A program made the position numbers and the translations under genes. A stretch of DNA of 64,000 bases, from positions 1 through 64,000 of the forward strand of contig JAQWAL010000001.1 in the NCBI GenBank assembly GCA_028707695.1. Reading direction: 5' to 3'. Of the stretch, positions 1-64,000 are shown in pieces. This DNA comes from Bacteroidales bacterium. Lineage in GTDB: Bacteria; Bacteroidota; Bacteroidia; Bacteroidales; UBA932. The notes below the pieces were generated by a model. That model searched no databases. It was not told where the DNA came from and worked only from the letters and a program-made list of their open reading frames with translations. How positions within the stretch are numbered: position 1 is the stretch's first letter; each line of letters opens with the position of its first letter.

Positions 1-14
1 TGTTTTTTCTTTTG

Positions 15-99
15 CGGAGAGGGAGGGATTCGAACCCCCGGAACCTTTCAGTTCAACGGTTTTCAAGACCGCCGCATTCGACCACTCTGCCACCTCTCC
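15..99 (-). tRNA. tRNA-Ser (anticodon UGA)
   Basis: The minus strand folds into a class II tRNA. The acceptor stem is GGAGAGG paired with CCTCTCC, the anticodon loop CTTGAAA carries TGA (positions 65-63), a long variable arm follows (GAAC/GTTC stem), and the T loop reads GTTCGAATC. The discriminator base is G, as expected for serine tRNAs. The 3' CCA is not encoded. It decodes UCA and related serine codons. Confidence 0.96.
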
Positions 100-126
100 T
101 GGTCAATGGTTTCGTGGATCGGGCTG

Positions 127-157
127 CAAAGATATTGATTTTTTCTATTCGTGCAAA
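127..157 (-). promoter_or_regulatory. Bacteroidota-type promoter of tRNA-Ser
   Basis: On the minus strand a -33 TTTG (157-154) is followed after 19 bases by TATCTTTG (134-127), an exact match to TTTG-N19-TAnnTTTG. Transcription should start near 120, about 20 bases before the tRNA 5' end. It is one of the cleanest signs in the window that the host is a Bacteroidota. Confidence 0.72.
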
Positions 158-236
158 AAAATATCTATCAATTCGTGGCATAGTATTTGAATTTTTTTTA
201 TTATATTTATAGAACCTTACCTCAAAACCTAACCAT

Positions 237-725
237 ATGAAAAGTAAAAGTTTCGAAACAGAAATATTAGAACTTGAATCAAACCTTTCAAGATATGCCT
301 ATAGTCTCACTTCCAACAGGGACGATGCCAAAGACCTTGTTCAGGAGACATTTTTCAAAGCATTCAACAACCAGGACAAGTTCAACGAGCATACCAACAT
401 CAAGGCGTGGGTATACACTATTATGAAGAACACCTTCATAAACGACTACCGCAGGCGGACAAAAAGGCAGTCTCTCTTCAGTGAAGATGTGCATGAGTTC
501 GTAATCAACAACAAACCTGCCGATTTAGGTCCTGAGGCCGATTTTGGATTCAGGGAACTGACAAAAGTTGTAAACTCTTTGGAGCCAGAATTCAGGGTTC
601 CTTTCCAAATGCATGACAAGGGTTTCAAATACCAGGAGATTGCAGACGAACTTGGGCTGCACCTTGGAACTGTTAAAAGCAGGATCCACTTTTCCCGTCA
701 AAAATTAATGGAAAAATTAAAATAA
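237..725 (+). CDS. ECF-type RNA polymerase sigma factor
   Basis: This 162-residue protein has the two-domain layout of extracytoplasmic-function sigma factors. Region 2 (about residues 12-75) contains the DLVQETFFKAF core-binding helix and a basic stretch ending NDYRRR. Region 4 (about 115-160) has a helix-turn-helix with YQEIADELGLHLGTVKSRIH. It should direct RNA polymerase to a small regulon. No anti-sigma factor lies beside it: the next gene is the convergent lspA, with a shared terminator between them. The signal it answers to cannot be read from the sequence. Confidence 0.93.
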   Translation: MKSKSFETEILELESNLSRYAYSLTSNRDDAKDLVQETFFKAFNNQDKFNEHTNIKAWVYTIMKNTFINDYRRRTKRQSLFSEDVHEFVINNKPADLGPEADFGFRELTKVVNSLEPEFRVPFQMHDKGFKYQEIADELGLHLGTVKSRIHFSRQKLMEKLK

Positions 726-740
726 TTTTACACTCAAATA

Positions 741-769
741 AAAAAGCCGTCCCAAAAAGACGGCTTTTT
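741..769. terminator. Bidirectional intrinsic terminator between the sigma gene and lspA
   Basis: A perfect inverted repeat, AAAAAGCCGTC / GACGGCTTTTT, has a 7-base loop and A/T tracts on both flanks. It works in both directions, as expected between the convergent sigma-factor and lspA genes. Confidence 0.9.
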
Positions 770-790
770 CTTTATGGTTGAAATGCAAAA

Positions 791-1414
791 TCAAAAGGCA
801 TCTTCACGAGAGAAGAACCTTCTTTGGAACAGCAGCAAATAGGCTACTCCTATTGTAATGCATGAATCTGCAATATTGAAGATTGGCCTGAAAAAGACAA
901 AATCATCTCCCCCTTTGAATGGCACCCACTCAGGCAAGGTTGTCTCTATCAACGGAAAGTAAAGCATATCCACAACTTTCCCATGAAGGAAAGAGGAATA
1001 TCCGCCCCCCCGGGGAAAAAGTGTAGCTACCTCGGTAAAGGTAGACTCACTGAAAATCATGCCATAAAACATACTGTCCACAACATTCCCCACTGCACCT
1101 ACCAATATAAGCCCCACTCCGTAAACCACACCCATGGGTGCATCCTTTTTGATCAGTTTGTTTATATAATAGATTATAAACCCAATCAATACAATCCTGA
1201 AAAGAGTGAGCAACATTTTGCCCAGACTCCCGCCAAACTGCATCCCGAAAGCCATCCCGTTGTTTTCTATGAAATAGATCTTGAACCAATCCCCGAAAAC
1301 AGGAATGTTCTCGCCAATGGTCATATTGGTCTTGATCCATATCTTGACAAGCTGGTCTACAAAAAGAATCAATAAAACCAGAATGGTGATTTTCTTTCCC
1401 CTGGAGAGCTGCAT
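791..1414 (-). CDS. lspA: Lipoprotein signal peptidase (signal peptidase II)
   Basis: A 207-residue inner-membrane aspartic protease that cleaves prolipoprotein signal peptides after diacylglyceryl modification. Four hydrophobic segments are visible. The two catalytic aspartates sit in GNVVDS (D113) and FNIADS (D183). The stretch between them is longer than in E. coli LspA, with a periplasmic loop rich in Gly and Phe. Several lipoproteins in this window (12.5, 57.2 and 59.4 kb) would be its substrates. It lies 4 bases after the TraR/DksA-like gene and is probably co-transcribed with it. Confidence 0.96.
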   Translation of the reverse strand: MQLSRGKKITILVLLILFVDQLVKIWIKTNMTIGENIPVFGDWFKIYFIENNGMAFGMQFGGSLGKMLLTLFRIVLIGFIIYYINKLIKKDAPMGVVYGVGLILVGAVGNVVDSMFYGMIFSESTFTEVATLFPRGGGYSSFLHGKVVDMLYFPLIETTLPEWVPFKGGDDFVFFRPIFNIADSCITIGVAYLLLFQRRFFSREDAF

Positions 1415-1418
1415 CTAA

Positions 1419-1826
1419 TTAGTCCCTTTTGTTTTTGGCCTCAACGGAAAGGGTTGCATGAGGTACCAGCAACAGCCTCTCCTTTGGTATCAGTTTACCG
1501 GTTTCACGGCAAATGCCATAACTCTTGTTCTCGATACGTATCAAGGCAGCTTCAAGGTTTTGAATGAATTTGTACTGCCTTTGTGCCAGTTGCCCGGCCT
1601 CCTCTTTCGACAGAGCAGAAGCACCCTCTTCCAGCACTTTGAATGTAGGGGAAGTATCCTCTGTATCGTTGCTTGTACTATGTGTCACAGCAGATTTCAA
1701 CTGCTGGTATTCTCTTTTCGCATCCTCAAGCTTGTTCAGGATAAGCTCCTTGAACATTTGAAGCTCCTCGTCGCTATAGCGAACTTTCTCCCTGGCTTCA
1801 GCTGCCTTGTTCTCTTTGGTTGTCAT
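1419..1826 (-). CDS. TraR/DksA-family protein with degenerate zinc finger
   Basis: A 135-residue protein with the N-terminal coiled coil and C-terminal globular region of the TraR/DksA family, which binds the RNA polymerase secondary channel. The zinc-finger region reads YGICRETGKLIPKERLL. Only one cysteine of the usual four remains; the others are replaced, for example by Thr and His. Such degenerate versions are common in Bacteroidota. A role as a transcription modulator is inferred from the family. It is directly upstream of lspA in the same direction. Confidence 0.85.
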   Translation of the reverse strand: MTTKENKAAEAREKVRYSDEELQMFKELILNKLEDAKREYQQLKSAVTHSTSNDTEDTSPTFKVLEEGASALSKEEAGQLAQRQYKFIQNLEAALIRIENKSYGICRETGKLIPKERLLLVPHATLSVEAKNKRD

Positions 1827-1886
1827 ATCTCTTGTTTTTAAAGAAAGGGTAAAGATAATAATTAATCGTATATATAGAACTAGTTG

Positions 1887-2363
1887 TTAGTAAGGTTGCT
1901 TGTTTTCGTTCCGGATCCACAAATCGAACGGTTCAATCCCCTCCTGTTCCATGATCCTCTCTGCAGGCAATGAACGCATCTGTGCAGGCAGAGCAAACTG
2001 GTCGTAGATAAAGGCATCGCTAAAGCCGGCTTTTGCAGCATCGTTGCGGTCTGCGGCAAAATAGATTTTATCCAGCCTTGCCCAATAAGAGGCAGACAAA
2101 CACATCGGGCATGGTTCACATGAAGTGTACAAAGTACAGCCGCTCAAGTCAAAAGTACCCAGCTTGCGGCATGCCTCCCTAATCGCATTCACCTCTGCAT
2201 GTGCAGTAGGATCGTTATCGGGTGTGACCGAATTGCCGGCAGAGCTGATCACTTTGCCATCTTTCACAACCACAGCCCCAAATGGGCCTCCCCCTTGGGA
2301 AGAAGCATTCCCGGATGCAACTTCAAGGGCCTGTTGCATGAATTTCAAACTCTCCTTATCCAT
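1887..2363 (-). CDS. Nucleoside/guanine deaminase (cytidine-deaminase fold)
   Basis: A zinc-dependent deaminase of 158 residues. The metal-binding signature is complete: HAE at 55-57 (His ligand, Glu proton shuttle) and PCPMC with C85 and C88. Length and the segment GGGPFGAVVVKDGK resemble Bacillus GuaD-type guanine deaminases more than tRNA adenosine deaminase TadA. Hydrolysis of guanine to xanthine is therefore the best guess. I start it at the ATG at 2363, just past the ileS stop codon; an upstream start would overlap ileS. It is probably co-transcribed with ileS. Confidence 0.85.
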   Translation of the reverse strand: MDKESLKFMQQALEVASGNASSQGGGPFGAVVVKDGKVISSAGNSVTPDNDPTAHAEVNAIREACRKLGTFDLSGCTLYTSCEPCPMCLSASYWARLDKIYFAADRNDAAKAGFSDAFIYDQFALPAQMRSLPAERIMEQEGIEPFDLWIRNENKQPY

Positions 2364-2367
2364 GTTC

Positions 2368-5300
2368 TCAAATTTTTTCCACCGCAATCGTCAAGGTTCC
2401 CTCTTCCCACTCAATCTGCTCACCCTCTGCAAAACCGGGAACAGCTGTCAACCCCTTGGCCAATGTTTGGCTGCAAATATAATCTTTATATTCACACAGT
2501 GCATCTTCTATCTCCTGTCTCGATTCCAAAGTTATCATTATCTTGTCAGTCACCTCAAAACCAGAGTCTTTCCTTAGGTTCTGGATTCTGTTTACCAGCT
2601 CCCTTGCAACACCCTCCCTACGCAGGGAATCCGTAATGGTAATATCAAGGGCTACTGTCAGCTTACCTTCGGAAGCCACCAACCATCCCGGCATATCCTC
2701 CGATGTAATCTCCACATCGGCAGGTGTTATCTCCACAATACCACCGGGCAATTCCATCCTGAAAAGCTCCCCGGTCTCTATTTCGGTAATCTGGTCCTGG
2801 GAAATTGCAGCAAAAGCAGCAGAAATCTCCTTCATCTGTTTCCCGTACTTTTTGCCCAAAACCTTGAAATTCGGCTTGATTTTCTTGGTTATAAGACCAC
2901 GTGTATCTTCAATGTACTCCACATCCTTCACATTCACCTCTCCCAAAACCAATTGGCGAACCTGCTCAAATTGCTCCCTTATCTTGTTGTCCAGCACCGG
3001 AACCAAAATACGGGCAAGAGGCTGCCTTACCTTGATATTTACCTTCCTTCTCAGTGCCAACACCATAGAAGAAGAGCGCTGAGCCAGTTCCATCCTCTCT
3101 TCCAACGCCTTGTCCACTGCTCTTTCATCTGCCACAGGCATCTCTACAAGGTGAACACTCTCTTGGCTGTAAAAACCGGTTACATTATTAAGGTCCAGAA
3201 AGAGTCGCTCCATAAAGAACGGAGCAATAGGTGCAGATATAATGGCAATCCTTTCAAGGCAAGTATATAGCGTCTGGTATGCACTCAGTTTGTCATCGTT
3301 CATCTCACCTCCCCAGAATCGCTTTCTGTTCAGCCTTACATACCAGTTGCTAAGGTTGTCGTTCACAAAATCCTGTATTTTCCTGCCTGCAGAGGTAACA
3401 TCGTAATTTTCATACGCATCGCCAACCTCCTTTACCAAGGTATTGAGCAGGGAAATGATCCATCTGTCAATTTCTGGCCTTTGTTCCACAGGAATTTGCC
3501 CTGCACTATTGTCAAAATTGTCAACATTCGCATAAAGTGCAAAGAAGGAGTATGTATTGTAAAGGGTCCCGAAAAACTTACGTTTAACCTCGTCAACACC
3601 TCCCACATCAAACTTCAGGTTGTCCCATGGCTGGGCATTTGTGAGCATGTACCACCTCAAAGCGTCAGCACCATATTCACCAAGTGTCTTGAACGGATCC
3701 ACTGCATTGCCCAAACGCTTGCTCATCTTGTTCCCCTCTTTGTCAAGCACCAAACCATTGGATATTACGGTTTTGAATGCCACATCATCTTTCACCATGG
3801 TAGCAATTGCATGCAACGTGAAAAACCATCCACGAGTCTGGTCCACACCCTCTGCAATGAAATCGGCCGCCCTTCCAAAAGCATCTGAATTAAGATTTTC
3901 AAGACCCTCCTGGGCAAAAGGCATGGCGCCGGAATCAAACCAAACATCTATCAAATCACTCTCCCTCATCATTTTGCATCCATTATCAGCAACCAGCACA
4001 ATATCATCTACATAAGGCCTGTGCAAATCTATCTTGTTGTAGTTTTCCAAGGAAAAATCGCCTGGTACAAATCCATTCTCTTTGAGTGGGTTGGATTTCA
4101 TCAACCCGGCTTTTACCGATTTTTCAACCTCTTGGTACAACTCATGTGCAGAGCCAATGCAAATCTCCTGCGACCCGTCTTCTGCCCTCCATACAGGAAG
4201 AGGCGTACCCCAATAACGGCTCCTGGAAAGGTTCCAGTCCTGCAGGTTCTCCAGCCACTTTCCAAAACGTCCGCTTCCGGTAGATTCCGGTTTCCAATTG
4301 ATAGTATTGTTGAGTTCTATCATCCTCTTTTGCACCGCTGTGGTTTTGATAAACCATGAGTCCAATGGATAATAGAGAACAGGCTTGTCGGTCCTCCAAC
4401 AGTGTGGATATGAGTGGACATGTTTTTCAATTTTGAAAGCCAGCCCCTGCTGTTTTAGCATCACAGCCAAATCCACATCCAATGTTGCATCATCCTCCTT
4501 CAAATTAGGGTCGTAGCTGTTTTTTACAAACCTGCCGGCATACTCACCGTATAGCTTGGCATCCACAGACTCCTCCACAAACACAGGATCCATCTCTTCC
4601 AGCCTGTAGAATTTGCCGGTGCGGTCCACAAGCGCCTGCATGTTTCCCTCTGCATCCTTGATGACCAACGCCGGAACCGAATTCCTGCTTGCCACCCTCT
4701 GGTCATCTGCCCCGAAAGTGGGAGCAATATGCACTATACCTGTACCATCCGAAGTAGTCACAAAATCACCGGGTATCACCCTGAATGCCCCTTCACCGGG
4801 ATTTACCCAAGGAATCAACTGCTGGTAGCTTATCCCCACCAAATCGGAGCCTTTTACAACATCTCCCACCAACCTGTAAGGAACAACCTTGTCCCCTGCC
4901 TTGAAATCATCCATCGGCAGCTCTGCCCCCTTGGAGTTGAATATAGATGGAACCAGCTCCCGTGCAACCAGGTACAACGCCCTCTCTCCCGAATAGGGGT
5001 TGAACGATTCCACCTTAGCATAATCAATGTTTGGTCCTACGCAAAGGGCTGTGTTCGATGGCAAAGTCCATGGTGTGGTGGTCCAGGCAAGCATGAACAG
5101 GGGAAGCCTGTCTCCTTTTGTTAGTTTTGCAGAGTTTTCGTTGTCAACAACCTTGAACTGTGCAATACATGTGGTATCCTTCACATCACGGTAACACCCT
5201 GGCTGGTTCAGCTCATGCGTACTGAGTCCCGTACCCGCTGCCGGAGAAAAAGGTTGTATGGAGTATCCTTTGTACAAATATCCCTTGTCATAGATCACTT

Positions 5301-5790
5301 TCAAAAGGTGCCACAAGGTCTCTATATACCTGTTGTCATAGGTTATGTAAGGATCGTTCATATCCACCCAGTAACCCATCTGCTCGGTGAGTCCCTCCCA
5401 CTCCTTGGTATATTTCATGACCTCTTTGCGGCAAGCATTGTTGTACTCTGCCACAGAGATAGATTTGCCAATATCTTCCTTGGTAATTCCAAGCATCTTC
5501 TCAACCCCAAGTTCCACAGGAAGACCATGTGTGTCCCAACCTGCCTTCCTTTGCACAAGGAACCCCTTCTGGGTTTTGTAACGGCAAAAGACATCCTTTA
5601 TTGCCCTGGCCATAACATGATGTATACCAGGCATTCCATTTGCCGAAGGCGGACCCTCGTGAAAGATGAACCTGGGAGCACCTTCCCTTTGCGAAATAGT
5701 TTTTGTAAAACAATTTTCTTTGTTCCACTTTCTCAATACAGAGTTGTTTATCTCTACGAGGTCTAAGTTTTTATATTCGGCAAATTTCAT
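2368..5790 (-). CDS. ileS: Isoleucyl-tRNA synthetase
   Basis: A class I aminoacyl-tRNA synthetase of 1140 residues, the long form found in Bacteroidota and eukaryotes. The HIGH-type signature is GMPGIHH (residues 52-58) and the KMSKS-type loop is KMSKR (about residue 687). A large editing domain lies between them, and an anticodon-binding region follows. The start is placed at the ATG beginning MKFAEYKNLDL, where homologues begin. A Bacteroidota promoter sits about 22 bases upstream. Confidence 0.97.
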   Translation of the reverse strand: MKFAEYKNLDLVEINNSVLRKWNKENCFTKTISQREGAPRFIFHEGPPSANGMPGIHHVMARAIKDVFCRYKTQKGFLVQRKAGWDTHGLPVELGVEKMLGITKEDIGKSISVAEYNNACRKEVMKYTKEWEGLTEQMGYWVDMNDPYITYDNRYIETLWHLLKVIYDKGYLYKGYSIQPFSPAAGTGLSTHELNQPGCYRDVKDTTCIAQFKVVDNENSAKLTKGDRLPLFMLAWTTTPWTLPSNTALCVGPNIDYAKVESFNPYSGERALYLVARELVPSIFNSKGAELPMDDFKAGDKVVPYRLVGDVVKGSDLVGISYQQLIPWVNPGEGAFRVIPGDFVTTSDGTGIVHIAPTFGADDQRVASRNSVPALVIKDAEGNMQALVDRTGKFYRLEEMDPVFVEESVDAKLYGEYAGRFVKNSYDPNLKEDDATLDVDLAVMLKQQGLAFKIEKHVHSYPHCWRTDKPVLYYPLDSWFIKTTAVQKRMIELNNTINWKPESTGSGRFGKWLENLQDWNLSRSRYWGTPLPVWRAEDGSQEICIGSAHELYQEVEKSVKAGLMKSNPLKENGFVPGDFSLENYNKIDLHRPYVDDIVLVADNGCKMMRESDLIDVWFDSGAMPFAQEGLENLNSDAFGRAADFIAEGVDQTRGWFFTLHAIATMVKDDVAFKTVISNGLVLDKEGNKMSKRLGNAVDPFKTLGEYGADALRWYMLTNAQPWDNLKFDVGGVDEVKRKFFGTLYNTYSFFALYANVDNFDNSAGQIPVEQRPEIDRWIISLLNTLVKEVGDAYENYDVTSAGRKIQDFVNDNLSNWYVRLNRKRFWGGEMNDDKLSAYQTLYTCLERIAIISAPIAPFFMERLFLDLNNVTGFYSQESVHLVEMPVADERAVDKALEERMELAQRSSSMVLALRRKVNIKVRQPLARILVPVLDNKIREQFEQVRQLVLGEVNVKDVEYIEDTRGLITKKIKPNFKVLGKKYGKQMKEISAAFAAISQDQITEIETGELFRMELPGGIVEITPADVEITSEDMPGWLVASEGKLTVALDITITDSLRREGVARELVNRIQNLRKDSGFEVTDKIMITLESRQEIEDALCEYKDYICSQTLAKGLTAVPGFAEGEQIEWEEGTLTIAVEKI

Positions 5791-5807
5791 CTTGTGTTTT
5801 TTTTGAA

Positions 5808-5838
5808 TTTGCAAAGATACGATTATTCATTACTTTTG
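5808..5838 (+). promoter_or_regulatory. Promoter of the CvpA-family gene
   Basis: TTTG (5808-5811), a 19-base spacer and TACTTTTG (5831-5838) form an exact consensus promoter. Transcription should begin near 5845, leaving only about 7 bases before the ATG at 5852. The element interleaves with the ileS promoter on the other strand. Confidence 0.7.
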
Positions 5839-5841
5839 AAA
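5812..5841 (-). promoter_or_regulatory. Promoter of ileS
   Basis: The minus strand carries TATCTTTG (5819-5812), an exact TAnnTTTG -7 element, with TTTC 18 bases upstream as a -33 box. The predicted start point is about 15 bases before the ileS ATG. It overlaps the divergent cvpA promoter. Confidence 0.55.
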
Positions 5842-5851
5842 AAAATTGATT

Positions 5852-6355
5852 ATGGGCAATACCCTCAACAGTGTAGACGTTTTCCTGCTCATCTGTTTTG
5901 TCCCGGCCATTATTGGCGGCATTATGAGCGGATTGGTAAGGCAGGTGGCATCGCTTGTGGCACTAATACTTGGAGCTTGGGCTGGCTGGCACTTCTCGGC
6001 TTTGCTTGCAGAGGGAATAAAGATTTGGTTCAAGAGCGATAGTGAACTTATAGGAATCATCTCGTTTGCCATAATTTTCATCGCTGTTGTGATTGTTGTC
6101 AACCTCATTGGAAAAGCTCTCTCCGGAATCATAAAATTTGTCATGTTGGGGTGGCTGGACCGGCTTTTGGGAGTGATATTCGCAATTCTCAAATATGCAT
6201 TCATTTTCAGTGTCGCCATCTATCTCTTGAACTCTCTGGATGCCCTTTATCCCTTTCTTCCAAAGCATATAATCAAACAATCTGCACTTTACCCTCTCTT
6301 GGAATCCATGGCTCCATCCCTTTTCCCATACCTTCAAAAGATAAATCTTTTTTAA
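5852..6355 (+). CDS. CvpA-family inner-membrane protein
   Basis: A 167-residue protein with four predicted membrane helices (about residues 8-30, 32-55, 70-92 and 108-130), matching the CvpA (colicin V production) family. E. coli CvpA is needed for colicin V production and for resistance to bile salts, but the molecular function is unknown. The ATG at 5852 fits the promoter better than the TTG six bases earlier. It precedes the peptide exporter operon, but about 205 bases and a separate candidate promoter lie between them, so a functional link is speculative. Confidence 0.85.
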   Translation: MGNTLNSVDVFLLICFVPAIIGGIMSGLVRQVASLVALILGAWAGWHFSALLAEGIKIWFKSDSELIGIISFAIIFIAVVIVVNLIGKALSGIIKFVMLGWLDRLLGVIFAILKYAFIFSVAIYLLNSLDALYPFLPKHIIKQSALYPLLESMAPSLFPYLQKINLF

Positions 6356-6414
6356 AATAGGCAACTTCTGCAAGTTGAGTAAATTCTTGACCGTTTTTCC
6401 AATATTGAATTGGA

Positions 6415-6444
6415 TTGACAATTTTTTGCAATAGTTTAGCTTTC
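6415..6444 (+). promoter_or_regulatory. Candidate promoter of the peptide-secretion operon
   Basis: TTG (6415-6417, within TTGACA) is followed after 19 bases by TAGCTTTC (6437-6444), one mismatch from TAnnTTTG. It is the best promoter-like sequence in the 205-base gap before the exporter gene. It implies a leader of about 110 bases. Confidence 0.35.
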
Positions 6445-6516
6445 GGGAACGGGGCAGAAGGGAAGAGCTTCTCTTACAAGCACGAGAGAAAATGCAGAGG
6501 TAGATTTCCCGTTCCT
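6445..6516 (+). other. Leader stem in the 5' region of the exporter gene
   Basis: GGAACGGG (6446-6453) is the exact complement of CCCGTTCC (6508-6515), and a flanking G-T pair extends the stem. The loop of about 54 bases can itself form a GAAG/CTTC hairpin. The start of the stem coincides with the predicted transcription start. It may stabilise the mRNA or control translation; the sequence alone does not decide. Confidence 0.35.
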
Positions 6517-6560
6517 TTCTTATATGAATTTTGGTTGTTTCAAGAATTGGAGGGTGGGTT

Positions 6561-8645
6561 ATGTTGCGAAAAAGAATTTCCGTCAAAGTCAGGCAAAATG
6601 ATATCAGTGATTGCGGTGCCGCAGCATTGGCCTCTGTTGCAGCCCACGGAGGAATAAGATGTTCGGTTGCGGTTTTGCGGCACATGAGTGGCACAGACCA
6701 GTCAGGTACATCTGTGAAAGGGTTGGTAGAGGCATCCAAATCCATAGGTATAGGCGCAGAGGCTTTCAAAGGAACAAAGGATTCTCTGTCACTTATTCCA
6801 AAGCCCGCCATACTCCACATGAAAAAAAAGGAAGGCAGGCTCCATTATGTGGTACTGACGCAATCTTCAGGAAAATACTTCAAGGTCATGGACCCTGCAG
6901 ACGGTCAAATACACAAACAGAGCCTGGAACAAATCTGCATGGAATGGACAGGTGTCTTGTTACTGTTCACATTTCCGCAATCGGGCAAAATCCCTCCATT
7001 CACACTTGCCCCACATGTCAAAAACCTATTGACCAATGCACAACAAGGATGGAAAATTTATCCTGTATCTACCGTCATATCAATATTCGGGACCCTCTCC
7101 ATGGTAGCCGTAGCTCTGTTCATCAAAGAGCTTATTGACTCTGTGATACCCGATGGTAACCAGAAACGCCTTGTTTCAATGTCGGCAATTTTGATTGTCA
7201 TCACAGTGGTTTCAATTTTCCTCTCAGCCATCCGCTCCTACCTGTTACTCAAACACGCTGTAAATACAGAGGAAAAACTGACCGGTTCATACCTGAGTCA
7301 TTTGTGCAGTATTCCACTGCCCTTTTACAGTACTTTCAAAACAGGCGAACTCACTTCCAGGATCTCAGACATATACAGAATACGCAATTTCATTGCAGAG
7401 ACTCTTCCGGATGCAGTGATATCCCTGCTAACATTGGTTATCTCATTCATATTGCTATTTGGCATGAACCCTGGCCTGGCATTGGTTTGTACCCTTTTCA
7501 TACCTCTCTACGCAGCTGTTTTCATACTCCATGACAGGGCCAGGAAACCTCTCTTCAAAAGACTTATGGAAAAGGGAGCTTCATTCCAGGGGTATATAAT
7601 TGAAAGCCTCAAATCCATGGCAACCATAAGGAATTTTGGAATGGAAAACTACTCTTTGTCCAAGGCATCATCCAAATTCCGGGAGTTGAAAACAGAAATG
7701 GTAGCAAACGGACGAATAGCCATAATTGCTGGAAGTTCTTCCGAACTTGCCACCAGACTGCTTACCGTTACAGTGTTATGGACAGGGGGAAGTGCTGTTG
7801 TATCTGGAAAGATCACTGCAGGGGAGATGGTATCGTTTTATGCCTTGGCAGCCCTGTTTACAGCTCCAATGCAACAACTTGCCTCTTCATTCACAGCCCT
7901 CAGGGAAGGATTGACTGCCTCATACCGGCTACATGACATAATGTCTGTCCACAAGGAAAACCAAAGCGATTGCAAAAAAAGTGAACATATGATTGAAGCC
8001 AGGAATATCTCGTTCGGATATCCGGGACGCAGGCTACTGTTCCGTAACCTCTCATTTTCCATGCACAAAGGCAAAGTGCTTTTGATAAAAGGCAAAAGCG
8101 GCTGCGGCAAAAGTACCGTGGTCTCATTGCTCATGAAACACCTGGAACCATTAGAGGGAGAGGTTGCCTGCAACCTAGCCGGCAAATGTTCACTTGTCGA
8201 TTACAGGAAAAACATTGCACTTGTTCCGCAAAACCCGCAGCTATGGGGGGACTCAATCATGGAGTGCATTATTCCCGGCAATGGCCGGGAGTTGGATTGT
8301 AATTATTTCACATCCATAGTCAAAGAGCTTGAACTTGACAAAATGGCCATGAGGCTCCCGTTCGGGTTCTCTACACATCCGGGAGAAGGCGGAGCCCTTC
8401 TGTCGCGCGGAGAACAGCAAAGGATAGCATTTGCAAGGGCACTCATGAAAAAGGCCCCGGTATTGCTTATGGATGAAGCTACGGCATCACTTGACAACAA
8501 ATCTGAATCCCTCATCAGGGACTCTCTCCTTAAACTGAAAGGATCAGGATGTGCCATCCTGATAGTATCTCACGATCAAAAAATGGTTGAGATTGCCGAT
8601 TACATAATAGACATGGATAACTACAGTTGCAACATATTGACTTGA
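6561..8645 (+). CDS. Peptidase-containing ABC transporter (C39 bacteriocin exporter)
   Basis: A 694-residue exporter that should cleave double-glycine leaders and move the mature peptides across the inner membrane. Domains in order: C39 peptidase (1-135) with Q12, catalytic C18 (in NDISDCGAA), H95 and D111; a six-helix membrane domain (about 155-440); and an ABC ATPase (about 465-694) with Walker A GKSGCGKST, signature LSRGEQQ (canonical LSGGQ) and Walker B VLLMDEATASLD. The ATG at 6561 is preceded by GGAGGG at a 6-base spacing, an unusually good ribosome-binding site for this phylum. Two double-glycine peptide genes, a TolC-like channel and an adaptor follow on the same strand. Confidence 0.95.
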   Translation: MLRKRISVKVRQNDISDCGAAALASVAAHGGIRCSVAVLRHMSGTDQSGTSVKGLVEASKSIGIGAEAFKGTKDSLSLIPKPAILHMKKKEGRLHYVVLTQSSGKYFKVMDPADGQIHKQSLEQICMEWTGVLLLFTFPQSGKIPPFTLAPHVKNLLTNAQQGWKIYPVSTVISIFGTLSMVAVALFIKELIDSVIPDGNQKRLVSMSAILIVITVVSIFLSAIRSYLLLKHAVNTEEKLTGSYLSHLCSIPLPFYSTFKTGELTSRISDIYRIRNFIAETLPDAVISLLTLVISFILLFGMNPGLALVCTLFIPLYAAVFILHDRARKPLFKRLMEKGASFQGYIIESLKSMATIRNFGMENYSLSKASSKFRELKTEMVANGRIAIIAGSSSELATRLLTVTVLWTGGSAVVSGKITAGEMVSFYALAALFTAPMQQLASSFTALREGLTASYRLHDIMSVHKENQSDCKKSEHMIEARNISFGYPGRRLLFRNLSFSMHKGKVLLIKGKSGCGKSTVVSLLMKHLEPLEGEVACNLAGKCSLVDYRKNIALVPQNPQLWGDSIMECIIPGNGRELDCNYFTSIVKELELDKMAMRLPFGFSTHPGEGGALLSRGEQQRIAFARALMKKAPVLLMDEATASLDNKSESLIRDSLLKLKGSGCAILIVSHDQKMVEIADYIIDMDNYSCNILT

Positions 8646-8681
8646 AAAATCATATAAACGGAGGGTGCACACTCCTGGTGG

Positions 8682-8708
8682 TTCCTGCACACCATATCTC
8701 TGCAGGAA
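8682..8708 (+). other. Stem-loop between exporter and peptide genes
   Basis: TTCCTGCA (8682-8689) and TGCAGGAA (8701-8708) are perfect complements around an 11-base loop. No T tract follows, so it does not look like an intrinsic terminator. Its place, 20 bases before the first peptide gene, suggests an RNA-processing or stability element that could raise peptide expression relative to the exporter. A smaller GGAG/CTCC hairpin lies just upstream. Confidence 0.5.
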
Positions 8709-8728
8709 AAAATAAAAACCAAATAATC

Positions 8729-8917
8729 ATGAAAGAGCATTCAAAAGCAGAATGGGGGCTGGTTCCCCTTGAGGAGAGGGAGATGCTGCAAAACGGGGGC
8801 ATGTCCCTCAGGGAGTTGTGGCAATTGCTCAGCATACTTGGAGAGGCTGTGAAGAAAGCCGAAAAGTATTGGCCAAAATTCAAAGAAGGATTTGTAGAAG
8901 GATGGGAGGCTGCGTAA
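8729..8917 (+). CDS. Double-glycine leader peptide A (putative bacteriocin or signal peptide)
   Basis: A 62-residue cysteine-free peptide. Residues 1-24 look like a double-glycine leader: LVPL at 11-14, EM at 18-19 and GG at 23-24. The predicted mature peptide (25-62, 38 residues, net charge about zero) has an amphipathic first half rich in Leu and Trp and a GxxxG motif, GFVEG, at 54-58. No homologue is recognised. The case rests on position beside a C39 exporter, on the leader, and on the match to peptide B. An ATG further upstream is not needed, since the leader begins naturally at 8729. There is no clear ribosome-binding site. Confidence 0.72.
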   Translation: MKEHSKAEWGLVPLEEREMLQNGGMSLRELWQLLSILGEAVKKAEKYWPKFKEGFVEGWEAA

Positions 8918-9129
8918 TGGAAAATGATTTGAAAAAAATTATGCTGGTTCCACTCGGGCAAGAACAAATGATCTCTATAAGAGGTGGTTCCGAGGGTTGG
9001 GACTATGAAATTGCAAAAGCAATGGGAAAAGGTTTCGGCTTTTCACTAAGGAAACTGGCAAGGATGCTCAAGTTTTTGAGTGAGAACTTGTATGAGATGC
9101 AAGCTAATACCCAGGTCATTTACAAATAA
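8917..9129 (+). CDS. Double-glycine leader peptide B (putative partner peptide)
   Basis: A 70-residue cysteine-free peptide whose ATG shares one base with the TAA of peptide A (TAATG), which implies translational coupling. GGGAGG lies 7 bases upstream. The leader again ends with GG at 23-24 and contains LVPL (10-13), M18 and I21, close to the classical pattern L(-12), M(-7), I(-4), GG. The predicted mature part is 46 residues with net charge about +2. It has a GxxxG motif (G37-G41, GKGFG) and an amphipathic helix with basic residues (about 42-60). It resembles one half of a two-peptide bacteriocin, but a pheromone is possible. No known family is recognised. Confidence 0.75.
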   Translation: MENDLKKIMLVPLGQEQMISIRGGSEGWDYEIAKAMGKGFGFSLRKLARMLKFLSENLYEMQANTQVIYK

Positions 9130-9166
9130 ATTCCTGGTGAAATTATTTCTTTGACGGGAGTTTGTA

Positions 9167-10513
9167 ATGGAAAAAAATATAACTTTGTCGGGTATGAAAA
9201 AATATTACATCCTCCCGTTATTGATACTCATCTCCTTTCCGGCACTTTTGTCAGCACAAAAGAGTTGGACATTGGAGGAGTGCATAAGGTATGCCTGGGA
9301 AAACAACCTCCAGCTTAAACAGCAGGAACTATCGGTTGAGCAAAGTCAAAACAACCTTGGGCAGGCCAAGCTAAACTACATCCCCACAGTGAGTGCATCA
9401 CTAAGCCACTCCATGAACTGGGGGCGTTCGGTAAATGTGCAGGACCTGGAAATCATAGAAAACAAGCTATCCCAAAGCACCAGTGCAAGTGCAAGGGCTT
9501 CTGTCAACGTTTTCGAGGGCTTCACAAAATCCAACGACATCAAAAGCAAAGGCATCTTGGTAGAAATTGCCAAAAGTGAAGTGGAAAAACTTCGCAACGA
9601 CATTTCGGTGGAAATTGCCCGCTCTTTCCTTCAAATCCTTTTATCAAGGGAAATCCTCGAGGCCTCCCTTGCCAGTCTGGAAAGCGCGCAACAACAGGCA
9701 GAAAGAACAAAAATACTGGTAAATGCAGGGAGCCTTGCATACAGCTCACAACTTGAGATAGAGGCCCAGATTGCATCTGAAAAAGTGCAAGTTGTAAACG
9801 CCCGCAACCAACTCAGGTCATCTCTGCTAACCCTAAGGCAACTCCTGGATTTGGAAAGTGATTCCGGTTTCGACATCCAACAGGTCCAGACAGATTTCCT
9901 TATCCGGGAATACAACGGAGAATCACCCGAAGAGTTATACCGTTCTTCCATACAGCTCCCTCAAATCAAGATTGCACAGTTAAACCTTGAAAACTCAAAG
10001 TTGCAACTTTCAATTGCCAAAGGAAGGCTATATCCATCCATCTCTTTTTCTGCCGGTTACGGGACATACTACTCAGACAGCAGGGAACAAGCTTTTTTTG
10101 ACCAATTCAACGAGAACCGCAACCCATCGCTTGGTTTCGGGCTCAACATCCCTATATTCAACAACTACATGGCACGTACCAATGTCAAGAATGCACAGCT
10201 GGGAGTCAGGAATGCAGAGATAGACCACAAATACAGGCTGCAATTGCTCTACAAAGAGATCCAGCAAGCTTCCAACGACGCAATTTCTTATTTTGAGAGG
10301 TTCAAAGCATCCGAACAAAATGTTGTTGCAATGGAAGAGTCTTTCCGTTACGTGCAGCAAAAATTTGATGTAGGAGTTTTGAATGCAACCGATTATGTTG
10401 TAGCCAAGACCAACCTCTTCAGGGCTCAGTCAGAGATGTACCAGGCAAAATACCAATATTTGTTCCAACTCAAGATACTGGACTTTTACAAAGGCGTTCC
10501 AATCTCAATTTAA
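9167..10513 (+). CDS. TolC-family outer-membrane channel protein
   Basis: A 448-residue outer-membrane efflux protein. A signal peptide ends near LLSAQKS, followed by two OEP repeats with long heptad-rich helices (about 60-240 and 265-440) such as VVNARNQLRSSLLTLRQLL. It would provide the exit duct for the peptide exporter through the periplasm and outer membrane. The ATG at 9167 has GGGAG six bases upstream. The ATG at 9194 (MKKYYILPLL) would give a more compact signal peptide and is the alternative start. It lies 37 bases after peptide B and 11 before the adaptor gene. Confidence 0.92.
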   Translation: MEKNITLSGMKKYYILPLLILISFPALLSAQKSWTLEECIRYAWENNLQLKQQELSVEQSQNNLGQAKLNYIPTVSASLSHSMNWGRSVNVQDLEIIENKLSQSTSASARASVNVFEGFTKSNDIKSKGILVEIAKSEVEKLRNDISVEIARSFLQILLSREILEASLASLESAQQQAERTKILVNAGSLAYSSQLEIEAQIASEKVQVVNARNQLRSSLLTLRQLLDLESDSGFDIQQVQTDFLIREYNGESPEELYRSSIQLPQIKIAQLNLENSKLQLSIAKGRLYPSISFSAGYGTYYSDSREQAFFDQFNENRNPSLGFGLNIPIFNNYMARTNVKNAQLGVRNAEIDHKYRLQLLYKEIQQASNDAISYFERFKASEQNVVAMEESFRYVQQKFDVGVLNATDYVVAKTNLFRAQSEMYQAKYQYLFQLKILDFYKGVPISI

Positions 10514-10524
10514 TACCGACAAAA

Positions 10525-11769
10525 ATGAAAAAATCAATAAAGTGGATTATTGCCGCTGCCATAGTTTTGATTGTCATTCTGGCAGTGATAGGCAACAAGA
10601 ACAGCAAAAACGCCGTAGAGGTAGAGGCTCAGCAAACAGCTTCAAGGACAATAGTAGAGGTTATTCCTGCCAACGGGAAAATCCAGCCGGTGACAGAAGT
10701 CAAGATAAGCCCGGACGTTTCGGGTGAGATTGTAGAACTTAATTACCAGGAGGGCGACGTAATAAAAAGAGGTGACCTTATTATCAAAATCAAGCAAGAT
10801 GTCTATATCTCCATGAGGGAGAGGGCAGAGGCCTCACTCAACTCAGTAAAGGCACAACTTTCCCAGCAACTTGCCCAGTTCCAACAGATAGAACAAACCT
10901 ACCTTCGCAACAAATCTTTATACGAACAAAAAGCAATATCGGCTTCGGATTACGAGAACGCCCTTTCTCAATACCAGGTTGCCAAAGCCCAAATAAAGGC
11001 TGCGGAATTCAATGTCAAGAGTTCTGAGGCTGCACTCAAGGAGGCTCAGGAAAACCTTACAAAGACAATTATCTACGCCCCAATGGATGGCATCATATCC
11101 AAAATGAGTGTAGAAAAAGGCGAAAGGGTTGTAGGGACAAGCCAGATGGCTGGTACTGAAATGCTGCGCATAGCAAATTTCCAATACATGGAAGTGCTGG
11201 TAGATGTCAACGAAAACGACATCATTAGGATTGCCCAGGGCGACACAGCTACAATTGATGTGGATGCATACCCGGGGCGCAAATTCACCGGCATTGTCAC
11301 CCAAATTGCCAATTCTGCAAAAAACATCGGATCTGCAGTAGACCAGGTGACAAACTTCGAAGTCAAAGTATATATCCTGCCTGAGTCATACAACGACCTC
11401 CTGGAGCAAGGCAAAACACCTTTCCGTCCAGGCATGTCGGCTTCTGTATCTGTGCAGACCAACCGCAAAGAAAACGTAATAGCCATACCGTTGCAATCCA
11501 TAACAACCCGTTCCGACCTTTTGTCGGACTCGGTCAAAACCGCCTTGGGAACCGGATTCATTGCAGAGCAAGTATTTGTTATAAAAGAGGACAACACTGT
11601 AGAACTTAGGCAAATAACCACCGGCATACAGGACCTTGGTTTCATTGAGGTGCTCACCGGTCTCAAAGAGGGAGAAACAATTGTAACTGCTCCATTCACA
11701 GCCATCAGCAAAACGCTGAAAGATGGAAAACCAGTAAAAATAAAAGAAAAGGAAGAAAGTGGAAAATAA
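10525..11769 (+). CDS. Periplasmic adaptor (membrane fusion) protein, HlyD/MacA-like
   Basis: A 414-residue adaptor anchored by one N-terminal helix (about residues 5-22). A split biotinyl-lipoyl domain (PDVSGEIVELNYQEGDVI; YAPMDGIISKM) flanks a coiled-coil hairpin (about 85-185). Beta-barrel and membrane-proximal domains follow. It bridges an inner-membrane transporter to the TolC channel. The long hairpin and sequence are closer to MacA/RND-type adaptors than to colicin-V-type CvaA, so it may also serve other pumps. Its last 11 bases overlap tsaB. Confidence 0.9.
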   Translation: MKKSIKWIIAAAIVLIVILAVIGNKNSKNAVEVEAQQTASRTIVEVIPANGKIQPVTEVKISPDVSGEIVELNYQEGDVIKRGDLIIKIKQDVYISMRERAEASLNSVKAQLSQQLAQFQQIEQTYLRNKSLYEQKAISASDYENALSQYQVAKAQIKAAEFNVKSSEAALKEAQENLTKTIIYAPMDGIISKMSVEKGERVVGTSQMAGTEMLRIANFQYMEVLVDVNENDIIRIAQGDTATIDVDAYPGRKFTGIVTQIANSAKNIGSAVDQVTNFEVKVYILPESYNDLLEQGKTPFRPGMSASVSVQTNRKENVIAIPLQSITTRSDLLSDSVKTALGTGFIAEQVFVIKEDNTVELRQITTGIQDLGFIEVLTGLKEGETIVTAPFTAISKTLKDGKPVKIKEKEESGK

Positions 11770-12496
11770 AAGAGACCTCATACTTCTTGTAGAAACGGCA
11801 ACCGAACTCTGTTCGGTTGCTCTTAGTTCCAACGGTAAAGTCATAGCACAAAAAGTTTCCCGGGAACCCCGTTCCCACACCTCTGTATTGTCTGTGCTCA
11901 CATCCGGGCTTTTAAAAGATTCCAATGTCAAAACAAACGAACTTGATGCAGTTGCCGTAAGCGAGGGGCCCGGATCATACACAGGTCTGCGTGTAGGGCT
12001 CTCGTTTGCAAAAGGACTCTGCTATGCCCTTTCAAAGCCACTTATTTCCGTTGGCACTCTGGACACTATTGCCTCAATTGCTTTGGAAAACGACAAGGTA
12101 AAAGAGCTTATTGACAACCTGGGAGCCGATAATGTCATTATTGTACCAATGATAGATGCGCGCAGGATGGAGGTCTACACTGCCTGTTTTTCGGGCAAAG
12201 GCAAGATTATTTCCCAAGTGGAGCCTCTTGTTGTGACCCAAGATAGTTTCGACTCCTTACTGGCAAACAAAACCCTTCTGTTTTGCGGGGATGGTTCACC
12301 AAAGGTCTCCTCATTGCTTTTAAGTCCAAATGCAAAATTCATAGAGATAGAGCTTCTTGCACATGGGATGGCCAAAATGGCATACGACAAATACATAAAA
12401 AAAACCTTTGAGGACCTGGCCTATTTCCAACCATTCTACCTCAAAGATTTTATTGCAGGCAAACCCAAAAAGGATATCCTGAGACCTACTCTCTGA
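11759..12496 (+). CDS. tsaB: tRNA N6-threonylcarbamoyladenosine biosynthesis protein TsaB
   Basis: A 245-residue ASKHA-fold protein. The N-terminal LVETATELCSVAL and the SEGPGSYTGLRVGLSFAKGL segment are the TsaB signatures. With TsaD and TsaE it transfers the threonylcarbamoyl group to A37 of ANN-decoding tRNAs in the cytoplasm. The start codon overlaps the adaptor gene, so it is probably read from the same transcript although its role is unrelated. It converges with the next gene and the two reading frames overlap by 11 bases. Confidence 0.95.
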   Translation: MENKRDLILLVETATELCSVALSSNGKVIAQKVSREPRSHTSVLSVLTSGLLKDSNVKTNELDAVAVSEGPGSYTGLRVGLSFAKGLCYALSKPLISVGTLDTIASIALENDKVKELIDNLGADNVIIVPMIDARRMEVYTACFSGKGKIISQVEPLVVTQDSFDSLLANKTLLFCGDGSPKVSSLLLSPNAKFIEIELLAHGMAKMAYDKYIKKTFEDLAYFQPFYLKDFIAGKPKKDILRPTL

Positions 12497-13637
12497 CCAG
12501 CTTTGCTATTGTGCTCTCAAGTTTGTCTCCGTAAACATCCCTAGCCACTATTGTCCCACTCTTGTCAATCAAGAAATTGACCGGAATCTGGGTTACATTG
12601 TAAACAGCCAATGGTGCCGAATTTGGACCTTGTCCGTCACAAACACTTATCCAAGGAAGCTTTTGTTCCTTCACAGCCGTTGCCCATGCAGTCTTGTCGG
12701 TATCTACCGAAACCTGGAAGATTTCGAGACCCTGGCTATTGTATTTCCTGTACAAATCCAGGTACTCCTGGTTGAGCATCCTTTGTGAAGTCTCTGTTAC
12801 CGTCCAGAAACTGAGAATCACAACCTTACCCGACAAATCAGAGAGCTTTTGCAACTGTGACTTGTTATCTGGCAAGGATATTTCCGGGAACCCTGTCTCC
12901 GGGACATCCGCTATTTTGGAGTTGAACATCTCTATGTTCTCCCTGTTTGCTATCTCTTCCTTGAGCCTCTCCAAATATACCGATTCAGGGAATTTCACAG
13001 ACAAAGAGTCGTACACCCTTTTGAAAAGAAGGAGATCCTTGGAATCTGCAAAAAGAGGTATTTGGGGAGAGAAGGAGTGGTATATAAGGATCATGTTGGT
13101 GATTGAATTGGGATTGGTGTACAAATGTTTGATGGCACCCTGCTTAGCCTTTACATAAAGACTGCCCAACTCGTAATTAAGCTCCTCTGCCTTTTTTTCA
13201 TCACCACTTGACAATGCCTTTTCCGAAAGCGCCATCAATGAGTCAAAAGAATACTTGGTTGCAGACAATCTCTTTTCCAGAGAAACCAGCAACCTTGACT
13301 CATCGGATCCCGACACTTCATGTTTTTTCCCGGTTGTATCACATATGGTCTTGACCTTGTCACCTGGCACCAAAACAAAAGAACCCACTTTGTTATCGTT
13401 GTAGTAGAGGTAGTAGAAATCGGGAGACTCCCCCCTTAGTTTCACATTGGCAGAAAAACGTCCGTCTTTGTCATACTTCAATGTATCCACAATGCTTTGC
13501 TTGCTCACATCCAACACTTTAAGAACAAGAGCACCATTTGCCGCCCCCTCTATCTTGCCATCTATCCTGGCTACCTGTTTCTTACCACACGAAAACAAGG
13601 CCAAGGCAGCAAGTACGGCCACAAAATTTTTTTTCAT
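12486..13637 (-). CDS. Thioredoxin-fold (TlpA-like) lipoprotein without active-site cysteines
   Basis: A 383-residue lipoprotein (lipobox LFSC, Cys17) with an N-terminal DUF4369-like beta domain (about 20-130), a helical linker and a C-terminal TlpA/AhpC-type domain (about 245-383). The position of the usual WCxxC motif reads SFWTVTETS (276-284), so both redox cysteines are missing. The cis-proline segment TQIPVNFL is kept. It is therefore unlikely to exchange disulfides and may act as a binding or chaperone-like periplasmic protein. It follows the HIT gene by 5 bases on the minus strand. Confidence 0.88.
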   Translation of the reverse strand: MKKNFVAVLAALALFSCGKKQVARIDGKIEGAANGALVLKVLDVSKQSIVDTLKYDKDGRFSANVKLRGESPDFYYLYYNDNKVGSFVLVPGDKVKTICDTTGKKHEVSGSDESRLLVSLEKRLSATKYSFDSLMALSEKALSSGDEKKAEELNYELGSLYVKAKQGAIKHLYTNPNSITNMILIYHSFSPQIPLFADSKDLLLFKRVYDSLSVKFPESVYLERLKEEIANRENIEMFNSKIADVPETGFPEISLPDNKSQLQKLSDLSGKVVILSFWTVTETSQRMLNQEYLDLYRKYNSQGLEIFQVSVDTDKTAWATAVKEQKLPWISVCDGQGPNSAPLAVYNVTQIPVNFLIDKSGTIVARDVYGDKLESTIAKLVRE

Positions 13638-13642
13638 TTAGT

Positions 13643-14041
13643 TTAAATTATGATTTTTGAACTTATTGATTCTGCAATCTGCATCATTTCAGTGGCATCC
13701 AATTTCAATTTTGGACTGAAAAGATCCATGTCACTCTCTTTGTCCAGAGGAATCAAATGAATATGCGCATGCGGAACCTCCATACCCAAAACTGCAATCC
13801 CTACCCTTTTGCAAGGTATTGCCTCCTTGATTCCTTTTGCCACCTTTTGTGCAAAAGCAAAAAGAGATGAGAAATTCTCACTATCCAAATCAAAGATATA
13901 GTCTGTCTCCTTTTTGGGGATAACCAATGTATGCCCCCTCTTTACGGGATTTATATCCAGGAACGCAAAGAAATGTTCACTCTCTGCAACCTTCCATGAT
14001 GGAATCTCACCTGCTGCTATTTTAGAAAAAACCGAAGACAT
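13643..14041 (-). CDS. HIT-family nucleotide hydrolase
   Basis: A 132-residue histidine-triad protein of the HINT branch. The triad HAHIHL lies at 91-96 (H91, H93, H95) and the N-terminal FSKIAAGEIPSWKV segment is typical. Family members hydrolyse nucleoside phosphoramidates and similar substrates; the natural substrate here is unknown. Its ATG immediately follows the greA stop codon, so the two form an operon with the thioredoxin-fold lipoprotein gene. Confidence 0.94.
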   Translation of the reverse strand: MSSVFSKIAAGEIPSWKVAESEHFFAFLDINPVKRGHTLVIPKKETDYIFDLDSENFSSLFAFAQKVAKGIKEAIPCKRVGIAVLGMEVPHAHIHLIPLDKESDMDLFSPKLKLDATEMMQIAESISSKIII

Positions 14042-14515
14042 CTATTTGGATATTTCAAGGATTTCAAACCTCAACAAACCAGATGGTACCTGTACATCCA
14101 CAACATCACCCTTCTTCTTCCCAATCAAAGCTTTTCCAATAGGAGTGGCTGCGGCAAGCTTACCCTCCCTCAAATTGGCTTCTGTTTCCCCCACCAGGGT
14201 GTACTCCACTACCGTATTGTTTGTCAAATTCTTAAGCTTGACCTTATTCATTATTTGAACATGGGTAGTGTTGATTTTGGACTCATCAATTATTCGAGCA
14301 TTTGCTATCATCTCTTCAAGTTTGGCTATCTTGAGCTCGAGCAATCCTTGCGCCTCTTTAGCAGCATCATACTCTGCATTTTCCGAAAGATCGCCCTTAT
14401 CCCTTGCTTCGGCAATCTGCTTGGAGATTGCAGGACGCTCAACTGAAACCAAATTTTGATGTTCTGCTTTTAGTTTTTCCAAACCCTCTGCAGTTAAATA
14501 ATGAATTTTTGACAT
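14042..14515 (-). CDS. greA: Transcription elongation factor GreA
   Basis: A 157-residue transcript-cleavage factor. The N-terminal coiled coil (about 5-75) contains the acidic tip region KGDLSENAEYDAAKE. The C-terminal FKBP-like domain contains GKALIGKKKGDVV. It enters the RNA polymerase secondary channel to rescue backtracked complexes. It is first in an operon with the HIT gene. A -7 element and a terminator-like hairpin lie in its leader. Confidence 0.97.
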   Translation of the reverse strand: MSKIHYLTAEGLEKLKAEHQNLVSVERPAISKQIAEARDKGDLSENAEYDAAKEAQGLLELKIAKLEEMIANARIIDESKINTTHVQIMNKVKLKNLTNNTVVEYTLVGETEANLREGKLAAATPIGKALIGKKKGDVVDVQVPSGLLRFEILEISK

Positions 14516-14533
14516 AATACTAGAAAATTAAAA

Positions 14534-14556
14534 AGAATCCTGCAATACAGGACTCT
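14534..14556 (-). terminator. Terminator-like hairpin in the greA leader
   Basis: Minus-strand AGAGTCCTG and CAGGATTCT pair (9 bp, one mismatch) around a 5-base loop, followed by TTTTTAATTTT. It can be read as the terminator of the upstream 161-residue protein gene. It also lies just after the predicted greA start point, so it could act as an attenuator. Confidence 0.65.
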
Positions 14557-14562
14557 TCAGTA

Positions 14563-14570
14563 CAAAGATA
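14563..14570 (-). promoter_or_regulatory. Candidate -7 element of greA
   Basis: Minus-strand TATCTTTG matches TAnnTTTG exactly. No TTTG is found at the expected -33 distance; only an A/T-rich tract is present. The predicted start is near 14559. Confidence 0.4.
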
Positions 14571-14593
14571 ATAATTTTATTAATTAATAAAAA

Positions 14594-15079
14594 CTAATCC
14601 AGAAATTTGGGTTTTGCTATTTCGGAATAAAGTATAAATAATTTTGGATTGAACTCCTGCTTTATTGCCAATGCCTCGTCTTCCTGGTTATTGAATTTGT
14701 CTCCGGAAATTTCAGAACTTGAGTATAAATCTTCCCCTGCCAATTTTGTTGCTTTTGCCTGTCCGTCAATCACAGACTGTATGGTTTGCTTCTCCTCAAT
14801 TTTTGCAGGCTTGCCCATACCCCCTCCTTCATTCAATACCTCTTCCGATTCAAATTCGTCGGGCAAGATCTCCTGAGCTACCGTAGCCCTGCCAGAGTCA
14901 GGGATTTCAAGTCCAAAGAGTTTTTCAAATGCAGAGAGTTCACTCTCTTCATCTTGCTGCACCTGGGGCATCCCCCTTCTGGCAGGAGAGGTGTTCTGGC
15001 TCTCTTTTTTCTTCTTCTCGTTGTAAACCTGGAAGGCCATAATTGCAATTGCAATCACTATGTAAAGAATAGTATCCAT
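14594..15079 (-). CDS. Membrane-anchored hypothetical protein
   Basis: This 161-residue protein has one N-terminal membrane helix (about residues 3-19, followed by a KKKK stretch). The long, low-complexity cytoplasmic tail is rich in Glu, Gln, Lys and Ser, with a short hydrophobic patch (ELSAFEKLFGLEIP) and a conserved-looking end (FNPKLFILYSEIAKPKFLD). I recognise no catalytic motif. The layout suggests a scaffold or adaptor at the membrane, which is only inference. It sits between ribF and greA in the same direction and is followed by a terminator. Confidence 0.75.
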   Translation of the reverse strand: MDTILYIVIAIAIMAFQVYNEKKKKESQNTSPARRGMPQVQQDEESELSAFEKLFGLEIPDSGRATVAQEILPDEFESEEVLNEGGGMGKPAKIEEKQTIQSVIDGQAKATKLAGEDLYSSSEISGDKFNNQEDEALAIKQEFNPKLFILYSEIAKPKFLD

Positions 15080-15136
15080 TTTTGGAGTATTTAGATTGTA
15101 TGGTTACAAAGGGCAAGTTAAAAATAATTATCGGTT

Positions 15137-16051
15137 TTACCTCAATTTGACTGATTGGCCCGTCAAAATTGCATTTGCACTCCCACTATCAATTTCCAAT
15201 TGGGATTTGAGTTGATCCAGGGAAGCAAACTTTTCCTCTGCACGAAGCCTCTCTACAAACTCCAATTTCAATGGCAATCCGTAAATATCCTCGTCGAACC
15301 CCAGGATATGTGTCTCTATGCTCTTTTCATTGCCCAGGGAGACAGTCGGCCTTGTTCCGATATTGGTAATCCCTTTGTATATCTTATTCTGTACCTCTAC
15401 CCAAACAGCATACACACCATTTGCAGGCAGCAATTTGAGAGGTTCGTAAAGTTTTATGTTGGCTGTGGGGAATCCCATGGTTCTTCCAATCTTTTTACCC
15501 TCTACCACAGCACCTTCCAATCCATACCTGTAGCCCAGCATGCTTGTGGCAAAGGGAATATCACCTCCGCAAAGAGCTTCCCTTATTTTTGTAGAACTTA
15601 TTACAACATGGTCTTTGGTGTTTTCGAACTCCCCTACCCTTACAGGTTCTATCCCCAAACTCCTGGCAATTTCAAACATCTGCTGCTGGGTCTGGTCCAA
15701 ATCATTCCCCACCCTGTGATCGTAACCCGCAACCAGAGTGGATACACCAAACATCCCCACAAGATATTTTTGGAAGAACTGCTGGGTGGTCTGGGCTGCA
15801 AACTCTTTATTGAAAGGCAACACATGCACCTGTTCTATCCCGAGGTTGCCCAACAATCTTTTTTTCTCTTCCAAAGTTGTGAGCAGCCTGAACTTGGCGG
15901 CATCTTGTTGCAAAACTGCCCTTGGGTGAGGCCAAAATGTTACCACAGCAGGAATCTTTCCCTGCTTGGCAGCAATATCTATGACAGTATCCAAAACTGC
16001 CCTGTGTCCACGGTGTACTCCGTCAAAAAAACCTGTAGCTGCTACAACCAT
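15137..16051 (-). CDS. ribF: Bifunctional riboflavin kinase / FAD synthetase
   Basis: A 304-residue enzyme that makes FMN from riboflavin and then FAD. The adenylyltransferase domain starts at once with GFFDGVHRGH (residues 7-16) and includes VISSTKIREAL. The C-terminal riboflavin-kinase domain (about 180-300) has GRTMGFPTANI and NGVYAVWV. The N-terminus is about 15 residues shorter than in E. coli. An in-frame stop four codons upstream rules out a longer form. It overlaps the end of the glycogen synthase-phosphorylase gene by 10 bases, which couples a cofactor gene to the glycan cluster. Confidence 0.95.
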   Translation of the reverse strand: MVVAATGFFDGVHRGHRAVLDTVIDIAAKQGKIPAVVTFWPHPRAVLQQDAAKFRLLTTLEEKKRLLGNLGIEQVHVLPFNKEFAAQTTQQFFQKYLVGMFGVSTLVAGYDHRVGNDLDQTQQQMFEIARSLGIEPVRVGEFENTKDHVVISSTKIREALCGGDIPFATSMLGYRYGLEGAVVEGKKIGRTMGFPTANIKLYEPLKLLPANGVYAVWVEVQNKIYKGITNIGTRPTVSLGNEKSIETHILGFDEDIYGLPLKLEFVERLRAEEKFASLDQLKSQLEIDSGSANAILTGQSVKLR

Positions 16052-19000
16052 CTTACCAAATCAAAATCTTGCCTGTGTGGAAGCCCTTCATTCTTTGGGT
16101 AAATACGCCCGGCCATATTGAATGCTCCGGCACTGTCCACCATTATTTCACATTTATATTCAGCGACCCCCTTGTCAAAGCTTTCCAATGAAAACTCATA
16201 CCTGGCAGAGATGTTCCTGATATTGTCAGTGCCATTCTCTGCAATGAGCATTTCCACTCCAATGTCGTCAGGGTCCAAATCACCTATTGAGAGCACAACC
16301 CTTGAAACATATTTTTCTCCAAGAACAATATCCGTCTTGGAATAGTCAGGCTTGGTATATTCCAGAACCTCTATCAAAGGCCACTCCTTCCTGACCCTCT
16401 TTTTCCATAGGGCCATTTCCCTTGCAAATTTATAATCTTCTGCAATAACCATTGCATGTCTTTGTGCAAGTTTATTGTAAAACCGCTCTATATAGTCGGT
16501 CATCATCCTGTTGGTGGTGAAATTGGATGCAACATAGGCAATCGTGTTCCTGATATAATCTATCCAATCTACAGGCAACGAGTTGTTCCCTGCAGATTTC
16601 TTATAGAATAGCGGAATTATGTCACTTTCAAGGATGTTGTATATATTGGCTGCATCCAGTTCGTTTTGGTATTGTTGGTTATCATAGGCCTTATCCTGGG
16701 AGAGGGCCCAACCGGCTCCCTCTTGGTATCCCTCGACCCACCAACCGTCCAGCACAGAAAAATGCATGACACCATTCATGGCAGCCTTCTCACCACTGGT
16801 TCCGGATGCCTCCAATGGCCTGGTAGGGGTATTCATCCATACATCCGCACCTTGCACCATATGTTTTGCCAAAGTCATATCGTAGCCCGGCACAAACAAA
16901 ATCCTTCCGGTAAATTGTGGCATCACAGAAATCTCCACAATCCTGCGGATCAAATCCTGGCCAGCCTTGTCTGCCGGATGGGCTTTACCCGCAAATATAA
17001 ATTGGACAGGTTTTTCGGGATTGTTTACAATCTTGTCCAGCCTCTCAAGGTCTGTGAAAAGCAGGTGTGCGCGTTTGTATGTGGCAAATCTCCTGGCAAA
17101 TCCTATTGTCAGCACATCGTCCCTCAAACTCTCCTTTATGTGGACTACCTGTTGTGGAGTGTAATGTGCAGTTGAAGCAGGGTTGGAAAGAGAGTTTTTG
17201 ATTGTTTTTATAAGCCTTGATCTCAACTTATTGCGAACATACCAGATGGTGCTGTCCTCCACTTCGAATATACCTTTGAAACACTCCTTGTCATAATGAT
17301 GGCTTTGGAAATCTTCTCCAAACACCTCTGCGTGGATCTCTTTCCACTCAGGTGCTGTCCATGTAGGGTAATGCACCCCGTTTGTCACATGGCTCACATG
17401 CAATTCATCCGGAAGGTAGCCTGGCCACAATCCCGAGAGTATCTCCCTGCTCACCTTACCATGAAGCATACTCACCCCGTTGACCTCCTGTGAAAGGTTG
17501 GCTGCAAGGTTGCTCATGGAAAATTTCTCCCCGTTGTCAAAGGGATCTATTTTACCAAGTGACATCAATACCTCCCATGATATCTTCAATCTGGCGGGGT
17601 AGTGTGCAAAATACTTCCTCATGAAATCCTCGTCAAAAGCATCATGACCTGCAGGCACAGGAGTATGGGTGGTATATAAAGAAGAGCCCCTGACAACCTC
17701 CATTGCCTCTGCAAAAGAGAGGTTCTGGTCGGTAATGTACTCCTTGAGTCTCTCCAGTCCAATGAATGCAGCATGTCCCTCGTTCAGGTGGTAAACGTCT
17801 GCTTTCTTGCCCAGGGCCCTCAATGCCCTAACACCTCCAATGCCGAGCAGCATCTCTTGCTTGAGCCTGTTTTCCCAGTCTCCACCGTAAAGATGGTGTG
17901 TAACTGCACGGTCCTCTGGCTGGTTGTCTTCAAAGTCCGTATCCAGCAAAATCAATTCTGTACGGCCAACCTCTGTTTTCCACAAACGGGCAGACATGTT
18001 CCTGCCAGGCAGGGCAACATTCACTGTAACCCAGTTACCGGCATCATCCCTGACAGGTGTAACCGGAATCCGGCGGAAATCCTGGGGTTCATAAGTAGAG
18101 ATCTGGTCTCCCGAAGAGGATAACTTCTGAGTAAAATAGCCGTATTTGTATAGAAGGCCCACGGCAGTCATGGGAAGCATCATATCACTGGCCTCCTTAA
18201 GGTAGTCTCCTGCCAAAACTCCCAAACCTCCTGAGTAGATCTTAAGGGATTTGTCAAGGCCATACTCCATGCTGAAATATGCAATGCCGGGTCCCTTTTC
18301 GTTGGCTTTTCCATTCATGTAATCCAAAAAATGGTCATGGACAGAATCCAGTTTCCTGAGGAACTTCTGATCGTTTTCCAACTCCTGGTACCTTTTCAAA
18401 GACAGGGTATCCAGCATCAATATCGGATTCCCTTCACTTTCGCGCCACAACTCTTTGTCCACCATTTTGAACAATTCTGTTGCCTCCTGGTTCCAGCACC
18501 ACCAAAGATTCCTGGAAATGGTCTCCAGATGTTCCAGCCTTTTGGGTATCCTTTTGGTCACTATTATCTTGCTCCAGTTAGGCCTGTTTGCAACATCCTT
18601 ACGGTAACTGATATGATCTTTGTCATCAGAACCTTGAGGAATAGTCCCTTTGGTATCTGTAATTTTTTCCATTGACATAGCGTATGCTTCCCTATAATAT
18701 TTAATTTGGTTGTCCCAGAGTGCAATTTTTGCAAGGTCCCTGGCTTTTTGCCTTAGTACAAGCAACTCATCCTTGCCCAAACCGGCAATGTCCAATATTT
18801 TTCCGGACACATCCAAGACAACTTGGTTGTAATTATTGTCTGTCCTTTGGACAATTCCAATCTCTTTCCCATATCCTTTGGAGTGCTCCCTGACCCATAA
18901 TCCGAATCCGGCCACGGTGGTAGTGACGGTTGGAACGCCAAATGCAAGACTCTCCAACGGAGTATAGCCCCATGGCTCGTAATACGAAGGAAAGAGTGTG

Positions 19001-20256
19001 AGGTCCAGTCCACACAACAATTGGTAATAACTCAGGTTGAATATGCCATCGTTCCCGTTCAAATAAGAGGGCACAAACAAAACCTTTACCTTGTCGCTCT
19101 TTTTATTGTGCAAAAAAAGCTCATCCCTTCTTTTAACAACCGGGTCCCATTCAGGTTCACTTAATTTATGTGAAACCCATGAGTTGTCCAGACTCTTCAC
19201 TGGTCCGTTGTGAGCCCCGGGTACAAAAATCCAGGCCACGATTTCCCGTTTAAGATCCCTGGAGTTATTTACATTGGCCAAAGCATCCAAAAAAACATCT
19301 ATACCTTTGTTTTTGAATTCATACCTGCCGCTTATTGCAATCATGAGAGCATCATTTGCTATCTCACCTCCGGTCATAACAGAGGCAACCTCCCTCATTC
19401 TTGCCCTGGCAGTATCCATACAAACCTCGTATTGACCGGCTTGGGGAGTGAAGCTGTTTTCGAATCCGTTTGGTGTCACCAAATCTGGTTTCCTTCCCAA
19501 AAAATGGCTGCATTCAGAAGCAGTTATTTCGGAGACAGTAGTGAAAACATCTGCATTGGCCGCAGCACATTTTTCAAGGGAATGCTTGGCTGTCACATTG
19601 AATTGGCTGGCTGTCGCTGCAGGATCATAACCCTGCATGTTATCGTACAACGGAAGTGAATTTCCGGCAATAGACCGTCCCAAAACCGTTGCATGTGTCG
19701 TGAATATTGTAGATACAGGCAATCCTGTACCCTTGAGGTACAATACTCCTGCTCCTGTCATCCACTCATGGAATTGTGCAGCTGCCTTCATATGCGGGGC
19801 CATATTGAATTTCACAAAGCTCTCAATGACCTTACCGGTCACATAACCAAAAAGCGCACTCTCTACATAATCCCATCCACCGGACAAGGAATCCAGTTTG
19901 TAAGTCTCCCAAAATTGGGCAAAAACCTTGTCTTTCATAGATATATAGGAACTGAAATCGACAAGTATTGCAATGGGAGTTCCGGAAACATTCCACCTGC
20001 CCACACGAATCCGCAAACCCTCTTCCAAAGCTTTAGCCCTCCATGCCCTCAACAGGTTAGGCTCCTCTATAAACTCCGGATTCTGACCAGTTTCCCTCCA
20101 TACGTCCGGACCAATAAGGATATGATTGTTTTTCAACTCCTTTGATAGGTTCAACGCCTTTGTTGCAATTACAGTGTGAATTCCACCCACTTTATTGCAA
20201 ACTTCCCAACTTACCTCAAAGAGGTAGTCGGGATTCTTGATATTTATTTTTACCAT
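16042..20256 (-). CDS. Fused glycogen synthase (GT3) - alpha-glucan phosphorylase (GT35)
   Basis: A 1404-residue fusion. Residues 1 to about 550 match eukaryote-type GT3 glycogen synthase: YLFEVSWEVCNKVGGIHTV at the start, AAQFHEWMTGAGV, TIFTTHATVLGR and the acid motif FPSYYEPWGYTPLE. Residues from about 580 to 1400 are an alpha-glucan phosphorylase with a DUF3417-like N-terminal region (ISRNLWWCWNQEA), GGLGVLAGD and the cofactor-binding segment EASGTSGEKAAMNG. One chain would thus both extend glucan chains (probably from UDP-glucose) and release glucose 1-phosphate. It is followed by ribF and preceded by GH57, GT4, debranching and branching enzyme genes. Confidence 0.93.
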   Translation of the reverse strand: MVKINIKNPDYLFEVSWEVCNKVGGIHTVIATKALNLSKELKNNHILIGPDVWRETGQNPEFIEEPNLLRAWRAKALEEGLRIRVGRWNVSGTPIAILVDFSSYISMKDKVFAQFWETYKLDSLSGGWDYVESALFGYVTGKVIESFVKFNMAPHMKAAAQFHEWMTGAGVLYLKGTGLPVSTIFTTHATVLGRSIAGNSLPLYDNMQGYDPAATASQFNVTAKHSLEKCAAANADVFTTVSEITASECSHFLGRKPDLVTPNGFENSFTPQAGQYEVCMDTARARMREVASVMTGGEIANDALMIAISGRYEFKNKGIDVFLDALANVNNSRDLKREIVAWIFVPGAHNGPVKSLDNSWVSHKLSEPEWDPVVKRRDELFLHNKKSDKVKVLFVPSYLNGNDGIFNLSYYQLLCGLDLTLFPSYYEPWGYTPLESLAFGVPTVTTTVAGFGLWVREHSKGYGKEIGIVQRTDNNYNQVVLDVSGKILDIAGLGKDELLVLRQKARDLAKIALWDNQIKYYREAYAMSMEKITDTKGTIPQGSDDKDHISYRKDVANRPNWSKIIVTKRIPKRLEHLETISRNLWWCWNQEATELFKMVDKELWRESEGNPILMLDTLSLKRYQELENDQKFLRKLDSVHDHFLDYMNGKANEKGPGIAYFSMEYGLDKSLKIYSGGLGVLAGDYLKEASDMMLPMTAVGLLYKYGYFTQKLSSSGDQISTYEPQDFRRIPVTPVRDDAGNWVTVNVALPGRNMSARLWKTEVGRTELILLDTDFEDNQPEDRAVTHHLYGGDWENRLKQEMLLGIGGVRALRALGKKADVYHLNEGHAAFIGLERLKEYITDQNLSFAEAMEVVRGSSLYTTHTPVPAGHDAFDEDFMRKYFAHYPARLKISWEVLMSLGKIDPFDNGEKFSMSNLAANLSQEVNGVSMLHGKVSREILSGLWPGYLPDELHVSHVTNGVHYPTWTAPEWKEIHAEVFGEDFQSHHYDKECFKGIFEVEDSTIWYVRNKLRSRLIKTIKNSLSNPASTAHYTPQQVVHIKESLRDDVLTIGFARRFATYKRAHLLFTDLERLDKIVNNPEKPVQFIFAGKAHPADKAGQDLIRRIVEISVMPQFTGRILFVPGYDMTLAKHMVQGADVWMNTPTRPLEASGTSGEKAAMNGVMHFSVLDGWWVEGYQEGAGWALSQDKAYDNQQYQNELDAANIYNILESDIIPLFYKKSAGNNSLPVDWIDYIRNTIAYVASNFTTNRMMTDYIERFYNKLAQRHAMVIAEDYKFAREMALWKKRVRKEWPLIEVLEYTKPDYSKTDIVLGEKYVSRVVLSIGDLDPDDIGVEMLIAENGTDNIRNISARYEFSLESFDKGVAEYKCEIMVDSAGAFNMAGRIYPKNEGLPHRQDFDLVRWL

Positions 20257-20258
20257 CT

Positions 20259-21506
20259 TTATTTCCTGACTCTTTTTGTGCTCCTTTTGTTTGCAGAGCT
20301 GTTATCTTCTGCAAGAATTGTTCCACCCTGGATCCTTAGGTTAAAATCACTCAAAACATTCATATAGTTGATAAATGCTTCGTAAGGGGTATCGTAAGGG
20401 TTAAAATATTTGTGCACTGCACCATCGGAGAAAAACTTGGTGCACATGTAATAGAAATGGTCACTCTGTTGCAATCTCCTGAAATCGGAAAGTAGCTTTG
20501 GATCATTTGTGTTTTTGACATCATCTTCCAAAGCGTACAACTTGGCAAATGCTTCGTTTTGGAGTTCATTGCCCAACCATGCACTTGTATCCCTCTCTTC
20601 ATCTGCCCATGATATTGGAAAAGGGACATGCAACGGGGCAACGGGTTGATGTCTGTCACATATTCCGGAAGGTGTGTCAAACTTGATATCTCCCCTGGAA
20701 AGTATCATTCCGGGTAAATTACGCATGAATTCGAAAATGCCGGTTGAGGCCCCCTGGTGTTCTCCAAACGTTTCATAATCCATGAACAGGTTCACAATCT
20801 CTTCTTTGGAAAGGATATTGGCCAACCATGCTGCATATTTGTCAGATGTCAGCGGCCAGTTTTCCCAACTTCTGTCAGAAAACCTGAAAGCTATGTCGTC
20901 ACTTAACCGGAAATTCTTTAGCATTAACTTGAGTCTTGGATTTATGGCATTTGTGTACAGATAGTTCGGACTCTTCCAACCAAGGATATGCTTTGCCCCC
21001 TCTGTAAGCATTGCCGTGTAGCCCATCTCTGCAACAGCAGCCCCCACAACATCGGAATATATAAGTTCGGTGTTACGGAAAACCTTAGGTTTTACCCCAA
21101 ACAAAGATTCAATGGCATTGGAGTGCATCAACACCTGCTCTTTGAACTCCTTGGCAGAGGTCAATGAACTAAGGGAATGGGCATATGTCTCGGCAAGGAA
21201 CTCCACAGATCCCGTTTTTGCAAGCTCCCTGAAACTCTCAATCACTTCAGGCGCGTACTCCTTGAACTGCTCCAATACAGTACCGGATATTGAATAGGTA
21301 ACTTTAAAGCTGCCTTTGTACCTTTTAATGAGTTCAAGCATAAGCTCATTGGCTGGCAGGTAGCATTTTTCTGCAACCCTTTTCAAAATTGTCTTGTTGG
21401 CAAAATCATCGTAATAATAATCTTCCCTGCCTATATCAAAAAAACGGTACAACCTCAATCTGTGGGGTTGGTGAACCTGAAAATAAAAACATATTGACCT
21501 TTCCAT
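20259..21506 (-). CDS. Glycoside hydrolase family 57 (alpha-amylase / 4-alpha-glucanotransferase type)
   Basis: This 415-residue protein has GH57 signatures in order: VHQPHRLR (11-18), the nucleophile Glu in FRNTELIY (E147) and the acid/base Asp in FMDYETFGEH (D243). Family members are alpha-amylases, branching enzymes or glucanotransferases acting on alpha-1,4-glucans; which one cannot be told here. No signal peptide is seen, so it should act on cytoplasmic glucan. I use the ATG at 21506, which begins just after the upstream GT4 stop; the longer frame would overlap that gene. Confidence 0.88.
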   Translation of the reverse strand: MERSICFYFQVHQPHRLRLYRFFDIGREDYYYDDFANKTILKRVAEKCYLPANELMLELIKRYKGSFKVTYSISGTVLEQFKEYAPEVIESFRELAKTGSVEFLAETYAHSLSSLTSAKEFKEQVLMHSNAIESLFGVKPKVFRNTELIYSDVVGAAVAEMGYTAMLTEGAKHILGWKSPNYLYTNAINPRLKLMLKNFRLSDDIAFRFSDRSWENWPLTSDKYAAWLANILSKEEIVNLFMDYETFGEHQGASTGIFEFMRNLPGMILSRGDIKFDTPSGICDRHQPVAPLHVPFPISWADEERDTSAWLGNELQNEAFAKLYALEDDVKNTNDPKLLSDFRRLQQSDHFYYMCTKFFSDGAVHKYFNPYDTPYEAFINYMNVLSDFNLRIQGGTILAEDNSSANKRSTKRVRK

Positions 21507-21517
21507 AAAACCTTTAT

Positions 21518-22795
21518 TTAAATTAATCCGGAATAGATATCCCTTACCTGTGAAGCTGCTCCATCCCATTTTAGGGAGTTCACCTCTTCCAGTCCATTTT
21601 TCACTGCCATTTGTGGCAGGGCCGGATAGTTGAGCAATCCGTAAATTGCATCCGCCATGGCATCTATATCCCAGAAATCCACTTTTATTGCATGTTTCAA
21701 AACCTCTGCCACACCACTTTGCTTAGAGATGATTGTTGGCACATTTGCCCTCATCGCCTCAAGTGGGGAAATCCCAAATGGTTCAGATACAGAAGGCATT
21801 ACATAAACGTCTGAATAGGCAAACATCTCCTTTACCTCCATTCCTTTCAAAAAGCCCGTAAAATGGAATTTGTCTGCTATCCCCAGCTTGGCCACCCTGC
21901 GTATGGACCTGTTCAAAAGGTCCCCGCTGCCAGCCATTACAAACCTGACTCCGGGATATCTTTTGAGTACCTTGTTGGCAGCCTCAATAAAATATTCAGG
22001 ACCTTTCTGGTAGGTAATCCTTCCCAGGAAGGTGACAATCTTTTCAGGAACGCCCCTCTCTACCTTCAAACTTTGGAAACCCTGGAAATCCACGGCATTG
22101 TGAACTGTCACAACCTTGGCAGGATCAATCCCGTATTTGTTGATCACGATATTCCTGGTAAGGTTGCTCACAGCTATGACTTTGTCTGCCTCCTTCATAC
22201 CCCTTTTTTCAATATCATAGACCTCTGTGTTGATGTTTGTGCCACTTCTGTCAAATTCAGTGGCATGCATATGAACAACAAGCGGTTTACCACTCACCCT
22301 TTTTGCAGCTATCCCTGCCATATAAGTGAGCCAGTCGTGGGCGTGTATGATATCAAATTCATGCCTCAGGGCAATTTCAGCAGCAACCAGAGCATACCTG
22401 GCAACCTCTTCCATAAGGTTGGACCCGTATTTGCCCGAGAATTTGTATTTTTGGCCATGTGTCATCCTGTAATCCTCTATCTGCCCCAACCTGTTTTGCT
22501 CCACAAGCTCAGAGAAACTTTCAGGTCCAATGTAAGGAACCATATTTGAACCAATCCTTATGAAATCTACCTTTTCAAGGAAATCCCTTACATCCTTGCA
22601 AGTCTCAGTCACTTCAACATCACTGGCGTCAATTATTCCTACTGCACTTTGGTCTTCATCTCCCGATGCAGAGGGCATCACAAACAGAACTTCTACGCCA
22701 TTGTTGGCAAGGCCCTTTGTAAGTCCGTAACAGGCGGTTCCAAGACCACCCGAAATGTGTGGAGGGAATTCCCAACCGAACATCAGTACTCTCAT
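21518..22795 (-). CDS. GT4-family glycosyltransferase in the glycogen cluster
   Basis: A 425-residue GT-B fold glycosyltransferase. The N-terminal MRVLMFGWEFPPHISGGLGTA resembles bacterial glycogen/starch synthases and GT4 enzymes. The C-terminal half has VTFLGRITYQKGPEYFIEAA and the EX7E motif EPFGISPLEAM. Given the neighbours it probably transfers glucose to a glucan or to a maltosyl acceptor, but the donor is unknown. Its ATG overlaps the debranching-enzyme stop codon by 4 bases, which implies coupled translation. Confidence 0.85.
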   Translation of the reverse strand: MRVLMFGWEFPPHISGGLGTACYGLTKGLANNGVEVLFVMPSASGDEDQSAVGIIDASDVEVTETCKDVRDFLEKVDFIRIGSNMVPYIGPESFSELVEQNRLGQIEDYRMTHGQKYKFSGKYGSNLMEEVARYALVAAEIALRHEFDIIHAHDWLTYMAGIAAKRVSGKPLVVHMHATEFDRSGTNINTEVYDIEKRGMKEADKVIAVSNLTRNIVINKYGIDPAKVVTVHNAVDFQGFQSLKVERGVPEKIVTFLGRITYQKGPEYFIEAANKVLKRYPGVRFVMAGSGDLLNRSIRRVAKLGIADKFHFTGFLKGMEVKEMFAYSDVYVMPSVSEPFGISPLEAMRANVPTIISKQSGVAEVLKHAIKVDFWDIDAMADAIYGLLNYPALPQMAVKNGLEEVNSLKWDGAASQVRDIYSGLI

Positions 22796-24723
22796 GCTTT
22801 ATCCTCCATGTAATTTTCAATCAACCTTATTGACCTCAACAACGCTGCTACCGAACCGGAATAAGATGTCGCACCATGAGGCTGGTGAGGGGGGTCCCCG
22901 TCAAAAACCTCAGATACAGAGCCTATGCAATGTAGAGAAACCTCCTCTTCAAAGGCCTCAACCAAGGCCTTGGCTTTTGACAAGAAGGCTTTACCATGCA
23001 AACGGAACATGGCATCAATGTAAAAAGAGAGCAACCATACCCTGGCTGTCCCCTGGTGGTAAGCTGTATCCCTGCTCAACTGGTCCCCGTCATACTCACC
23101 TTTGTAAAGAGGATTCTTGGGGGAGAGGGTACGAATGCCCCTGGTTGTAAGCAACTCTTTTTTGATTGTATGCAAAACCCCGGCTTTTTCCTCGTCGTTC
23201 AAAGGGGAATAATCAAAGGAACAGGCAAAAAGCTGGTTGGGCCTTACCGATTTGTTCTGTCCTTCCGGCCCGACATAGTCTGCAAGGTACTCCTGTTCCT
23301 CTACCTTGAAGGCCCTGGTAAAGTTTTTCCTGAGTTTTTCCAATACCTGTGTCCACTCGGCAACAAAAGCGTTGTCCCCGGAGATACCCGACATTTCAAC
23401 ACAATATGAGATGGCATTATACCATAAAGCATTTACCTCTACCTGGTAACCAGCCCTTTCGGTAATAGGGGTGCCGTAGGCATAGGCATCCATCCATGTA
23501 AGGGCAACATTCCTCTGCTCTGCCCACAACAAACCGTTTTCGTGCATGGATACATTCCCCCTTTGCCCCTGTTTGTAGGAAAAAAGAATCTCTTTGAGCA
23601 GGTTGCGGTATTTTTTCCATGTTTTCAAATCTTCTCCGGTATATTTTGCATATTGCTGGATGGTCCAGAAAAGCCATAAAGGGACATCCACCTTGCTGCT
23701 GTTGTAAACCAGCTGTTCCTTATGTGCAGTTGTCAACTGCTCCAAAGCTGAATTGAAGCTTTTCACATCACGGTTTGCACAAAGTGTGAGCCCCGGAAGG
23801 AAAACCAAAGTATCCCTCAGATTGTGCTCCAACCAAGGGTAACCGGCATAGACGGTTGTTTTTCCGGCACGATGGGTCAGGAACTGGTCTGCAGAAATCT
23901 TCAGACAGCTCAGGAAGCTATCCCTGTGATTCTTTGCCGACAGGTTCCTCTCAAATTTGCTCTTGAATCCAGAGGGGTTTTCCTCTTTCAACGAGGCAGA
24001 AAAAAAGATTGTCTGCCCTTTCTTTATTGGCATCTCAAAAAAACCGGGCACAAACAAATCTTCCCTTGACTCGTACACCCTGCGACTCTCCTCTTTATAT
24101 TCGATATTGTAGTACCAATCGGGATTGGAAACATATTCACTGTTGACATTCAATTGCAAATGTAACCGGGGAAACCCTGGATACATGCAGAAACTCCTGC
24201 CGTTCTTTATTTGGGTAGATTTTGTATCTGCTTCCGGATTTGCCTTGGACAAGGCGTGGATATGCCTGAATGCAAGGAATGGTTTCAATCTCAATGTGGT
24301 TGGCGAATGCGCATCCAGCAATGTATAGGAAATGAACATATGCTCTTCCCTGTTACAGAGCATCATAACTTTCCTGAAAACCATCCCCCCCACTGTATAT
24401 GTAACGGCTACCACCTTGTCAACTTCCAGGCTTGTAATGTATTTATGCCCTCTTGGTTCATAAACCTCTCCATAACAATGTATTCCAAGATTAAACTCCT
24501 TCCCGTGCTGGATCAGGGTTTCGTCCAGCGAAGAGAGCAATACATGCTTGTCGTCATTGAAATTCTCAATGGGCAAAACAAGCAGCCCATGGTATTTTCT
24601 TGTATTGCAACCTGCAATTGTGGTGTTTAGGTACCCCCCGGCATGGTTTGTAGAGAGGTACTCCCTTTTGAGGGAATATTCCAGGTTCACAAGCTCTTTT
24701 TTGTTAAACTCCAAGTATGCCAT
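22792..24723 (-). CDS. Glycogen debranching enzyme (GH133 amylo-alpha-1,6-glucosidase)
   Basis: A 643-residue enzyme with an N-terminal beta-sandwich domain (about 1-250; STNHAGGYLNTTIAGCNTRKYHGLL) and a C-terminal (alpha/alpha)6 barrel. The barrel carries WMDAYAYGTPITERAGYQVEVNALWY and SRDTAYHQGTARVWLL, typical of bacterial and archaeal GDE_C proteins. It should remove alpha-1,6 branches from glycogen stripped by the phosphorylase. It sits between the GT4 and branching-enzyme genes in one direction. Confidence 0.93.
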   Translation of the reverse strand: MAYLEFNKKELVNLEYSLKREYLSTNHAGGYLNTTIAGCNTRKYHGLLVLPIENFNDDKHVLLSSLDETLIQHGKEFNLGIHCYGEVYEPRGHKYITSLEVDKVVAVTYTVGGMVFRKVMMLCNREEHMFISYTLLDAHSPTTLRLKPFLAFRHIHALSKANPEADTKSTQIKNGRSFCMYPGFPRLHLQLNVNSEYVSNPDWYYNIEYKEESRRVYESREDLFVPGFFEMPIKKGQTIFFSASLKEENPSGFKSKFERNLSAKNHRDSFLSCLKISADQFLTHRAGKTTVYAGYPWLEHNLRDTLVFLPGLTLCANRDVKSFNSALEQLTTAHKEQLVYNSSKVDVPLWLFWTIQQYAKYTGEDLKTWKKYRNLLKEILFSYKQGQRGNVSMHENGLLWAEQRNVALTWMDAYAYGTPITERAGYQVEVNALWYNAISYCVEMSGISGDNAFVAEWTQVLEKLRKNFTRAFKVEEQEYLADYVGPEGQNKSVRPNQLFACSFDYSPLNDEEKAGVLHTIKKELLTTRGIRTLSPKNPLYKGEYDGDQLSRDTAYHQGTARVWLLSFYIDAMFRLHGKAFLSKAKALVEAFEEEVSLHCIGSVSEVFDGDPPHQPHGATSYSGSVAALLRSIRLIENYMEDKA

Positions 24724-24765
24724 TCTGTAAAGATTTGTTATGCAAGTTACGAAATTTAATGTTAA

Positions 24766-26760
24766 TTATTTGTTAAGCGACTCCTTTTCCAGAACTATTG
24801 AGCTTCTGCTTGGAAGGTACAGCAATATTGTATGCTTTCCATCTGAATACTTGCTGAAATGCATATTTCCCGGAGCATTCCTTCCAAATCCTCCAAAAGT
24901 TGGATTATCTGAATCCAGAACCAGTTTGTAGCTTCCGGGCTGCACCTCCACTTCAAGGTCGGGATATGAATAGACAGGGCTAAAGTTGAATGCAAACACA
25001 AGGTCACCCCTGCCAAAAACCAGCAATTGCCTTTCGTTATGGACATAAAATATCTGTGGGACAGAGTTAAAAAAACCCTTGTCCTTTGCCAAAGAGACCA
25101 TTGCCCTGTCAAATTCCATAAGCCACCCATATTTCAAATCTGCATTTTCAGCCAATGACCATTGCCTCCGTGCATAATGGTAAGACCAGTCATTGCCCTC
25201 CCTTGGGAAGTCTATCCATTCCGGGTGGCCAAATTCGTTACCCATGAAATTCAGGTACCCATCCCCGGCAGTGGAAATTGTAATGAGCCTTATCATTTTG
25301 TGCAGGGCCACAGCCCTGTCCACGGTCAAGGAGTTGGTTTCTTTGCTCATGGAGGTATACATCTCGCTGTCCAGTAACCTGAACATGATGGTTTTGTCTC
25401 CAACCATAGCCTGATCATGACACTCTGCATAACTAACGGTTTTTTCATCTTCCCTCTTCCTGGTCAATTCATAGAAGAGCTCCTCCATGTTCCAATCCTC
25501 ATCCCTTCTTTCCTTGATCCATTTTATCCACAGGTCTGCCACCCCCATGCTAAGGCGGTAATCAAAGCCAACACCACCCCAATCAAAAGGTGCTGCAAGC
25601 CCGGGCATACCGCTCACATCTTCTGCAATGGAGATTGAATTTGGATTGACCTCTTTTGCAAGGATATTGGCCAGGGTAAGATAGGCAATGGCATCCTTGT
25701 CCTGGTTGCCGTCAAAGTAACATTCATATCCGTTGAAATCCTTTTCCAGCCCGTGGTCCAGGTAAACCATGCTGGTTATCCCGTCAAAACGGAACCCATC
25801 CAGCCTGTACTCACTCAGCCAGTATTTGCAATTGGACAACAAAAACCTCAATACCTCATCCTTTCCGTAATCAAAACACCTTGATTTCCAAGAAGGGTGC
25901 ACACCCCTCTCCCCTGAATGGAAATAGAGGTTTTCACTGCCATCCATGCAAGAGAGACCCTCCAATTGGTTGGAAACAGAGTGTGAATGCACAATGTCCA
26001 TAACCACGGCCAAACCCAGGCCATGTGCATCATCCACCAGCTGCTTGAACTCTTCCGGGGTTCCAAACCTTGAACTTACAGCAAAAAAACCAGAGACCTG
26101 ATATCCGAATGACCCATAATATGGGTGCTCCTGGATAGCCATCAACTGTATAGTGTTGTATCCAAGTGAAGCTATATGTTTGAGTATATTTTTGCGGAAA
26201 TGGTCAAATGTGGCCACCTCTGGTTTTTCCGAACTCATCCCTGTGTGGGCCTCATAAACCAAAGGCCTCTCAACTCTTCCCGGGTTTTCATTTTTCCAGA
26301 CATATGGCTCAGGATCCCACACCTGGGCACAAAAAAGCTTGGTATCAGGGTCTTGCACCGTCCTTACGGCATAGGCAGGAATCCTCTCTCCCTCTCCGCC
26401 GTCCCAACAAACCAGCCATTTGTACAAATGGCCATGGGATACCACTCCCTCTTCCAGTTCCAACTCCCAATTTCCATTTCCGGACGCAGAAAAACGGAAC
26501 TTCCCCTCTTTTTTCCACCCATTGAACTGTCCAATCAAGTATAATGCAGTTGCATTGGGAGCCCACTCCCTAAAAACATATCCCCCTTTGCCATTGCTGT
26601 GGCAACCATACCATAAATAGCCATTTACCTGCGATTCAAGGGTATTTCCGTATCCGGCAATTTGCAATTTGCGCAAAACCGAATAGGAATACCTTTCCCA
26701 AATCTGTTTTTTCCATGGCTCCAGCCAAGGATCATTTTTCCATAGTTCAAGTTCATCCAT
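24766..26760 (-). CDS. glgB: 1,4-alpha-glucan branching enzyme (GH13)
   Basis: A 664-residue GH13 enzyme of the eukaryote-like branching-enzyme type. It has an N-terminal CBM48 domain (about 55-150; FREWAPNATALYLIGQFNGW) and a TIM barrel with DIVHSHS, the nucleophile in GFRFDGITS and the general acid in SIAEDVSG. A C-terminal beta domain closes the protein. It makes alpha-1,6 branches in glycogen. xseB lies 3 bases upstream and the debranching gene 42 bases downstream. Confidence 0.95.
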   Translation of the reverse strand: MDELELWKNDPWLEPWKKQIWERYSYSVLRKLQIAGYGNTLESQVNGYLWYGCHSNGKGGYVFREWAPNATALYLIGQFNGWKKEGKFRFSASGNGNWELELEEGVVSHGHLYKWLVCWDGGEGERIPAYAVRTVQDPDTKLFCAQVWDPEPYVWKNENPGRVERPLVYEAHTGMSSEKPEVATFDHFRKNILKHIASLGYNTIQLMAIQEHPYYGSFGYQVSGFFAVSSRFGTPEEFKQLVDDAHGLGLAVVMDIVHSHSVSNQLEGLSCMDGSENLYFHSGERGVHPSWKSRCFDYGKDEVLRFLLSNCKYWLSEYRLDGFRFDGITSMVYLDHGLEKDFNGYECYFDGNQDKDAIAYLTLANILAKEVNPNSISIAEDVSGMPGLAAPFDWGGVGFDYRLSMGVADLWIKWIKERRDEDWNMEELFYELTRKREDEKTVSYAECHDQAMVGDKTIMFRLLDSEMYTSMSKETNSLTVDRAVALHKMIRLITISTAGDGYLNFMGNEFGHPEWIDFPREGNDWSYHYARRQWSLAENADLKYGWLMEFDRAMVSLAKDKGFFNSVPQIFYVHNERQLLVFGRGDLVFAFNFSPVYSYPDLEVEVQPGSYKLVLDSDNPTFGGFGRNAPGNMHFSKYSDGKHTILLYLPSRSSIVLEKESLNK

Positions 26761-26763
26761 ATG

Positions 26764-26955
26764 CTACTGCATTAATCCTGCACTTTCATCCTTGAACCCC
26801 CGTATTGTTTCGCGGCAGAACTTTATCAGTTCCAATGCCTTTTTCACCTCTCCGGTAATATCTTCCAACTGGGTAGACGGGTCCTCTATCTTCATTATCA
26901 ACTCCTCCAGCTTTCCAAGAGCCTCCTTGTAGGTCATCTTATCTTTGTTTTCCAT
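26764..26955 (-). CDS. xseB: Exodeoxyribonuclease VII small subunit
   Basis: A 63-residue helical protein with the family pattern TYKEALGKLEELIMKIE followed by a second helix (EVKKALELIKFCRETI). It assembles several copies on XseA to form the nuclease that degrades single-stranded DNA. It is 6 bases downstream of xseA and 3 bases upstream of glgB. Confidence 0.93.
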   Translation of the reverse strand: MENKDKMTYKEALGKLEELIMKIEDPSTQLEDITGEVKKALELIKFCRETIRGFKDESAGLMQ

Positions 26956-26961
26956 CTCAAA

Positions 26962-28146
26962 TCAAATTTTAATTTTTTTCACAATTTCACATTCCAACCT
27001 GCCATCCTTAAGCAAAACAGAGAGAGAATCCCCCACCTTTGCCTCTTTGGCAGAAAGCAACCTGCCGTTACCTTTGTAAACAATGGCAAAACCTTTTTCC
27101 AAAGAAGAGGCGGGATTTGCAGAGACCAACCTGGACTCCAGAAGTTCAATCCTGTGTTCTTCTTGCGAAGCCCTGTTTTTAAGCGCATTTGCAATCTTCA
27201 ACCAATGTTTGTCAAGTTTTCCGTTCTCCGATTCAATCCTGCCCTGTAAAGCAATGAACAGCTTCCTTGACAAAAATGCCACCTGCTGTTCCTCTGCTGC
27301 AAAAATATCCAGCATAAAATCGGCGGCAGCCGTAGGTGTCTTTACCGATGTATGTGCCACCATGTCTGCTATATGATAGTCATGATCATGGCCAATACCT
27401 GTGACAACAGGGAGTGGAAACTGGGCAATGTTCACACACAACTCGTAATGGTCAAAGCAAACCAGGTCCTGTGCTGCGCCTCCACCCCTCAGGATCATCA
27501 CCAAGTCATAAGAGTCCAAATGTTCAGCTATCTTTTCAAGGGCGTTGATAATTCCTGCAGGAGCCGTATCTCCTTGCATGGGAGCAGGGAAAAGTACAGA
27601 TTCAAACAAAAAACCAAACTCGTTCTGGTGAAGGTGCATCATAAAGTCACGGTAGCCTGCAGCATTCTCCGACGAAACCACTGCAATGCGTCTTGGCAAT
27701 AACGGTATCTCCAACTGCCCGTTCATCTCCATCATCCCCTCTTTTTTGAGTCTGGCTATTGTTTGCTGCCTTTTGGCCTCCTGGTCACCTATTGTAAAAG
27801 AGGGGTCTATATCATTCACAACCAAAGAGAGTCCATATAGTTGCGAATATTGCACAGTAACGTTCACCAAAATCTTGAGCCCCCTCTCCAGAGGCCTCCC
27901 GGTTGTGGTTTCAAAAAAAGGGCTTAACATCCGGAATGTGGAAGCCCATACAATTGCCTGGACCTTGGCCCTGACACCCCCGTTATCCGCTTTCTCAATA
28001 AGATCCAGGTAACAATGGCCTGCAGAGTGCAATTTCACCTCCCCGGTCTCTGCACGCAACCAAATCCTTGCTGGCAAAGAGCTTTCCACTACTCCTTTCA
28101 ATTTGCTCTGTAGCTCAAAGAGCCCTACTATTTCCCTGTTGGACAT
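26962..28146 (-). CDS. xseA: Exodeoxyribonuclease VII large subunit
   Basis: This 394-residue protein has an N-terminal OB-fold (about 5-100) and a catalytic domain with MILRGGGAAQDLVCFDHYELC and GHDHDYHIADMVAHTSVKTPTAAA. The family's GxGHExDxT motif is varied here to GIGHDHDYHI. It is shorter than E. coli XseA (456 residues), with a reduced coiled-coil region. The ATG at 28146 (MSNREIVGL) fits the family start; a candidate -7 element lies 27 bases upstream. Confidence 0.93.
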   Translation of the reverse strand: MSNREIVGLFELQSKLKGVVESSLPARIWLRAETGEVKLHSAGHCYLDLIEKADNGGVRAKVQAIVWASTFRMLSPFFETTTGRPLERGLKILVNVTVQYSQLYGLSLVVNDIDPSFTIGDQEAKRQQTIARLKKEGMMEMNGQLEIPLLPRRIAVVSSENAAGYRDFMMHLHQNEFGFLFESVLFPAPMQGDTAPAGIINALEKIAEHLDSYDLVMILRGGGAAQDLVCFDHYELCVNIAQFPLPVVTGIGHDHDYHIADMVAHTSVKTPTAAADFMLDIFAAEEQQVAFLSRKLFIALQGRIESENGKLDKHWLKIANALKNRASQEEHRIELLESRLVSANPASSLEKGFAIVYKGNGRLLSAKEAKVGDSLSVLLKDGRLECEIVKKIKI

Positions 28147-28172
28147 TTTATCTATTTTAACAGCTTCCCTTA

Positions 28173-28180
28173 CAAATATA
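28173..28180 (-). promoter_or_regulatory. Candidate -7 element of xseA
   Basis: Minus-strand TATATTTG matches TAnnTTTG. No good -33 box is seen at the expected distance. It may drive xseA-xseB and possibly the glycogen genes downstream, since gaps there are small. Confidence 0.4.
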
Positions 28181-28193
28181 CACAATAATATTG

Positions 28194-28201
28194 TACCTTT
28201 G
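28194..28201 (+). promoter_or_regulatory. Candidate -7 element of engB
   Basis: TACCTTTG matches TAnnTTTG exactly, with TTAC 20 bases upstream as a weak -33 box. The predicted start lies about 10 bases before the engB ATG. Confidence 0.45.
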
Positions 28202-28217
28202 CCACATATTATAAGTT

Positions 28218-28817
28218 ATGAAAATCAAAGAAGCAATATTCTCGGGAAGTAGTAAAAAATTGGATGACAGGCCCAAAGAAAAATTGCCGGAGTTTGCATT
28301 CATAGGAAGGTCCAATGTTGGCAAATCCTCACTCATAAATATGTTGTGTGGCATGGGAAAGCTGGCCCACACCTCTTCCAAGCCAGGCAAGACACGGCTT
28401 ATCAACCACTTCATGATAAACAAATCATGGTACCTGGTAGATTTGCCCGGGTACGGATATGCCAAGATTTCGCAAAAAGCAAGGGAAGAACTTGCTACAA
28501 TCATCAGACATTACATCAATGGTTCTGCAGAGCTTGTCAACCTTTTTGTACTGCTGGACTCCCGGCATGAGATTCAAAAAATTGACATGGAGTTCATAAA
28601 CAGCCTTGGAGAGGCCGGTGTGCCTTTCTCCATCATCTACACAAAATGTGACAAGATGGGCACCAACTCACTGGGGAAACAGATTGAACTAAACAACAAT
28701 ACATTAGGTCTTTACTGGGAAGAACTCCCTCCAATCTTTGCAAGCTCTGCCGAAACCGGCAAAGGTAGGGACGAGATCCTGGATTATATAGAAAACTCAA
28801 TAAACAACATAAAATAG
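28218..28817 (+). CDS. engB: Ribosome biogenesis GTPase EngB (YsxC/YihA)
   Basis: A 199-residue GTPase with G1 GRSNVGKSS, G3 DLPGYGYA and G4 TKCDK, the order and spacing of the EngB family. It acts in assembly of the 50S ribosomal subunit. It heads a plus-strand run engB-prs-nadE-small membrane protein-der, with gaps of 2 to 30 bases. A second ribosome-assembly GTPase, der, ends the run. Confidence 0.96.
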   Translation: MKIKEAIFSGSSKKLDDRPKEKLPEFAFIGRSNVGKSSLINMLCGMGKLAHTSSKPGKTRLINHFMINKSWYLVDLPGYGYAKISQKAREELATIIRHYINGSAELVNLFVLLDSRHEIQKIDMEFINSLGEAGVPFSIIYTKCDKMGTNSLGKQIELNNNTLGLYWEELPPIFASSAETGKGRDEILDYIENSINNIK

Positions 28818-28822
28818 TAGTC

Positions 28823-29773
28823 ATGGACCATCAACACAAGATAAAAATCTTTTCCTGCAGGAGTTCCCGTTATCTGGCAGAAAAGATTGCAGCATCATTG
28901 AAACTAGATTTAGGAAAATCCAGCGTTACAGTTTTCAGCGACGGAGAATTCCAGCCTGCATTCGAAGAGAGTGTAAGGGGTGCAACTGTCTTCATTGTCC
29001 AAAGCACTATCCCTCCTGTAGAAAACATCTTTGAACTGTTACTGATGATAGATGCTGCACGCAGGGCAAGTGCATACAAGGTGATTGCCGTTATCCCGTA
29101 CTTTGGATGGGCAAGGCAGGACAGGAAAGACCGCCCCAGGGTTCCCATAGGTGCAAAGATGGTTGCAAACCTGCTGGCAGCAGCAGGCTGTGACAGGGTC
29201 ATGACTGCAGACCTTCACGCAGACCAAATCCAAGGGTTCTTCGATTTCCCGGTAGACCACATATATGCCAGCTCCATCTTCCTGCCCTACCTGAGGGACC
29301 TCAAACTGGAAAACCTCTCCATAGCCGCTCCCGACATGGGTGGTGCAAAAAGGGCAAATGCCTACTCCAGGATATTGGGTTGCCCGCTCATCATTTGCCA
29401 TAAATCCAGGGAAAAAGCAAACGTGGTAGGCTCCATGACGGCAATCGGAGATGTGGAGGGAAGGAACATTGTCATTATTGACGATATGATTGATACTGCC
29501 GGCACAATTACCAAAGCAGCCGATATGCTCATGGACAAAGGAGCCCTGAGCGTAAGGGCACTTGCAACACATGCTGTTTTGTCCGGTCCTGCATTTGAAA
29601 GAATCAACAAATCTGAGCTCAAGGAGGTAATCATATCGGACACCATCCCTCTCAAACCAAATCCGGACAAAGATATGTCCAAGATAAAAATCCTTTCTGT
29701 GGCAGATATCTTTGCAGATGTCATAGACAAAGTATACAATTACCAATCTATCAGTTCCAGCTTTATTTTTTAG
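28823..29773 (+). CDS. prs: Ribose-phosphate pyrophosphokinase
   Basis: A 316-residue PRPP synthetase. It has FSDGEFQPAFEESVRG near the N-terminus (family motif DGE), YFGWARQDRKDRPR, DLHADQIQGFFDFPVDH and the PRPP loop VIIDDMIDTAGT. It makes PRPP from ribose 5-phosphate and ATP for nucleotide, histidine and NAD synthesis. The neighbouring NAD synthetase gene fits that supply line. Confidence 0.96.
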   Translation: MDHQHKIKIFSCRSSRYLAEKIAASLKLDLGKSSVTVFSDGEFQPAFEESVRGATVFIVQSTIPPVENIFELLLMIDAARRASAYKVIAVIPYFGWARQDRKDRPRVPIGAKMVANLLAAAGCDRVMTADLHADQIQGFFDFPVDHIYASSIFLPYLRDLKLENLSIAAPDMGGAKRANAYSRILGCPLIICHKSREKANVVGSMTAIGDVEGRNIVIIDDMIDTAGTITKAADMLMDKGALSVRALATHAVLSGPAFERINKSELKEVIISDTIPLKPNPDKDMSKIKILSVADIFADVIDKVYNYQSISSSFIF

Positions 29774-29776
29774 GAT

Positions 29777-30616
29777 ATGCCCGACTTCAATTCAGATATA
29801 GTTTATGCCAGGCTGGTAAAAGGGCTGGCGCGCTTTTTCAAGGAACAAGGTAAGGAAAAAGCTGTACTGGGACTATCCGGAGGTATTGACTCTGCCGTGG
29901 TTGCCGCAATCGCTGCAGAAGCCCTTGGCAAAGACAATGTACATGCCATCCTTATGCCATCTCCTTTCTCTACGCTTCACTCGGTCACAGATGCAGTTGA
30001 ACTTGCCAGCAACCTTGGGATAGAACACAGTGTTGTCCCTATAGAGGGAATTTACAACAAATTCATGAGGGAATTGGAAGAGCTCTTTTGCGGTGATGTA
30101 AAAGGCATCACATCAGAAAACCTCCAAGCAAGAATCAGAGGCAGTTTGCTGATGGCCTACACAAACAACACCGGTGCTTTGCTCATAAACACTTCCAACA
30201 AAAGTGAACTGGCAATGGGGTACGGCACCTTGTACGGGGACCTCTCCGGTGCTATAATGGTCATTGCCGACCTTTACAAAACGCAAGTCTATTCAGTTGC
30301 AAACTACATAAACAGCATAAAAAAGGTAATCCCCCAATCTACCCTTACAAAAGAACCCTCTGCAGAATTACGTGACAATCAAAAAGATAGTGACTCGTTG
30401 CCCGAATACTCAATTTTGGACCCTGTTTTGCATGCATTGACAGAAGAGGGAAAAGATCCGGAATCACTGGTACAGGAAGGTTATGAAAGGATTTTGGTAG
30501 ACCGTGTTGTGAAACTCGTAAAGGGTTCATCTTTCAAGGTACACCAGTTACCACAAATATTACAACTTGGCCAACACCCTCTGGTTCCGGAAAGTAAATG
30601 TTTCAAATGTTTTTAA
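29777..30616 (+). CDS. nadE: NAD synthetase, ammonia-dependent type
   Basis: A 279-residue enzyme with the ATP-pyrophosphatase P-loop LSGGIDSAVV and TSNKSELAMGYGTLYGD, typical of NadE. The glutaminase domain of the long form is absent, so it should use free ammonia to amidate nicotinic acid adenine dinucleotide. It lies 3 bases after prs. The reading frame of the next gene could start inside its last codons. Confidence 0.95.
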   Translation: MPDFNSDIVYARLVKGLARFFKEQGKEKAVLGLSGGIDSAVVAAIAAEALGKDNVHAILMPSPFSTLHSVTDAVELASNLGIEHSVVPIEGIYNKFMRELEELFCGDVKGITSENLQARIRGSLLMAYTNNTGALLINTSNKSELAMGYGTLYGDLSGAIMVIADLYKTQVYSVANYINSIKKVIPQSTLTKEPSAELRDNQKDSDSLPEYSILDPVLHALTEEGKDPESLVQEGYERILVDRVVKLVKGSSFKVHQLPQILQLGQHPLVPESKCFKCF

Positions 30617-30618
30617 CC

Positions 30619-30870
30619 ATGCAACTGATCTTAATAACAATAGCTTTTGTCGCATTATGTGTGTTCCTGCTCTCTTTCAATATCATTTTCCGAAAAGAGG
30701 GTAAATTCCCCGATACAGAAATCGGACACAACAAAGAGATGCGCAAAAAAGGGCTCATGTGTGCCAAGTCCGAAGAAAAAATCTTATGGAGTAAAAATCG
30801 CAAAGGGGCTGTGCAAACAGAGAGCACAGAGGGATGCTCCTCATGCTCGTGTTGTTGCAGCGGAGAATAA
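30619..30870 (+). CDS. Small membrane protein with cysteine-rich tail
   Basis: An 83-residue protein with one N-terminal membrane helix (about 1-22), a basic middle part (RKKGLMCAKSEEK) and a tail packed with six cysteines near the C-terminus (CSSCSCCC). I know similar Bacteroidota membrane proteins of unknown role but cannot name a family. The cysteine cluster could bind metal. The ATG at 30619 follows the nadE stop; in-frame ATGs at 30598 and 30607 would overlap nadE. Confidence 0.7.
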   Translation: MQLILITIAFVALCVFLLSFNIIFRKEGKFPDTEIGHNKEMRKKGLMCAKSEEKILWSKNRKGAVQTESTEGCSSCSCCCSGE

Positions 30871-30886
30871 ATTACCAATATTTGAT

Positions 30887-30894
30887 TATCTTTG
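30887..30894 (+). promoter_or_regulatory. Candidate -7 element before der
   Basis: TATCTTTG matches TAnnTTTG exactly and lies 6 bases before the der ATG, so a transcript from it would be nearly leaderless. No -33 TTTG is present. Read-through from nadE is an equally good source of der mRNA. Confidence 0.3.
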
Positions 30895-30900
30895 CCGCTT

Positions 30901-32208
30901 ATGAGTATTGTAGCTATAGTGGGACGTCCCAATGTGGGTAAGTCCACCCTTTTCAACCGCCTTGTAGGAATGAGGCAAGCCATTGTTGACCAAATTGCAG
31001 GTGTCACTCGAGACCGCCACTACGGACGTTGTGAATGGAATGGCAAGGAGTTTTCTGTTATTGACACAGGTGGTTATGCCGTTAATTCCGATGATGTCTT
31101 TGAAGAAGAGATCCGCAAACAGGTCTTGCTGGCAATAGAAGAGGCAGACCTTATAATGTTCATGTGCGATGTACACACTGGCATAACAGATTATGATTCT
31201 GTAATTGCAGAGGTTTTACGCAAAACAAAAAAACCGGTCCTGTTGGTAGCCAACAAAGTGGACACCTCGGACAGGATGTTTGATATTCACCAATTCCACG
31301 CTTTTGGCCTGGGAGAACCATGGCCTATTGCTTCTGCAAACGGGAGCGGGACCGGGGACCTTCTTGACAAACTACTGGAACTTCTTCCGGAGGATGCTCC
31401 CGAAGAAGAAAAAAGGGACCTGCCACATATAGCAATAGTAGGTAAGCCCAATGTCGGCAAATCATCTTTGACCAATGCACTGCTTGGCCAGGACAGGAAT
31501 ATTGTCACCCCGGTTGCAGGAACTACCCGTGATTCAATCTCATCTTACTATAACAAGTTCGGGCATGAATTCATGCTTGTGGATACTGCAGGCCTAAGGA
31601 AAAAGAACAGGGTAAAGGAAGACCTTGAATTCTATTCTGTCATGAGGTCTGTCAGGGCAATAGAATATTCCGATGTATGTATCCTGATGATAGATGCACA
31701 GGAAGGTATAGAACATCAGGACATGTCCATATTCAACCTGATAATCCGCAACCGTAAAGGATGCGTTATTGTGGTCAACAAGTGGGACACCATAGAAAAC
31801 AAGGAATCCAACACAATGAAGGAATTCACGGCTACTATCAAGCAAAGGATTGCTCCATTCGTGGATATTCCAATCATCTTCACTTCGGTAATCAATAAAC
31901 AAAGGATACTTGATGTTCTCAACGAGGCAGCAAAGGTCTATCAAAACAAGACCAAAAGGGTACCAACATCCAAACTGAACGATGTGATGTTACCCGAAAT
32001 AGAAAAATACCCGCCACCAGCCATCAAAGGGAAGTATATAAAAATCAAGTTTGTCACCCAGTTGCCAACCCCTTCTCCCTCTTTTGCATTCTTTTGCAAC
32101 CTTCCGCAATATGTCAGGGACGATTACAAAAGATACTTGGAAAACAGGCTCAGGGAAAATTTCGATTTCCATGGAGTTCCAATCCAATTGTTCATGCGCC
32201 AAAAGTAA
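30901..32208 (+). CDS. der: Ribosome biogenesis GTPase Der (EngA)
   Basis: A 435-residue protein with the double-GTPase layout unique to Der. The first G1 is GRPNVGKST (about residue 8) with DTGGY; the second G1 is GKPNVGKSS with DTAGL and NKWD. A C-terminal KH-like domain follows. It is needed for 50S maturation. The ATG at 30901 gives the usual N-terminus [10 protein letters not shown]. It converges with the histidine kinase gene with only one base between stop codons. Confidence 0.97.
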
Positions 32209-32209
32209 G

Positions 32210-35200
32210 CTAGAAATATCTTTTTCCCGGAATCCTTACCACAAAGGCAGCTCCTTCCAGCCTTTGTGATTTTTCGTAATGAACCGTTCCCTGGCTCTGC
32301 TCCATGATGCTCCTGCAAATGGCCAGTCCCAGTCCCGTACCTCCGGACTTGGTGGTGAAATTAGGTTTGAACAGCCTGTGGGTCAAACTATCCGGCACAC
32401 CTGTACCATTGTCCTCAACTGCTATCCTGTAAAAAGGCTCCTCCCGGTCAATTGAAACAATTATCCTTCCATCTTCAAGGTTCTCGACAGCCTGGACCGC
32501 ATTTGAAATAAGGTTCACGAAAACCCTTGTGAGTTGTGTCTTGCGTGCCAGCACAAATGCATCCTTGATATTGCTTTCGAACATCAAGGAGACATTATCC
32601 CTGGTATTGAACAAAATTATCTGCTCCCTGATCAATGTGTTCAAATCGAAGCGGGACTGCTCCTCTGAATAGAACCTGGAAAAACTGGAAAACTCACCGG
32701 CAGCTTCCGACAATATATCTATCTGCTCTATCAACGATTTTGCAAGGGCATCAAACCTGTCTGTCCAATCCGGCACATCCTGTTGCTTCAACCTCATCAT
32801 ATGTTGTATGCTCAAACGCATGGGGGTAAGCGGGTTCTTTATCTCGTGGGCTATTTGCCTTGCCATCTCCCTCCAGGCCTGCTCCCTCTCTCCCTGGGCC
32901 AGCCTTTGTGTGCTCTCATTCACATCGTCTACCATCTTGTTATATGCGGCAACCAATATACCCAGTTCATCCCTGTTGTTGTAATTGATATGTTCTGGTT
33001 TTTCGGAAATATCCAAAAGCTGCATTTTTCGGCTTATCTCTATCAACGGGCGGGAGATTGAATTGGAAAGGGCTATCCCTACAAAGACAGCACCTATCAA
33101 CAACAGTATGTATATGTTTATTATTGCGGCAATTATAGAAGATGCATCTTCCCTGAAATCACTCTGCCTGGAAAAATAAGGAATATTGACAATTGCAATC
33201 AATTTGCCATCTACATTAAAAAGAGGCGCATACAATGAATAGTACATCAAATCCCCAATCTTTTCCCTGTTTACAAACTGTTTCTTGTTGTTGTGCACAA
33301 TCTCCCTGAATGCATCCGGATTCATCCTTGCACCCAAAAGAAACCTGTCAAAAATCTCATTTCTGGTGGTCCTTAGCAGCAATCCATCTGCCCTGTAAAC
33401 ATTTATATCCACCTGGGCTGTTCCCGACAACCTGTTCATCTCTTCCAGCAACCTGAGGGTGTTGAATTGCGGGTCGTTGAAACGAGTTGCAAACTTGCTG
33501 TAGTAACTAAGGGAACTTTGCACGGAATTCATCTTCTCTTCCATCTGTGAGCGGATGTTTTCATTGAAGTACCTCACAGAAAACCATATGCTTCCAGCAC
33601 CAATGGCCAAAAGAGCAAACACCAGGGACGATATTATCAACACCATTATCTTCCATCTAAAGGAGTTTTTGGGAACATTGTACAACAGGTTGATTTTCCT
33701 TATCCGGAGCATGCCTAGTATAACCAGAGAATAGAGCAGCATAAGGTAAGAGAAGGATACCAAGTATGGGAAAATTGTCCTTTCGGGCCGTGACATCACA
33801 ATAATGTTCTCTTCTGAAACCTTGTTCACGAAGTGGATATAACCTTCTCCCCTTTCCATCTGGTACCCAGACTCATACTCATTTTCGTTATTGATAGGGT
33901 AATTAAAACTTCCCCCATATGATACTAGTCTGTTGTTAAGGTATTTGCCATATGAATAGCCGCCCGGGATATTGAATCCCTCAATTTTTTTATGGTCTAT
34001 CAATAGGTCCGGAAAGCCTACTGACTCCCTTAAAAACTTACTATCCAGCTCTATATACAAACGAAACTCCCTCCCGGCCCTGTAGTATGGAAATACTCCC
34101 AAATAACTTATCTTGCCATTGTAGTTGTTCATGAAGAAAAAACGAGACCTCTCTCCCAAAGGGGAGCCATATCTCATTATCTCATTTTGGTAATGGGTAT
34201 TACACAATTGCGACTCCTGGCTTGAAACATCGTTTATGATAAAAGTGTTTTCCAAACATGGGACCAGCCTCATGTCGTAGCGTTGCAGGATATTCCAGAA
34301 ATAGGCCTCTGCAAGCCTGTTGTGGACAATCTCCAAAGTGTTGTTCACAATATCTATATCTGTGCTGACAGTGATCCAGTTATATATAATAGGGTCATTC
34401 TCTATGAATTTTTCAAAACCCCTTAATTGCAACTCCAGGTTAAGATCCCTCTCAACAGACATTTTTGTAGTCCAAACCCTGTTCCTGTCATACTCCTTCT
34501 GGAATCCGTAGTAACTGACAATAGCAAGTGTATACAACGATATTGCAGTAATATAAATCATGAGAGGCTTCCTTTTCATGAAGGACTTTACACGTTTCCT
34601 TCCAAAGAAGGGTCTTAACAACTGCAACGACAACACCAAGGCCATGAACAAAAGCGAGTAACTCACATAAACAAGCAGGGTATAAATATCTATCTCACTA
34701 ATACGGAAGGGCTCCATTGTAATATTGGAGTTCATTATAAGGGAATGGATGCTGTAGTGGATATAAGGGACTATTGCCAAAGGAATTGCCAAAAAGAGCA
34801 ATCCCATCCCTAATTTGAACCACCTGGAAGAATCCAGAACCAGTCTTGCAAGTGATATCCTTATCATAAACAGGGATGCCACCAACAACACAATCATCAT
34901 GTTGTTTATGAGCAAATCTCCCAACGAACTGAACAGTCCGTAATCGGCATATAGGTTTGGAGAGAAAATCTCAAGTTCACCCTGAAGCTCCTTTGCCTGG
35001 TACATTGCCACAAACCTTACCAGCACCATACCCGCCAAAAGCAAAAAGAAATCCCAGACCCGCCTGTTTTTCCTCAAGTTTGCAAACAGGGCAAGCATCA
35101 CAAATAAAATCGCAAACCACCTTAACAGTACCCCTGTCTCCTCTGCTGTGGAGGGAAGGTTTTTAAGTACAGAAAAAAGTACCCCTCCGTTTTTTCCGTG

Positions 35201-35800
35201 GATTATGTAAGACTCGTCGTAGGTAACCGGCACAATGGACAATTGTCTCCTCAAAGAGAGGTTTGGATTTATTTTGTTGCTCAATACCGCATTCTCTGTG
35301 GGATAGTCTGTTTGTATAAGCAGAGCTGCAATGACAGTCTGGTTCTCTTTGATGTAAACATTCACCACATACCAGGCAGAACCAAGGTTGACATATTGTT
35401 CGGACAAACTCAGGTATGCCAGGGGGGTGTTGGTGACTACCCTGCTGTTCAAATGGTTTATACGGTACCCGAAAGGGAAGAAATCTATATCGTCATTTGC
35501 AATGGGAAACTGGTTTATCCAGGAGTGTATCGTATCATTGAAATAACGGTACAGAACCATATCCTCCGGAAACTCTTCAAAATGTACAAATTCATCATCC
35601 GGCAAATCCAGTGTTTGCTGGGCATATTGCTCCAGAACCAATTGCCTTTTGTGAATCACGTCTTCCAGCCTGGAGACCTCCCTGTCCAGTGAAACTGCAG
35701 AAGAGAACTCCATGAAAGATGCCAATGTAAATACCAAGGCTGCAACCCACAATATGGTTGTCCTTCTCTTTATAATCTCTTTGAATGTTGCTTCTATCAT
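32210..35800 (-). CDS. Large membrane sensor histidine kinase (NtrY-like)
   Basis: A 1196-residue kinase. One N-terminal helix (about 14-34) precedes an extracytoplasmic region. A block of six or seven membrane helices (about 232-415), a second extracytoplasmic region (about 430-680) and further helices follow, then a HAMP domain (about 895-945). The HisKA domain has MARQIAHEIKNPLTPMR (phospho-acceptor near H985), and the ATPase has N box NLISNAV, G1 DNGTGVP and G2 GGTGLGLAI. Domain order resembles NtrY, and an NtrC-type regulator lies about 1 kb away. The signal is unknown. It follows rlmH by 9 bases. Confidence 0.9.
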   Translation of the reverse strand: MIEATFKEIIKRRTTILWVAALVFTLASFMEFSSAVSLDREVSRLEDVIHKRQLVLEQYAQQTLDLPDDEFVHFEEFPEDMVLYRYFNDTIHSWINQFPIANDDIDFFPFGYRINHLNSRVVTNTPLAYLSLSEQYVNLGSAWYVVNVYIKENQTVIAALLIQTDYPTENAVLSNKINPNLSLRRQLSIVPVTYDESYIIHGKNGGVLFSVLKNLPSTAEETGVLLRWFAILFVMLALFANLRKNRRVWDFFLLLAGMVLVRFVAMYQAKELQGELEIFSPNLYADYGLFSSLGDLLINNMMIVLLVASLFMIRISLARLVLDSSRWFKLGMGLLFLAIPLAIVPYIHYSIHSLIMNSNITMEPFRISEIDIYTLLVYVSYSLLFMALVLSLQLLRPFFGRKRVKSFMKRKPLMIYITAISLYTLAIVSYYGFQKEYDRNRVWTTKMSVERDLNLELQLRGFEKFIENDPIIYNWITVSTDIDIVNNTLEIVHNRLAEAYFWNILQRYDMRLVPCLENTFIINDVSSQESQLCNTHYQNEIMRYGSPLGERSRFFFMNNYNGKISYLGVFPYYRAGREFRLYIELDSKFLRESVGFPDLLIDHKKIEGFNIPGGYSYGKYLNNRLVSYGGSFNYPINNENEYESGYQMERGEGYIHFVNKVSEENIIVMSRPERTIFPYLVSFSYLMLLYSLVILGMLRIRKINLLYNVPKNSFRWKIMVLIISSLVFALLAIGAGSIWFSVRYFNENIRSQMEEKMNSVQSSLSYYSKFATRFNDPQFNTLRLLEEMNRLSGTAQVDINVYRADGLLLRTTRNEIFDRFLLGARMNPDAFREIVHNNKKQFVNREKIGDLMYYSLYAPLFNVDGKLIAIVNIPYFSRQSDFREDASSIIAAIINIYILLLIGAVFVGIALSNSISRPLIEISRKMQLLDISEKPEHINYNNRDELGILVAAYNKMVDDVNESTQRLAQGEREQAWREMARQIAHEIKNPLTPMRLSIQHMMRLKQQDVPDWTDRFDALAKSLIEQIDILSEAAGEFSSFSRFYSEEQSRFDLNTLIREQIILFNTRDNVSLMFESNIKDAFVLARKTQLTRVFVNLISNAVQAVENLEDGRIIVSIDREEPFYRIAVEDNGTGVPDSLTHRLFKPNFTTKSGGTGLGLAICRSIMEQSQGTVHYEKSQRLEGAAFVVRIPGKRYF

Positions 35801-35809
35801 CCTGTAATT

Positions 35810-36283
35810 TTACTTGTGGTGGTAAGGTTCTCCCTTAATTATTGTAAAAGCCCTGTAAAGCTGTTCTACAAAAACCAACCTTACCATCTGGTGGGAGAAT
35901 GTCATTGGAGAGAGGGAAATCATTTGATTGCTCCTGTCATACACTTGGTTGGAAAAACCGTAGGCACCTCCTACTGCAAACACCACCCTTTTGACACCCT
36001 TTAGCATGAATCCCTGGATCTTTGATGAAAACTCCTCCGATGTCAACCCTTCTCCCTTGGCATCCAATAATACCAACCAATCGGAATCGGAAATATTCTT
36101 GAGAATCAGCTCACCCTCCTTATCTTTGATTTGGCTCTCAGTAAGGGCCGATGCCTTTTTCAATTCCGGAATCTCTTTCCTGGAATAAGTACAATAGTGC
36201 TTAAGCCGGTTTTCATACAGCTTTATACCCTCCGGAAGATATCCGGAATCGGTTTTGCCGGTAAGAAGTAGTTCTATTTTCAA
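35810..36283 (-). CDS. rlmH: 23S rRNA pseudouridine-1915 N3-methyltransferase
   Basis: A 157-residue SPOUT methyltransferase. LLDAKGEGLTSEEFS and FAVGGAYGFSNQVYDRSNQMISLSPMTFSHQMVRLVFVEQLYRAF are RlmH hallmarks, including the knot loop. It methylates the pseudouridine in helix 69 of assembled 70S ribosomes. It is the first gene of a pair with the histidine kinase. Confidence 0.97.
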   Translation of the reverse strand: MKIELLLTGKTDSGYLPEGIKLYENRLKHYCTYSRKEIPELKKASALTESQIKDKEGELILKNISDSDWLVLLDAKGEGLTSEEFSSKIQGFMLKGVKRVVFAVGGAYGFSNQVYDRSNQMISLSPMTFSHQMVRLVFVEQLYRAFTIIKGEPYHHK

Positions 36284-36306
36284 TTAATCCAAACATTGGT
36301 CTCTCG

Positions 36307-36314
36307 CAAAATTA
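36307..36314 (-). promoter_or_regulatory. Candidate -7 element of rlmH
   Basis: Minus-strand TAATTTTG matches TAnnTTTG. The -33 position holds only a weak TCTG. The predicted start is about 20 bases before the rlmH ATG. Confidence 0.4.
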
Positions 36315-36417
36315 CTATTAATTTGAGATTTGTCCAGAATTTATGTTAATTTTATCTTTTGAACCAATGGCTTAGTTTTTGCTTCTTCTAATTTACATGA
36401 AGGAGAAAAGTGTGATT

Positions 36418-36816
36418 ATGAAACGTATTTTACTTGTTTTTTTATTGTTGGTCAAGGCATTCCCTGCTTTATATGCGTCCCAGGATCAAGATCAGGATGT
36501 CTTTGTACCAATCACAAAGTATATCCAAAATGGTGATGCCGAAAGGCTTTCTGCCTGGTTTGCCCCAAACCTGGAAATTGACATTCTGGGCAACGCCATA
36601 GTTTGCAGCAAACAACAAGCAAAACAAATCATGAAGGAGTTTTTCAACGAATACTCTCCCAAGAACTTCAGTGTTGCATATAAATCGGGAAAGGCACCCA
36701 TGAAATATGCAATTGGCACCCTTAATGCCGGCGGAAGCAAATTCCGTGTCACCCTTTTTGTAAAAACGCAAAAGGACGGCAATTTCATACAGCAATTGAG
36801 AATAGAAAAAGAGTAG
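36418..36816 (+). CDS. DUF4783 secreted protein
   Basis: A 132-residue protein with a signal peptide (about 1-19, ending LYASQ) and an NTF2-like alpha/beta fold suggested by QNGDAERLSAWFAPNLEIDILG and the strand-rich end. It matches DUF4783, a Bacteroidota periplasmic family of unknown role often found near rlmH. The ATG at 36418 gives a proper signal peptide; AAGGAG lies 12 bases upstream. It stands alone on the plus strand between two minus-strand genes. Confidence 0.82.
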   Translation: MKRILLVFLLLVKAFPALYASQDQDQDVFVPITKYIQNGDAERLSAWFAPNLEIDILGNAIVCSKQQAKQIMKEFFNEYSPKNFSVAYKSGKAPMKYAIGTLNAGGSKFRVTLFVKTQKDGNFIQQLRIEKE

Positions 36817-36830
36817 CCTTGGCAAGGCTA
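36814..36830. terminator. Hairpin between the DUF4783 and response-regulator genes
   Basis: TAGCCTTG and CAAGGCTA form a compact inverted repeat beginning at the DUF4783 stop codon, flanked by an A-rich and a TTTAT tract. It probably ends both convergent genes. Confidence 0.6.
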
Positions 36831-36834
36831 TTTA

Positions 36835-37998
36835 TCAACGAAACACCGGCTTGGCATAAGCCAACACATCGTCTTTGGTTATAACATTATTGCTCAAGAT
36901 CATAAGCCTTTCTACAACATTCCTCAACTCCCTTATGTTTCCTGTCCATTTATATCCGGCAAGCTCCTCTATTGCTTCGGGCTCAATCTCCCTTGGAGGC
37001 ATCCCGTTTTCATTGGAAATCTGGTCCAAAAAATGTTTTGTGAGCAAAGGAATATCCTCTTTCCTCTCGCACAAAGGAGGAACATGTATCACTATCACAC
37101 TTAACCTGTGGTAAAGGTCTTCCCTGAAGGATCCCTTCTCTATCTCCTGGGAGAGGTTCTTGTTTGTAGCTGCAACAACCCTCACATTGACATTGATATC
37201 CTTGTCGCTGCCTACCCTGCTGATTTTGTTCTCCTGCAATACCCTTAGCACCTTGGCTTGTGCAGCCAGGCTCATATCGCCAATCTCGTCCAGGAACAGT
37301 GTCCCTCCGTCTGCCTGCTCAAATTTACCTTTATGCTGCTTGACTGCAGATGTAAAAGCTCCCTTTTCATGACCGAACAACTCACTTTCAATCAACTCCC
37401 CTGGGATTGCGGCACAGTTTACCTCTATGAATGGCATTGTATTACGTTGGCTTTTTTCATGCAACCATCTTGCCACCAACTCTTTTCCTGTACCATTCGA
37501 CCCGGTTATCAATACCCTGGCATCGGTTGGTGCCACCCTTTCTATCATCTCCTTTATCCTGCCTATAACAGGTGAAACACCAACTATCTCTGGTATCCTG
37601 GAAACCTTTTTCTTTAATATCTTGGTCTCTTTCACAAGGTTGGTCCTGTCAGTCGCATTCCTCAAGGTTATCAGGATACGGTTAAGGTCCAATGGTTTTT
37701 GAATGAAATCGAATGCACCTTTCTTTATACACTCCACGGCAGAGTCAATTGAACCATGCCCCGATATCATTATCACGGACGAATCCACGTTTAATTCCCC
37801 CAGTTTGTCCAGCAACTCCATCCCATCCATGTTGGGCATCTTGATATCAGAAAAAATTACATCGTAATTATCCGACGTGGCCTTTTCAAGCCCCTCCACC
37901 CCATCTGCCGCCAATGTCACATCATGGCCTTCAAACTCCAGGATCTCTTTCAGTGTGTTCCTAATAGACTTCTCGTCGTCAATTATCAAAAGTTTCAT
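36835..37998 (-). CDS. Sigma-54-type response regulator lacking a DNA-binding domain
   Basis: A 387-residue NtrC-family protein. The receiver (1-120) has the phospho-acceptor D51 in FSDIKMP. The AAA+ domain (about 135-370) has Walker A GSNGTGKE (166-173), the loop GAFTSA (213-218; GAFTGA is usual) and Walker B GGTLFLDEIGD. It ends at DDVLAYAKPVFR with no Fis-type helix-turn-helix. It may therefore activate sigma-54 polymerase from solution, or work with another DNA-binding partner. The large histidine kinase at 32-36 kb is a likely partner. The ATG at 37998 begins at the receiver. Confidence 0.9.
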   Translation of the reverse strand: MKLLIIDDEKSIRNTLKEILEFEGHDVTLAADGVEGLEKATSDNYDVIFSDIKMPNMDGMELLDKLGELNVDSSVIMISGHGSIDSAVECIKKGAFDFIQKPLDLNRILITLRNATDRTNLVKETKILKKKVSRIPEIVGVSPVIGRIKEMIERVAPTDARVLITGSNGTGKELVARWLHEKSQRNTMPFIEVNCAAIPGELIESELFGHEKGAFTSAVKQHKGKFEQADGGTLFLDEIGDMSLAAQAKVLRVLQENKISRVGSDKDINVNVRVVAATNKNLSQEIEKGSFREDLYHRLSVIVIHVPPLCERKEDIPLLTKHFLDQISNENGMPPREIEPEAIEELAGYKWTGNIRELRNVVERLMILSNNVITKDDVLAYAKPVFR

Positions 37999-38014
37999 AA
38001 TATCATTTTGTTTG

Positions 38015-38941
38015 TTATTCTTTTGTTTGAATGGTAGCGGCAAACTCCGACATATATCCCTCTTTGAGCGAGTAAGAAGATTGGTACAACTCTGTTATAC
38101 CCGACCTGCCTATAACGTGGTCCACGAAAATACTTCCCAGAACCATATACTCTGCCCTTAACGGAGACATCCCGGCCATTGCAAAACGCTCTTGTTTTGT
38201 AGAGGAAAGCAGTTTGCCGTGTAATGCATGGAACTTGTCCAATGGCAGCTCCTTTGCAGGAATTGAAAAGTCATCTTCCGGATCTATAAGCTCCCTCAAG
38301 GTGTCAAAAGATCCCGAAGAACCAATCATCAATTTGGGAGAGTGCTTTTCAATCTCTTTGTAAAAAGGTTCCAGGACAAAGTCCAGATGTTCAATATATT
38401 TGACAATCTCTTCTTTTGCAATAGGATCGGACGGAGCCAGAAGCTCCTTCATCCTTATCACTCCCAAAGGAAAACTCTGCTTCCAGTAAATCTTGTCCTT
38501 GTCTGCAATAATCAGTTCATTGCTTCCACCCCCCACATCTACCATAAGAACCTTCTCTTTGTACAGCAGTATAGACTCCCTTATTCCTTTGTAAATCAAC
38601 TCAGCCTCACGATCACCTGAAATGATGTCCAAATCAAATCCAAACTTATCCTTTACCATTTGCACCAATAACTGCCCGTTGGAAGAATCCCTCACTGCAG
38701 AGGTGGCAAATGCCTTGATGTGCTGTACGCCTCCAAAAGCCTCAATTTCATTTGTAAGTTTGGCCAAAGCATCCATGGAAGAGTTAAGGGCATTTTCTGT
38801 AAGTGAACCCCTTTGGAAGCCCCCCTCCCCTATATGTGAGCCAATTTTCGAAACCTTTTTTATATCACACTTATTCTTTGACACCTGGGCAATTAACAGA
38901 TTAAATACATTTGTACCCAGGTCAAAAACCGCAATTCTCAT
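38015..38941 (-). CDS. Ppx/GppA-family exopolyphosphatase
   Basis: A 309-residue ASKHA-fold phosphatase. DLGTNVFNLLIA near the N-terminus, FATSAVRDSSNG and MVDVGGGSNELI are the family motifs. Members hydrolyse polyphosphate or pppGpp. The short form here lacks the C-terminal HD-like domain of E. coli Ppx. It precedes the response-regulator gene by 16 bases and may share its transcript. Confidence 0.92.
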   Translation of the reverse strand: MRIAVFDLGTNVFNLLIAQVSKNKCDIKKVSKIGSHIGEGGFQRGSLTENALNSSMDALAKLTNEIEAFGGVQHIKAFATSAVRDSSNGQLLVQMVKDKFGFDLDIISGDREAELIYKGIRESILLYKEKVLMVDVGGGSNELIIADKDKIYWKQSFPLGVIRMKELLAPSDPIAKEEIVKYIEHLDFVLEPFYKEIEKHSPKLMIGSSGSFDTLRELIDPEDDFSIPAKELPLDKFHALHGKLLSSTKQERFAMAGMSPLRAEYMVLGSIFVDHVIGRSGITELYQSSYSLKEGYMSEFAATIQTKE

Positions 38942-38955
38942 CAACTATTTTTTTA

Positions 38956-38963
38956 CAAAGATA
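38956..38963 (-). promoter_or_regulatory. Candidate -7 element of the Ppx/GppA gene
   Basis: Minus-strand TATCTTTG matches TAnnTTTG. No -33 TTTG is found at the expected distance. It lies about 15 bases before the ATG. Confidence 0.4.
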
Positions 38964-38976
38964 ATCCTTTTTTATG

Positions 38977-38984
38977 TATGTTTG
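38977..38984 (+). promoter_or_regulatory. Candidate -7 element of cmk
   Basis: TATGTTTG matches TAnnTTTG exactly, with a T-rich stretch about 22 bases upstream as a weak -33 region. The predicted leader before the ATG at 38999 is about 8 bases. Confidence 0.45.
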
Positions 38985-38998
38985 TCCTTTATACAAGT

Positions 38999-39706
38999 AT
39001 GGACAAAAGAGATATCATAATAGCAATAGACGGCCACTCTTCTACAGGCAAAAGTACTTTTGCCAAGGCAATATCCAAAAGTTACGGACTCATTTATGTA
39101 GATACCGGAGCCCTTTACCGCGGGGTTACCTTGGTGGCGGCAAGGAACAATGCAAGCAATATGGAGAGCAGGCACGACATTGAAAAACTTTCGGACATCC
39201 TTCAAAATGTCTCTTTCGAATTCCTCAAAACAGCACCCGACGGGTCGGGGGAGCTGCATCTTAACGGAGAGAACATAGAGAAGGAGATACGTTCGCTGGA
39301 AATTGCCCAAAAGGTAAGCGAGGTTGCTTCCCAGCCATTTGTAAGGGATTTTGTAGATTCCATCCTTAAGGAATATGGGACAAAAAGAGGTGTTGTAATG
39401 GATGGAAGGGATATAGGGACTGTCGTTTTTCCCGATGCCGACCTCAAGATATTCATGACTGCAGATGCTTCAATAAGGGCCCGCAGAAGATACAACGAGA
39501 TTTTGGCAAAAGGCGGGGTGGCAGATTACCAAGAGGTTCTTGAGAATGTCACCGAAAGGGACAAGATGGACGAAACCAGGGAAACAGCTCCTTTAAAAAG
39601 GGCTCCGGATGCAATTTTGCTGGATAACAGCAATATGACACAAAACGATCAAATGCTATGGATAGAAAAGATATTAAAGGAAAAATGGGGCTTGTCCCCG
39701 TCGTAG
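38999..39706 (+). CDS. cmk: Cytidylate kinase
   Basis: A 235-residue (d)CMP kinase. The P-loop is GHSSTGKST (about 10-18), followed by YVDTGALYRGVTL and VVMDGRDIGTVVFPDADLKIFM, which define Cmk. It phosphorylates CMP and dCMP for nucleotide supply. The ATG at 38999 is the family start. Its last codons overlap the ispH start by about 22 bases; the pair cmk-ispH is a common bacterial arrangement. Confidence 0.96.
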   Translation: MDKRDIIIAIDGHSSTGKSTFAKAISKSYGLIYVDTGALYRGVTLVAARNNASNMESRHDIEKLSDILQNVSFEFLKTAPDGSGELHLNGENIEKEIRSLEIAQKVSEVASQPFVRDFVDSILKEYGTKRGVVMDGRDIGTVVFPDADLKIFMTADASIRARRRYNEILAKGGVADYQEVLENVTERDKMDETRETAPLKRAPDAILLDNSNMTQNDQMLWIEKILKEKWGLSPS

Positions 39707-40560
39707 ATCAAAAATCGGGATTCTGCTATGGTGTTATAAGGGCAATCAAACAAGCAGAAACCTATTTGAAAGATAATAACCAGCTTAAATCACTCGGTTC
39801 AATAGTACACAACAAACTGGAGGTAGAAAGGCTGCACTCCATCGGGATTGAAGTGATAGGGCACATAGAGCTTGAACAATCAAAAAACACTACACTCCTC
39901 ATACGCGCACACGGCGAACCTCCCTCTACATACGAAACTGCAAAAAAAAACAACCTTAAGGTTATTGATTGCACTTGCCCTGTTGTTTTGAAACTCCAGG
40001 AGAGGTTGAAAAAAGGGTACGAAGAGATAAAACCAGAAAACGGGACCATCGTGATTTTCGGAAAGAAAAACCACGCAGAGGTCAACGGATTGCTGGGACA
40101 GGTAAACGGAGATGCTATTGTTGTAGAAAACAAGCAAGACCTTGAAGTTATAGACTACACTCATCCTATAACTATCTTTTCCCAAACCACCAAAGACCCA
40201 TCTGCATTTTCCGAGATTGTGGCCGAAATTAAAAAAAAGGCAAAGGAGGCAGGGTTACCTTCCGACAAACTCACAACCCACAACACAATTTGCAAGCAGG
40301 TTTCCTCCAGGCATCCCAACCTCAGGGAATTCTCCGCATCGAACGATGTTATACTGTTTGTAAGCGGAAAGGAGAGTTCCAACGGCAAGGTGCTTTTCGA
40401 AACCTGCAAAAGCACCAACCCCAGGTCCTACAAAATAGAAAGGGAGTCAGATATCCTTTCGGAGTGGTTCAATCCGGGTGAAAAAGTGGGGATTTGCGGC
40501 GCCACATCAACACCTACATGGCAGTTGGAAAAAACCGCCCAATACATTAAGAGCCTTTGA
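39685..40560 (+). CDS. ispH: 4-hydroxy-3-methylbut-2-enyl diphosphate reductase
   Basis: This 291-residue enzyme catalyses the last step of the MEP isoprenoid pathway, yielding IPP and DMAPP. The three iron-sulfur ligands are visible: Cys in GFCYG (C14), in DCTCPVV, and in TICKQVSSRHPNL. The active-site Glu region FFGKKNHAEVNG-like (IFGKKNHAEVNG) and the HGEPP loop are present. The start overlaps cmk; an ATG 27 bases earlier is possible. It is followed after 2 bases by priA. Confidence 0.95.
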   Translation: MGLVPVVDQKSGFCYGVIRAIKQAETYLKDNNQLKSLGSIVHNKLEVERLHSIGIEVIGHIELEQSKNTTLLIRAHGEPPSTYETAKKNNLKVIDCTCPVVLKLQERLKKGYEEIKPENGTIVIFGKKNHAEVNGLLGQVNGDAIVVENKQDLEVIDYTHPITIFSQTTKDPSAFSEIVAEIKKKAKEAGLPSDKLTTHNTICKQVSSRHPNLREFSASNDVILFVSGKESSNGKVLFETCKSTNPRSYKIERESDILSEWFNPGEKVGICGATSTPTWQLEKTAQYIKSL

Positions 40561-40562
40561 TA

Positions 40563-42572
40563 ATGGAAACCCTCTATGCAAATGTTATCCTCCCTCTGAA
40601 ACTCCAGATGGAGGTCAGCTATATTGTACCTGCTCATCTCCACAATAAAGTGAGCAGAGGCAGCTACATCAAAGCCAACATTGCAGGGAGGGATGTGGTT
40701 GGAGTGGTAACAGGCACAACCACCCGGCATCCAGGTTTCAAAGGAGAGATCAAAGAGTTTGAGCAGGTACTGGACATCAAGCCAATGACCCAAAACCAAT
40801 TCACTTTCATAGATTGGGTCTCCAAATACTATATGTGTACAAAAGGAGAGGTGCTCAAGGCAGCTTCCGGCAACTTCATGAACAACCCGCATGAAGGAAC
40901 CATCAGGAAAAAGAGATCTTCCAAAAACATTAAAGAAAAAAGCAATGGCAATACACAGGAGATAATCCTTTCCGCCGAACAACAGGCTGCTTTTCGGATA
41001 TGCACAGAAAACATATCCAAAAAGATCCCAACCCTGGTAAAAGGGGTCACAGGCTCCGGAAAGACAGAACTCTACATGCACCTGGCACAAGAAACATTGT
41101 CACAGGGAAAGAGTGTCCTGTACATGGTACCGGAAGTAGCCCTTAGCAGGCAATTGACAAACCGTCTTGAAAAACAGTTCCGGGACAAGCTACATATATT
41201 CCACTCCAAAATATCTGCGGGAGCACGCAACAGGACCCGCGAAGCTCTCAGAAACGAGGATTCCCCTGTGATAGTGCTGGGTTTGCGCTCCTCCGTTTTT
41301 TTGCCGTTCCAAAACCTGGGTTTGGTGATAGTTGACGAAGAGCACGACAGCAGTTACAAACAGAATGAACCTGCACCCAGGTACAACGGGAGGGACAGCG
41401 CACTTATGCTTGCAAAGATTTTCGATGCCGGAGTTATCCTGGGCTCTGCAACCCCTTCCCTGGAATCGCTATATAACTACCAGGCTGGCAGGTATGGGCT
41501 TGCCTTGCTGGAAAAACAGTACCACTCTGCAAAACCAAGCAGCGTGGAGATCATAGACACATTGAGGGAAAAGAGGAATGGTTCCATGACAACTCTTTTT
41601 TCAAAGAAGGTGCTCAAAGCAATTGAAGAGAAGCTCAACAACAAGGAACAGGTGCTGGTTTTCCGTAACAGAAGGTCCTACTCTCCTATGGTACAATGCA
41701 TGTACTGTGGTGATATCCCTTCTTGCTCAAACTGCAATGTATCCCTCAACTACCATAAAAACAAAGGGACCCTGGAATGTCATTATTGCCAGTACAGCAA
41801 AAGGTTTGCTACTATTTGTACTTCATGTGGCAAACCCGGCCTCAAAGAGAGGGGATGTGGAACAGAAATGATAGAAGAAGAACTACGCCACATATTTCCC
41901 AATGCAGTGATTGGCAGGTTAGATGCAGAAACAACATCCAGCAAGAGCCGCGAAGAGAAGATCCTGAAAGAGTTTGCCTGCGGAAACACAGACATCCTTG
42001 TGGGCACCCAAATGGTTAGCAAAGGTTTCGATTTTGACAAACTTAGCCTGATAGTCCTTGTGCAGGCAGACAGCATGCTCTCTTCCGAAGATTTCAGGGC
42101 TGGTGAAAAGGCAATGCAAATGCTTGTCCAACTTGCAGGAAGAGGTGGCAGAAGGGACAAGCAGGGTCACATTATGGTGCAAACGGCACAACCTCAAAAC
42201 AGGATATACACCCTTTTTGCAAAAGGCAAAGATGGCACAGCCCAGGAGATGGAAGAGAGGAAACTTTTCAAATATCCCCCATATGTCCGTTATCTGAAAA
42301 TCATTGTCAAACACCGTAACAAAGAAAAATTGGACAGCTTTGCAAAAATGGTTGCACAAATGCTACCCAAATGGGGTGCGGACAATTTCACGGGTCCGGT
42401 TCCTCCGCCTGTTGATTGGGTAAAAAGGGAATACATTACCAACTTCTGGATTAAACTTGAACGGACAAACAATAGTTCCATTGTTAAGAGCACAATTTTT
42501 GCAGGGATGGAATTACTTGTAAAAGGCTACGGAAAAGGAGCCACAATTACTTTTGATCCCGATCCTTTGTAA
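40563..42572 (+). CDS. priA: Primosomal protein N' (PriA helicase)
   Basis: A 669-residue replication-restart helicase. Order: an N-terminal DNA-binding domain (about 1-110), helicase motif [10 protein letters not shown], motif [16 protein letters not shown], a zinc-binding module with paired cysteines ([21 protein letters not shown]), and the C-terminal helicase half with [11 protein letters not shown] and QLAGRGGR. It reloads the replisome at collapsed forks. It lies 2 bases after ispH and ends 67 bases before parA. Confidence 0.95.
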
Positions 42573-42578
42573 TGCAAC

Positions 42579-42598
42579 CGAAATTCGAAAGAATTTCG
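42579..42598 (+). repeat. Perfect palindrome upstream of parA
   Basis: CGAAATTC and GAATTTCG pair perfectly around GAAA. As DNA it is a 20-base operator-like palindrome touching the -7 element of parA. As RNA it would be a short hairpin with a GNRA tetraloop just after the priA stop codon. No T tract follows, so a plain terminator is less likely. Confidence 0.6.
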
Positions 42599-42606
42599 TA
42601 AATTTG
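42599..42606 (+). promoter_or_regulatory. Candidate -7 element of parA
   Basis: TAAATTTG matches TAnnTTTG exactly and directly follows the palindrome, which occupies the spacer. No clear -33 box is seen. The predicted leader is about 27 bases. Confidence 0.45.
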
Positions 42607-42639
42607 CATGATAGACCGGATAATATTCTACAAAATACA

Positions 42640-43407
42640 ATGGGAAAAATAATAGCAATAGCCAATCAAAAAGGGGGCGTAGGCAAAACCACCACAGCCA
42701 TAAACCTTTCGGCATCTCTGTCGGTTTTGGAAAAAAAGGTGCTTCTGGTAGATGCCGACCCACAGGCAAACTCTACTTCGGGACTCAACTTTGACCCTGA
42801 CTCTACCTCAAAACTCACCCTTTACGAGACATTGATAGGGTCCAAGTCACTGAATGACATCCTTCTTGACACAGAAATAAGCGGTCTTAAACTGGCCCCC
42901 TCCCATATAAACCTGGTGGGTGCTGAGATAGAAATGCTGAATATCCCCGAACGGGAACTGGTTTTGAAAAAACAACTGGAACTTGTAAAAGATCAGTTCG
43001 ACTATATAATCATTGACTGTTCCCCCTCTTTGGGAATAATCACAATCAACTCATTGTCTGCAGCAGACTCGGTGTTGATTCCGGTACAGTGTGAGTATTT
43101 TGCACTTGAAGGACTTGGCAAGCTTTTGAATACAATCAAATTGGTCCAAAACAGGTTGAATACTGCACTTAAGATAGAGGGCTTCCTGCTCACCATGTTC
43201 GATGGAAGGACACGCCACTCAAACCTGGTAGTGGACGAAGTCCGTAACCACTTTTCCGATATGGTTTTCAAAACCGTCATACAAAGGAATGTAAGGCTCA
43301 CAGAGGCTCCTTCCCACGGGAAACCTGTGATATTGCACGATGCATTGTCTACGGGAGCAAACAATTACCTTAACCTCGCCAAAGAGATAATAACTAAAAA
43401 CCAGTAA
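42640..43407 (+). CDS. parA: Chromosome partitioning ATPase ParA (Soj)
   Basis: A 255-residue Walker-type ATPase. The deviant P-loop KGGVGKTTT (about 11-19), [12 protein letters not shown] and IIDCSPSLG are ParA signatures. Lacking an N-terminal DNA-binding extension, it is the short chromosomal type. It binds DNA nonspecifically and moves ParB-parS complexes. The ATG at 42640 gives the usual N-terminus. parB follows one base after its stop codon. Confidence 0.96.
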
Positions 43408-43408
43408 C

Positions 43409-44308
43409 ATGAAAAGATCTGCCTTGGGAAGAGGGCTTGGAGCCCTTATATCGGATGTCGACAATTTGAACCTTAACCGCATCAGGCCTGAGGGTGAATT
43501 CACTCCTGCTTCCATTTCGGAGATACCAATGGAAATGATAGAGGCAAATCCCTTTCAACCAAGAAGCAGTTTCGACAATGATTTACTGGAAGAACTAGCA
43601 GAATCAATAAAGGTTCTGGGGCTTATACAGCCCATTACAGTCAGGCTTGCAGAGAACGACAAGTATCAAATAATCAGCGGAGAAAGGCGCTTCAGGGCGG
43701 CAACTCTGGCCGGGCTCACACATATTCCCGCATATATCCGTACGGCAGATGACCAGGGTATGCTGGAGATGGCCATAGTAGAGAATATACAACGGGAAAA
43801 CCTTGATTCCATTGAGGTTGCCCTAAGTTTCCAACGTCTTATAGAGGAGTGCGACCTCACACAGGAAGAGATGGCCGAGAGGGTTGGCAAAAAAAGAGCT
43901 ACAATAACAAATTACCTTAGGCTGCTTAAACTGCCTGCCGAAATCCAGCTTGCCCTAAGGGCAAAGAAAATTTCCATGGGGCATGCACGTGCCTTGTTGG
44001 CTTTGGATTCACCTCGCAAACAGCTTAAACTTTGCAACTCTATTATTGAGAATGACCTTTCTGTAAGGCAAATAGAAGAAAAAATCAGGAAAATCACAGA
44101 ACCTGCTTCAAAATCAAAATCAGAAGAGTATTCGCAGGAACTTGACGAATCCTATTTCAAACTGCTTGAATTCCTGGGAAAATATTTCAACAACAACATA
44201 AGTCTCAAACGTGACGAGAAAAAGGGAACAGGATCCATCACAATCCGTTTCAATGGCGATGATGAAGTGATGGATTTTATCAAGGCTATTGAAAAGACAA
44301 ACCTGTAA
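43409..44308 (+). CDS. parB: Chromosome partitioning protein ParB (Spo0J)
   Basis: A 299-residue CTP-dependent DNA clamp. The N-terminal ParB/Srx domain (about 30-125) includes NPFQPRSSF, ISGERRFRAATLAG and VENIQRENL. A helix-turn-helix region (TQEEMAERVGKKRATITNYLRLL) and a C-terminal dimerisation domain follow. It would bind parS sites. None with the usual GTTnCACGTGnAAC-like core was noticed in the window by eye. Confidence 0.96.
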   Translation: MKRSALGRGLGALISDVDNLNLNRIRPEGEFTPASISEIPMEMIEANPFQPRSSFDNDLLEELAESIKVLGLIQPITVRLAENDKYQIISGERRFRAATLAGLTHIPAYIRTADDQGMLEMAIVENIQRENLDSIEVALSFQRLIEECDLTQEEMAERVGKKRATITNYLRLLKLPAEIQLALRAKKISMGHARALLALDSPRKQLKLCNSIIENDLSVRQIEEKIRKITEPASKSKSEEYSQELDESYFKLLEFLGKYFNNNISLKRDEKKGTGSITIRFNGDDEVMDFIKAIEKTNL

Positions 44309-44315
44309 CTGCCCC

Positions 44316-45242
44316 ATGAAAATTTTCAAAACAGTAGTACTTGGAACTATCTTTTTGTTGTGGAGCCAGGTTTCGTTTTCCCAAATCCAGGGGCAAATGA
44401 GGCAAATTGGGCCTCCGGGTTCCCAAAACACCCAGCAACAACAAGAAGAGGACTCCCTATACCAAGGGAGTACCCGGGAACCATACTCTTTGAAAAGATA
44501 TTTCAACAGCTTGGCAGGAAAAGACAGCATGAACATATCGCGGATGTGGGGGGGCTCCTTCCTGTTGCCAGGCTCTGCACAACTTTACAACAAACAGTAT
44601 TGGAAAATACCCGTTGTGTATGCATCCATAGGAGGATTCATGTATGCAGGCTACAACAACAATCTCAAATGGCTGGATACCGGCCAGGACAAATACCGCC
44701 AAAACCGTGACCTTTTCTATATTGGGGCCGCCCTCTCATACTGGGGCTCTGTCATGGATGGTGTGGCAAATTTCAAATACCACAAGAAAGTACTTCCGGC
44801 AAGGGCTTCTCTATACTCTGCCATGCTCCCCGGCCTGGGTCAGGTTTACAATGGAGATTACTGGAAAATCCCCATTTTTTATGGAGGATTCATTGTTACC
44901 GGATATTTCATATCCTCCAACAACACTCAATTCAAAAGATACAAAAACTTGTATTACCTCTCCAGCGACCCCGAAAATTCAGATTACCAAAACATCAATC
45001 CAGAGACCATGAAATATTACATGGACTCTTACAGAAGGCTCAGGGATTATTCCATCCTTGCGGGAGTTTTGGTTTATGCATTGAATATTATTGACGCCAA
45101 TGTATTTGCGCATTTACAGGATTTTGATGTCAGCGACGATTTGTCGGCATCTTTTGCTCCCGGTGTGGTTATGCCTTTAAACCCGAATTTTGCATACAAT
45201 ATGAACCCTGCGGTCGGTTTCAGGTTAAATATTAAATTCTAA
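44316..45242 (+). CDS. DUF5683 membrane protein
   Basis: This 308-residue protein has a signal peptide (about 1-24). A low-complexity Gln-rich stretch follows (about 30-60), then two related membrane segments: GGSFLLPGSAQLYNKQYWKIPVVY and ASLYSAMLPGLGQVYNGDYWKIPIFY. This internal repeat marks DUF5683, a Bacteroidota family of unknown function. It lies between parB and mltD, a conserved setting that hints at envelope or division work but proves nothing. The ATG at 44316 gives a clean signal peptide. Confidence 0.88.
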   Translation: MKIFKTVVLGTIFLLWSQVSFSQIQGQMRQIGPPGSQNTQQQQEEDSLYQGSTREPYSLKRYFNSLAGKDSMNISRMWGGSFLLPGSAQLYNKQYWKIPVVYASIGGFMYAGYNNNLKWLDTGQDKYRQNRDLFYIGAALSYWGSVMDGVANFKYHKKVLPARASLYSAMLPGLGQVYNGDYWKIPIFYGGFIVTGYFISSNNTQFKRYKNLYYLSSDPENSDYQNINPETMKYYMDSYRRLRDYSILAGVLVYALNIIDANVFAHLQDFDVSDDLSASFAPGVVMPLNPNFAYNMNPAVGFRLNIKF

Positions 45243-45264
45243 TCATAAATTACAAAACAGAAGG

Positions 45265-46878
45265 ATGAAAAAAACTATCATTGCTACTTTGTTATCGCTT
45301 ACAACGCTTTTTTGTTCCAACCAAGCGGAGGGACAGATTTTCAAACAGATTTTCAAAGGAAGCGGGGAGTCCAAAAAAGAGCTGAAAAAAGAGATAAGTA
45401 CCCTGCAAAGGACAATTGATTCTCTCAGGCAAGAACTGGAATTAAGTGCAATCCCAATCATAGATACTGTTACCGTGAACGACTCCATAAACCCCGGGGG
45501 TCTTAATTTTTTTGACAGTGAAGACTTTATAGAACCAACTGTTTCCACAGACAGTTTGCTGAGTGTGTGGTACCTGCAAAACTCATTAACTTTGGACGAT
45601 GGATCTGTGATAGACCTGGACAGCGAGACCCTCACCTCTGATATCCCGGATTCTGTATACATCCAAAGGCTGAAATCCATCAACTCGTTTATCCCGCTGC
45701 CATACAACAACATTGTAAAAAACCATATCATCTACTACACCCAAAGGATTCCCAACAAAATAGATGCTATTTTGGGTTTGTCGGGATACTATCTTCCACA
45801 ATTCGAGGAGATACTGGACCAGTACGACCTTCCCAAGGAACTGAAGATAATGGCCATTATTGAATCTGCACTAAATCCAAAAGCCGTATCCAGGGCAAAT
45901 GCAAAGGGAATGTGGCAATTCATGTACAGGACCGCACTTCAATACAATTTGCGGATAGACTCTTATGTGGACGAACGTCTTGACCCTATTGCTTCCGGTC
46001 ATGCAGCAGCAAAATACATGAAGGATTCATATTCCATTTTCGGGGATTGGTTGCTTGCGATAGCCTCGTACAACTGCGGCCCAGGCAATGTGAACAAGGC
46101 GATAAGGAGAGCTGGCTCAAGGGAGTTTTGGAAAGTTTATCCATATTTACCAAGGGAAACCAGAGGGTATGTTCCATCTTTTGTAGCAGCATTGTATACT
46201 TTAAACTACTACAAGGAACACCGGATAAGTCCAAGGGCGGTGGAAGTGCCTGCCCATGTAGATACCTTCATGATAAGGAAACCACTCCATTTCGGACAAA
46301 TTTCAGAACTGCTGGGAATACCCAAAGATGTAATCGGCGACCACAACCCACAATACATAAAGGAGGTTATCCCTGGAAACGAAAAAGGCAATATATTAAG
46401 ACTCCCATACACCTATACCAACTCATTCATAGACAACGAAAAGGATATTTACACCTACAAAGACAGCATATTCTTCAATCCTATCGTGTTTAACGAAAGC
46501 AAAGCTGCGGCAACCTCTGCAAGAAGTTCCGTTACACATGTGGTAAAAAGAGGTGAAACACTCAGCCATATCGCTATTAAATACAGTGTGAGGGTACGGG
46601 ATATCCAGGCATGGAACGGAGTGAGGACAATCATCAGGCCAGGCCAACGCCTTAGGATATACACATCCAATCCTCCTTCTGCTTCATACAGCGGGTCAGA
46701 ACCTGCTACAACAAAATCCGGTGGGTATGTAATGTACACTGTAAAACGTGGAGACAACCTCTGGGATATTTCAAGGAAATTCAAGGGTGTAAGTCTCAAT
46801 CAGATAATGCAACTGAACGGGTTCAACAAGAACAGCAAGATCATGCCGGGCAAAAAAATACGTATCAAACCAATATAG
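45265..46878 (+). CDS. mltD: Membrane-bound lytic murein transglycosylase with two LysM domains (MltD-like)
   Basis: A 537-residue secreted enzyme. After a signal peptide (about 1-22) and a helical region comes an SLT domain (about 175-310), with catalytic Glu in AIIESALNPKAVS, GMWQFM and SYNCGPGNVN. The C-terminus carries two LysM repeats (about 420-465 and 490-536), opening HVVKRGETLSHIA and YTVKRGDNLWDIS. It cleaves peptidoglycan to anhydromuropeptides while LysM binds the glycan. It converges directly with the next gene. Confidence 0.95.
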   Translation: MKKTIIATLLSLTTLFCSNQAEGQIFKQIFKGSGESKKELKKEISTLQRTIDSLRQELELSAIPIIDTVTVNDSINPGGLNFFDSEDFIEPTVSTDSLLSVWYLQNSLTLDDGSVIDLDSETLTSDIPDSVYIQRLKSINSFIPLPYNNIVKNHIIYYTQRIPNKIDAILGLSGYYLPQFEEILDQYDLPKELKIMAIIESALNPKAVSRANAKGMWQFMYRTALQYNLRIDSYVDERLDPIASGHAAAKYMKDSYSIFGDWLLAIASYNCGPGNVNKAIRRAGSREFWKVYPYLPRETRGYVPSFVAALYTLNYYKEHRISPRAVEVPAHVDTFMIRKPLHFGQISELLGIPKDVIGDHNPQYIKEVIPGNEKGNILRLPYTYTNSFIDNEKDIYTYKDSIFFNPIVFNESKAAATSARSSVTHVVKRGETLSHIAIKYSVRVRDIQAWNGVRTIIRPGQRLRIYTSNPPSASYSGSEPATTKSGGYVMYTVKRGDNLWDISRKFKGVSLNQIMQLNGFNKNSKIMPGKKIRIKPI

Positions 46879-48753
46879 TCAAAACCTGATCCTCATCTGG
46901 AATTTCAGTTCACTGACAAATGGGTCTTGACTTTGGTCGGACCCGTTTTTTTTATCCATTGTATAATAAAATGAGCCATATTTGAACCAAAAGTCGAGGT
47001 TTCGTGAGATATTTGCCTTCAAGTTAAGGTACCATCTGAATCCACGGCCATAATACAAAGCACTCCTGAACTGGTACAAGATATCCCTTTCGTAGCTGTA
47101 TAGCCTGTTCTGCCATTCGTCCGCACTAAACCAACCAAAACGAGCACTCACATCCATTGCCAAACGTTTGATTTTAAACACCACATCTTGTTGAAGGTTA
47201 TACCCGTAAGAATGGTTGCCAAAAGGTCCTGCAGCCGAAACCTGGCCTCTTGTTTGAAGCAACAAGTTCTGCGACGGATTCATCTTATAGTCCATCCTTG
47301 AAACAAGCCGTTCTTTTGTGACTGAGGTAAACCAAGAAACATCCCCCGGCAAACAATCGTTCAACTGGAGCTTGCAAGCAATCTTATGATAGTCAAGGGC
47401 AAGAAGGGTCCATATAGAAATATCCATATGCTTTGAAAGTTTGGTGGTAGCACTCACGTTCAAAGCTGGCAAACCCTCCCTGCTTTGTTGTTTATGTGTT
47501 GTCAATGGATTGGAAAAACCTTTCTGCTTGTAATCCACCACCAAAGAAACAAGACTTCCCTGTTTGCTCCTTGCAGAGATTCCAGTGACCAAAGCACCCC
47601 TTTTGCATATATCCAATGCACCCTCTCCATACCATAAAAGCTTTCCATACACTTTCTTCCAATGCAATGAGAGGTTCCCTCTTTTATTCCCTGCAATTTT
47701 ATTGGTCTCAAGTTCAAATGTATCTTTGCCTGCATAAGGCAAAGATTGAGAAACCCCCACAAACACCAAACCCAGCTTCAACGAGCCTGCTTCGTAATTG
47801 GAGGTTGCAGCAACCATATTCCTGTCCAAACTCTTTTTCCTCTCTATTGTGACTGGGCTGTCATGGATACCTGTAACCAAAAGGGAAGTATACCCATCCG
47901 GAGTAATGCGAGCGTCCAAACCTCTGCTAGAGAACATAAGGTCAAATACCCACTTCCCTTTTCCAAAGGTGGTAGCCAATCCTTTGAACGATCGGTTTTC
48001 ATCTGCAGAGCCATAAACAGTAGGGTCATACTCTCTTTTCACTACTGCAGACGGATCGGTCAAAGAGTTCAGGGAAAACCCATTCCACAAAACCAACCCT
48101 TGGCCCTCCCTTGCTGTGTATGAACCCACAACCAAGTTTCTTATGAATCCCTCGCCACAGTACGAGGCTCCCGCAGAAAAATAATCCAGTCCATGTTCTC
48201 CCGGATCCTTCTCGGCCACAGCTATAAACGAGGCTTTCCCGGGTATCTGTGCCAATGCTTTTGAATAAAACAAAAATGGTTTTCCAATATCTACAGTGCT
48301 TCGCAACAAGAGATCTGTATGGACCCTCCTTGGGACTATTTCACTCCCAGTTTCAAATCTAATGAAAGGTGATAAAAGGAAAAGCTTCTTCCGTTCAATT
48401 CCAGGGACCAGTAAAAACTCTGCAAGGGACATTGGATTGCCATATTTCCCAATATAACTGTAAAGCGAGGCCTCTTCAAAAGGATCCAGCAATCCATTTT
48501 GTGCAAGACGTTTTATACCCTCCTTGCTCAAAACCTCTCCCTTAATGCTCAAAGATTCCAGGTAAGGCAAAAGCTCTTCCAAGTAACCCTCTCCCAAACC
48601 GGTGCCATCAATGTCATCCTCTGTGATGCCCTGGATGAATAACAAAATGGCAGGATGCATCCCTGCCCCTGCCTTGTTTTGTGCATATACCATATGCATA
48701 TGCCCTGCCATGCTGCATGAACACAGCAATAGCCATAAAATCCTTCTGCACAT
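46879..48753 (-). CDS. Helix-hairpin-helix protein with C-terminal beta-barrel-like region
   Basis: This 624-residue protein has a signal peptide (about 1-24, ending VYAQ). Helix-hairpin-helix-like motifs fill the N-terminal part (about 50-130; LGEGYLEELLPYLESL, MSLAEFLLVPGIERKKL). A long strand-rich region ends in a terminal Phe (MRIRF), as in outer-membrane barrels. Such proteins recur in Bacteroidota and may take part in DNA uptake or surface DNA binding. That is inference. It lies downstream of purE on the minus strand. Confidence 0.8.
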   Translation of the reverse strand: MCRRILWLLLCSCSMAGHMHMVYAQNKAGAGMHPAILLFIQGITEDDIDGTGLGEGYLEELLPYLESLSIKGEVLSKEGIKRLAQNGLLDPFEEASLYSYIGKYGNPMSLAEFLLVPGIERKKLFLLSPFIRFETGSEIVPRRVHTDLLLRSTVDIGKPFLFYSKALAQIPGKASFIAVAEKDPGEHGLDYFSAGASYCGEGFIRNLVVGSYTAREGQGLVLWNGFSLNSLTDPSAVVKREYDPTVYGSADENRSFKGLATTFGKGKWVFDLMFSSRGLDARITPDGYTSLLVTGIHDSPVTIERKKSLDRNMVAATSNYEAGSLKLGLVFVGVSQSLPYAGKDTFELETNKIAGNKRGNLSLHWKKVYGKLLWYGEGALDICKRGALVTGISARSKQGSLVSLVVDYKQKGFSNPLTTHKQQSREGLPALNVSATTKLSKHMDISIWTLLALDYHKIACKLQLNDCLPGDVSWFTSVTKERLVSRMDYKMNPSQNLLLQTRGQVSAAGPFGNHSYGYNLQQDVVFKIKRLAMDVSARFGWFSADEWQNRLYSYERDILYQFRSALYYGRGFRWYLNLKANISRNLDFWFKYGSFYYTMDKKNGSDQSQDPFVSELKFQMRIRF

Positions 48754-48798
48754 ATCTTCCCCTCATTTCAAATTAATTATTTATTCCAGAACAAACCG

Positions 48799-49311
48799 TC
48801 AATTGGTCTTGAACGGATACTTGATTTGCGACAACTCCTGGTTTGCCTTTACAATTTTTTTAGCAAGTTCACTCTTGAATTCCACCATTTTTTCCATAAG
48901 CACACTGTCGGATGTTGCCAAAATTTGCAAGGCCAGGATAGCTGCATTCTTTGAATTGTCAAGAGCAACTGTAGCCACCGGTATCCCGGCAGGCATCTGC
49001 AGGATTGACAGCACAGAATCCCATCCATCCATGGAAATTGAAGACTTTACAGGCACACCAATTACAGGAAGAGGAGTAAAAGCTGCTATTACTCCGGGAA
49101 GGTGTGCAGCACCTCCGGCACCTGCAATTATTACTTTGACCCCTCTTTTATGGGCCTCTTTTGCGAAATCAGCAACCTGCATAGGGACCCTGTGGGCAGA
49201 GAGTGCATTGATTTCAAATGGAATTTCCATTTCATTCAGGAATTCCGCAGCCTGTTTCATTACAGGCATATCGGATGTGCTTCCCATTATAATACTAACT
49301 AGCGGATTCAT
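48799..49311 (-). CDS. purE: N5-carboxyaminoimidazole ribonucleotide mutase
   Basis: A 170-residue class I PurE. IMGSTSDMPVM at the N-terminus, SAHRVP and AGAGGAAHLPGVIAAFTPLPVIGVPV are the conserved motifs, with the catalytic Ser and His in place. It converts N5-CAIR to CAIR in purine synthesis. No purK is nearby. The promoter upstream overlaps that of hpt, a purine-salvage gene on the other strand. Confidence 0.96.
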   Translation of the reverse strand: MNPLVSIIMGSTSDMPVMKQAAEFLNEMEIPFEINALSAHRVPMQVADFAKEAHKRGVKVIIAGAGGAAHLPGVIAAFTPLPVIGVPVKSSISMDGWDSVLSILQMPAGIPVATVALDNSKNAAILALQILATSDSVLMEKMVEFKSELAKKIVKANQELSQIKYPFKTN

Positions 49312-49327
49312 TGTTTTTTATTCAAAA

Positions 49328-49359
49328 TTGGTTTAGGACAAAAATAATGATTAATTTCG
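49328..49359 (+). promoter_or_regulatory. Candidate promoter of hpt-adk-obgE
   Basis: TTGG (49328-49331) is followed after 20 bases by TAATTTCG (49352-49359), one mismatch from TAnnTTTG. It lies inside the purE promoter on the other strand. Predicted leader about 14 bases. Confidence 0.42.
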
Positions 49360-49369
49360 CCCTCACAAA
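49339..49369 (-). promoter_or_regulatory. Promoter of purE
   Basis: Minus-strand TTTG (49369-49366), a 19-base spacer and TATTTTTG (49346-49339) match the consensus exactly. Predicted leader about 20 bases. Confidence 0.7.
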
Positions 49370-49379
49370 TATTTTAAGT

Positions 49380-49928
49380 ATGGAGCGCATTAATCTACAT
49401 GACAAAGAGTTTCGTATTTTTATCCCTTTCAGTAAAATTGAAGAGGGTATAAAGGCTGTTGCGCAGAAACTCAACAGGGACTACAAAGGAAAAGGGGCCC
49501 CTCTCTTTCTTGCAGTACTGAACGGCTCTTTCATGTTTGCAGCAGACCTGCTTAAACATATTGATTTCCAATGCGAGATATCATTCATCAAACTTTCTTC
49601 CTATAGCGGGACCTCCACCACAGGAGAGATCAAAGAGCTGCTTGGGATCACAACCCCTGTCAAAGGAAGGGATGTAATAGTTCTGGAAGATATCGTGGAT
49701 ACCGGCAACACAATTGTAGAGTTGCACAAAATCCTCCAAGACAAGGAGGCTGCATCTGTAAAAATATGCACATTGTTACTTAAACCAGAATCCTACCACA
49801 AGGATTTGCCGGTAGATTACACTGCCATTGAAATACCAAATGATTTCATCGTGGGGTATGGATTGGATTACGATGAGCTTGGAAGGCAATACAAGGATAT
49901 TTACGTTCTTGATACACCTAATAGTTAG
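49380..49928 (+). CDS. hpt: Hypoxanthine phosphoribosyltransferase
   Basis: A 182-residue purine-salvage enzyme. The PRPP loop is VIVLEDIVDTGNTI, and FLAVLNGSFMFAADLLKHI and KLSSYSGTSTTGEIK are the usual flanking motifs. It makes IMP or GMP from hypoxanthine or guanine plus PRPP. The ATG at 49380 fits the family start; the longer frame would run into the promoter. adk follows after 2 bases. Confidence 0.95.
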   Translation: MERINLHDKEFRIFIPFSKIEEGIKAVAQKLNRDYKGKGAPLFLAVLNGSFMFAADLLKHIDFQCEISFIKLSSYSGTSTTGEIKELLGITTPVKGRDVIVLEDIVDTGNTIVELHKILQDKEAASVKICTLLLKPESYHKDLPVDYTAIEIPNDFIVGYGLDYDELGRQYKDIYVLDTPNS

Positions 49929-49930
49929 TA

Positions 49931-50509
49931 ATGAAATATTATATTTTATTTGGTCCTCCGGGTGCTGGTAAGGGCACCCAATCTCTTTTGTTGACAGAGA
50001 AGTATAATTTTATACATATATCCACAGGTCAACTCCTGAGGGATGAAATTGCAAATGGCACCAAAATAGGACAAATAGCCAAAGAGGTTATTGACAAAGG
50101 GAAGTTTGTAGAAGACCAGTTGATCCTGGAGATCATTGACAAGCAAATATGCAGAGCACCACAAGGCACCAAAGGGTTTATTTTTGACGGATTCCCCAGA
50201 ACCATCTCCCAGGCCTCTGCCTTTGATAAAATTCTTACCGATTATGGCAACAAAGAGATCAATGCAGTGTTATCTCTGGAGGTGGCAGACGAACTGATTG
50301 TAGAGAGAATCCAAAAAAGGGCCAGGATTGAAGGACGGGAAGATGACTCTTCAATAGAGACAATCCTCAGAAGGATCAAAACATACCATTCAAAAACAGA
50401 ACCACTTATAGCCTACTACAAAGAGAGGGGCAAATACTACCCTGTAAGGGGTGAGCTCTCTGTAGAAGAGATTTTCAATAATATTTGCAAGATAATTGAC
50501 AAAATATAA
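49931..50509 (+). CDS. adk: Adenylate kinase
   Basis: A 192-residue short-form adenylate kinase. The P-loop is [11 protein letters not shown], followed by [23 protein letters not shown] and a short LID ([11 protein letters not shown]) without the zinc-binding insert. It interconverts AMP, ADP and ATP. It is tightly packed between hpt and obgE with gaps of 2 bases, so the three form an operon. Confidence 0.97.
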
Positions 50510-50511
50510 GA

Positions 50512-51507
50512 ATGAGCAATAATTCCAATTTCGTAGATTACGTGAAAATCTTCTGTGCTTCTGGCAACGGGGGCAAAGGATCCATGCATCTGCGCAGGGA
50601 AAAATACATTCCCAAGGGAGGTCCCGACGGAGGTGACGGTGGCAGGGGCGGACATGTTATCCTAAGGGGAAATGCCCAATATTGGACACTCATCCACTTA
50701 AGGTACAGGAAGCACATCCGCGCAGAGCACGGAGGAGCAGGAAGCGGCGCACTACGCCACGGAGCCGATGGCAAAGATATAATACTGGACGTTCCATTGG
50801 GAACAGTTGCCAGGGTGGCAGAAACAAGGGAAATTGTTTTCGAGATCACTACCGATGGAGAAGAACAAATCTTGGTACAAGGGGGAAGGGGAGGAAAAGG
50901 CAACAACTTCTTCAAAAGTGCCACAAACCAAACACCCCGGTATGCACAACCCGGAGAAGAGGGTGCAGAAGACTGGTTCATACTGGAACTCAAGATACTT
51001 GCAGATGTTGGACTGGTTGGGTTTCCCAATGCCGGCAAATCTACATTGTTGTCCAAACTCTCGGCAGCCAAACCTAAGATTGCAGACTATCCCTTCACTA
51101 CTTTGGAACCAAATCTTGGAATAGTAGAGTACAGGGACAACAGATCCTTTGTAATGGCAGACATTCCCGGCATAATCGAAGGTGCACACGAAGGTCGTGG
51201 CCTTGGGTTGAGATTCCTCAGGCACATCGAAAGAAACTCAATGCTACTTTTTATGATTCCTGCAGATTCCAAGGATATTGCAAAAGAGTATAAAATCCTT
51301 TTGAAGGAGCTGGAAATGTACAATCCCGAGCTTCTGGACAAAGAGAGGATACTTGCAATCACCAAATCGGACCTTCTGGATACAGAGTTGGAAGGCTTGG
51401 TAAAAAAGGGACTTCCAAAAAAAATCCCGCATATTTTCATATCTTCGTACTCTGCAAAAGGGCTTGACAAACTCAAGGACATGCTTTGGGAAAGCCTCAA
51501 TAACTAA
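50512..51507 (+). CDS. obgE: Obg-family GTPase
   Basis: A 331-residue GTPase with the glycine-rich Obg fold (about 1-160; [13 protein letters not shown]). The G domain has G1 [10 protein letters not shown]2 [10 protein letters not shown]3 [16 protein letters not shown] and G4 TKSDL. It acts in 50S assembly and stress control. It lacks the variable C-terminal extension of some homologues. It is the third ribosome-associated GTPase in this window after EngB and Der. Confidence 0.96.
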
Positions 51508-51519
51508 AACCAAAAATAT

Positions 51520-52089
51520 ATGGAGTGGCTATTGGAAACAGATTATTCGTTACTGCTTTTTGTCAACTCCCTTCATTCTCCTTTCCTTGACTGGTTGATG
51601 ATGACACTTAGTGCCCCCTATCCCTGGATTCCGCTTTACATTGCTATAGCCGGGTTTATAGTGTACAAATACGGTTACCGGGGTTCCAATTACAAATATG
51701 CATTTTCCGTTATATTTGCTGCAATACTGGTATTTGCGATCACAGACATGGGAAGCTCTGCAATTAAGGACTATTTCATGAGACCAAGGCCCGGACACGA
51801 TCCCGTTTTGGAAGGCATGCTACGTCTGCTGGATGGAAAAGGTGGCCGCTTTGGCTTTATCTCTTCCCATGCCTCCAATGTATTTGGTCTAGCAACAATA
51901 ACCACGCTTCTGTTCCGGAAAAGATGGTACGGGATATCAATATTTACTTGGGCTACAGCTGTTTCATACAGCAGGATATACCTGGGACGTCATTTCCCGT
52001 CAGATGTGATCTGTGGTGCACTCTTCGGAATTATCACAGGTTATGTAATTTTCAAATTTTTACAATCAATCAAATCCTTGAAATCTTAA
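51520..52089 (+). CDS. PAP2-family membrane phosphatase
   Basis: A 189-residue protein with about five membrane helices and the three-part phosphatase motif: KDYFMRPRPG (motif 1), SSHASN (motif 2) and SRIYLGRHFPSDV (motif 3). Members dephosphorylate phosphatidic acid, undecaprenyl diphosphate or lipid A. A substrate cannot be chosen here, though the size suits an undecaprenyl-diphosphate phosphatase. It lies 12 bases after obgE. Confidence 0.9.
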   Translation: MEWLLETDYSLLLFVNSLHSPFLDWLMMTLSAPYPWIPLYIAIAGFIVYKYGYRGSNYKYAFSVIFAAILVFAITDMGSSAIKDYFMRPRPGHDPVLEGMLRLLDGKGGRFGFISSHASNVFGLATITTLLFRKRWYGISIFTWATAVSYSRIYLGRHFPSDVICGALFGIITGYVIFKFLQSIKSLKS

Positions 52090-52092
52090 AAT

Positions 52093-53085
52093 ATGTATTA
52101 TATTTTAGACAACACAACCGACCCTCAGTGGAACCTGGCAGCAGAGGAGTACCTCTTCAAAAATTTCAAAATGCCCGTTTTCCGTCTGTGGCGCAACAAT
52201 CCCTCAATTATCATAGGCCTGCACCAAAACGCATTTGCAGAGATCAACCTGGATTATGTCAAAAACAACAATATCACGGTTGTAAGAAGGCTCTCCGGTG
52301 GCGGAGCAGTTTTCCACGATCTTGGCAATGTAAACTTCACTTTCATAGACAACAAGATCCCAGGGGAAGATACCTCGGATATGTTTGCACGTTTTACCCG
52401 TCCTGTGATTGATGCATTGAATGCTATTGGGATAGAGGCTAGCCTTAAAGGCAGGAACGACTTGGTTATTGACGATAAAAAGTTCTCTGGCAATGCAGTA
52501 GCCGTATACAAAGAGAGGATATTACAACACGGCACCCTCCTGTTTTCTGCCTCTATGGCAAATTTGTCAGAAGCCCTTGCCAACCGTCCGGAACATTTCA
52601 AAGGTAAAGCAGTTCAATCTAACAGGGCCAGGGTGACAAACATCAGCGAACATCTCAATTCACCAATGAATATTGAGGAGTTCATAACCTATATGGAAAA
52701 ATTCATCACAGAACAGAGCAACAACAAATATACCCGTTACCATTACACTCCCGAAGACTTGGCGGCAATTGCCAAGCTTACCATGGAAAAATACAGTAAG
52801 GAGTCCTGGAATTACGGCTCTTCACCTGCATACGGATACTCCAAGACCACAAGGTTCCAATGGGGAATACTGGAACTGTACATGGAGGTAAAAAAAGGCA
52901 TCATAGAAGATATCAGGTTTTACGGAAGCTACTTTTTTGTCAAAGAGACTGCTCAGTTGGAAAAATTACTAAAAGGCACACCACATACCCATGAACATAT
53001 CGCTGCTGCCATAAAAAAGATAAACCTCTCCGATTATTTCAACAATATAACCGAAGAGGAGTTCACAAGCATGTTTTGGCAGTAA
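52093..53085 (+). CDS. lplA: Lipoate-protein ligase
   Basis: A 330-residue ligase. The catalytic half has NNPSIIIGLHQNAFAEIN, VVRRLSGGGAVFHDLGNVNF and KFSGNAVAVYKERILQHGTLLF. A C-terminal accessory domain (about 245-330) is present, so this is the full two-domain E. coli-like form. It activates lipoate with ATP and attaches it to the E2 and GcvH proteins. It starts 3 bases after the PAP2 gene. Its last codons form one arm of a terminator hairpin. Confidence 0.94.
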   Translation: MYYILDNTTDPQWNLAAEEYLFKNFKMPVFRLWRNNPSIIIGLHQNAFAEINLDYVKNNNITVVRRLSGGGAVFHDLGNVNFTFIDNKIPGEDTSDMFARFTRPVIDALNAIGIEASLKGRNDLVIDDKKFSGNAVAVYKERILQHGTLLFSASMANLSEALANRPEHFKGKAVQSNRARVTNISEHLNSPMNIEEFITYMEKFITEQSNNKYTRYHYTPEDLAAIAKLTMEKYSKESWNYGSSPAYGYSKTTRFQWGILELYMEVKKGIIEDIRFYGSYFFVKETAQLEKLLKGTPHTHEHIAAAIKKINLSDYFNNITEEEFTSMFWQ

Positions 53086-53098
53086 AACCTGCCAAAAC
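53073..53098. terminator. Hairpin between convergent lplA and hpf
   Basis: GTTTTGGCAG and CTGCCAAAAC pair perfectly (10 bp) around TAAAAC. The loop contains the lplA stop codon. Without a long T tract its strength is uncertain, but the location suits termination from both sides. Confidence 0.68.
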
Positions 53099-53103
53099 AT
53101 CAA

Positions 53104-53400
53104 TTATTTATCTCTTTTCTTTTCCTTGACTTTTACCAGTAAATCTTTCAACACCCCAACGCAATCTACCACTGCATCCTCAAAAGTGTGGGCATTCCTT
53201 TCCACAACCTGGTCACTTTGACCGGGGATTGCAATTTTGATTTTGACATTCTTGTTATCTACGTCCGGCAAGAGACTCAGAGTTACCTCCACATTTTGGA
53301 TTTCTTCGTTGTACTTGGGAAGTTTTGACAGTTTCTTTTCTATGAAATCTATCAATTTGGTGTCTGCGTCAAACTTGAGTGACTGAATCCTGATGTCCAT
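53104..53400 (-). CDS. hpf: Ribosome hibernation-promoting factor (HPF/RaiA family, short form)
   Basis: A 98-residue protein of the HPF/RaiA family: beta-alpha-beta-beta-beta-alpha pattern, with FDADTKLIDFIEKKLSKLPKY and VVERNAHTFEDAVVDCVGVL. It binds the 30S decoding site in stationary phase. The long-form C-terminal dimerisation domain is absent. Its strong ribosome-binding site lies in the last codons of xerC, and its stop lies 5 bases past the shared hairpin with lplA. Confidence 0.93.
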   Translation of the reverse strand: MDIRIQSLKFDADTKLIDFIEKKLSKLPKYNEEIQNVEVTLSLLPDVDNKNVKIKIAIPGQSDQVVERNAHTFEDAVVDCVGVLKDLLVKVKEKKRDK

Positions 53401-53401
53401 G

Positions 53402-54331
53402 TTAACCTCCTTTTTTTGCTCTTGGATGAGCGGTTAAAAATACTTTTTTCAATTTCTCAAAAGAGTTATGTGTATAGACCTGGGTTGCTGCCAATGAGGA
53501 GTGCCCCAGGACCTCTTTTATGCTGTTCAAATCTGCTCCGTTGTTCAGCAGGTGTGTTGCCAGTGAATGCCTGAGCATATGCGGACTTTTCTTTCCACTG
53601 AAACCGGCTTTCCCGCTTAGCTCCCTCTTCACTATTTTATTAACAAACGAGAGATACATTGGTTGCCCGCTGTCAGTTAAAAAAAGGTACTTTCCGGGAT
53701 TGTCACTGTAAAAATCCTTCTGCAACCCTATGTAGCCTGCCAACGCCATTGAAAAATCATCCGGAACAGGCACTTCCCTGCTTTTATCCCCTTTACCGGT
53801 AACTCTCACAACCCCTCTTTTCTTGTCAAAATCGAACAGTTTCAATGAAGCAGCCTCTGCCCTTCTGATTCCCGTACAATAAAGTAATTCTGTCAGGATC
53901 CTGTCCCTTAGTTTTAAAAAATCTTCCGGGAACACCTCCTCCCCCACCTCTTTAGTATCCTTTTCATAATCGAAATACCCCTCAATGGCATCTGCTGTAT
54001 AAAAGCCAGGGAGTCTCTTTTCATTCTTGGGACGGTGTATCTTTTTAACAGGGTTAGATTTAAGGAGTCCTTTTTTAACAAGCAAATTGCAGTAGGTACT
54101 TATGGCAGAAAGCTTTAGATTGACAGTTACAGGCGAGTAGCCGGTTTTCAAGAGTTGTGCTGTGAAAGCCCTGATGTGTTTAGGTTGCAAAAGTGACTCT
54201 GCCTGCTCCCCCTCCTGCGGAGACAAAAACCCATATAACTCCTCGACACTTTTCATATACAATTCTAGTGTCCTGGGTGAGTATCTTTTCTGCACCTGAA
54301 GATAGTTCCTGAATAACTCTTTTGTATCCAT
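53402..54331 (-). CDS. xerC: Tyrosine recombinase (XerC/XerD-like)
   Basis: A 309-residue site-specific recombinase. The N-terminal SAM-like DNA-binding domain (about 1-95) is followed by the catalytic domain with CTGIRRAEAASL (first Arg), HMLRHSLATHLLNNG (His-x-x-Arg) and the nucleophile in TQVYTH. The size and its place between rpsU and hpf, a fixed Bacteroidota arrangement, point to a housekeeping Xer protein for chromosome-dimer resolution. It is not likely to be a mobile-element integrase. Whether it is XerC or XerD is not settled. Confidence 0.9.
   Translation of the reverse strand: MDTKELFRNYLQVQKRYSPRTLELYMKSVEELYGFLSPQEGEQAESLLQPKHIRAFTAQLLKTGYSPVTVNLKLSAISTYCNLLVKKGLLKSNPVKKIHRPKNEKRLPGFYTADAIEGYFDYEKDTKEVGEEVFPEDFLKLRDRILTELLYCTGIRRAEAASLKLFDFDKKRGVVRVTGKGDKSREVPVPDDFSMALAGYIGLQKDFYSDNPGKYLFLTDSGQPMYLSFVNKIVKRELSGKAGFSGKKSPHMLRHSLATHLLNNGADLNSIKEVLGHSSLAATQVYTHNSFEKLKKVFLTAHPRAKKGG
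53405..53412 (-). promoter_or_regulatory. Strong Shine-Dalgarno site of hpf inside the xerC 3' end
   Basis: Minus-strand AAGGAGGT lies 5 bases before the hpf ATG when counted from the GGAGG core. It is made by the last two Gly codons of xerC (GGA GGT) and the first T of its TAA. Strong sites of this kind are rare in Bacteroidota. Confidence 0.75.
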
Positions 54332-54349
54332 AATCTGCTACCAAATTAC

Positions 54350-54381
54350 AAAAAAAAAGAGCGAACTGCAATAGCAGCCGC
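54350..54381 (-). terminator. Intrinsic terminator after rpsU
   Basis: On the minus strand GCGGCTGC and GCAGTTCGC pair (CTGC/GCAG plus GCG/CGC around a small bulge) with loop TATT, followed closely by a run of nine T. It lies between rpsU and xerC, so xerC and hpf depend on read-through or another promoter. Confidence 0.75.
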
Positions 54382-54407
54382 CCTTATTGTTTATAAACAA
54401 ATTTTGC

Positions 54408-54599
54408 TTATTCCTCGTTAAGTCGCAGAGATTGTACGTATACCGCCTTCTTAACTTCGTCCCTTCTTTTCACTGACTTCTTTACAAAAGTCTTCCTGCC
54501 TCTTAGCTCGCGGATGGTACCTGTCTTTTCAAACTTGCGTTTGAACTTTTTGAGAGCCCTTTCTATGTTTTCACCCTCTTTGATTGGTACTATAATCAT
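54408..54599 (-). CDS. rpsU: 30S ribosomal protein bS21
   Basis: A 63-residue basic protein with the bS21 pattern IERALKKFKRKFEKTGTIRELRGR. In Bacteroidota bS21 sits near the 16S 3' end and helps to hide the anti-Shine-Dalgarno sequence. The gene has an unusually perfect Shine-Dalgarno site, a consensus promoter and its own terminator, consistent with feedback control on translation. Confidence 0.97.
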   Translation of the reverse strand: MIIVPIKEGENIERALKKFKRKFEKTGTIRELRGRKTFVKKSVKRRDEVKKAVYVQSLRLNEE

Positions 54600-54607
54600 T
54601 ATCTACA

Positions 54608-54616
54608 CACCTCCTT
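54608..54616 (-). promoter_or_regulatory. Perfect extended Shine-Dalgarno site of rpsU
   Basis: Minus-strand AAGGAGGTG is a nine-base match to the 16S anti-Shine-Dalgarno sequence, 8 bases before the ATG. In a phylum that mostly ignores such sites, this fits autoregulation by bS21: ribosomes lacking bS21 would have the anti-Shine-Dalgarno free and prefer this mRNA. Confidence 0.88.
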
Positions 54617-54627
54617 TTGTTAGGGCG

Positions 54628-54658
54628 CAAATGTAGCCATATTTTTTTTACTGTACAA
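54628..54658 (-). promoter_or_regulatory. Promoter of rpsU
   Basis: Minus-strand TTG (54658-54656), a 20-base spacer and TACATTTG (54635-54628) match the Bacteroidota consensus. The predicted leader is about 22 bases and contains the Shine-Dalgarno site. Confidence 0.68.
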
Positions 54659-54677
54659 TATATTGGCCAATTTTTAT

Positions 54678-54685
54678 TAGATTTG
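54678..54685 (+). promoter_or_regulatory. Candidate -7 element of hutU
   Basis: TAGATTTG matches TAnnTTTG exactly. The -33 position has no TTTG. Predicted leader about 18 bases. Confidence 0.42.
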
Positions 54686-54709
54686 TATTTTACTAAAAAT
54701 TAAAAACTT

Positions 54710-56743
54710 ATGCATCTGACTGAATTTCAAAGACAAATTCTAGAAGGTATTCCCGAGTTCCTTCCGGCAAAGGCTCAATGGGATCCTGACATAAACCACG
54801 CACCAAAAAGGAAAGACATACTGTCAAAAGAAGAGAAAAAACTTGCCCTCAACAACGCACTACGTTACTTTCCCCAAAAATTCCATAAAGAGCTTGCACC
54901 GGAATTTGCTCAGGAATTGAAAGAGTATGGCAGGATATACATGTACCGTTTCCGTCCGGATTATAAAATAACAGCACGATCCATCTATGATTTTCCGCAC
55001 AAATCTACACAAGCAGCAGCTATTATGCTCATGCTAAGCAATAACCTGGATTATGCAGTTGCCCAACACCCACACGAACTTATCACCTACGGTGGCAACG
55101 GTGCCGTTTTCCAAAATTGGGCCCAATACAGGATTACAATGAAATACCTGGCACAAATGACAGATCTTCAAACACTAGTCCTTAATTCCGGACATCCGGC
55201 AGGTCTCTTCCCTTCACACAAAGATGCCCCAAGGGTGGTGGTTACAAATGGAATGGTAATTCCAAACTACAGCTCAAAGGATCATTGGGAAAAATTCAAT
55301 GCCCTTGGTGTGTCCCAATATGGTCAAATGACAGCTGGCTCTTTCATGTACATTGGGCCGCAGGGCATTGTGCACGGCACAACTATCACCATCCTCAATG
55401 CAGCCAGGATGAAAGGAAAAACACAAAGTACTGCCGGAAAAATATTTGTAAGCTCTGGCTTAGGCGGAATGTCGGGAGCACAGCCAAAAGCCGCTGTTAT
55501 TGCAGGAGTTGTTGGTATTGTTGCCGAAGTAAACCCAAAAGCAGTACAAACAAGATATTCACAAGGGTGGGTAGACGAAGTTTACACAGATCTGGAACTT
55601 TTGACCGACAGGGCAGTAAAAGCACGAGATTCCAAGGAGGCTGTCTCCCTTGCATATCAAGGGAACATTGTTGACCTGTGGGAAAAATTCATAGAAAAGG
55701 ATATACTGGTAGACTTGGGAAGCGACCAAACATCACTCCATAATCCATGGGCCGGAGGATACTATCCGGCAGGGGTAAGTTTCCAAGAATCAAACAGGCT
55801 CATGGCAGAAGAGCCCGAAAAATTCAAAGAACTGGTACAGCAATCCTTAAGACGCCATGCAGAGGCAATAAACAAATTATCTGCCAAAGGGATGTACTTT
55901 TTTGACTATGGCAACGCTTTCCTTCTTGAAGCATCCCGCGCAGGAGCCAATATCAGCAATGCCAATGGCACTTTCAGGTATCCGTCATATGTACAGGATA
56001 TAATGGGTCCGCTTTTCTTTGACTACGGGTTTGGTCCATTCCGTTGGGTCTGCACCTCTTCTGACCCCAAAGACCTGGAAACCACAGATAAAATTGCAGC
56101 AAGTGTTCTGGAAGGAATAATGGAAAATGCTCCCGGCGAAATCAAAACACAAATGGATGACAACATCCATTGGATCAAACAGGCAGGAGCAAACAAACTG
56201 GTCGTTGGTTCCCAGGCAAGGATCCTTTACGCCGATTGCGAAGGCCGTACAAAAATAGCCCTTGCCATGAACGATGCAATAAGGGATGGAAAAATCTCTG
56301 CACCGATTGTGCTTGGAAGAGACCACCACGATGTTTCTGGTACCGATTCTCCTTACCGCGAAACTTCAAACATATACGATGGTTCTCAGTTTACTGCAGA
56401 TATGGCTGTCCAGAATGTGATAGGTGACTCTTTCCGAGGAGCAACATGGGTTTCAATCCACAATGGTGGTGGTGTCGGTTGGGGAGAGGTAATCAACGGA
56501 GGTTTCGGGATGGTCATAGACGGCACTCCCGAAGCAGCAAACAAAATCATGGGCATGCTTCACTGGGATGTGAACAACGGCATTTCCCGCAGGGCTTGGG
56601 CCAGGAACAAAGGTGCAATGTTTGCAATAAAAAGGGAAATGGAGAGGACTCCTCTTCTGGAGGTGACAATTCCAAACCTGGCAGACGAAAGCCTACTCGA
56701 ATTGACCACTAATCAAATTTTTGACATCGAACCCAAGGGTTGA
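54710..56743 (+). CDS. hutU: Urocanate hydratase
   Basis: A 677-residue NAD-dependent enzyme of histidine breakdown. GGNGAVFQNWAQYR, SSGLGGMSGAQPKA, SDQTSLHNPWAGGYYP and SIHNGGGVGWGEVINGGFGMV are the conserved motifs. It hydrates urocanate to imidazolone propionate. It is longer than the E. coli-type enzyme of about 555 residues, with an N-terminal extension and insertions, the form seen in many Bacteroidota. No hutH, hutI or ftcD lies in the window. Its 3' end overlaps the convergent lipocalin gene by 51 bases. Confidence 0.96.
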   Translation: MHLTEFQRQILEGIPEFLPAKAQWDPDINHAPKRKDILSKEEKKLALNNALRYFPQKFHKELAPEFAQELKEYGRIYMYRFRPDYKITARSIYDFPHKSTQAAAIMLMLSNNLDYAVAQHPHELITYGGNGAVFQNWAQYRITMKYLAQMTDLQTLVLNSGHPAGLFPSHKDAPRVVVTNGMVIPNYSSKDHWEKFNALGVSQYGQMTAGSFMYIGPQGIVHGTTITILNAARMKGKTQSTAGKIFVSSGLGGMSGAQPKAAVIAGVVGIVAEVNPKAVQTRYSQGWVDEVYTDLELLTDRAVKARDSKEAVSLAYQGNIVDLWEKFIEKDILVDLGSDQTSLHNPWAGGYYPAGVSFQESNRLMAEEPEKFKELVQQSLRRHAEAINKLSAKGMYFFDYGNAFLLEASRAGANISNANGTFRYPSYVQDIMGPLFFDYGFGPFRWVCTSSDPKDLETTDKIAASVLEGIMENAPGEIKTQMDDNIHWIKQAGANKLVVGSQARILYADCEGRTKIALAMNDAIRDGKISAPIVLGRDHHDVSGTDSPYRETSNIYDGSQFTADMAVQNVIGDSFRGATWVSIHNGGGVGWGEVINGGFGMVIDGTPEAANKIMGMLHWDVNNGISRRAWARNKGAMFAIKREMERTPLLEVTIPNLADESLLELTTNQIFDIEPKG

Positions 56744-57211
56744 TGCATATACCTTTAGTTCTTCTACAATCTGTGGATCCAGCCTGTTTTCCCTGGCAAG
56801 GATCCACAGGTATTTCCCGGATGGATCACCCACAAGGGCATAACTATATTCAGGATCAATTTTTAATACCCAGTAATCTCCGGCAAAAGGCCAGAAAAAA
56901 CTAACCTTCAGCCTGGATGGTTCATTCTTGTCCGGCACCCATGCTTTTCCCTTGGCCTGTTTTATCCTGCTCTTATCTTCTATCAGACGCCCCTCGTTGG
57001 TCACAATGACATCACCTTCTTCTGTAAGTTGGTAATTGGCGGTTATCTCTGTGAGCCCCTCTTCGAATTTGTTTGGTAACCTGTAAATCTCGTACCATTT
57101 ACCCATGTAACGTTCCAGATCGAACTCCTCTACAGGATCCATAGCCAAGTAAACTGTAGAGCAAGAAAAAACAAACATCAAAGAGGCAATCACACTTATG
57201 GTAAATCTCAT
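56693..57211 (-). CDS. Lipocalin-family lipoprotein (Blc-like)
   Basis: A 172-residue outer-membrane lipocalin. The lipobox is VFSC (Cys17). The lipocalin signature appears as YMGKWYEIYRLPNKFEEGL, followed by eight-strand barrel segments such as DYWVLKIDPEYSYALVGDPSGKYLWILAR. Blc proteins bind lysophospholipids or fatty acids and help envelope maintenance under stress. The last 17 codons overlap the end of hutU on the other strand. Confidence 0.93.
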   Translation of the reverse strand: MRFTISVIASLMFVFSCSTVYLAMDPVEEFDLERYMGKWYEIYRLPNKFEEGLTEITANYQLTEEGDVIVTNEGRLIEDKSRIKQAKGKAWVPDKNEPSRLKVSFFWPFAGDYWVLKIDPEYSYALVGDPSGKYLWILARENRLDPQIVEELKVYASTLGFDVKNLISGQFE

Positions 57212-57241
57212 TTCAAATATTCTAAATTGTAAATTTTATGA

Positions 57242-57273
57242 GTAGCAAATTTTGTACCGAATAATTTTGCTAC
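57242..57273. promoter_or_regulatory. Inverted repeat upstream of the ferredoxin-like gene
   Basis: GTAGCAAA (57242-57249) and TTTGCTAC (57266-57273) are perfect complements 16 bases apart. The centre lies about 67 bases before the predicted start point, a usual place for an activator site. A direct repeat TGTACC (57253 and 57274) overlaps it. Confidence 0.45.
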
Positions 57274-57282
57274 TGTACCAAA

Positions 57283-57305
57283 TGTTACACTCCGGATAAA
57301 TAACA
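57283..57305. promoter_or_regulatory. Second inverted repeat, adjoining the ferredoxin-gene -7 element
   Basis: TGTTA and TAACA are separated by 13 bases and end 5 bases before the -7 element. They occupy the place where a -33 box would lie, suggesting an operator for a dimeric regulator. Confidence 0.4.
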
Positions 57306-57310
57306 ATATC

Positions 57311-57318
57311 TAATTTTG
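57311..57318 (+). promoter_or_regulatory. -7 element of the ferredoxin-like gene
   Basis: TAATTTTG matches TAnnTTTG exactly. No consensus -33 box is found, which fits a promoter that needs an activator. Predicted leader about 27 bases. Confidence 0.5.
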
Positions 57319-57351
57319 TACTATAAAAATAAGAAATAATTCTAAATAAAT

Positions 57352-58167
57352 ATGAAAAGGACTGTTATCAAAATTGACGAAGAGCTTTGCAATGGTTGCG
57401 GGAATTGTGTAGAGGGCTGCCACGAAGGTGCTCTCCAGCTGATAAACGGAAAAGCAGTAATGATAAGTGATCTTTACTGTGATGGTCTGGGAGCATGTAT
57501 AGGAGATTGTCCTGTAGGTGCCATTGAACTCATAGAGAAAGAGACCGAGCCATACAACGAGGTTGCGGTCATGGAGAGGATTGCTCCCAAAGGAGAGGCC
57601 GTCATACTGGCACACTTGAAACATCTTAGGGACCACGACCAAATGGAATGGTTCAACCAAGGTATTGACTGGTGTCTTAAAAACAATGTGAAAATTGACC
57701 TGAAAAAAATTGCGGTTGGCAATAATGCCTCCAAAGAGGCTTGCGGATGTCCCGGTTCGGCAGAGAGGGACTTCAGGAAAGAGAAATCAGAACTTCAACA
57801 ATGGCCGGTCCAGTTACACCTTCTCAATCCCCAGGCAGGTTTTTTCAGGAATGCAGATGTTTTACTTGCATCTGACTGCTCTGCCTTCAGCCACGGGTCG
57901 TTCCACTCAGAATTCCTAAAGAACAAAGTTCTGGCAATAGCATGTCCAAAACTGGACACCAACACACAAAGCTACATAGACAAAATAACCTCAATGATTG
58001 ACAATTCAAACATAAACACACTTACTGTTTTGATGATGGAGGTGCCATGCTGCGGGGGATTGCTCCATATAGCCAAAACCGCCCGGGAAAATGCCAACAG
58101 GAATATACCGGTCAAAGCAATGGTAATGTCATTGAAAGGAGATATTTTAAACGAAGAATGGCTCTAA
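57352..58167 (+). CDS. Ferredoxin-like protein with two [4Fe-4S] motifs and a large C-terminal domain
   Basis: This 271-residue protein has a first cluster motif CNGCGNCVEGC (13-23). The second, CDGLGACIGDCP, has a Gly-Leu in place of one usual Cys. The C-terminal 200 residues contain further conserved-looking cysteines (EACGCPGSA, ASDCSAFSHG, MEVPCCGGL). It may move electrons between a donor and an unknown substrate. I recognise it as a Bacteroidota and Clostridia ferredoxin family without a fixed role. It converges with the DoxX gene; regulatory repeats precede it. Confidence 0.85.
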   Translation: MKRTVIKIDEELCNGCGNCVEGCHEGALQLINGKAVMISDLYCDGLGACIGDCPVGAIELIEKETEPYNEVAVMERIAPKGEAVILAHLKHLRDHDQMEWFNQGIDWCLKNNVKIDLKKIAVGNNASKEACGCPGSAERDFRKEKSELQQWPVQLHLLNPQAGFFRNADVLLASDCSAFSHGSFHSEFLKNKVLAIACPKLDTNTQSYIDKITSMIDNSNINTLTVLMMEVPCCGGLLHIAKTARENANRNIPVKAMVMSLKGDILNEEWL

Positions 58168-58180
58168 TCAAGAGCCATTC
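58156..58180. terminator. Hairpin between convergent ferredoxin-like and doxX genes
   Basis: GAATGGCTCT and AGAGCCATTC pair perfectly (10 bp) around AATCA. The left arm is the last codons of the ferredoxin-like gene, and the stop codon straddles the loop edge. A T-rich stretch follows on the plus strand. Confidence 0.72.
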
Positions 58181-58186
58181 TGTCAA

Positions 58187-58618
58187 TTAATTTCTTTTGC
58201 GGAATTTGCCAAACAGCAAATTGTCCAGGGAATACTTTCCTGGTCCCAAAATAAACAGGACCACATAAACACCCAGGTAAAACAGAGCCAACTCCTTTTG
58301 CTGGAAAGGGTCATTTGCATGGGCAATGAAAAATGCCACACCCATAGCAAACATCAAAGGCATAAGTGACAATCGGGTCAAAAGACCTACCAAAAGGAAA
58401 AAAGAGGCACCCAGCTCTGCAGCCATAACCAATATCAAAGATAATTTTGGCCCCAACCCGATAGGGTCCATGAACCCTTGGGAAAATGCTTCAAAATTTT
58501 GCAGTTTCTGAAGTCCATGGGTCATCATCAATACTCCGGCCAAAACCCGTAAAAGCAAGACGGCTAAGGAATTCCCCCTATCTTTGAGGGGAGATCCAAA
58601 AAGTAAAAAGTTTTTCAT
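58187..58618 (-). CDS. DoxX-family membrane protein
   Basis: A 143-residue protein with four membrane helices. LLLRVLAGVLMMTHGLQKL and AELGASFFLLVGLLTRLSLMPLMFAMGVAFFIAH are typical of DoxX/DoxD proteins. Relatives are subunits of thiosulfate:quinone oxidoreductase or parts of redox-stress complexes. The neighbours (DUF302, MarR, thioredoxin) favour a thiol or sulfur stress role. The ATG at 58618 is preferred to a TTG six bases upstream. Confidence 0.88.
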   Translation of the reverse strand: MKNFLLFGSPLKDRGNSLAVLLLRVLAGVLMMTHGLQKLQNFEAFSQGFMDPIGLGPKLSLILVMAAELGASFFLLVGLLTRLSLMPLMFAMGVAFFIAHANDPFQQKELALFYLGVYVVLFILGPGKYSLDNLLFGKFRKRN

Positions 58619-58642
58619 TTCCAATTATTTGAGTGGTTAAAA

Positions 58643-59029
58643 TCAATCAACTAATGGTTCAATAATCTTTTCCATCTGCTCAAATGCTTCCACCATTACA
58701 GTTGCCCCTTCCCCTTGCAGACTCTTTGCCATATTTGCGGCATCCATCCTGGATATTATAACTTCACCTTCACTGGTCTTGTATATAGATATCCTGCAAG
58801 GCATCATGACTGAGACCGACCTGTGTTTGTCTGTCCCTAATATACGGGCAGAGAGTGGTGCCTTGCAAACTTCCAGAACTGTTACAGGCAATACATCAAA
58901 GCCTTTTTTTCCTAATACCTGGTCTAGGGTGTGCACATGAAGCACACTCCATCCGTTCTCAACCACTTTGTCTTGCATCAAATCTACGGTAGTGGCAAAA
59001 TCGTATTTGCTCTTATTGTCTATAAACAT
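58643..59029 (-). CDS. DUF302 domain protein
   Basis: This 128-residue protein has a DUF302-like pattern: KYDFATTVDLMQDKVVENGW at the start and KHRSVSVMMPCRISIYKTSEGEVIISRMD in the middle. The family is linked to redox and sulfur gene sets but has no proven reaction. Two cysteines (in EVCKAP and MPCR) could be functional. It lies between the MarR and DoxX genes with gaps of 18 and 24 bases. Confidence 0.85.
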   Translation of the reverse strand: MFIDNKSKYDFATTVDLMQDKVVENGWSVLHVHTLDQVLGKKGFDVLPVTVLEVCKAPLSARILGTDKHRSVSVMMPCRISIYKTSEGEVIISRMDAANMAKSLQGEGATVMVEAFEQMEKIIEPLVD

Positions 59030-59047
59030 ATCTTCGAATTTAATAAA

Positions 59048-59395
59048 TTATTTTACAAGTTTCTTCAAAGGACCTGATAATGGTATATTATCGTTCTCAA
59101 TTTCATTTACCATCTCAAATCCTTTTTGAGTGAGTGAAAAATACATCTGACGTCTGTCTTCTTCTCCCATAACCCTCTCTATTAACCCTTTGTCTTCTAT
59201 ATTCCGGATCAATTTAGAAGTGTTTGAACATGTCAGGTTAATCTGTTTTGCAATCTCTCCGGAAGAGAGCCGTTTCTCTTTCAATGAGCATAATACCATT
59301 CCCTCGTTCAGAGAAATGCTGTGTACATTCAGGAAATCCTGTTCGTACTCACCCAATGCCCTGCACACATCTCTTATGGCGCATAATTTTTTCAT
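59048..59395 (-). CDS. MarR-family transcriptional regulator
   Basis: A 115-residue winged-helix protein. The recognition helix region is SSGEIAKQINLTCSNTSKLIRNIEDKGLIERV and the wing is MGEEDRRQMYFSLTQKG, as in MarR proteins. A single Cys in the recognition helix region (LTCSNTS) and others at the N-terminus could sense oxidants or persulfides. Its ATG overlaps the thioredoxin stop (ATGA), so it is probably co-expressed and may control the divergent promoters 0.5 kb upstream. Confidence 0.92.
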   Translation of the reverse strand: MKKLCAIRDVCRALGEYEQDFLNVHSISLNEGMVLCSLKEKRLSSGEIAKQINLTCSNTSKLIRNIEDKGLIERVMGEEDRRQMYFSLTQKGFEMVNEIENDNIPLSGPLKKLVK

Positions 59396-59886
59396 TCCTG
59401 TGGTTTATTTAAAAGTACTGTTTCTATTATCTTGCGCAACTCCTCCTTTGGCAAGGCTCCTTGTGCCACCTGTGGGTCCTCTCCTTGAGGTATGAACAAT
59501 AAGGTTGGCAATGCCCTTATACCAAAAGCTGTCGCAATTTCCCTCTCTTGGTCGGTATTGACCTTGTAAATATAAATTTGTCCCTCATACTCCTTGGCCA
59601 GCTCTTCCAATACCGGTGACAATTTGCGGCAATAGCTGCACCACTCTGCCCAAAAGTCAATGATTGCCGGCTTGTCACCAAGGTATTTCCACTCTTGCGG
59701 ATTGTTTTTAAAATCTGCAACTTTCTTGAGGAACCCATCTGTATCAAGAGAAATAGTGTAGGTCTTGGCACTACTCTGTGCCTGGTCAGATTTATCTCCG
59801 GTCTTACTGTTGCCGGCTCCACATGCTGTAACCATGGCAAGCATCAAAAAAGCCGGGAAAAATATTTTTACAAATTTCATTTTCAT
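59392..59886 (-). CDS. Thioredoxin-like lipoprotein
   Basis: This 164-residue protein has a lipobox VTAC (about Cys22) and a Ser/Gln-rich linker. A thioredoxin domain (about 45-160) keeps both cysteines: DFWAEWCSYCRKL, with the cis-Pro segment IRALPTLLF. It should reduce or isomerise thiols in the periplasm, unlike the cysteine-free relative at 12.5 kb. It is the first gene of the operon thioredoxin-marR-DUF302-doxX. A second ATG at 59880 is possible. Confidence 0.92.
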   Translation of the reverse strand: MKMKFVKIFFPAFLMLAMVTACGAGNSKTGDKSDQAQSSAKTYTISLDTDGFLKKVADFKNNPQEWKYLGDKPAIIDFWAEWCSYCRKLSPVLEELAKEYEGQIYIYKVNTDQEREIATAFGIRALPTLLFIPQGEDPQVAQGALPKEELRKIIETVLLNKPQE

Positions 59887-59909
59887 TCTACATTTTATTG
59901 AATATTGGG

Positions 59910-59941
59910 CAAAATTATAACTTAATTTCTAACAAAACAAA
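59910..59941 (-). promoter_or_regulatory. Promoter of the thioredoxin-marR-DUF302-doxX operon
   Basis: Minus-strand TTTG (59941-59938), a 20-base spacer and TAATTTTG (59917-59910) match the consensus. The -33 box lies within the inverted repeat at 59934-59966. Predicted leader about 20 bases. Confidence 0.65.
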
Positions 59942-59966
59942 TTTCCTGTGGAAAATATTTTGTTTT
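59934..59966. promoter_or_regulatory. Imperfect palindrome in the divergent promoter region
   Basis: AAAACAAA and TTTCC on the left are complementary to GGAAA and TTTGTTTT on the right, centred on TGT at 59947-59949, with a short unpaired stretch in the right arm. It covers the -33 box of the thioredoxin operon. It is the best operator candidate for the MarR protein encoded in that operon. Confidence 0.5.
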
Positions 59967-60046
59967 TCTAAATTATTTATTTTCCTTTGCATAATATTAC
60001 CAGCGTTAATTTTCGCCTTAGGAAAACATATATAACCAATATACAA

Positions 60047-62500
60047 ATGAAGTATTTAATAATCGGTGGTGTTGCAGGTGGAGCAACAGTTGCCGCAAGA
60101 CTTAGGAGAAACGATGAAAATGCAGAGATAATCCTCTTGGAAAGAGGGGAATATGTCTCTTATGCAAACTGCGGGTTACCTTACTACATAGGAGGTACCA
60201 TAAACAACCGCGAAAACCTTTTTGTACAAACTGTAGAGGGATTCAGGAGCCGTTTTAACATAGACATCCGTCCTCTGTCAGAAGCAGAAAAGATTGACAC
60301 GGAAAAGAAAACCGTACAAATCTACAATATTCAAAAGGGTAGCCGCTATTACGAAAATTACGACAAACTTATCCTTTCACCTGGGGCAGAACCATTGAAA
60401 CCGAAAATCGAAGGGATTGAACACCCAAACATTTTCACCTTGCGTAATGTGCCTGACACAGACAAAATCAAGCGCTTTGTGAATGTAAAAAAGGTAGAGA
60501 AGGCAATAGTTGTCGGTGGTGGTTTCATAGGACTTGAAATGGCCGAGAACCTTCACGACCTGGGCATCAAAGTAGATTTGGTGGAGATGGCAGACCAGGT
60601 TATGGCTCACCTGGATTACTCCATGGCAACAATCATCCACTCAGAACTCAGGACCAAAGGTATAAATCTGCACCTGAGCAATGCTGTGGACAAATTCGAA
60701 GAGGATGGGAGTAATGTGAAAGTAGTACTTAAAAGCGGTGACACTCTCTCTGCAGAGATGGTCATTTGGAGCATTGGTGTAAGGCCGGAGACAAAATTGG
60801 CTCGCGAAGCTGGTCTGGAATTGGGCAAGACCGGAGGTATCAAGACCAACGAGTTCATGCAAACCTCCAACCCCAACATTTATGCGCTGGGCGATGCTGC
60901 AGAAGTAACACATGCAGTCCTGGGAACTCCGGCATTGATTCCTTTGGCTGGTCCTGCCAACAAACAAGGAAGGATTGTAGCAGACAACATTGTTTACGGC
61001 AACCAATTCAAATATAACGGCAGTATCGGCACAGGTATCGCCAAGGTATTCGACCTTACGGTAGCCTCTACAGGTGCAAGTGGAAAATGGCTCAAGAAAG
61101 AAGGAATAGATTATATTGCCTCATTCACCCATTCGTCTTCACATGCCGGATATTATCCCAACGCCCTGCCACTCTCGATAAAAATCCTCTTCTCTCCAAA
61201 AGATGGTCGCCTTTACGGAGCTCAGGTTGTAGGTTTTGACGGCGTGGACAAAAGGATCGAGCTGCTTGCACAAATTGTAAAAGCCAAAGGCACAATTTAC
61301 GACCTGATGGAAATTGAGCACGCCTATGCACCTCCATTCTCCTCTGCAAAGGATCCAGTGAATATGGCTGGTTTTGTGGCAGACAACATTTTGAAAGGCA
61401 AGATGAAAATCATCCACTGGAGGGAGATTTCCAAAGCCAATCCGGAAAATGATCTTTTACTGGATGTCCGTACTCAGGAAGAGAACAGCCTTGGGTCAAT
61501 ACCAGGCTCGGTGAACATTCCTGTGGACTCCCTGAGGGATCATTTGGAAGAACTTCCAAAGGACAAGAGAATCATTGTCTACTGTGCTGTAGGTCTAAGA
61601 GGTTATATTGCATACCGCATCCTTACCCAAAACGGGTTCTCCAATGTCGTAAACCTCTCCGGCGGGTACAAAACCTACTCCATCTCCAATGAGCTTGGAA
61701 CAGTAGGTCAATTCTTTGCAGGCCAAATTGGATCGGATGATTCACTGGTAGAGGTAGACAAGGAGACAGTATTGTCGGTAGACGCTACCGGGCTTCAGTG
61801 CCCGGGACCAATCATGCAGCTCAAGAGCAGCTACGACAAGATATCCATCGGAGAACAGATGGAAATCAGGGCTACAGACCAGGCCTTTGGAAAGGATGTA
61901 GCATCGTGGTGCAACATCACAGGAGCCAAACTTATTTCTGTTGAGAACCGTAAAGGCATCATCACTGCCAAAATAGAAAAAGGAGAAGCTTCGTCATCCT
62001 GTCACTTCAAAGGATCAAATGCAATAAGCGGAGACAACAAAACCATTGTTGTGTTCAGTGACGATATGGACAAAGCACTAGCCTCGTTTGTGATTGCAAA
62101 CGGAGCCGCCTCCATGGGCAAGAAAGTTACAATGTTCTTTACATTCTGGGGCCTTAATGTTATCAAAAGAAAGGACCCTGTAAAAGTCAAGAAAGATTTC
62201 ATGGGAAAAATGTTTGGTATGATGTTGCCAAAAGGAGCAAGTGCACTCAAACTATCCAAAATGAACATGCTGGGTATGGGTTCTGCAATGATGAAGATGA
62301 TCATGAAAAATAAAAACATAGATTCATTGGAGTCCTTGATAGCACAAGCTCAAGCCAACGGAGTAGAATTCATAGCTTGTACAATGAGCATGGATGTGAT
62401 GGGTGTCAAAGAAGAAGAACTCATGGATGGAGTTAACTTTGCCGGAGTTGCCACCTACCTGGAAAGAAGTGAAGAGGCAAACATGTCTCTCTTTATTTAA
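60047..62500 (+). CDS. CoA-disulfide-reductase-like flavoprotein fused to rhodanese, TusA and DsrE-like domains
   Basis: An 817-residue protein with four sulfur-handling modules. Residues 1 to about 440 are a FAD/NAD(P)H disulfide reductase of the CoADR type: GGVAGGATVAARLRR, single active Cys42 in SYANCGLPYY. A rhodanese domain (about 455-545) has Cys513 in IVYCAVGLRG. A TusA domain (about 570-645) has Cys585 in GLQCPGP. A DsrE-type domain (about 660-817) has Cys778 in IACTMSMDVMG. It probably reduces per- or polysulfides and relays sulfane sulfur along the chain. The ATG at 60047 fits the flavoprotein start. It is divergent from the thioredoxin-marR operon. Confidence 0.92.
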   Translation: MKYLIIGGVAGGATVAARLRRNDENAEIILLERGEYVSYANCGLPYYIGGTINNRENLFVQTVEGFRSRFNIDIRPLSEAEKIDTEKKTVQIYNIQKGSRYYENYDKLILSPGAEPLKPKIEGIEHPNIFTLRNVPDTDKIKRFVNVKKVEKAIVVGGGFIGLEMAENLHDLGIKVDLVEMADQVMAHLDYSMATIIHSELRTKGINLHLSNAVDKFEEDGSNVKVVLKSGDTLSAEMVIWSIGVRPETKLAREAGLELGKTGGIKTNEFMQTSNPNIYALGDAAEVTHAVLGTPALIPLAGPANKQGRIVADNIVYGNQFKYNGSIGTGIAKVFDLTVASTGASGKWLKKEGIDYIASFTHSSSHAGYYPNALPLSIKILFSPKDGRLYGAQVVGFDGVDKRIELLAQIVKAKGTIYDLMEIEHAYAPPFSSAKDPVNMAGFVADNILKGKMKIIHWREISKANPENDLLLDVRTQEENSLGSIPGSVNIPVDSLRDHLEELPKDKRIIVYCAVGLRGYIAYRILTQNGFSNVVNLSGGYKTYSISNELGTVGQFFAGQIGSDDSLVEVDKETVLSVDATGLQCPGPIMQLKSSYDKISIGEQMEIRATDQAFGKDVASWCNITGAKLISVENRKGIITAKIEKGEASSSCHFKGSNAISGDNKTIVVFSDDMDKALASFVIANGAASMGKKVTMFFTFWGLNVIKRKDPVKVKKDFMGKMFGMMLPKGASALKLSKMNMLGMGSAMMKMIMKNKNIDSLESLIAQAQANGVEFIACTMSMDVMGVKEEELMDGVNFAGVATYLERSEEANMSLFI

Positions 62501-62522
62501 TATTTGGTTTTGATACTGCAAG

Positions 62523-62557
62523 AAGCCGGCTGAATAAGTGATTTAGCTGGCTTTTTT
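62523..62557 (+). terminator. Intrinsic terminator after the CoADR-fusion gene
   Basis: AAGCCGGCT and AGCTGGCTT pair (9 bp, one G-T) around a 13-base loop, followed by a run of six T. Confidence 0.88.
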
Positions 62558-62559
62558 AA

Positions 62560-62567
62560 TATCTTTG
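62560..62567 (+). promoter_or_regulatory. Candidate -7 element of the acyltransferase gene
   Basis: TATCTTTG matches TAnnTTTG and lies 2 bases after the preceding terminator. Its -33 region would fall inside the terminator loop and shows no TTTG. Predicted leader about 19 bases. Confidence 0.42.
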
Positions 62568-62592
62568 TTGTTACATTTTTTATTTGTAAACC

Positions 62593-63153
62593 ATGAAATA
62601 CTTTAGCAAATTCATGCTTTGGATACTAGGCTGGAAAGCCATGGAGCCTCCTGTGCCAGAACCAAAATGCATTATCCTGGGAGTCCCGCACACCTCTGCA
62701 TGGGATTTCATAATATCCTTTTTCTACTACAGCTCTATGGGTCGTACTGCGAGTGTGATGGTAAAGAAAAGCTTTTTCAAATGGCCTATGGGACCTTTTG
62801 TCAGGGCCATGGGTGGAATACCAGTAGACAAGAAAAAAGGAGCATCCCTGACTCTTCAGATCATAGAGGAGTTCCGGCAGAGGGACCAACTGCATCTTGC
62901 CATTGCACCAGAAGGTACCCGCCAACTTACCGAAAGGTGGAAAGCCGGGTTCCACACAATAGCCAAAGCAGCAAACATACCGGTTTATCTTGGATATTTC
63001 GATTGGAAAAGGAAAGAGGTGGGCAGAGGTGTCAAATTTGAGATCTCAGACGACGCCCAAGCTGACCTCAAGAAAATAAGGGCATGGTACAAGGCAAAAG
63101 GAATAGAAGGCAAGCATCCACACTTGTTCACCACCGGCAAAGATTTGGAATGA
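62593..63153 (+). CDS. 1-acyl-glycerol-3-phosphate acyltransferase family protein
   Basis: A 186-residue PlsC-fold enzyme. The catalytic HX4D motif is HTSAWD, followed by a FKWPMGPFVRAMGGIPVDKKKG block and the PEGTR motif (APEGTRQ). It would transfer acyl groups to a lysophospholipid or a similar acceptor; the short size is usual for this subgroup. A fatty-acid activating enzyme gene follows about 40 bases later, which suits a shared lipid role. Confidence 0.88.
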   Translation: MKYFSKFMLWILGWKAMEPPVPEPKCIILGVPHTSAWDFIISFFYYSSMGRTASVMVKKSFFKWPMGPFVRAMGGIPVDKKKGASLTLQIIEEFRQRDQLHLAIAPEGTRQLTERWKAGFHTIAKAANIPVYLGYFDWKRKEVGRGVKFEISDDAQADLKKIRAWYKAKGIEGKHPHLFTTGKDLE

Positions 63154-63193
63154 TTATTGCTCGTATATTACACTGTAGATTTTAAAACACAAA

Positions 63194-64000
63194 ATGAAAA
63201 TACCGCAATTTAGCACATTAAAAGACTTATTTGACTATAGCACAAGTAACTATAAAGACAACAAAGCATTTTCATATATCTCTGGGAATTCTTACACCTA
63301 TCAGGAATTTGGAAATAAAGTAAAAGAAATTTCAGCTTTACTCCTCGATTATGGAGTGGTCCCGGGCGACAGGATAGCGATCCTTAGCCAAAACATGCCC
63401 AATTGGCCTGTTGCATATTTTTCCGTCACTACCATAGGACGGGTTGTGGTACCATTGCTGCCCGATTTTTCGGAATTCGAAGTCCGCAATGTTTTGGAAC
63501 ATTCAGAATCCAAAATACTGTTCGTTTCAAAAAGGCTCTATTACAAAGTTCCCGAAGACCTCAGGTCAAAAATGAACCTTGTTATAGAACTGGATACTTT
63601 TGAAGTATTGCATTCCATGCTGAGCCCTGGTAAAGAAGAGACTTCCATTCCAAAAAAAGAGGAATTGGCTACAATCATATACACATCAGGTACAACAGGA
63701 AACTCCAAAGGGGTAATGCTCACCCATTACAACCTATGCTCCCACCTCTATTCAGCTTCGTTGTTAAGGCCAGGCTATGAATGGGATATTTGGCTATCAC
63801 TGCTGCCATTGTCGCACACACTGGAAAGCAGCTTGAGTATGCTTTTGCCAATGGTGAGCGGTTCCTCTGTTTATTACATAGAAAAAGCCCCTACCCCGAC
63901 TATTCTGCTGAAAGCTCTCAAAGAGGTACGCCCTACGACAATCCTGAGTGTTCCAATGATCATAGAGAAAATATACAGGAATACCGTACTGCCAAAGTTC
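63194..64000 (+). CDS. Long-chain acyl-CoA synthetase (AMP-forming), 3' end outside the window
   Basis: The frame runs from the ATG at 63194 to the window edge without a stop (269 codons). It begins MKIPQFSTLKDLF. The adenylate-forming enzyme P-loop YTSGTTGNSKGVMLTH lies at about residues 161-176, and LPLSHTLESS follows. It should activate fatty acids to acyl-AMP and then acyl-CoA. About half of the protein is missing. Confidence 0.9.
   Translation, partial: MKIPQFSTLKDLFDYSTSNYKDNKAFSYISGNSYTYQEFGNKVKEISALLLDYGVVPGDRIAILSQNMPNWPVAYFSVTTIGRVVVPLLPDFSEFEVRNVLEHSESKILFVSKRLYYKVPEDLRSKMNLVIELDTFEVLHSMLSPGKEETSIPKKEELATIIYTSGTTGNSKGVMLTHYNLCSHLYSASLLRPGYEWDIWLSLLPLSHTLESSLSMLLPMVSGSSVYYIEKAPTPTILLKALKEVRPTTILSVPMIIEKIYRNTVLPKF

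Follow-up and report, generated by a model that had tools for sequence, protein, structure and literature searches.

Adjacent double-glycine peptides with aligned GxxxG motifs beside a C39 exporter at a core chromosomal locus of a Bacteroidales genus

In a 64,000-nucleotide stretch of a Bacteroidales genome (contig JAQWAL010000001.1; hereafter the window), a peptidase-containing ABC exporter is followed by two small genes whose products both carry double-glycine (GG) leaders and a GxxxG motif, and this arrangement recurs in the same chromosomal slot across the genus. With a little more confidence than doubt, and reading from sequence, we favour the explanation that the two products are a chromosomal, class IIb-like pair of helical peptides, which would be cleaved and exported together and would act on the membranes of neighbouring cells. 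The export block lies between cvpA and tsaB, with ileS divergent and upstream beside cvpA, and the features of the region are as follows:

5846..6355, + strand: cvpA-like gene (Colicin_V family; PF02674, E 1e-28), the constant upstream neighbour
6447..6520, + strand: long hairpin that encloses a smaller stem-loop and is rich in U on its 3' side; it precedes the exporter start by about 40 nt and is supported by RNA folds in relatives
6561..8645, + strand: peptidase-containing ABC exporter (C39 peptidase, transmembrane region, ATPase) with catalytic C18, H95 and D111
8729..8917, + strand: peptide A precursor, a 24-aa GG leader and a 38-aa mature part, MSLRELWQLLSILGEAVKKAEKYWPKFKEGFVEGWEAA, with GxxxG at precursor residues 54-58
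8917..9129, + strand: peptide B precursor, a 24-aa GG leader and a 46-aa mature part, SEGWDYEIAKAMGKGFGFSLRKLARMLKFLSENLYEMQANTQVIYK, with GxxxG at precursor residues 37-41
9167..10513, + strand: TolC-family outer-membrane channel (OEP, E 1.5e-52), likely to serve the exporter
10525..11769, + strand: periplasmic adaptor of RND_mfp/MacA type (TIGR01730), likely to serve the exporter
11759..12496, + strand: tsaB, a housekeeping tRNA-modification gene (TIGR03725, above cut-off) that closes the syntenic block

The exporter gene runs from an ATG at 6561 to a stop codon ending at 8645 and encodes 694 aa. Its product carries the domains Peptidase_C39 (PF03412, E 7.6e-29), ABC_membrane (PF00664) and ABC_tran (PF00005), and it aligns end to end with PCAT1 (4ry2, 316 bits), the residues C18, H95 and D111 and their RQ(N/D)D..DCGA context matching. 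A single chain unites an N-terminal C39 peptidase bearing the Cys/His/Asp triad, a transmembrane region and an ATPase, the make-up of C39 (PCAT) exporters. A preliminary description of this DNA had recognised the exporter with its intact triad and, in line on the same strand, a TolC-like channel and a periplasmic adaptor, all of which stand (the last two by their OEP and TIGR01730 matches); it had also placed the block at 6415-11769, correctly as to the genes and wrongly as to the start, since 6415 belongs to another frame. A second C39 exporter is present in the same genome (L053, G000:C6; 5965-8157, - strand), with an HlyD-like adaptor (4686-5972, -) and, nearby, a GG peptide of a different type (8285-8524, -; VVGG, then DRVVEITDKYGNVWYF...); a similar second exporter was seen in many genomes of the window's genus. 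At L043 and L044 (G134 and G123) the exporter match is split near query residues 460-480, between the transmembrane region and the ATPase, as an insertion relative to the window exporter would give.

Peptide A has 62 residues and peptide B 70, and each of the 73 intact loci read, the window included, has both directly after the C39 exporter (seven were read by hand, their cleavage site being AG or the exporter end misplaced). The two small peptides with 24-residue GG leaders and mature lengths of 38 and 46, as originally proposed, are thereby confirmed, and chance small open reading frames are ruled out by these orthologs together with dN/dS values of about 0.03-0.18 for both peptides in close species pairs. 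Both peptides are under purifying selection; their mean within-genus identity (0.52 and 0.50) is slightly better than that of the exporter (0.46; 237 pairs). Between genera, by contrast, the mature sequences differ strongly outside GxxxG. Of 70 distinct mature sequences of each peptide, 68 of A and 65 of B contain the motif, against about 19 expected after shuffling each sequence, counts in which related sequences are not independent although the sample covers 11 genera with little other identity. Across genera, the near-invariant residues of 30-member alignments are the start Met, the leader GG and the GxxxG glycines only; the aligned glycines stand four apart (G54 and G58 in A, G37 and G41 in B), and the B peptides that lack GxxxG carry A in place of the first G. 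The window peptides have one GxxxG apiece, with no extended GxxxGxxxG.

Both peptides are amphipathic (mean maximum moment 0.61 for A and 0.58 for B, vs 0.37 and 0.38 for shuffled sequences), and AlphaFold2 predicts, at medium confidence (mean pLDDT 74-77), that most of each mature part forms a single long helix. In the window A has a net charge of 0 and B of +2, and Cys is absent from both mature parts. Profile searches of PDB and Pfam gave no meaningful match to a known class IIb peptide or other family: weak ComC and Bacteriocin_IIc matches came from single relatives only and are probably leader-driven, and a profile search for A-like peptides elsewhere in the order returned weak matches only, with no exporter nearby. 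The start of B overlaps the stop of A (TAATG) in the window and in 23 of 23 loci of the genus. Because GxxxG is aligned in both peptides and their genes overlap in this way, A and B are best read as the putative halves of one paired system; the preliminary description was right to see two GG substrates, and its treatment of them as separate peptides is not favoured.

All 25 genomes of the genus have the exporter, as do 97 of 150 family genomes, drawn evenly from a larger group; in 66 of these 150, spanning 11 genera, exporter and adaptor are linked on one strand 1.7-3.5 kb apart, linkage being called by coordinates and score cut-offs with distant adaptors scored as absent. Many of the relatives are draft or metagenome-assembled genomes. 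The genus loci that were fetched whole have the uniform order ileS / cvpA - exporter - A - B - tolC - adaptor - tsaB. Recurrence of the block in relatives, with a conserved leader and a variable mature region, had been suggested as a check and was found; relatives that keep the exporter at the locus with the peptides missing or frameshifted were sought, and none turned up. In the genus, a further locus (L114) has both peptides, and L121, where the exporter match is truncated, gave no peptide match. At L181 (G055, genus g18), a cvpA fragment and an extra 395-aa protein, adaptor-like by eye only, lie upstream of the exporter, the pair bears GFVDGF and GLGASLG, and tolC is preceded by a third GG peptide.

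The peptide/exporter locus is inherited mostly vertically. In a FastTree exporter tree, g5, g7, g12, g15, g16, g19 and g22 are monophyletic, g1 is so too apart from the lone g13 locus that interrupts it, and the two g3 loci fall separately; across 23 loci, exporter distances track ileS distances (Pearson 0.86), as do those of peptide A (0.83) and peptide B (0.84). A mobile bacteriocin island is accordingly rejected for the genus, in which 25 of 25 genomes hold the exporter in the same slot and the exporter tree agrees for the most part with the genera. Beyond the family, related exporters sit at other genomic places, some with similar peptide pairs: L075 and L076, which belong to other families of the order, have exporters elsewhere than at the tsaB locus, accompanied by two A-/B-like GG peptides (at L075, family f25, one ending ..AAFKAGWNS and another with ..GKAARA..), which suggests a greater age, or a greater mobility, of the pair beyond the family.

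Upstream, cvpA is probably not part of the export system, since it is also present where the exporter is absent: four family loci (L090, L093, L099 and L102) read cvpA-tsaB or ileS-cvpA-tsaB, and a functional link of cvpA to the system is unsupported. The interval between cvpA and the exporter contains the hairpin in the window and also at L034-L044, L108-L118, L046, L136, L139, L140 and L148; its outer arms vary in sequence between species and keep their pairing. Stem scores exceed those of dinucleotide shuffles in g1, g22, g19 and others (25.3 vs 15.6 for the genus, 28.6 vs 17.4 for g22), this shuffle control being the evidence for the hairpin, as an own-versus-cross arm test is biased by arms picked for complementarity. 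The hairpin is absent in g7 and has no Rfam match, and RNAalifold gave no consensus pair, MAFFT having misaligned the arms. Attenuation within a leader is one role that it could have, and termination of cvpA by a long-looped structure another.

The preliminary description had called the block a complete type I secretion operon; exporter and substrates hold, and the word complete claims too much. The adaptor matches TIGR01730 (RND_mfp) at 178.9 bits, above the 94.9 cut-off, and falls below the type I HlyD model (TIGR01843; 52.2 bits, 208.65 required), so that it lies outside the HlyD/CvaA type of adaptor. Without the exporter, the run tolC-adaptor-tsaB is found at four family loci (L088, L092, L097 and L098) and, in families elsewhere in the order, at L091 and L095; conversely, four g15 genomes lack tolC and adaptor here and have the exporter and peptide A immediately upstream of tsaB (B was seen in one). 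On this evidence the tightest unit is that of exporter and peptides; the part played by the neighbouring TolC and adaptor is one that we infer. The same loci, and the adaptor's score against the HlyD model, would fit an export system of exporter and peptides alone, with tolC and adaptor as an unrelated efflux pair downstream by chance; we regard this as somewhat unlikely, given the same-strand gap of only 37 nt between B and tolC and a linkage held in 66 genomes of 11 genera. In having a C39 exporter, an adaptor and TolC, the window resembles the CvaAB-TolC system of colicin V, a class II microcin. Colicin V differs in being one longer peptide, plasmid-borne with an immunity gene and served by an HlyD-like adaptor.

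Two-peptide bacteriocins are made as two precursors with leaders and contain GxxxG or GxxxG-like motifs (PMC6957408), and by analogy the present locus would work like such a class IIb pair (lactococcin G, plantaricins EF and JK, carnobacteriocin XY). Shared with these are two adjacent genes for GG precursors (in 73 loci), a C39 exporter and GxxxG or GxxxG-like motifs in both mature peptides. Set beside the usual cationic, amphipathic peptides of 30-50 aa, A and B have 38 and 46 aa, are amphipathic and predicted helical, and carry net charges of 0 and +2. Unlike class IIb are the non-cationic peptide A, a host that is Gram-negative and has TolC and an adaptor of MacA type, the core rather than accessory locus, and the lack of a detectable sequence match and of an immunity gene beside the peptides in the window. 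An immunity candidate is found in one related genus: in all nine g22 loci read, a gene between B and tolC, on the same strand, encodes a 235-246 aa membrane protein with an Rce1/CPBP (Abi) domain (PF02517; E 1.5e-14 and 3.6e-16 for two of them), and proteins of the Abi/CPBP family are known to confer immunity to two-peptide bacteriocins (PMC6957408). No other genus read has such a gene or any other immunity gene; the window genome has two CPBP genes, both on other contigs, and as a candidate for immunity there they give evidence neither way.

The closest Gram-negative analogue is Cdz of Caulobacter, a two-peptide GxxxG type I system for contact killing (PMC5380434), in which an ABC exporter and an adaptor likewise accompany two small peptides bearing GxxxG. 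Cdz differs in its larger peptides (84 and 86 aa) with extended GxxxGxxxG zippers, which the window peptides lack, in its dedicated CdzI immunity gene, for which the window has no counterpart, and in a cluster without tolC; Cdz-like systems are, moreover, largely patchy and in proteobacteria. Bacteroidetocins, GG bacteriocins of Bacteroidales that have no immunity gene and inhibit their own producers (PMC6671954), share Bacteroidetes producers, a C39 exporter, a short GG peptide and the absence of an immunity gene. Theirs is a single Cys-bearing peptide with a 15-16 aa leader, accompanied by genes for a thiol oxidoreductase and a transmembrane protein (PMC6671954), in contrast to the two Cys-free peptides with 24-aa leaders of the window, whose operon has neither of those genes. 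As one defining feature of each group is missing here, we assign the locus to none of the three, neither class IIb nor Cdz nor the bacteroidetocins.

From the observed gene arrangement, motifs, triad, co-conservation, purifying selection and synteny, we infer a course of cleavage, export, pairing, membrane targeting and antagonistic use. The A and B precursors would be made together, in this genus through translation coupled at the TAATG stop-start overlap; during export, the exporter's C39 domain would cut both after GG; and TolC and the MacA-type adaptor would probably carry the peptides across the envelope. Outside the cell, the two amphipathic helices may pair through their GxxxG faces, and the paired helices may then insert into or permeabilise the membranes of neighbouring, probably related, cells.

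Taken as a proposal for a bacteriocin, the preliminary description gains from the class IIb-like signature and is weakened by a fixed, vertically inherited core locus with no immunity gene in the window. The class IIb-like reading draws on the adjacent GG pair, aligned GxxxG, amphipathic helices, the TAATG overlap, the g22 CPBP gene and the Cdz precedent; against it count the four g15 loci without tolC and adaptor, the missing immunity gene, the zero charge of peptide A, the lack of a known-peptide profile match, and a genus-wide, vertical distribution in place of the patchy, mobile one usual for bacteriocins. The missing immunity gene is not fatal, since bacteroidetocins without one inhibit their own producers. 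Core status under vertical inheritance is odd for a weapon, and so a signalling or an envelope role stays alive. An exported pair sensed by the same species, like the GG pheromones of Gram-positives, with its receptor encoded elsewhere, would suit a core locus that is strongly conserved within the genus and has no immunity gene; we nevertheless think it unlikely, as no locus read has a regulator or sensor gene beside the peptides, a pheromone has no need of two peptides with aligned GxxxG, and the g22 CPBP gene fits immunity better. That same gene speaks against a pair that stays in or on the producer's envelope and serves surface structure, aggregation or stress rather than killing, as does the strong divergence between genera outside GxxxG, less typical of a structural part; such a role, to which we give slightly less credence still, would accord with the fixed position between housekeeping genes across the genus, the amphipathic helices, the MacA-type adaptor and the absence of a self-protection gene, and the Cdz peptides CdzC and CdzD themselves remain cell-associated.

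Two-peptide GG/GxxxG systems are known mainly from Gram-positives, with Cdz in Caulobacter, and our literature search turned up no account of one from Bacteroidales. In the present genus a pair of this kind is fixed as a core trait; it occupies a single genomic position common to at least 11 genera, and it diverges between genera yet keeps GxxxG, which raises the question of what purpose a bacteriocin-like pair serves where all members produce it and have retained no immunity gene. We suggest, tentatively, that this core, vertically inherited pair of a Bacteroidales family, exported by all members of the genus without an immunity gene, might have a non-killing use (communication, kin recognition or envelope maintenance), and that weapon-like versions with immunity, such as those of g22, might have arisen from such pairs or been tamed to them. 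The natural series of variants, with and without the CPBP gene and with and without a local TolC and adaptor, is usable for dissecting immunity and export in these bacteria.
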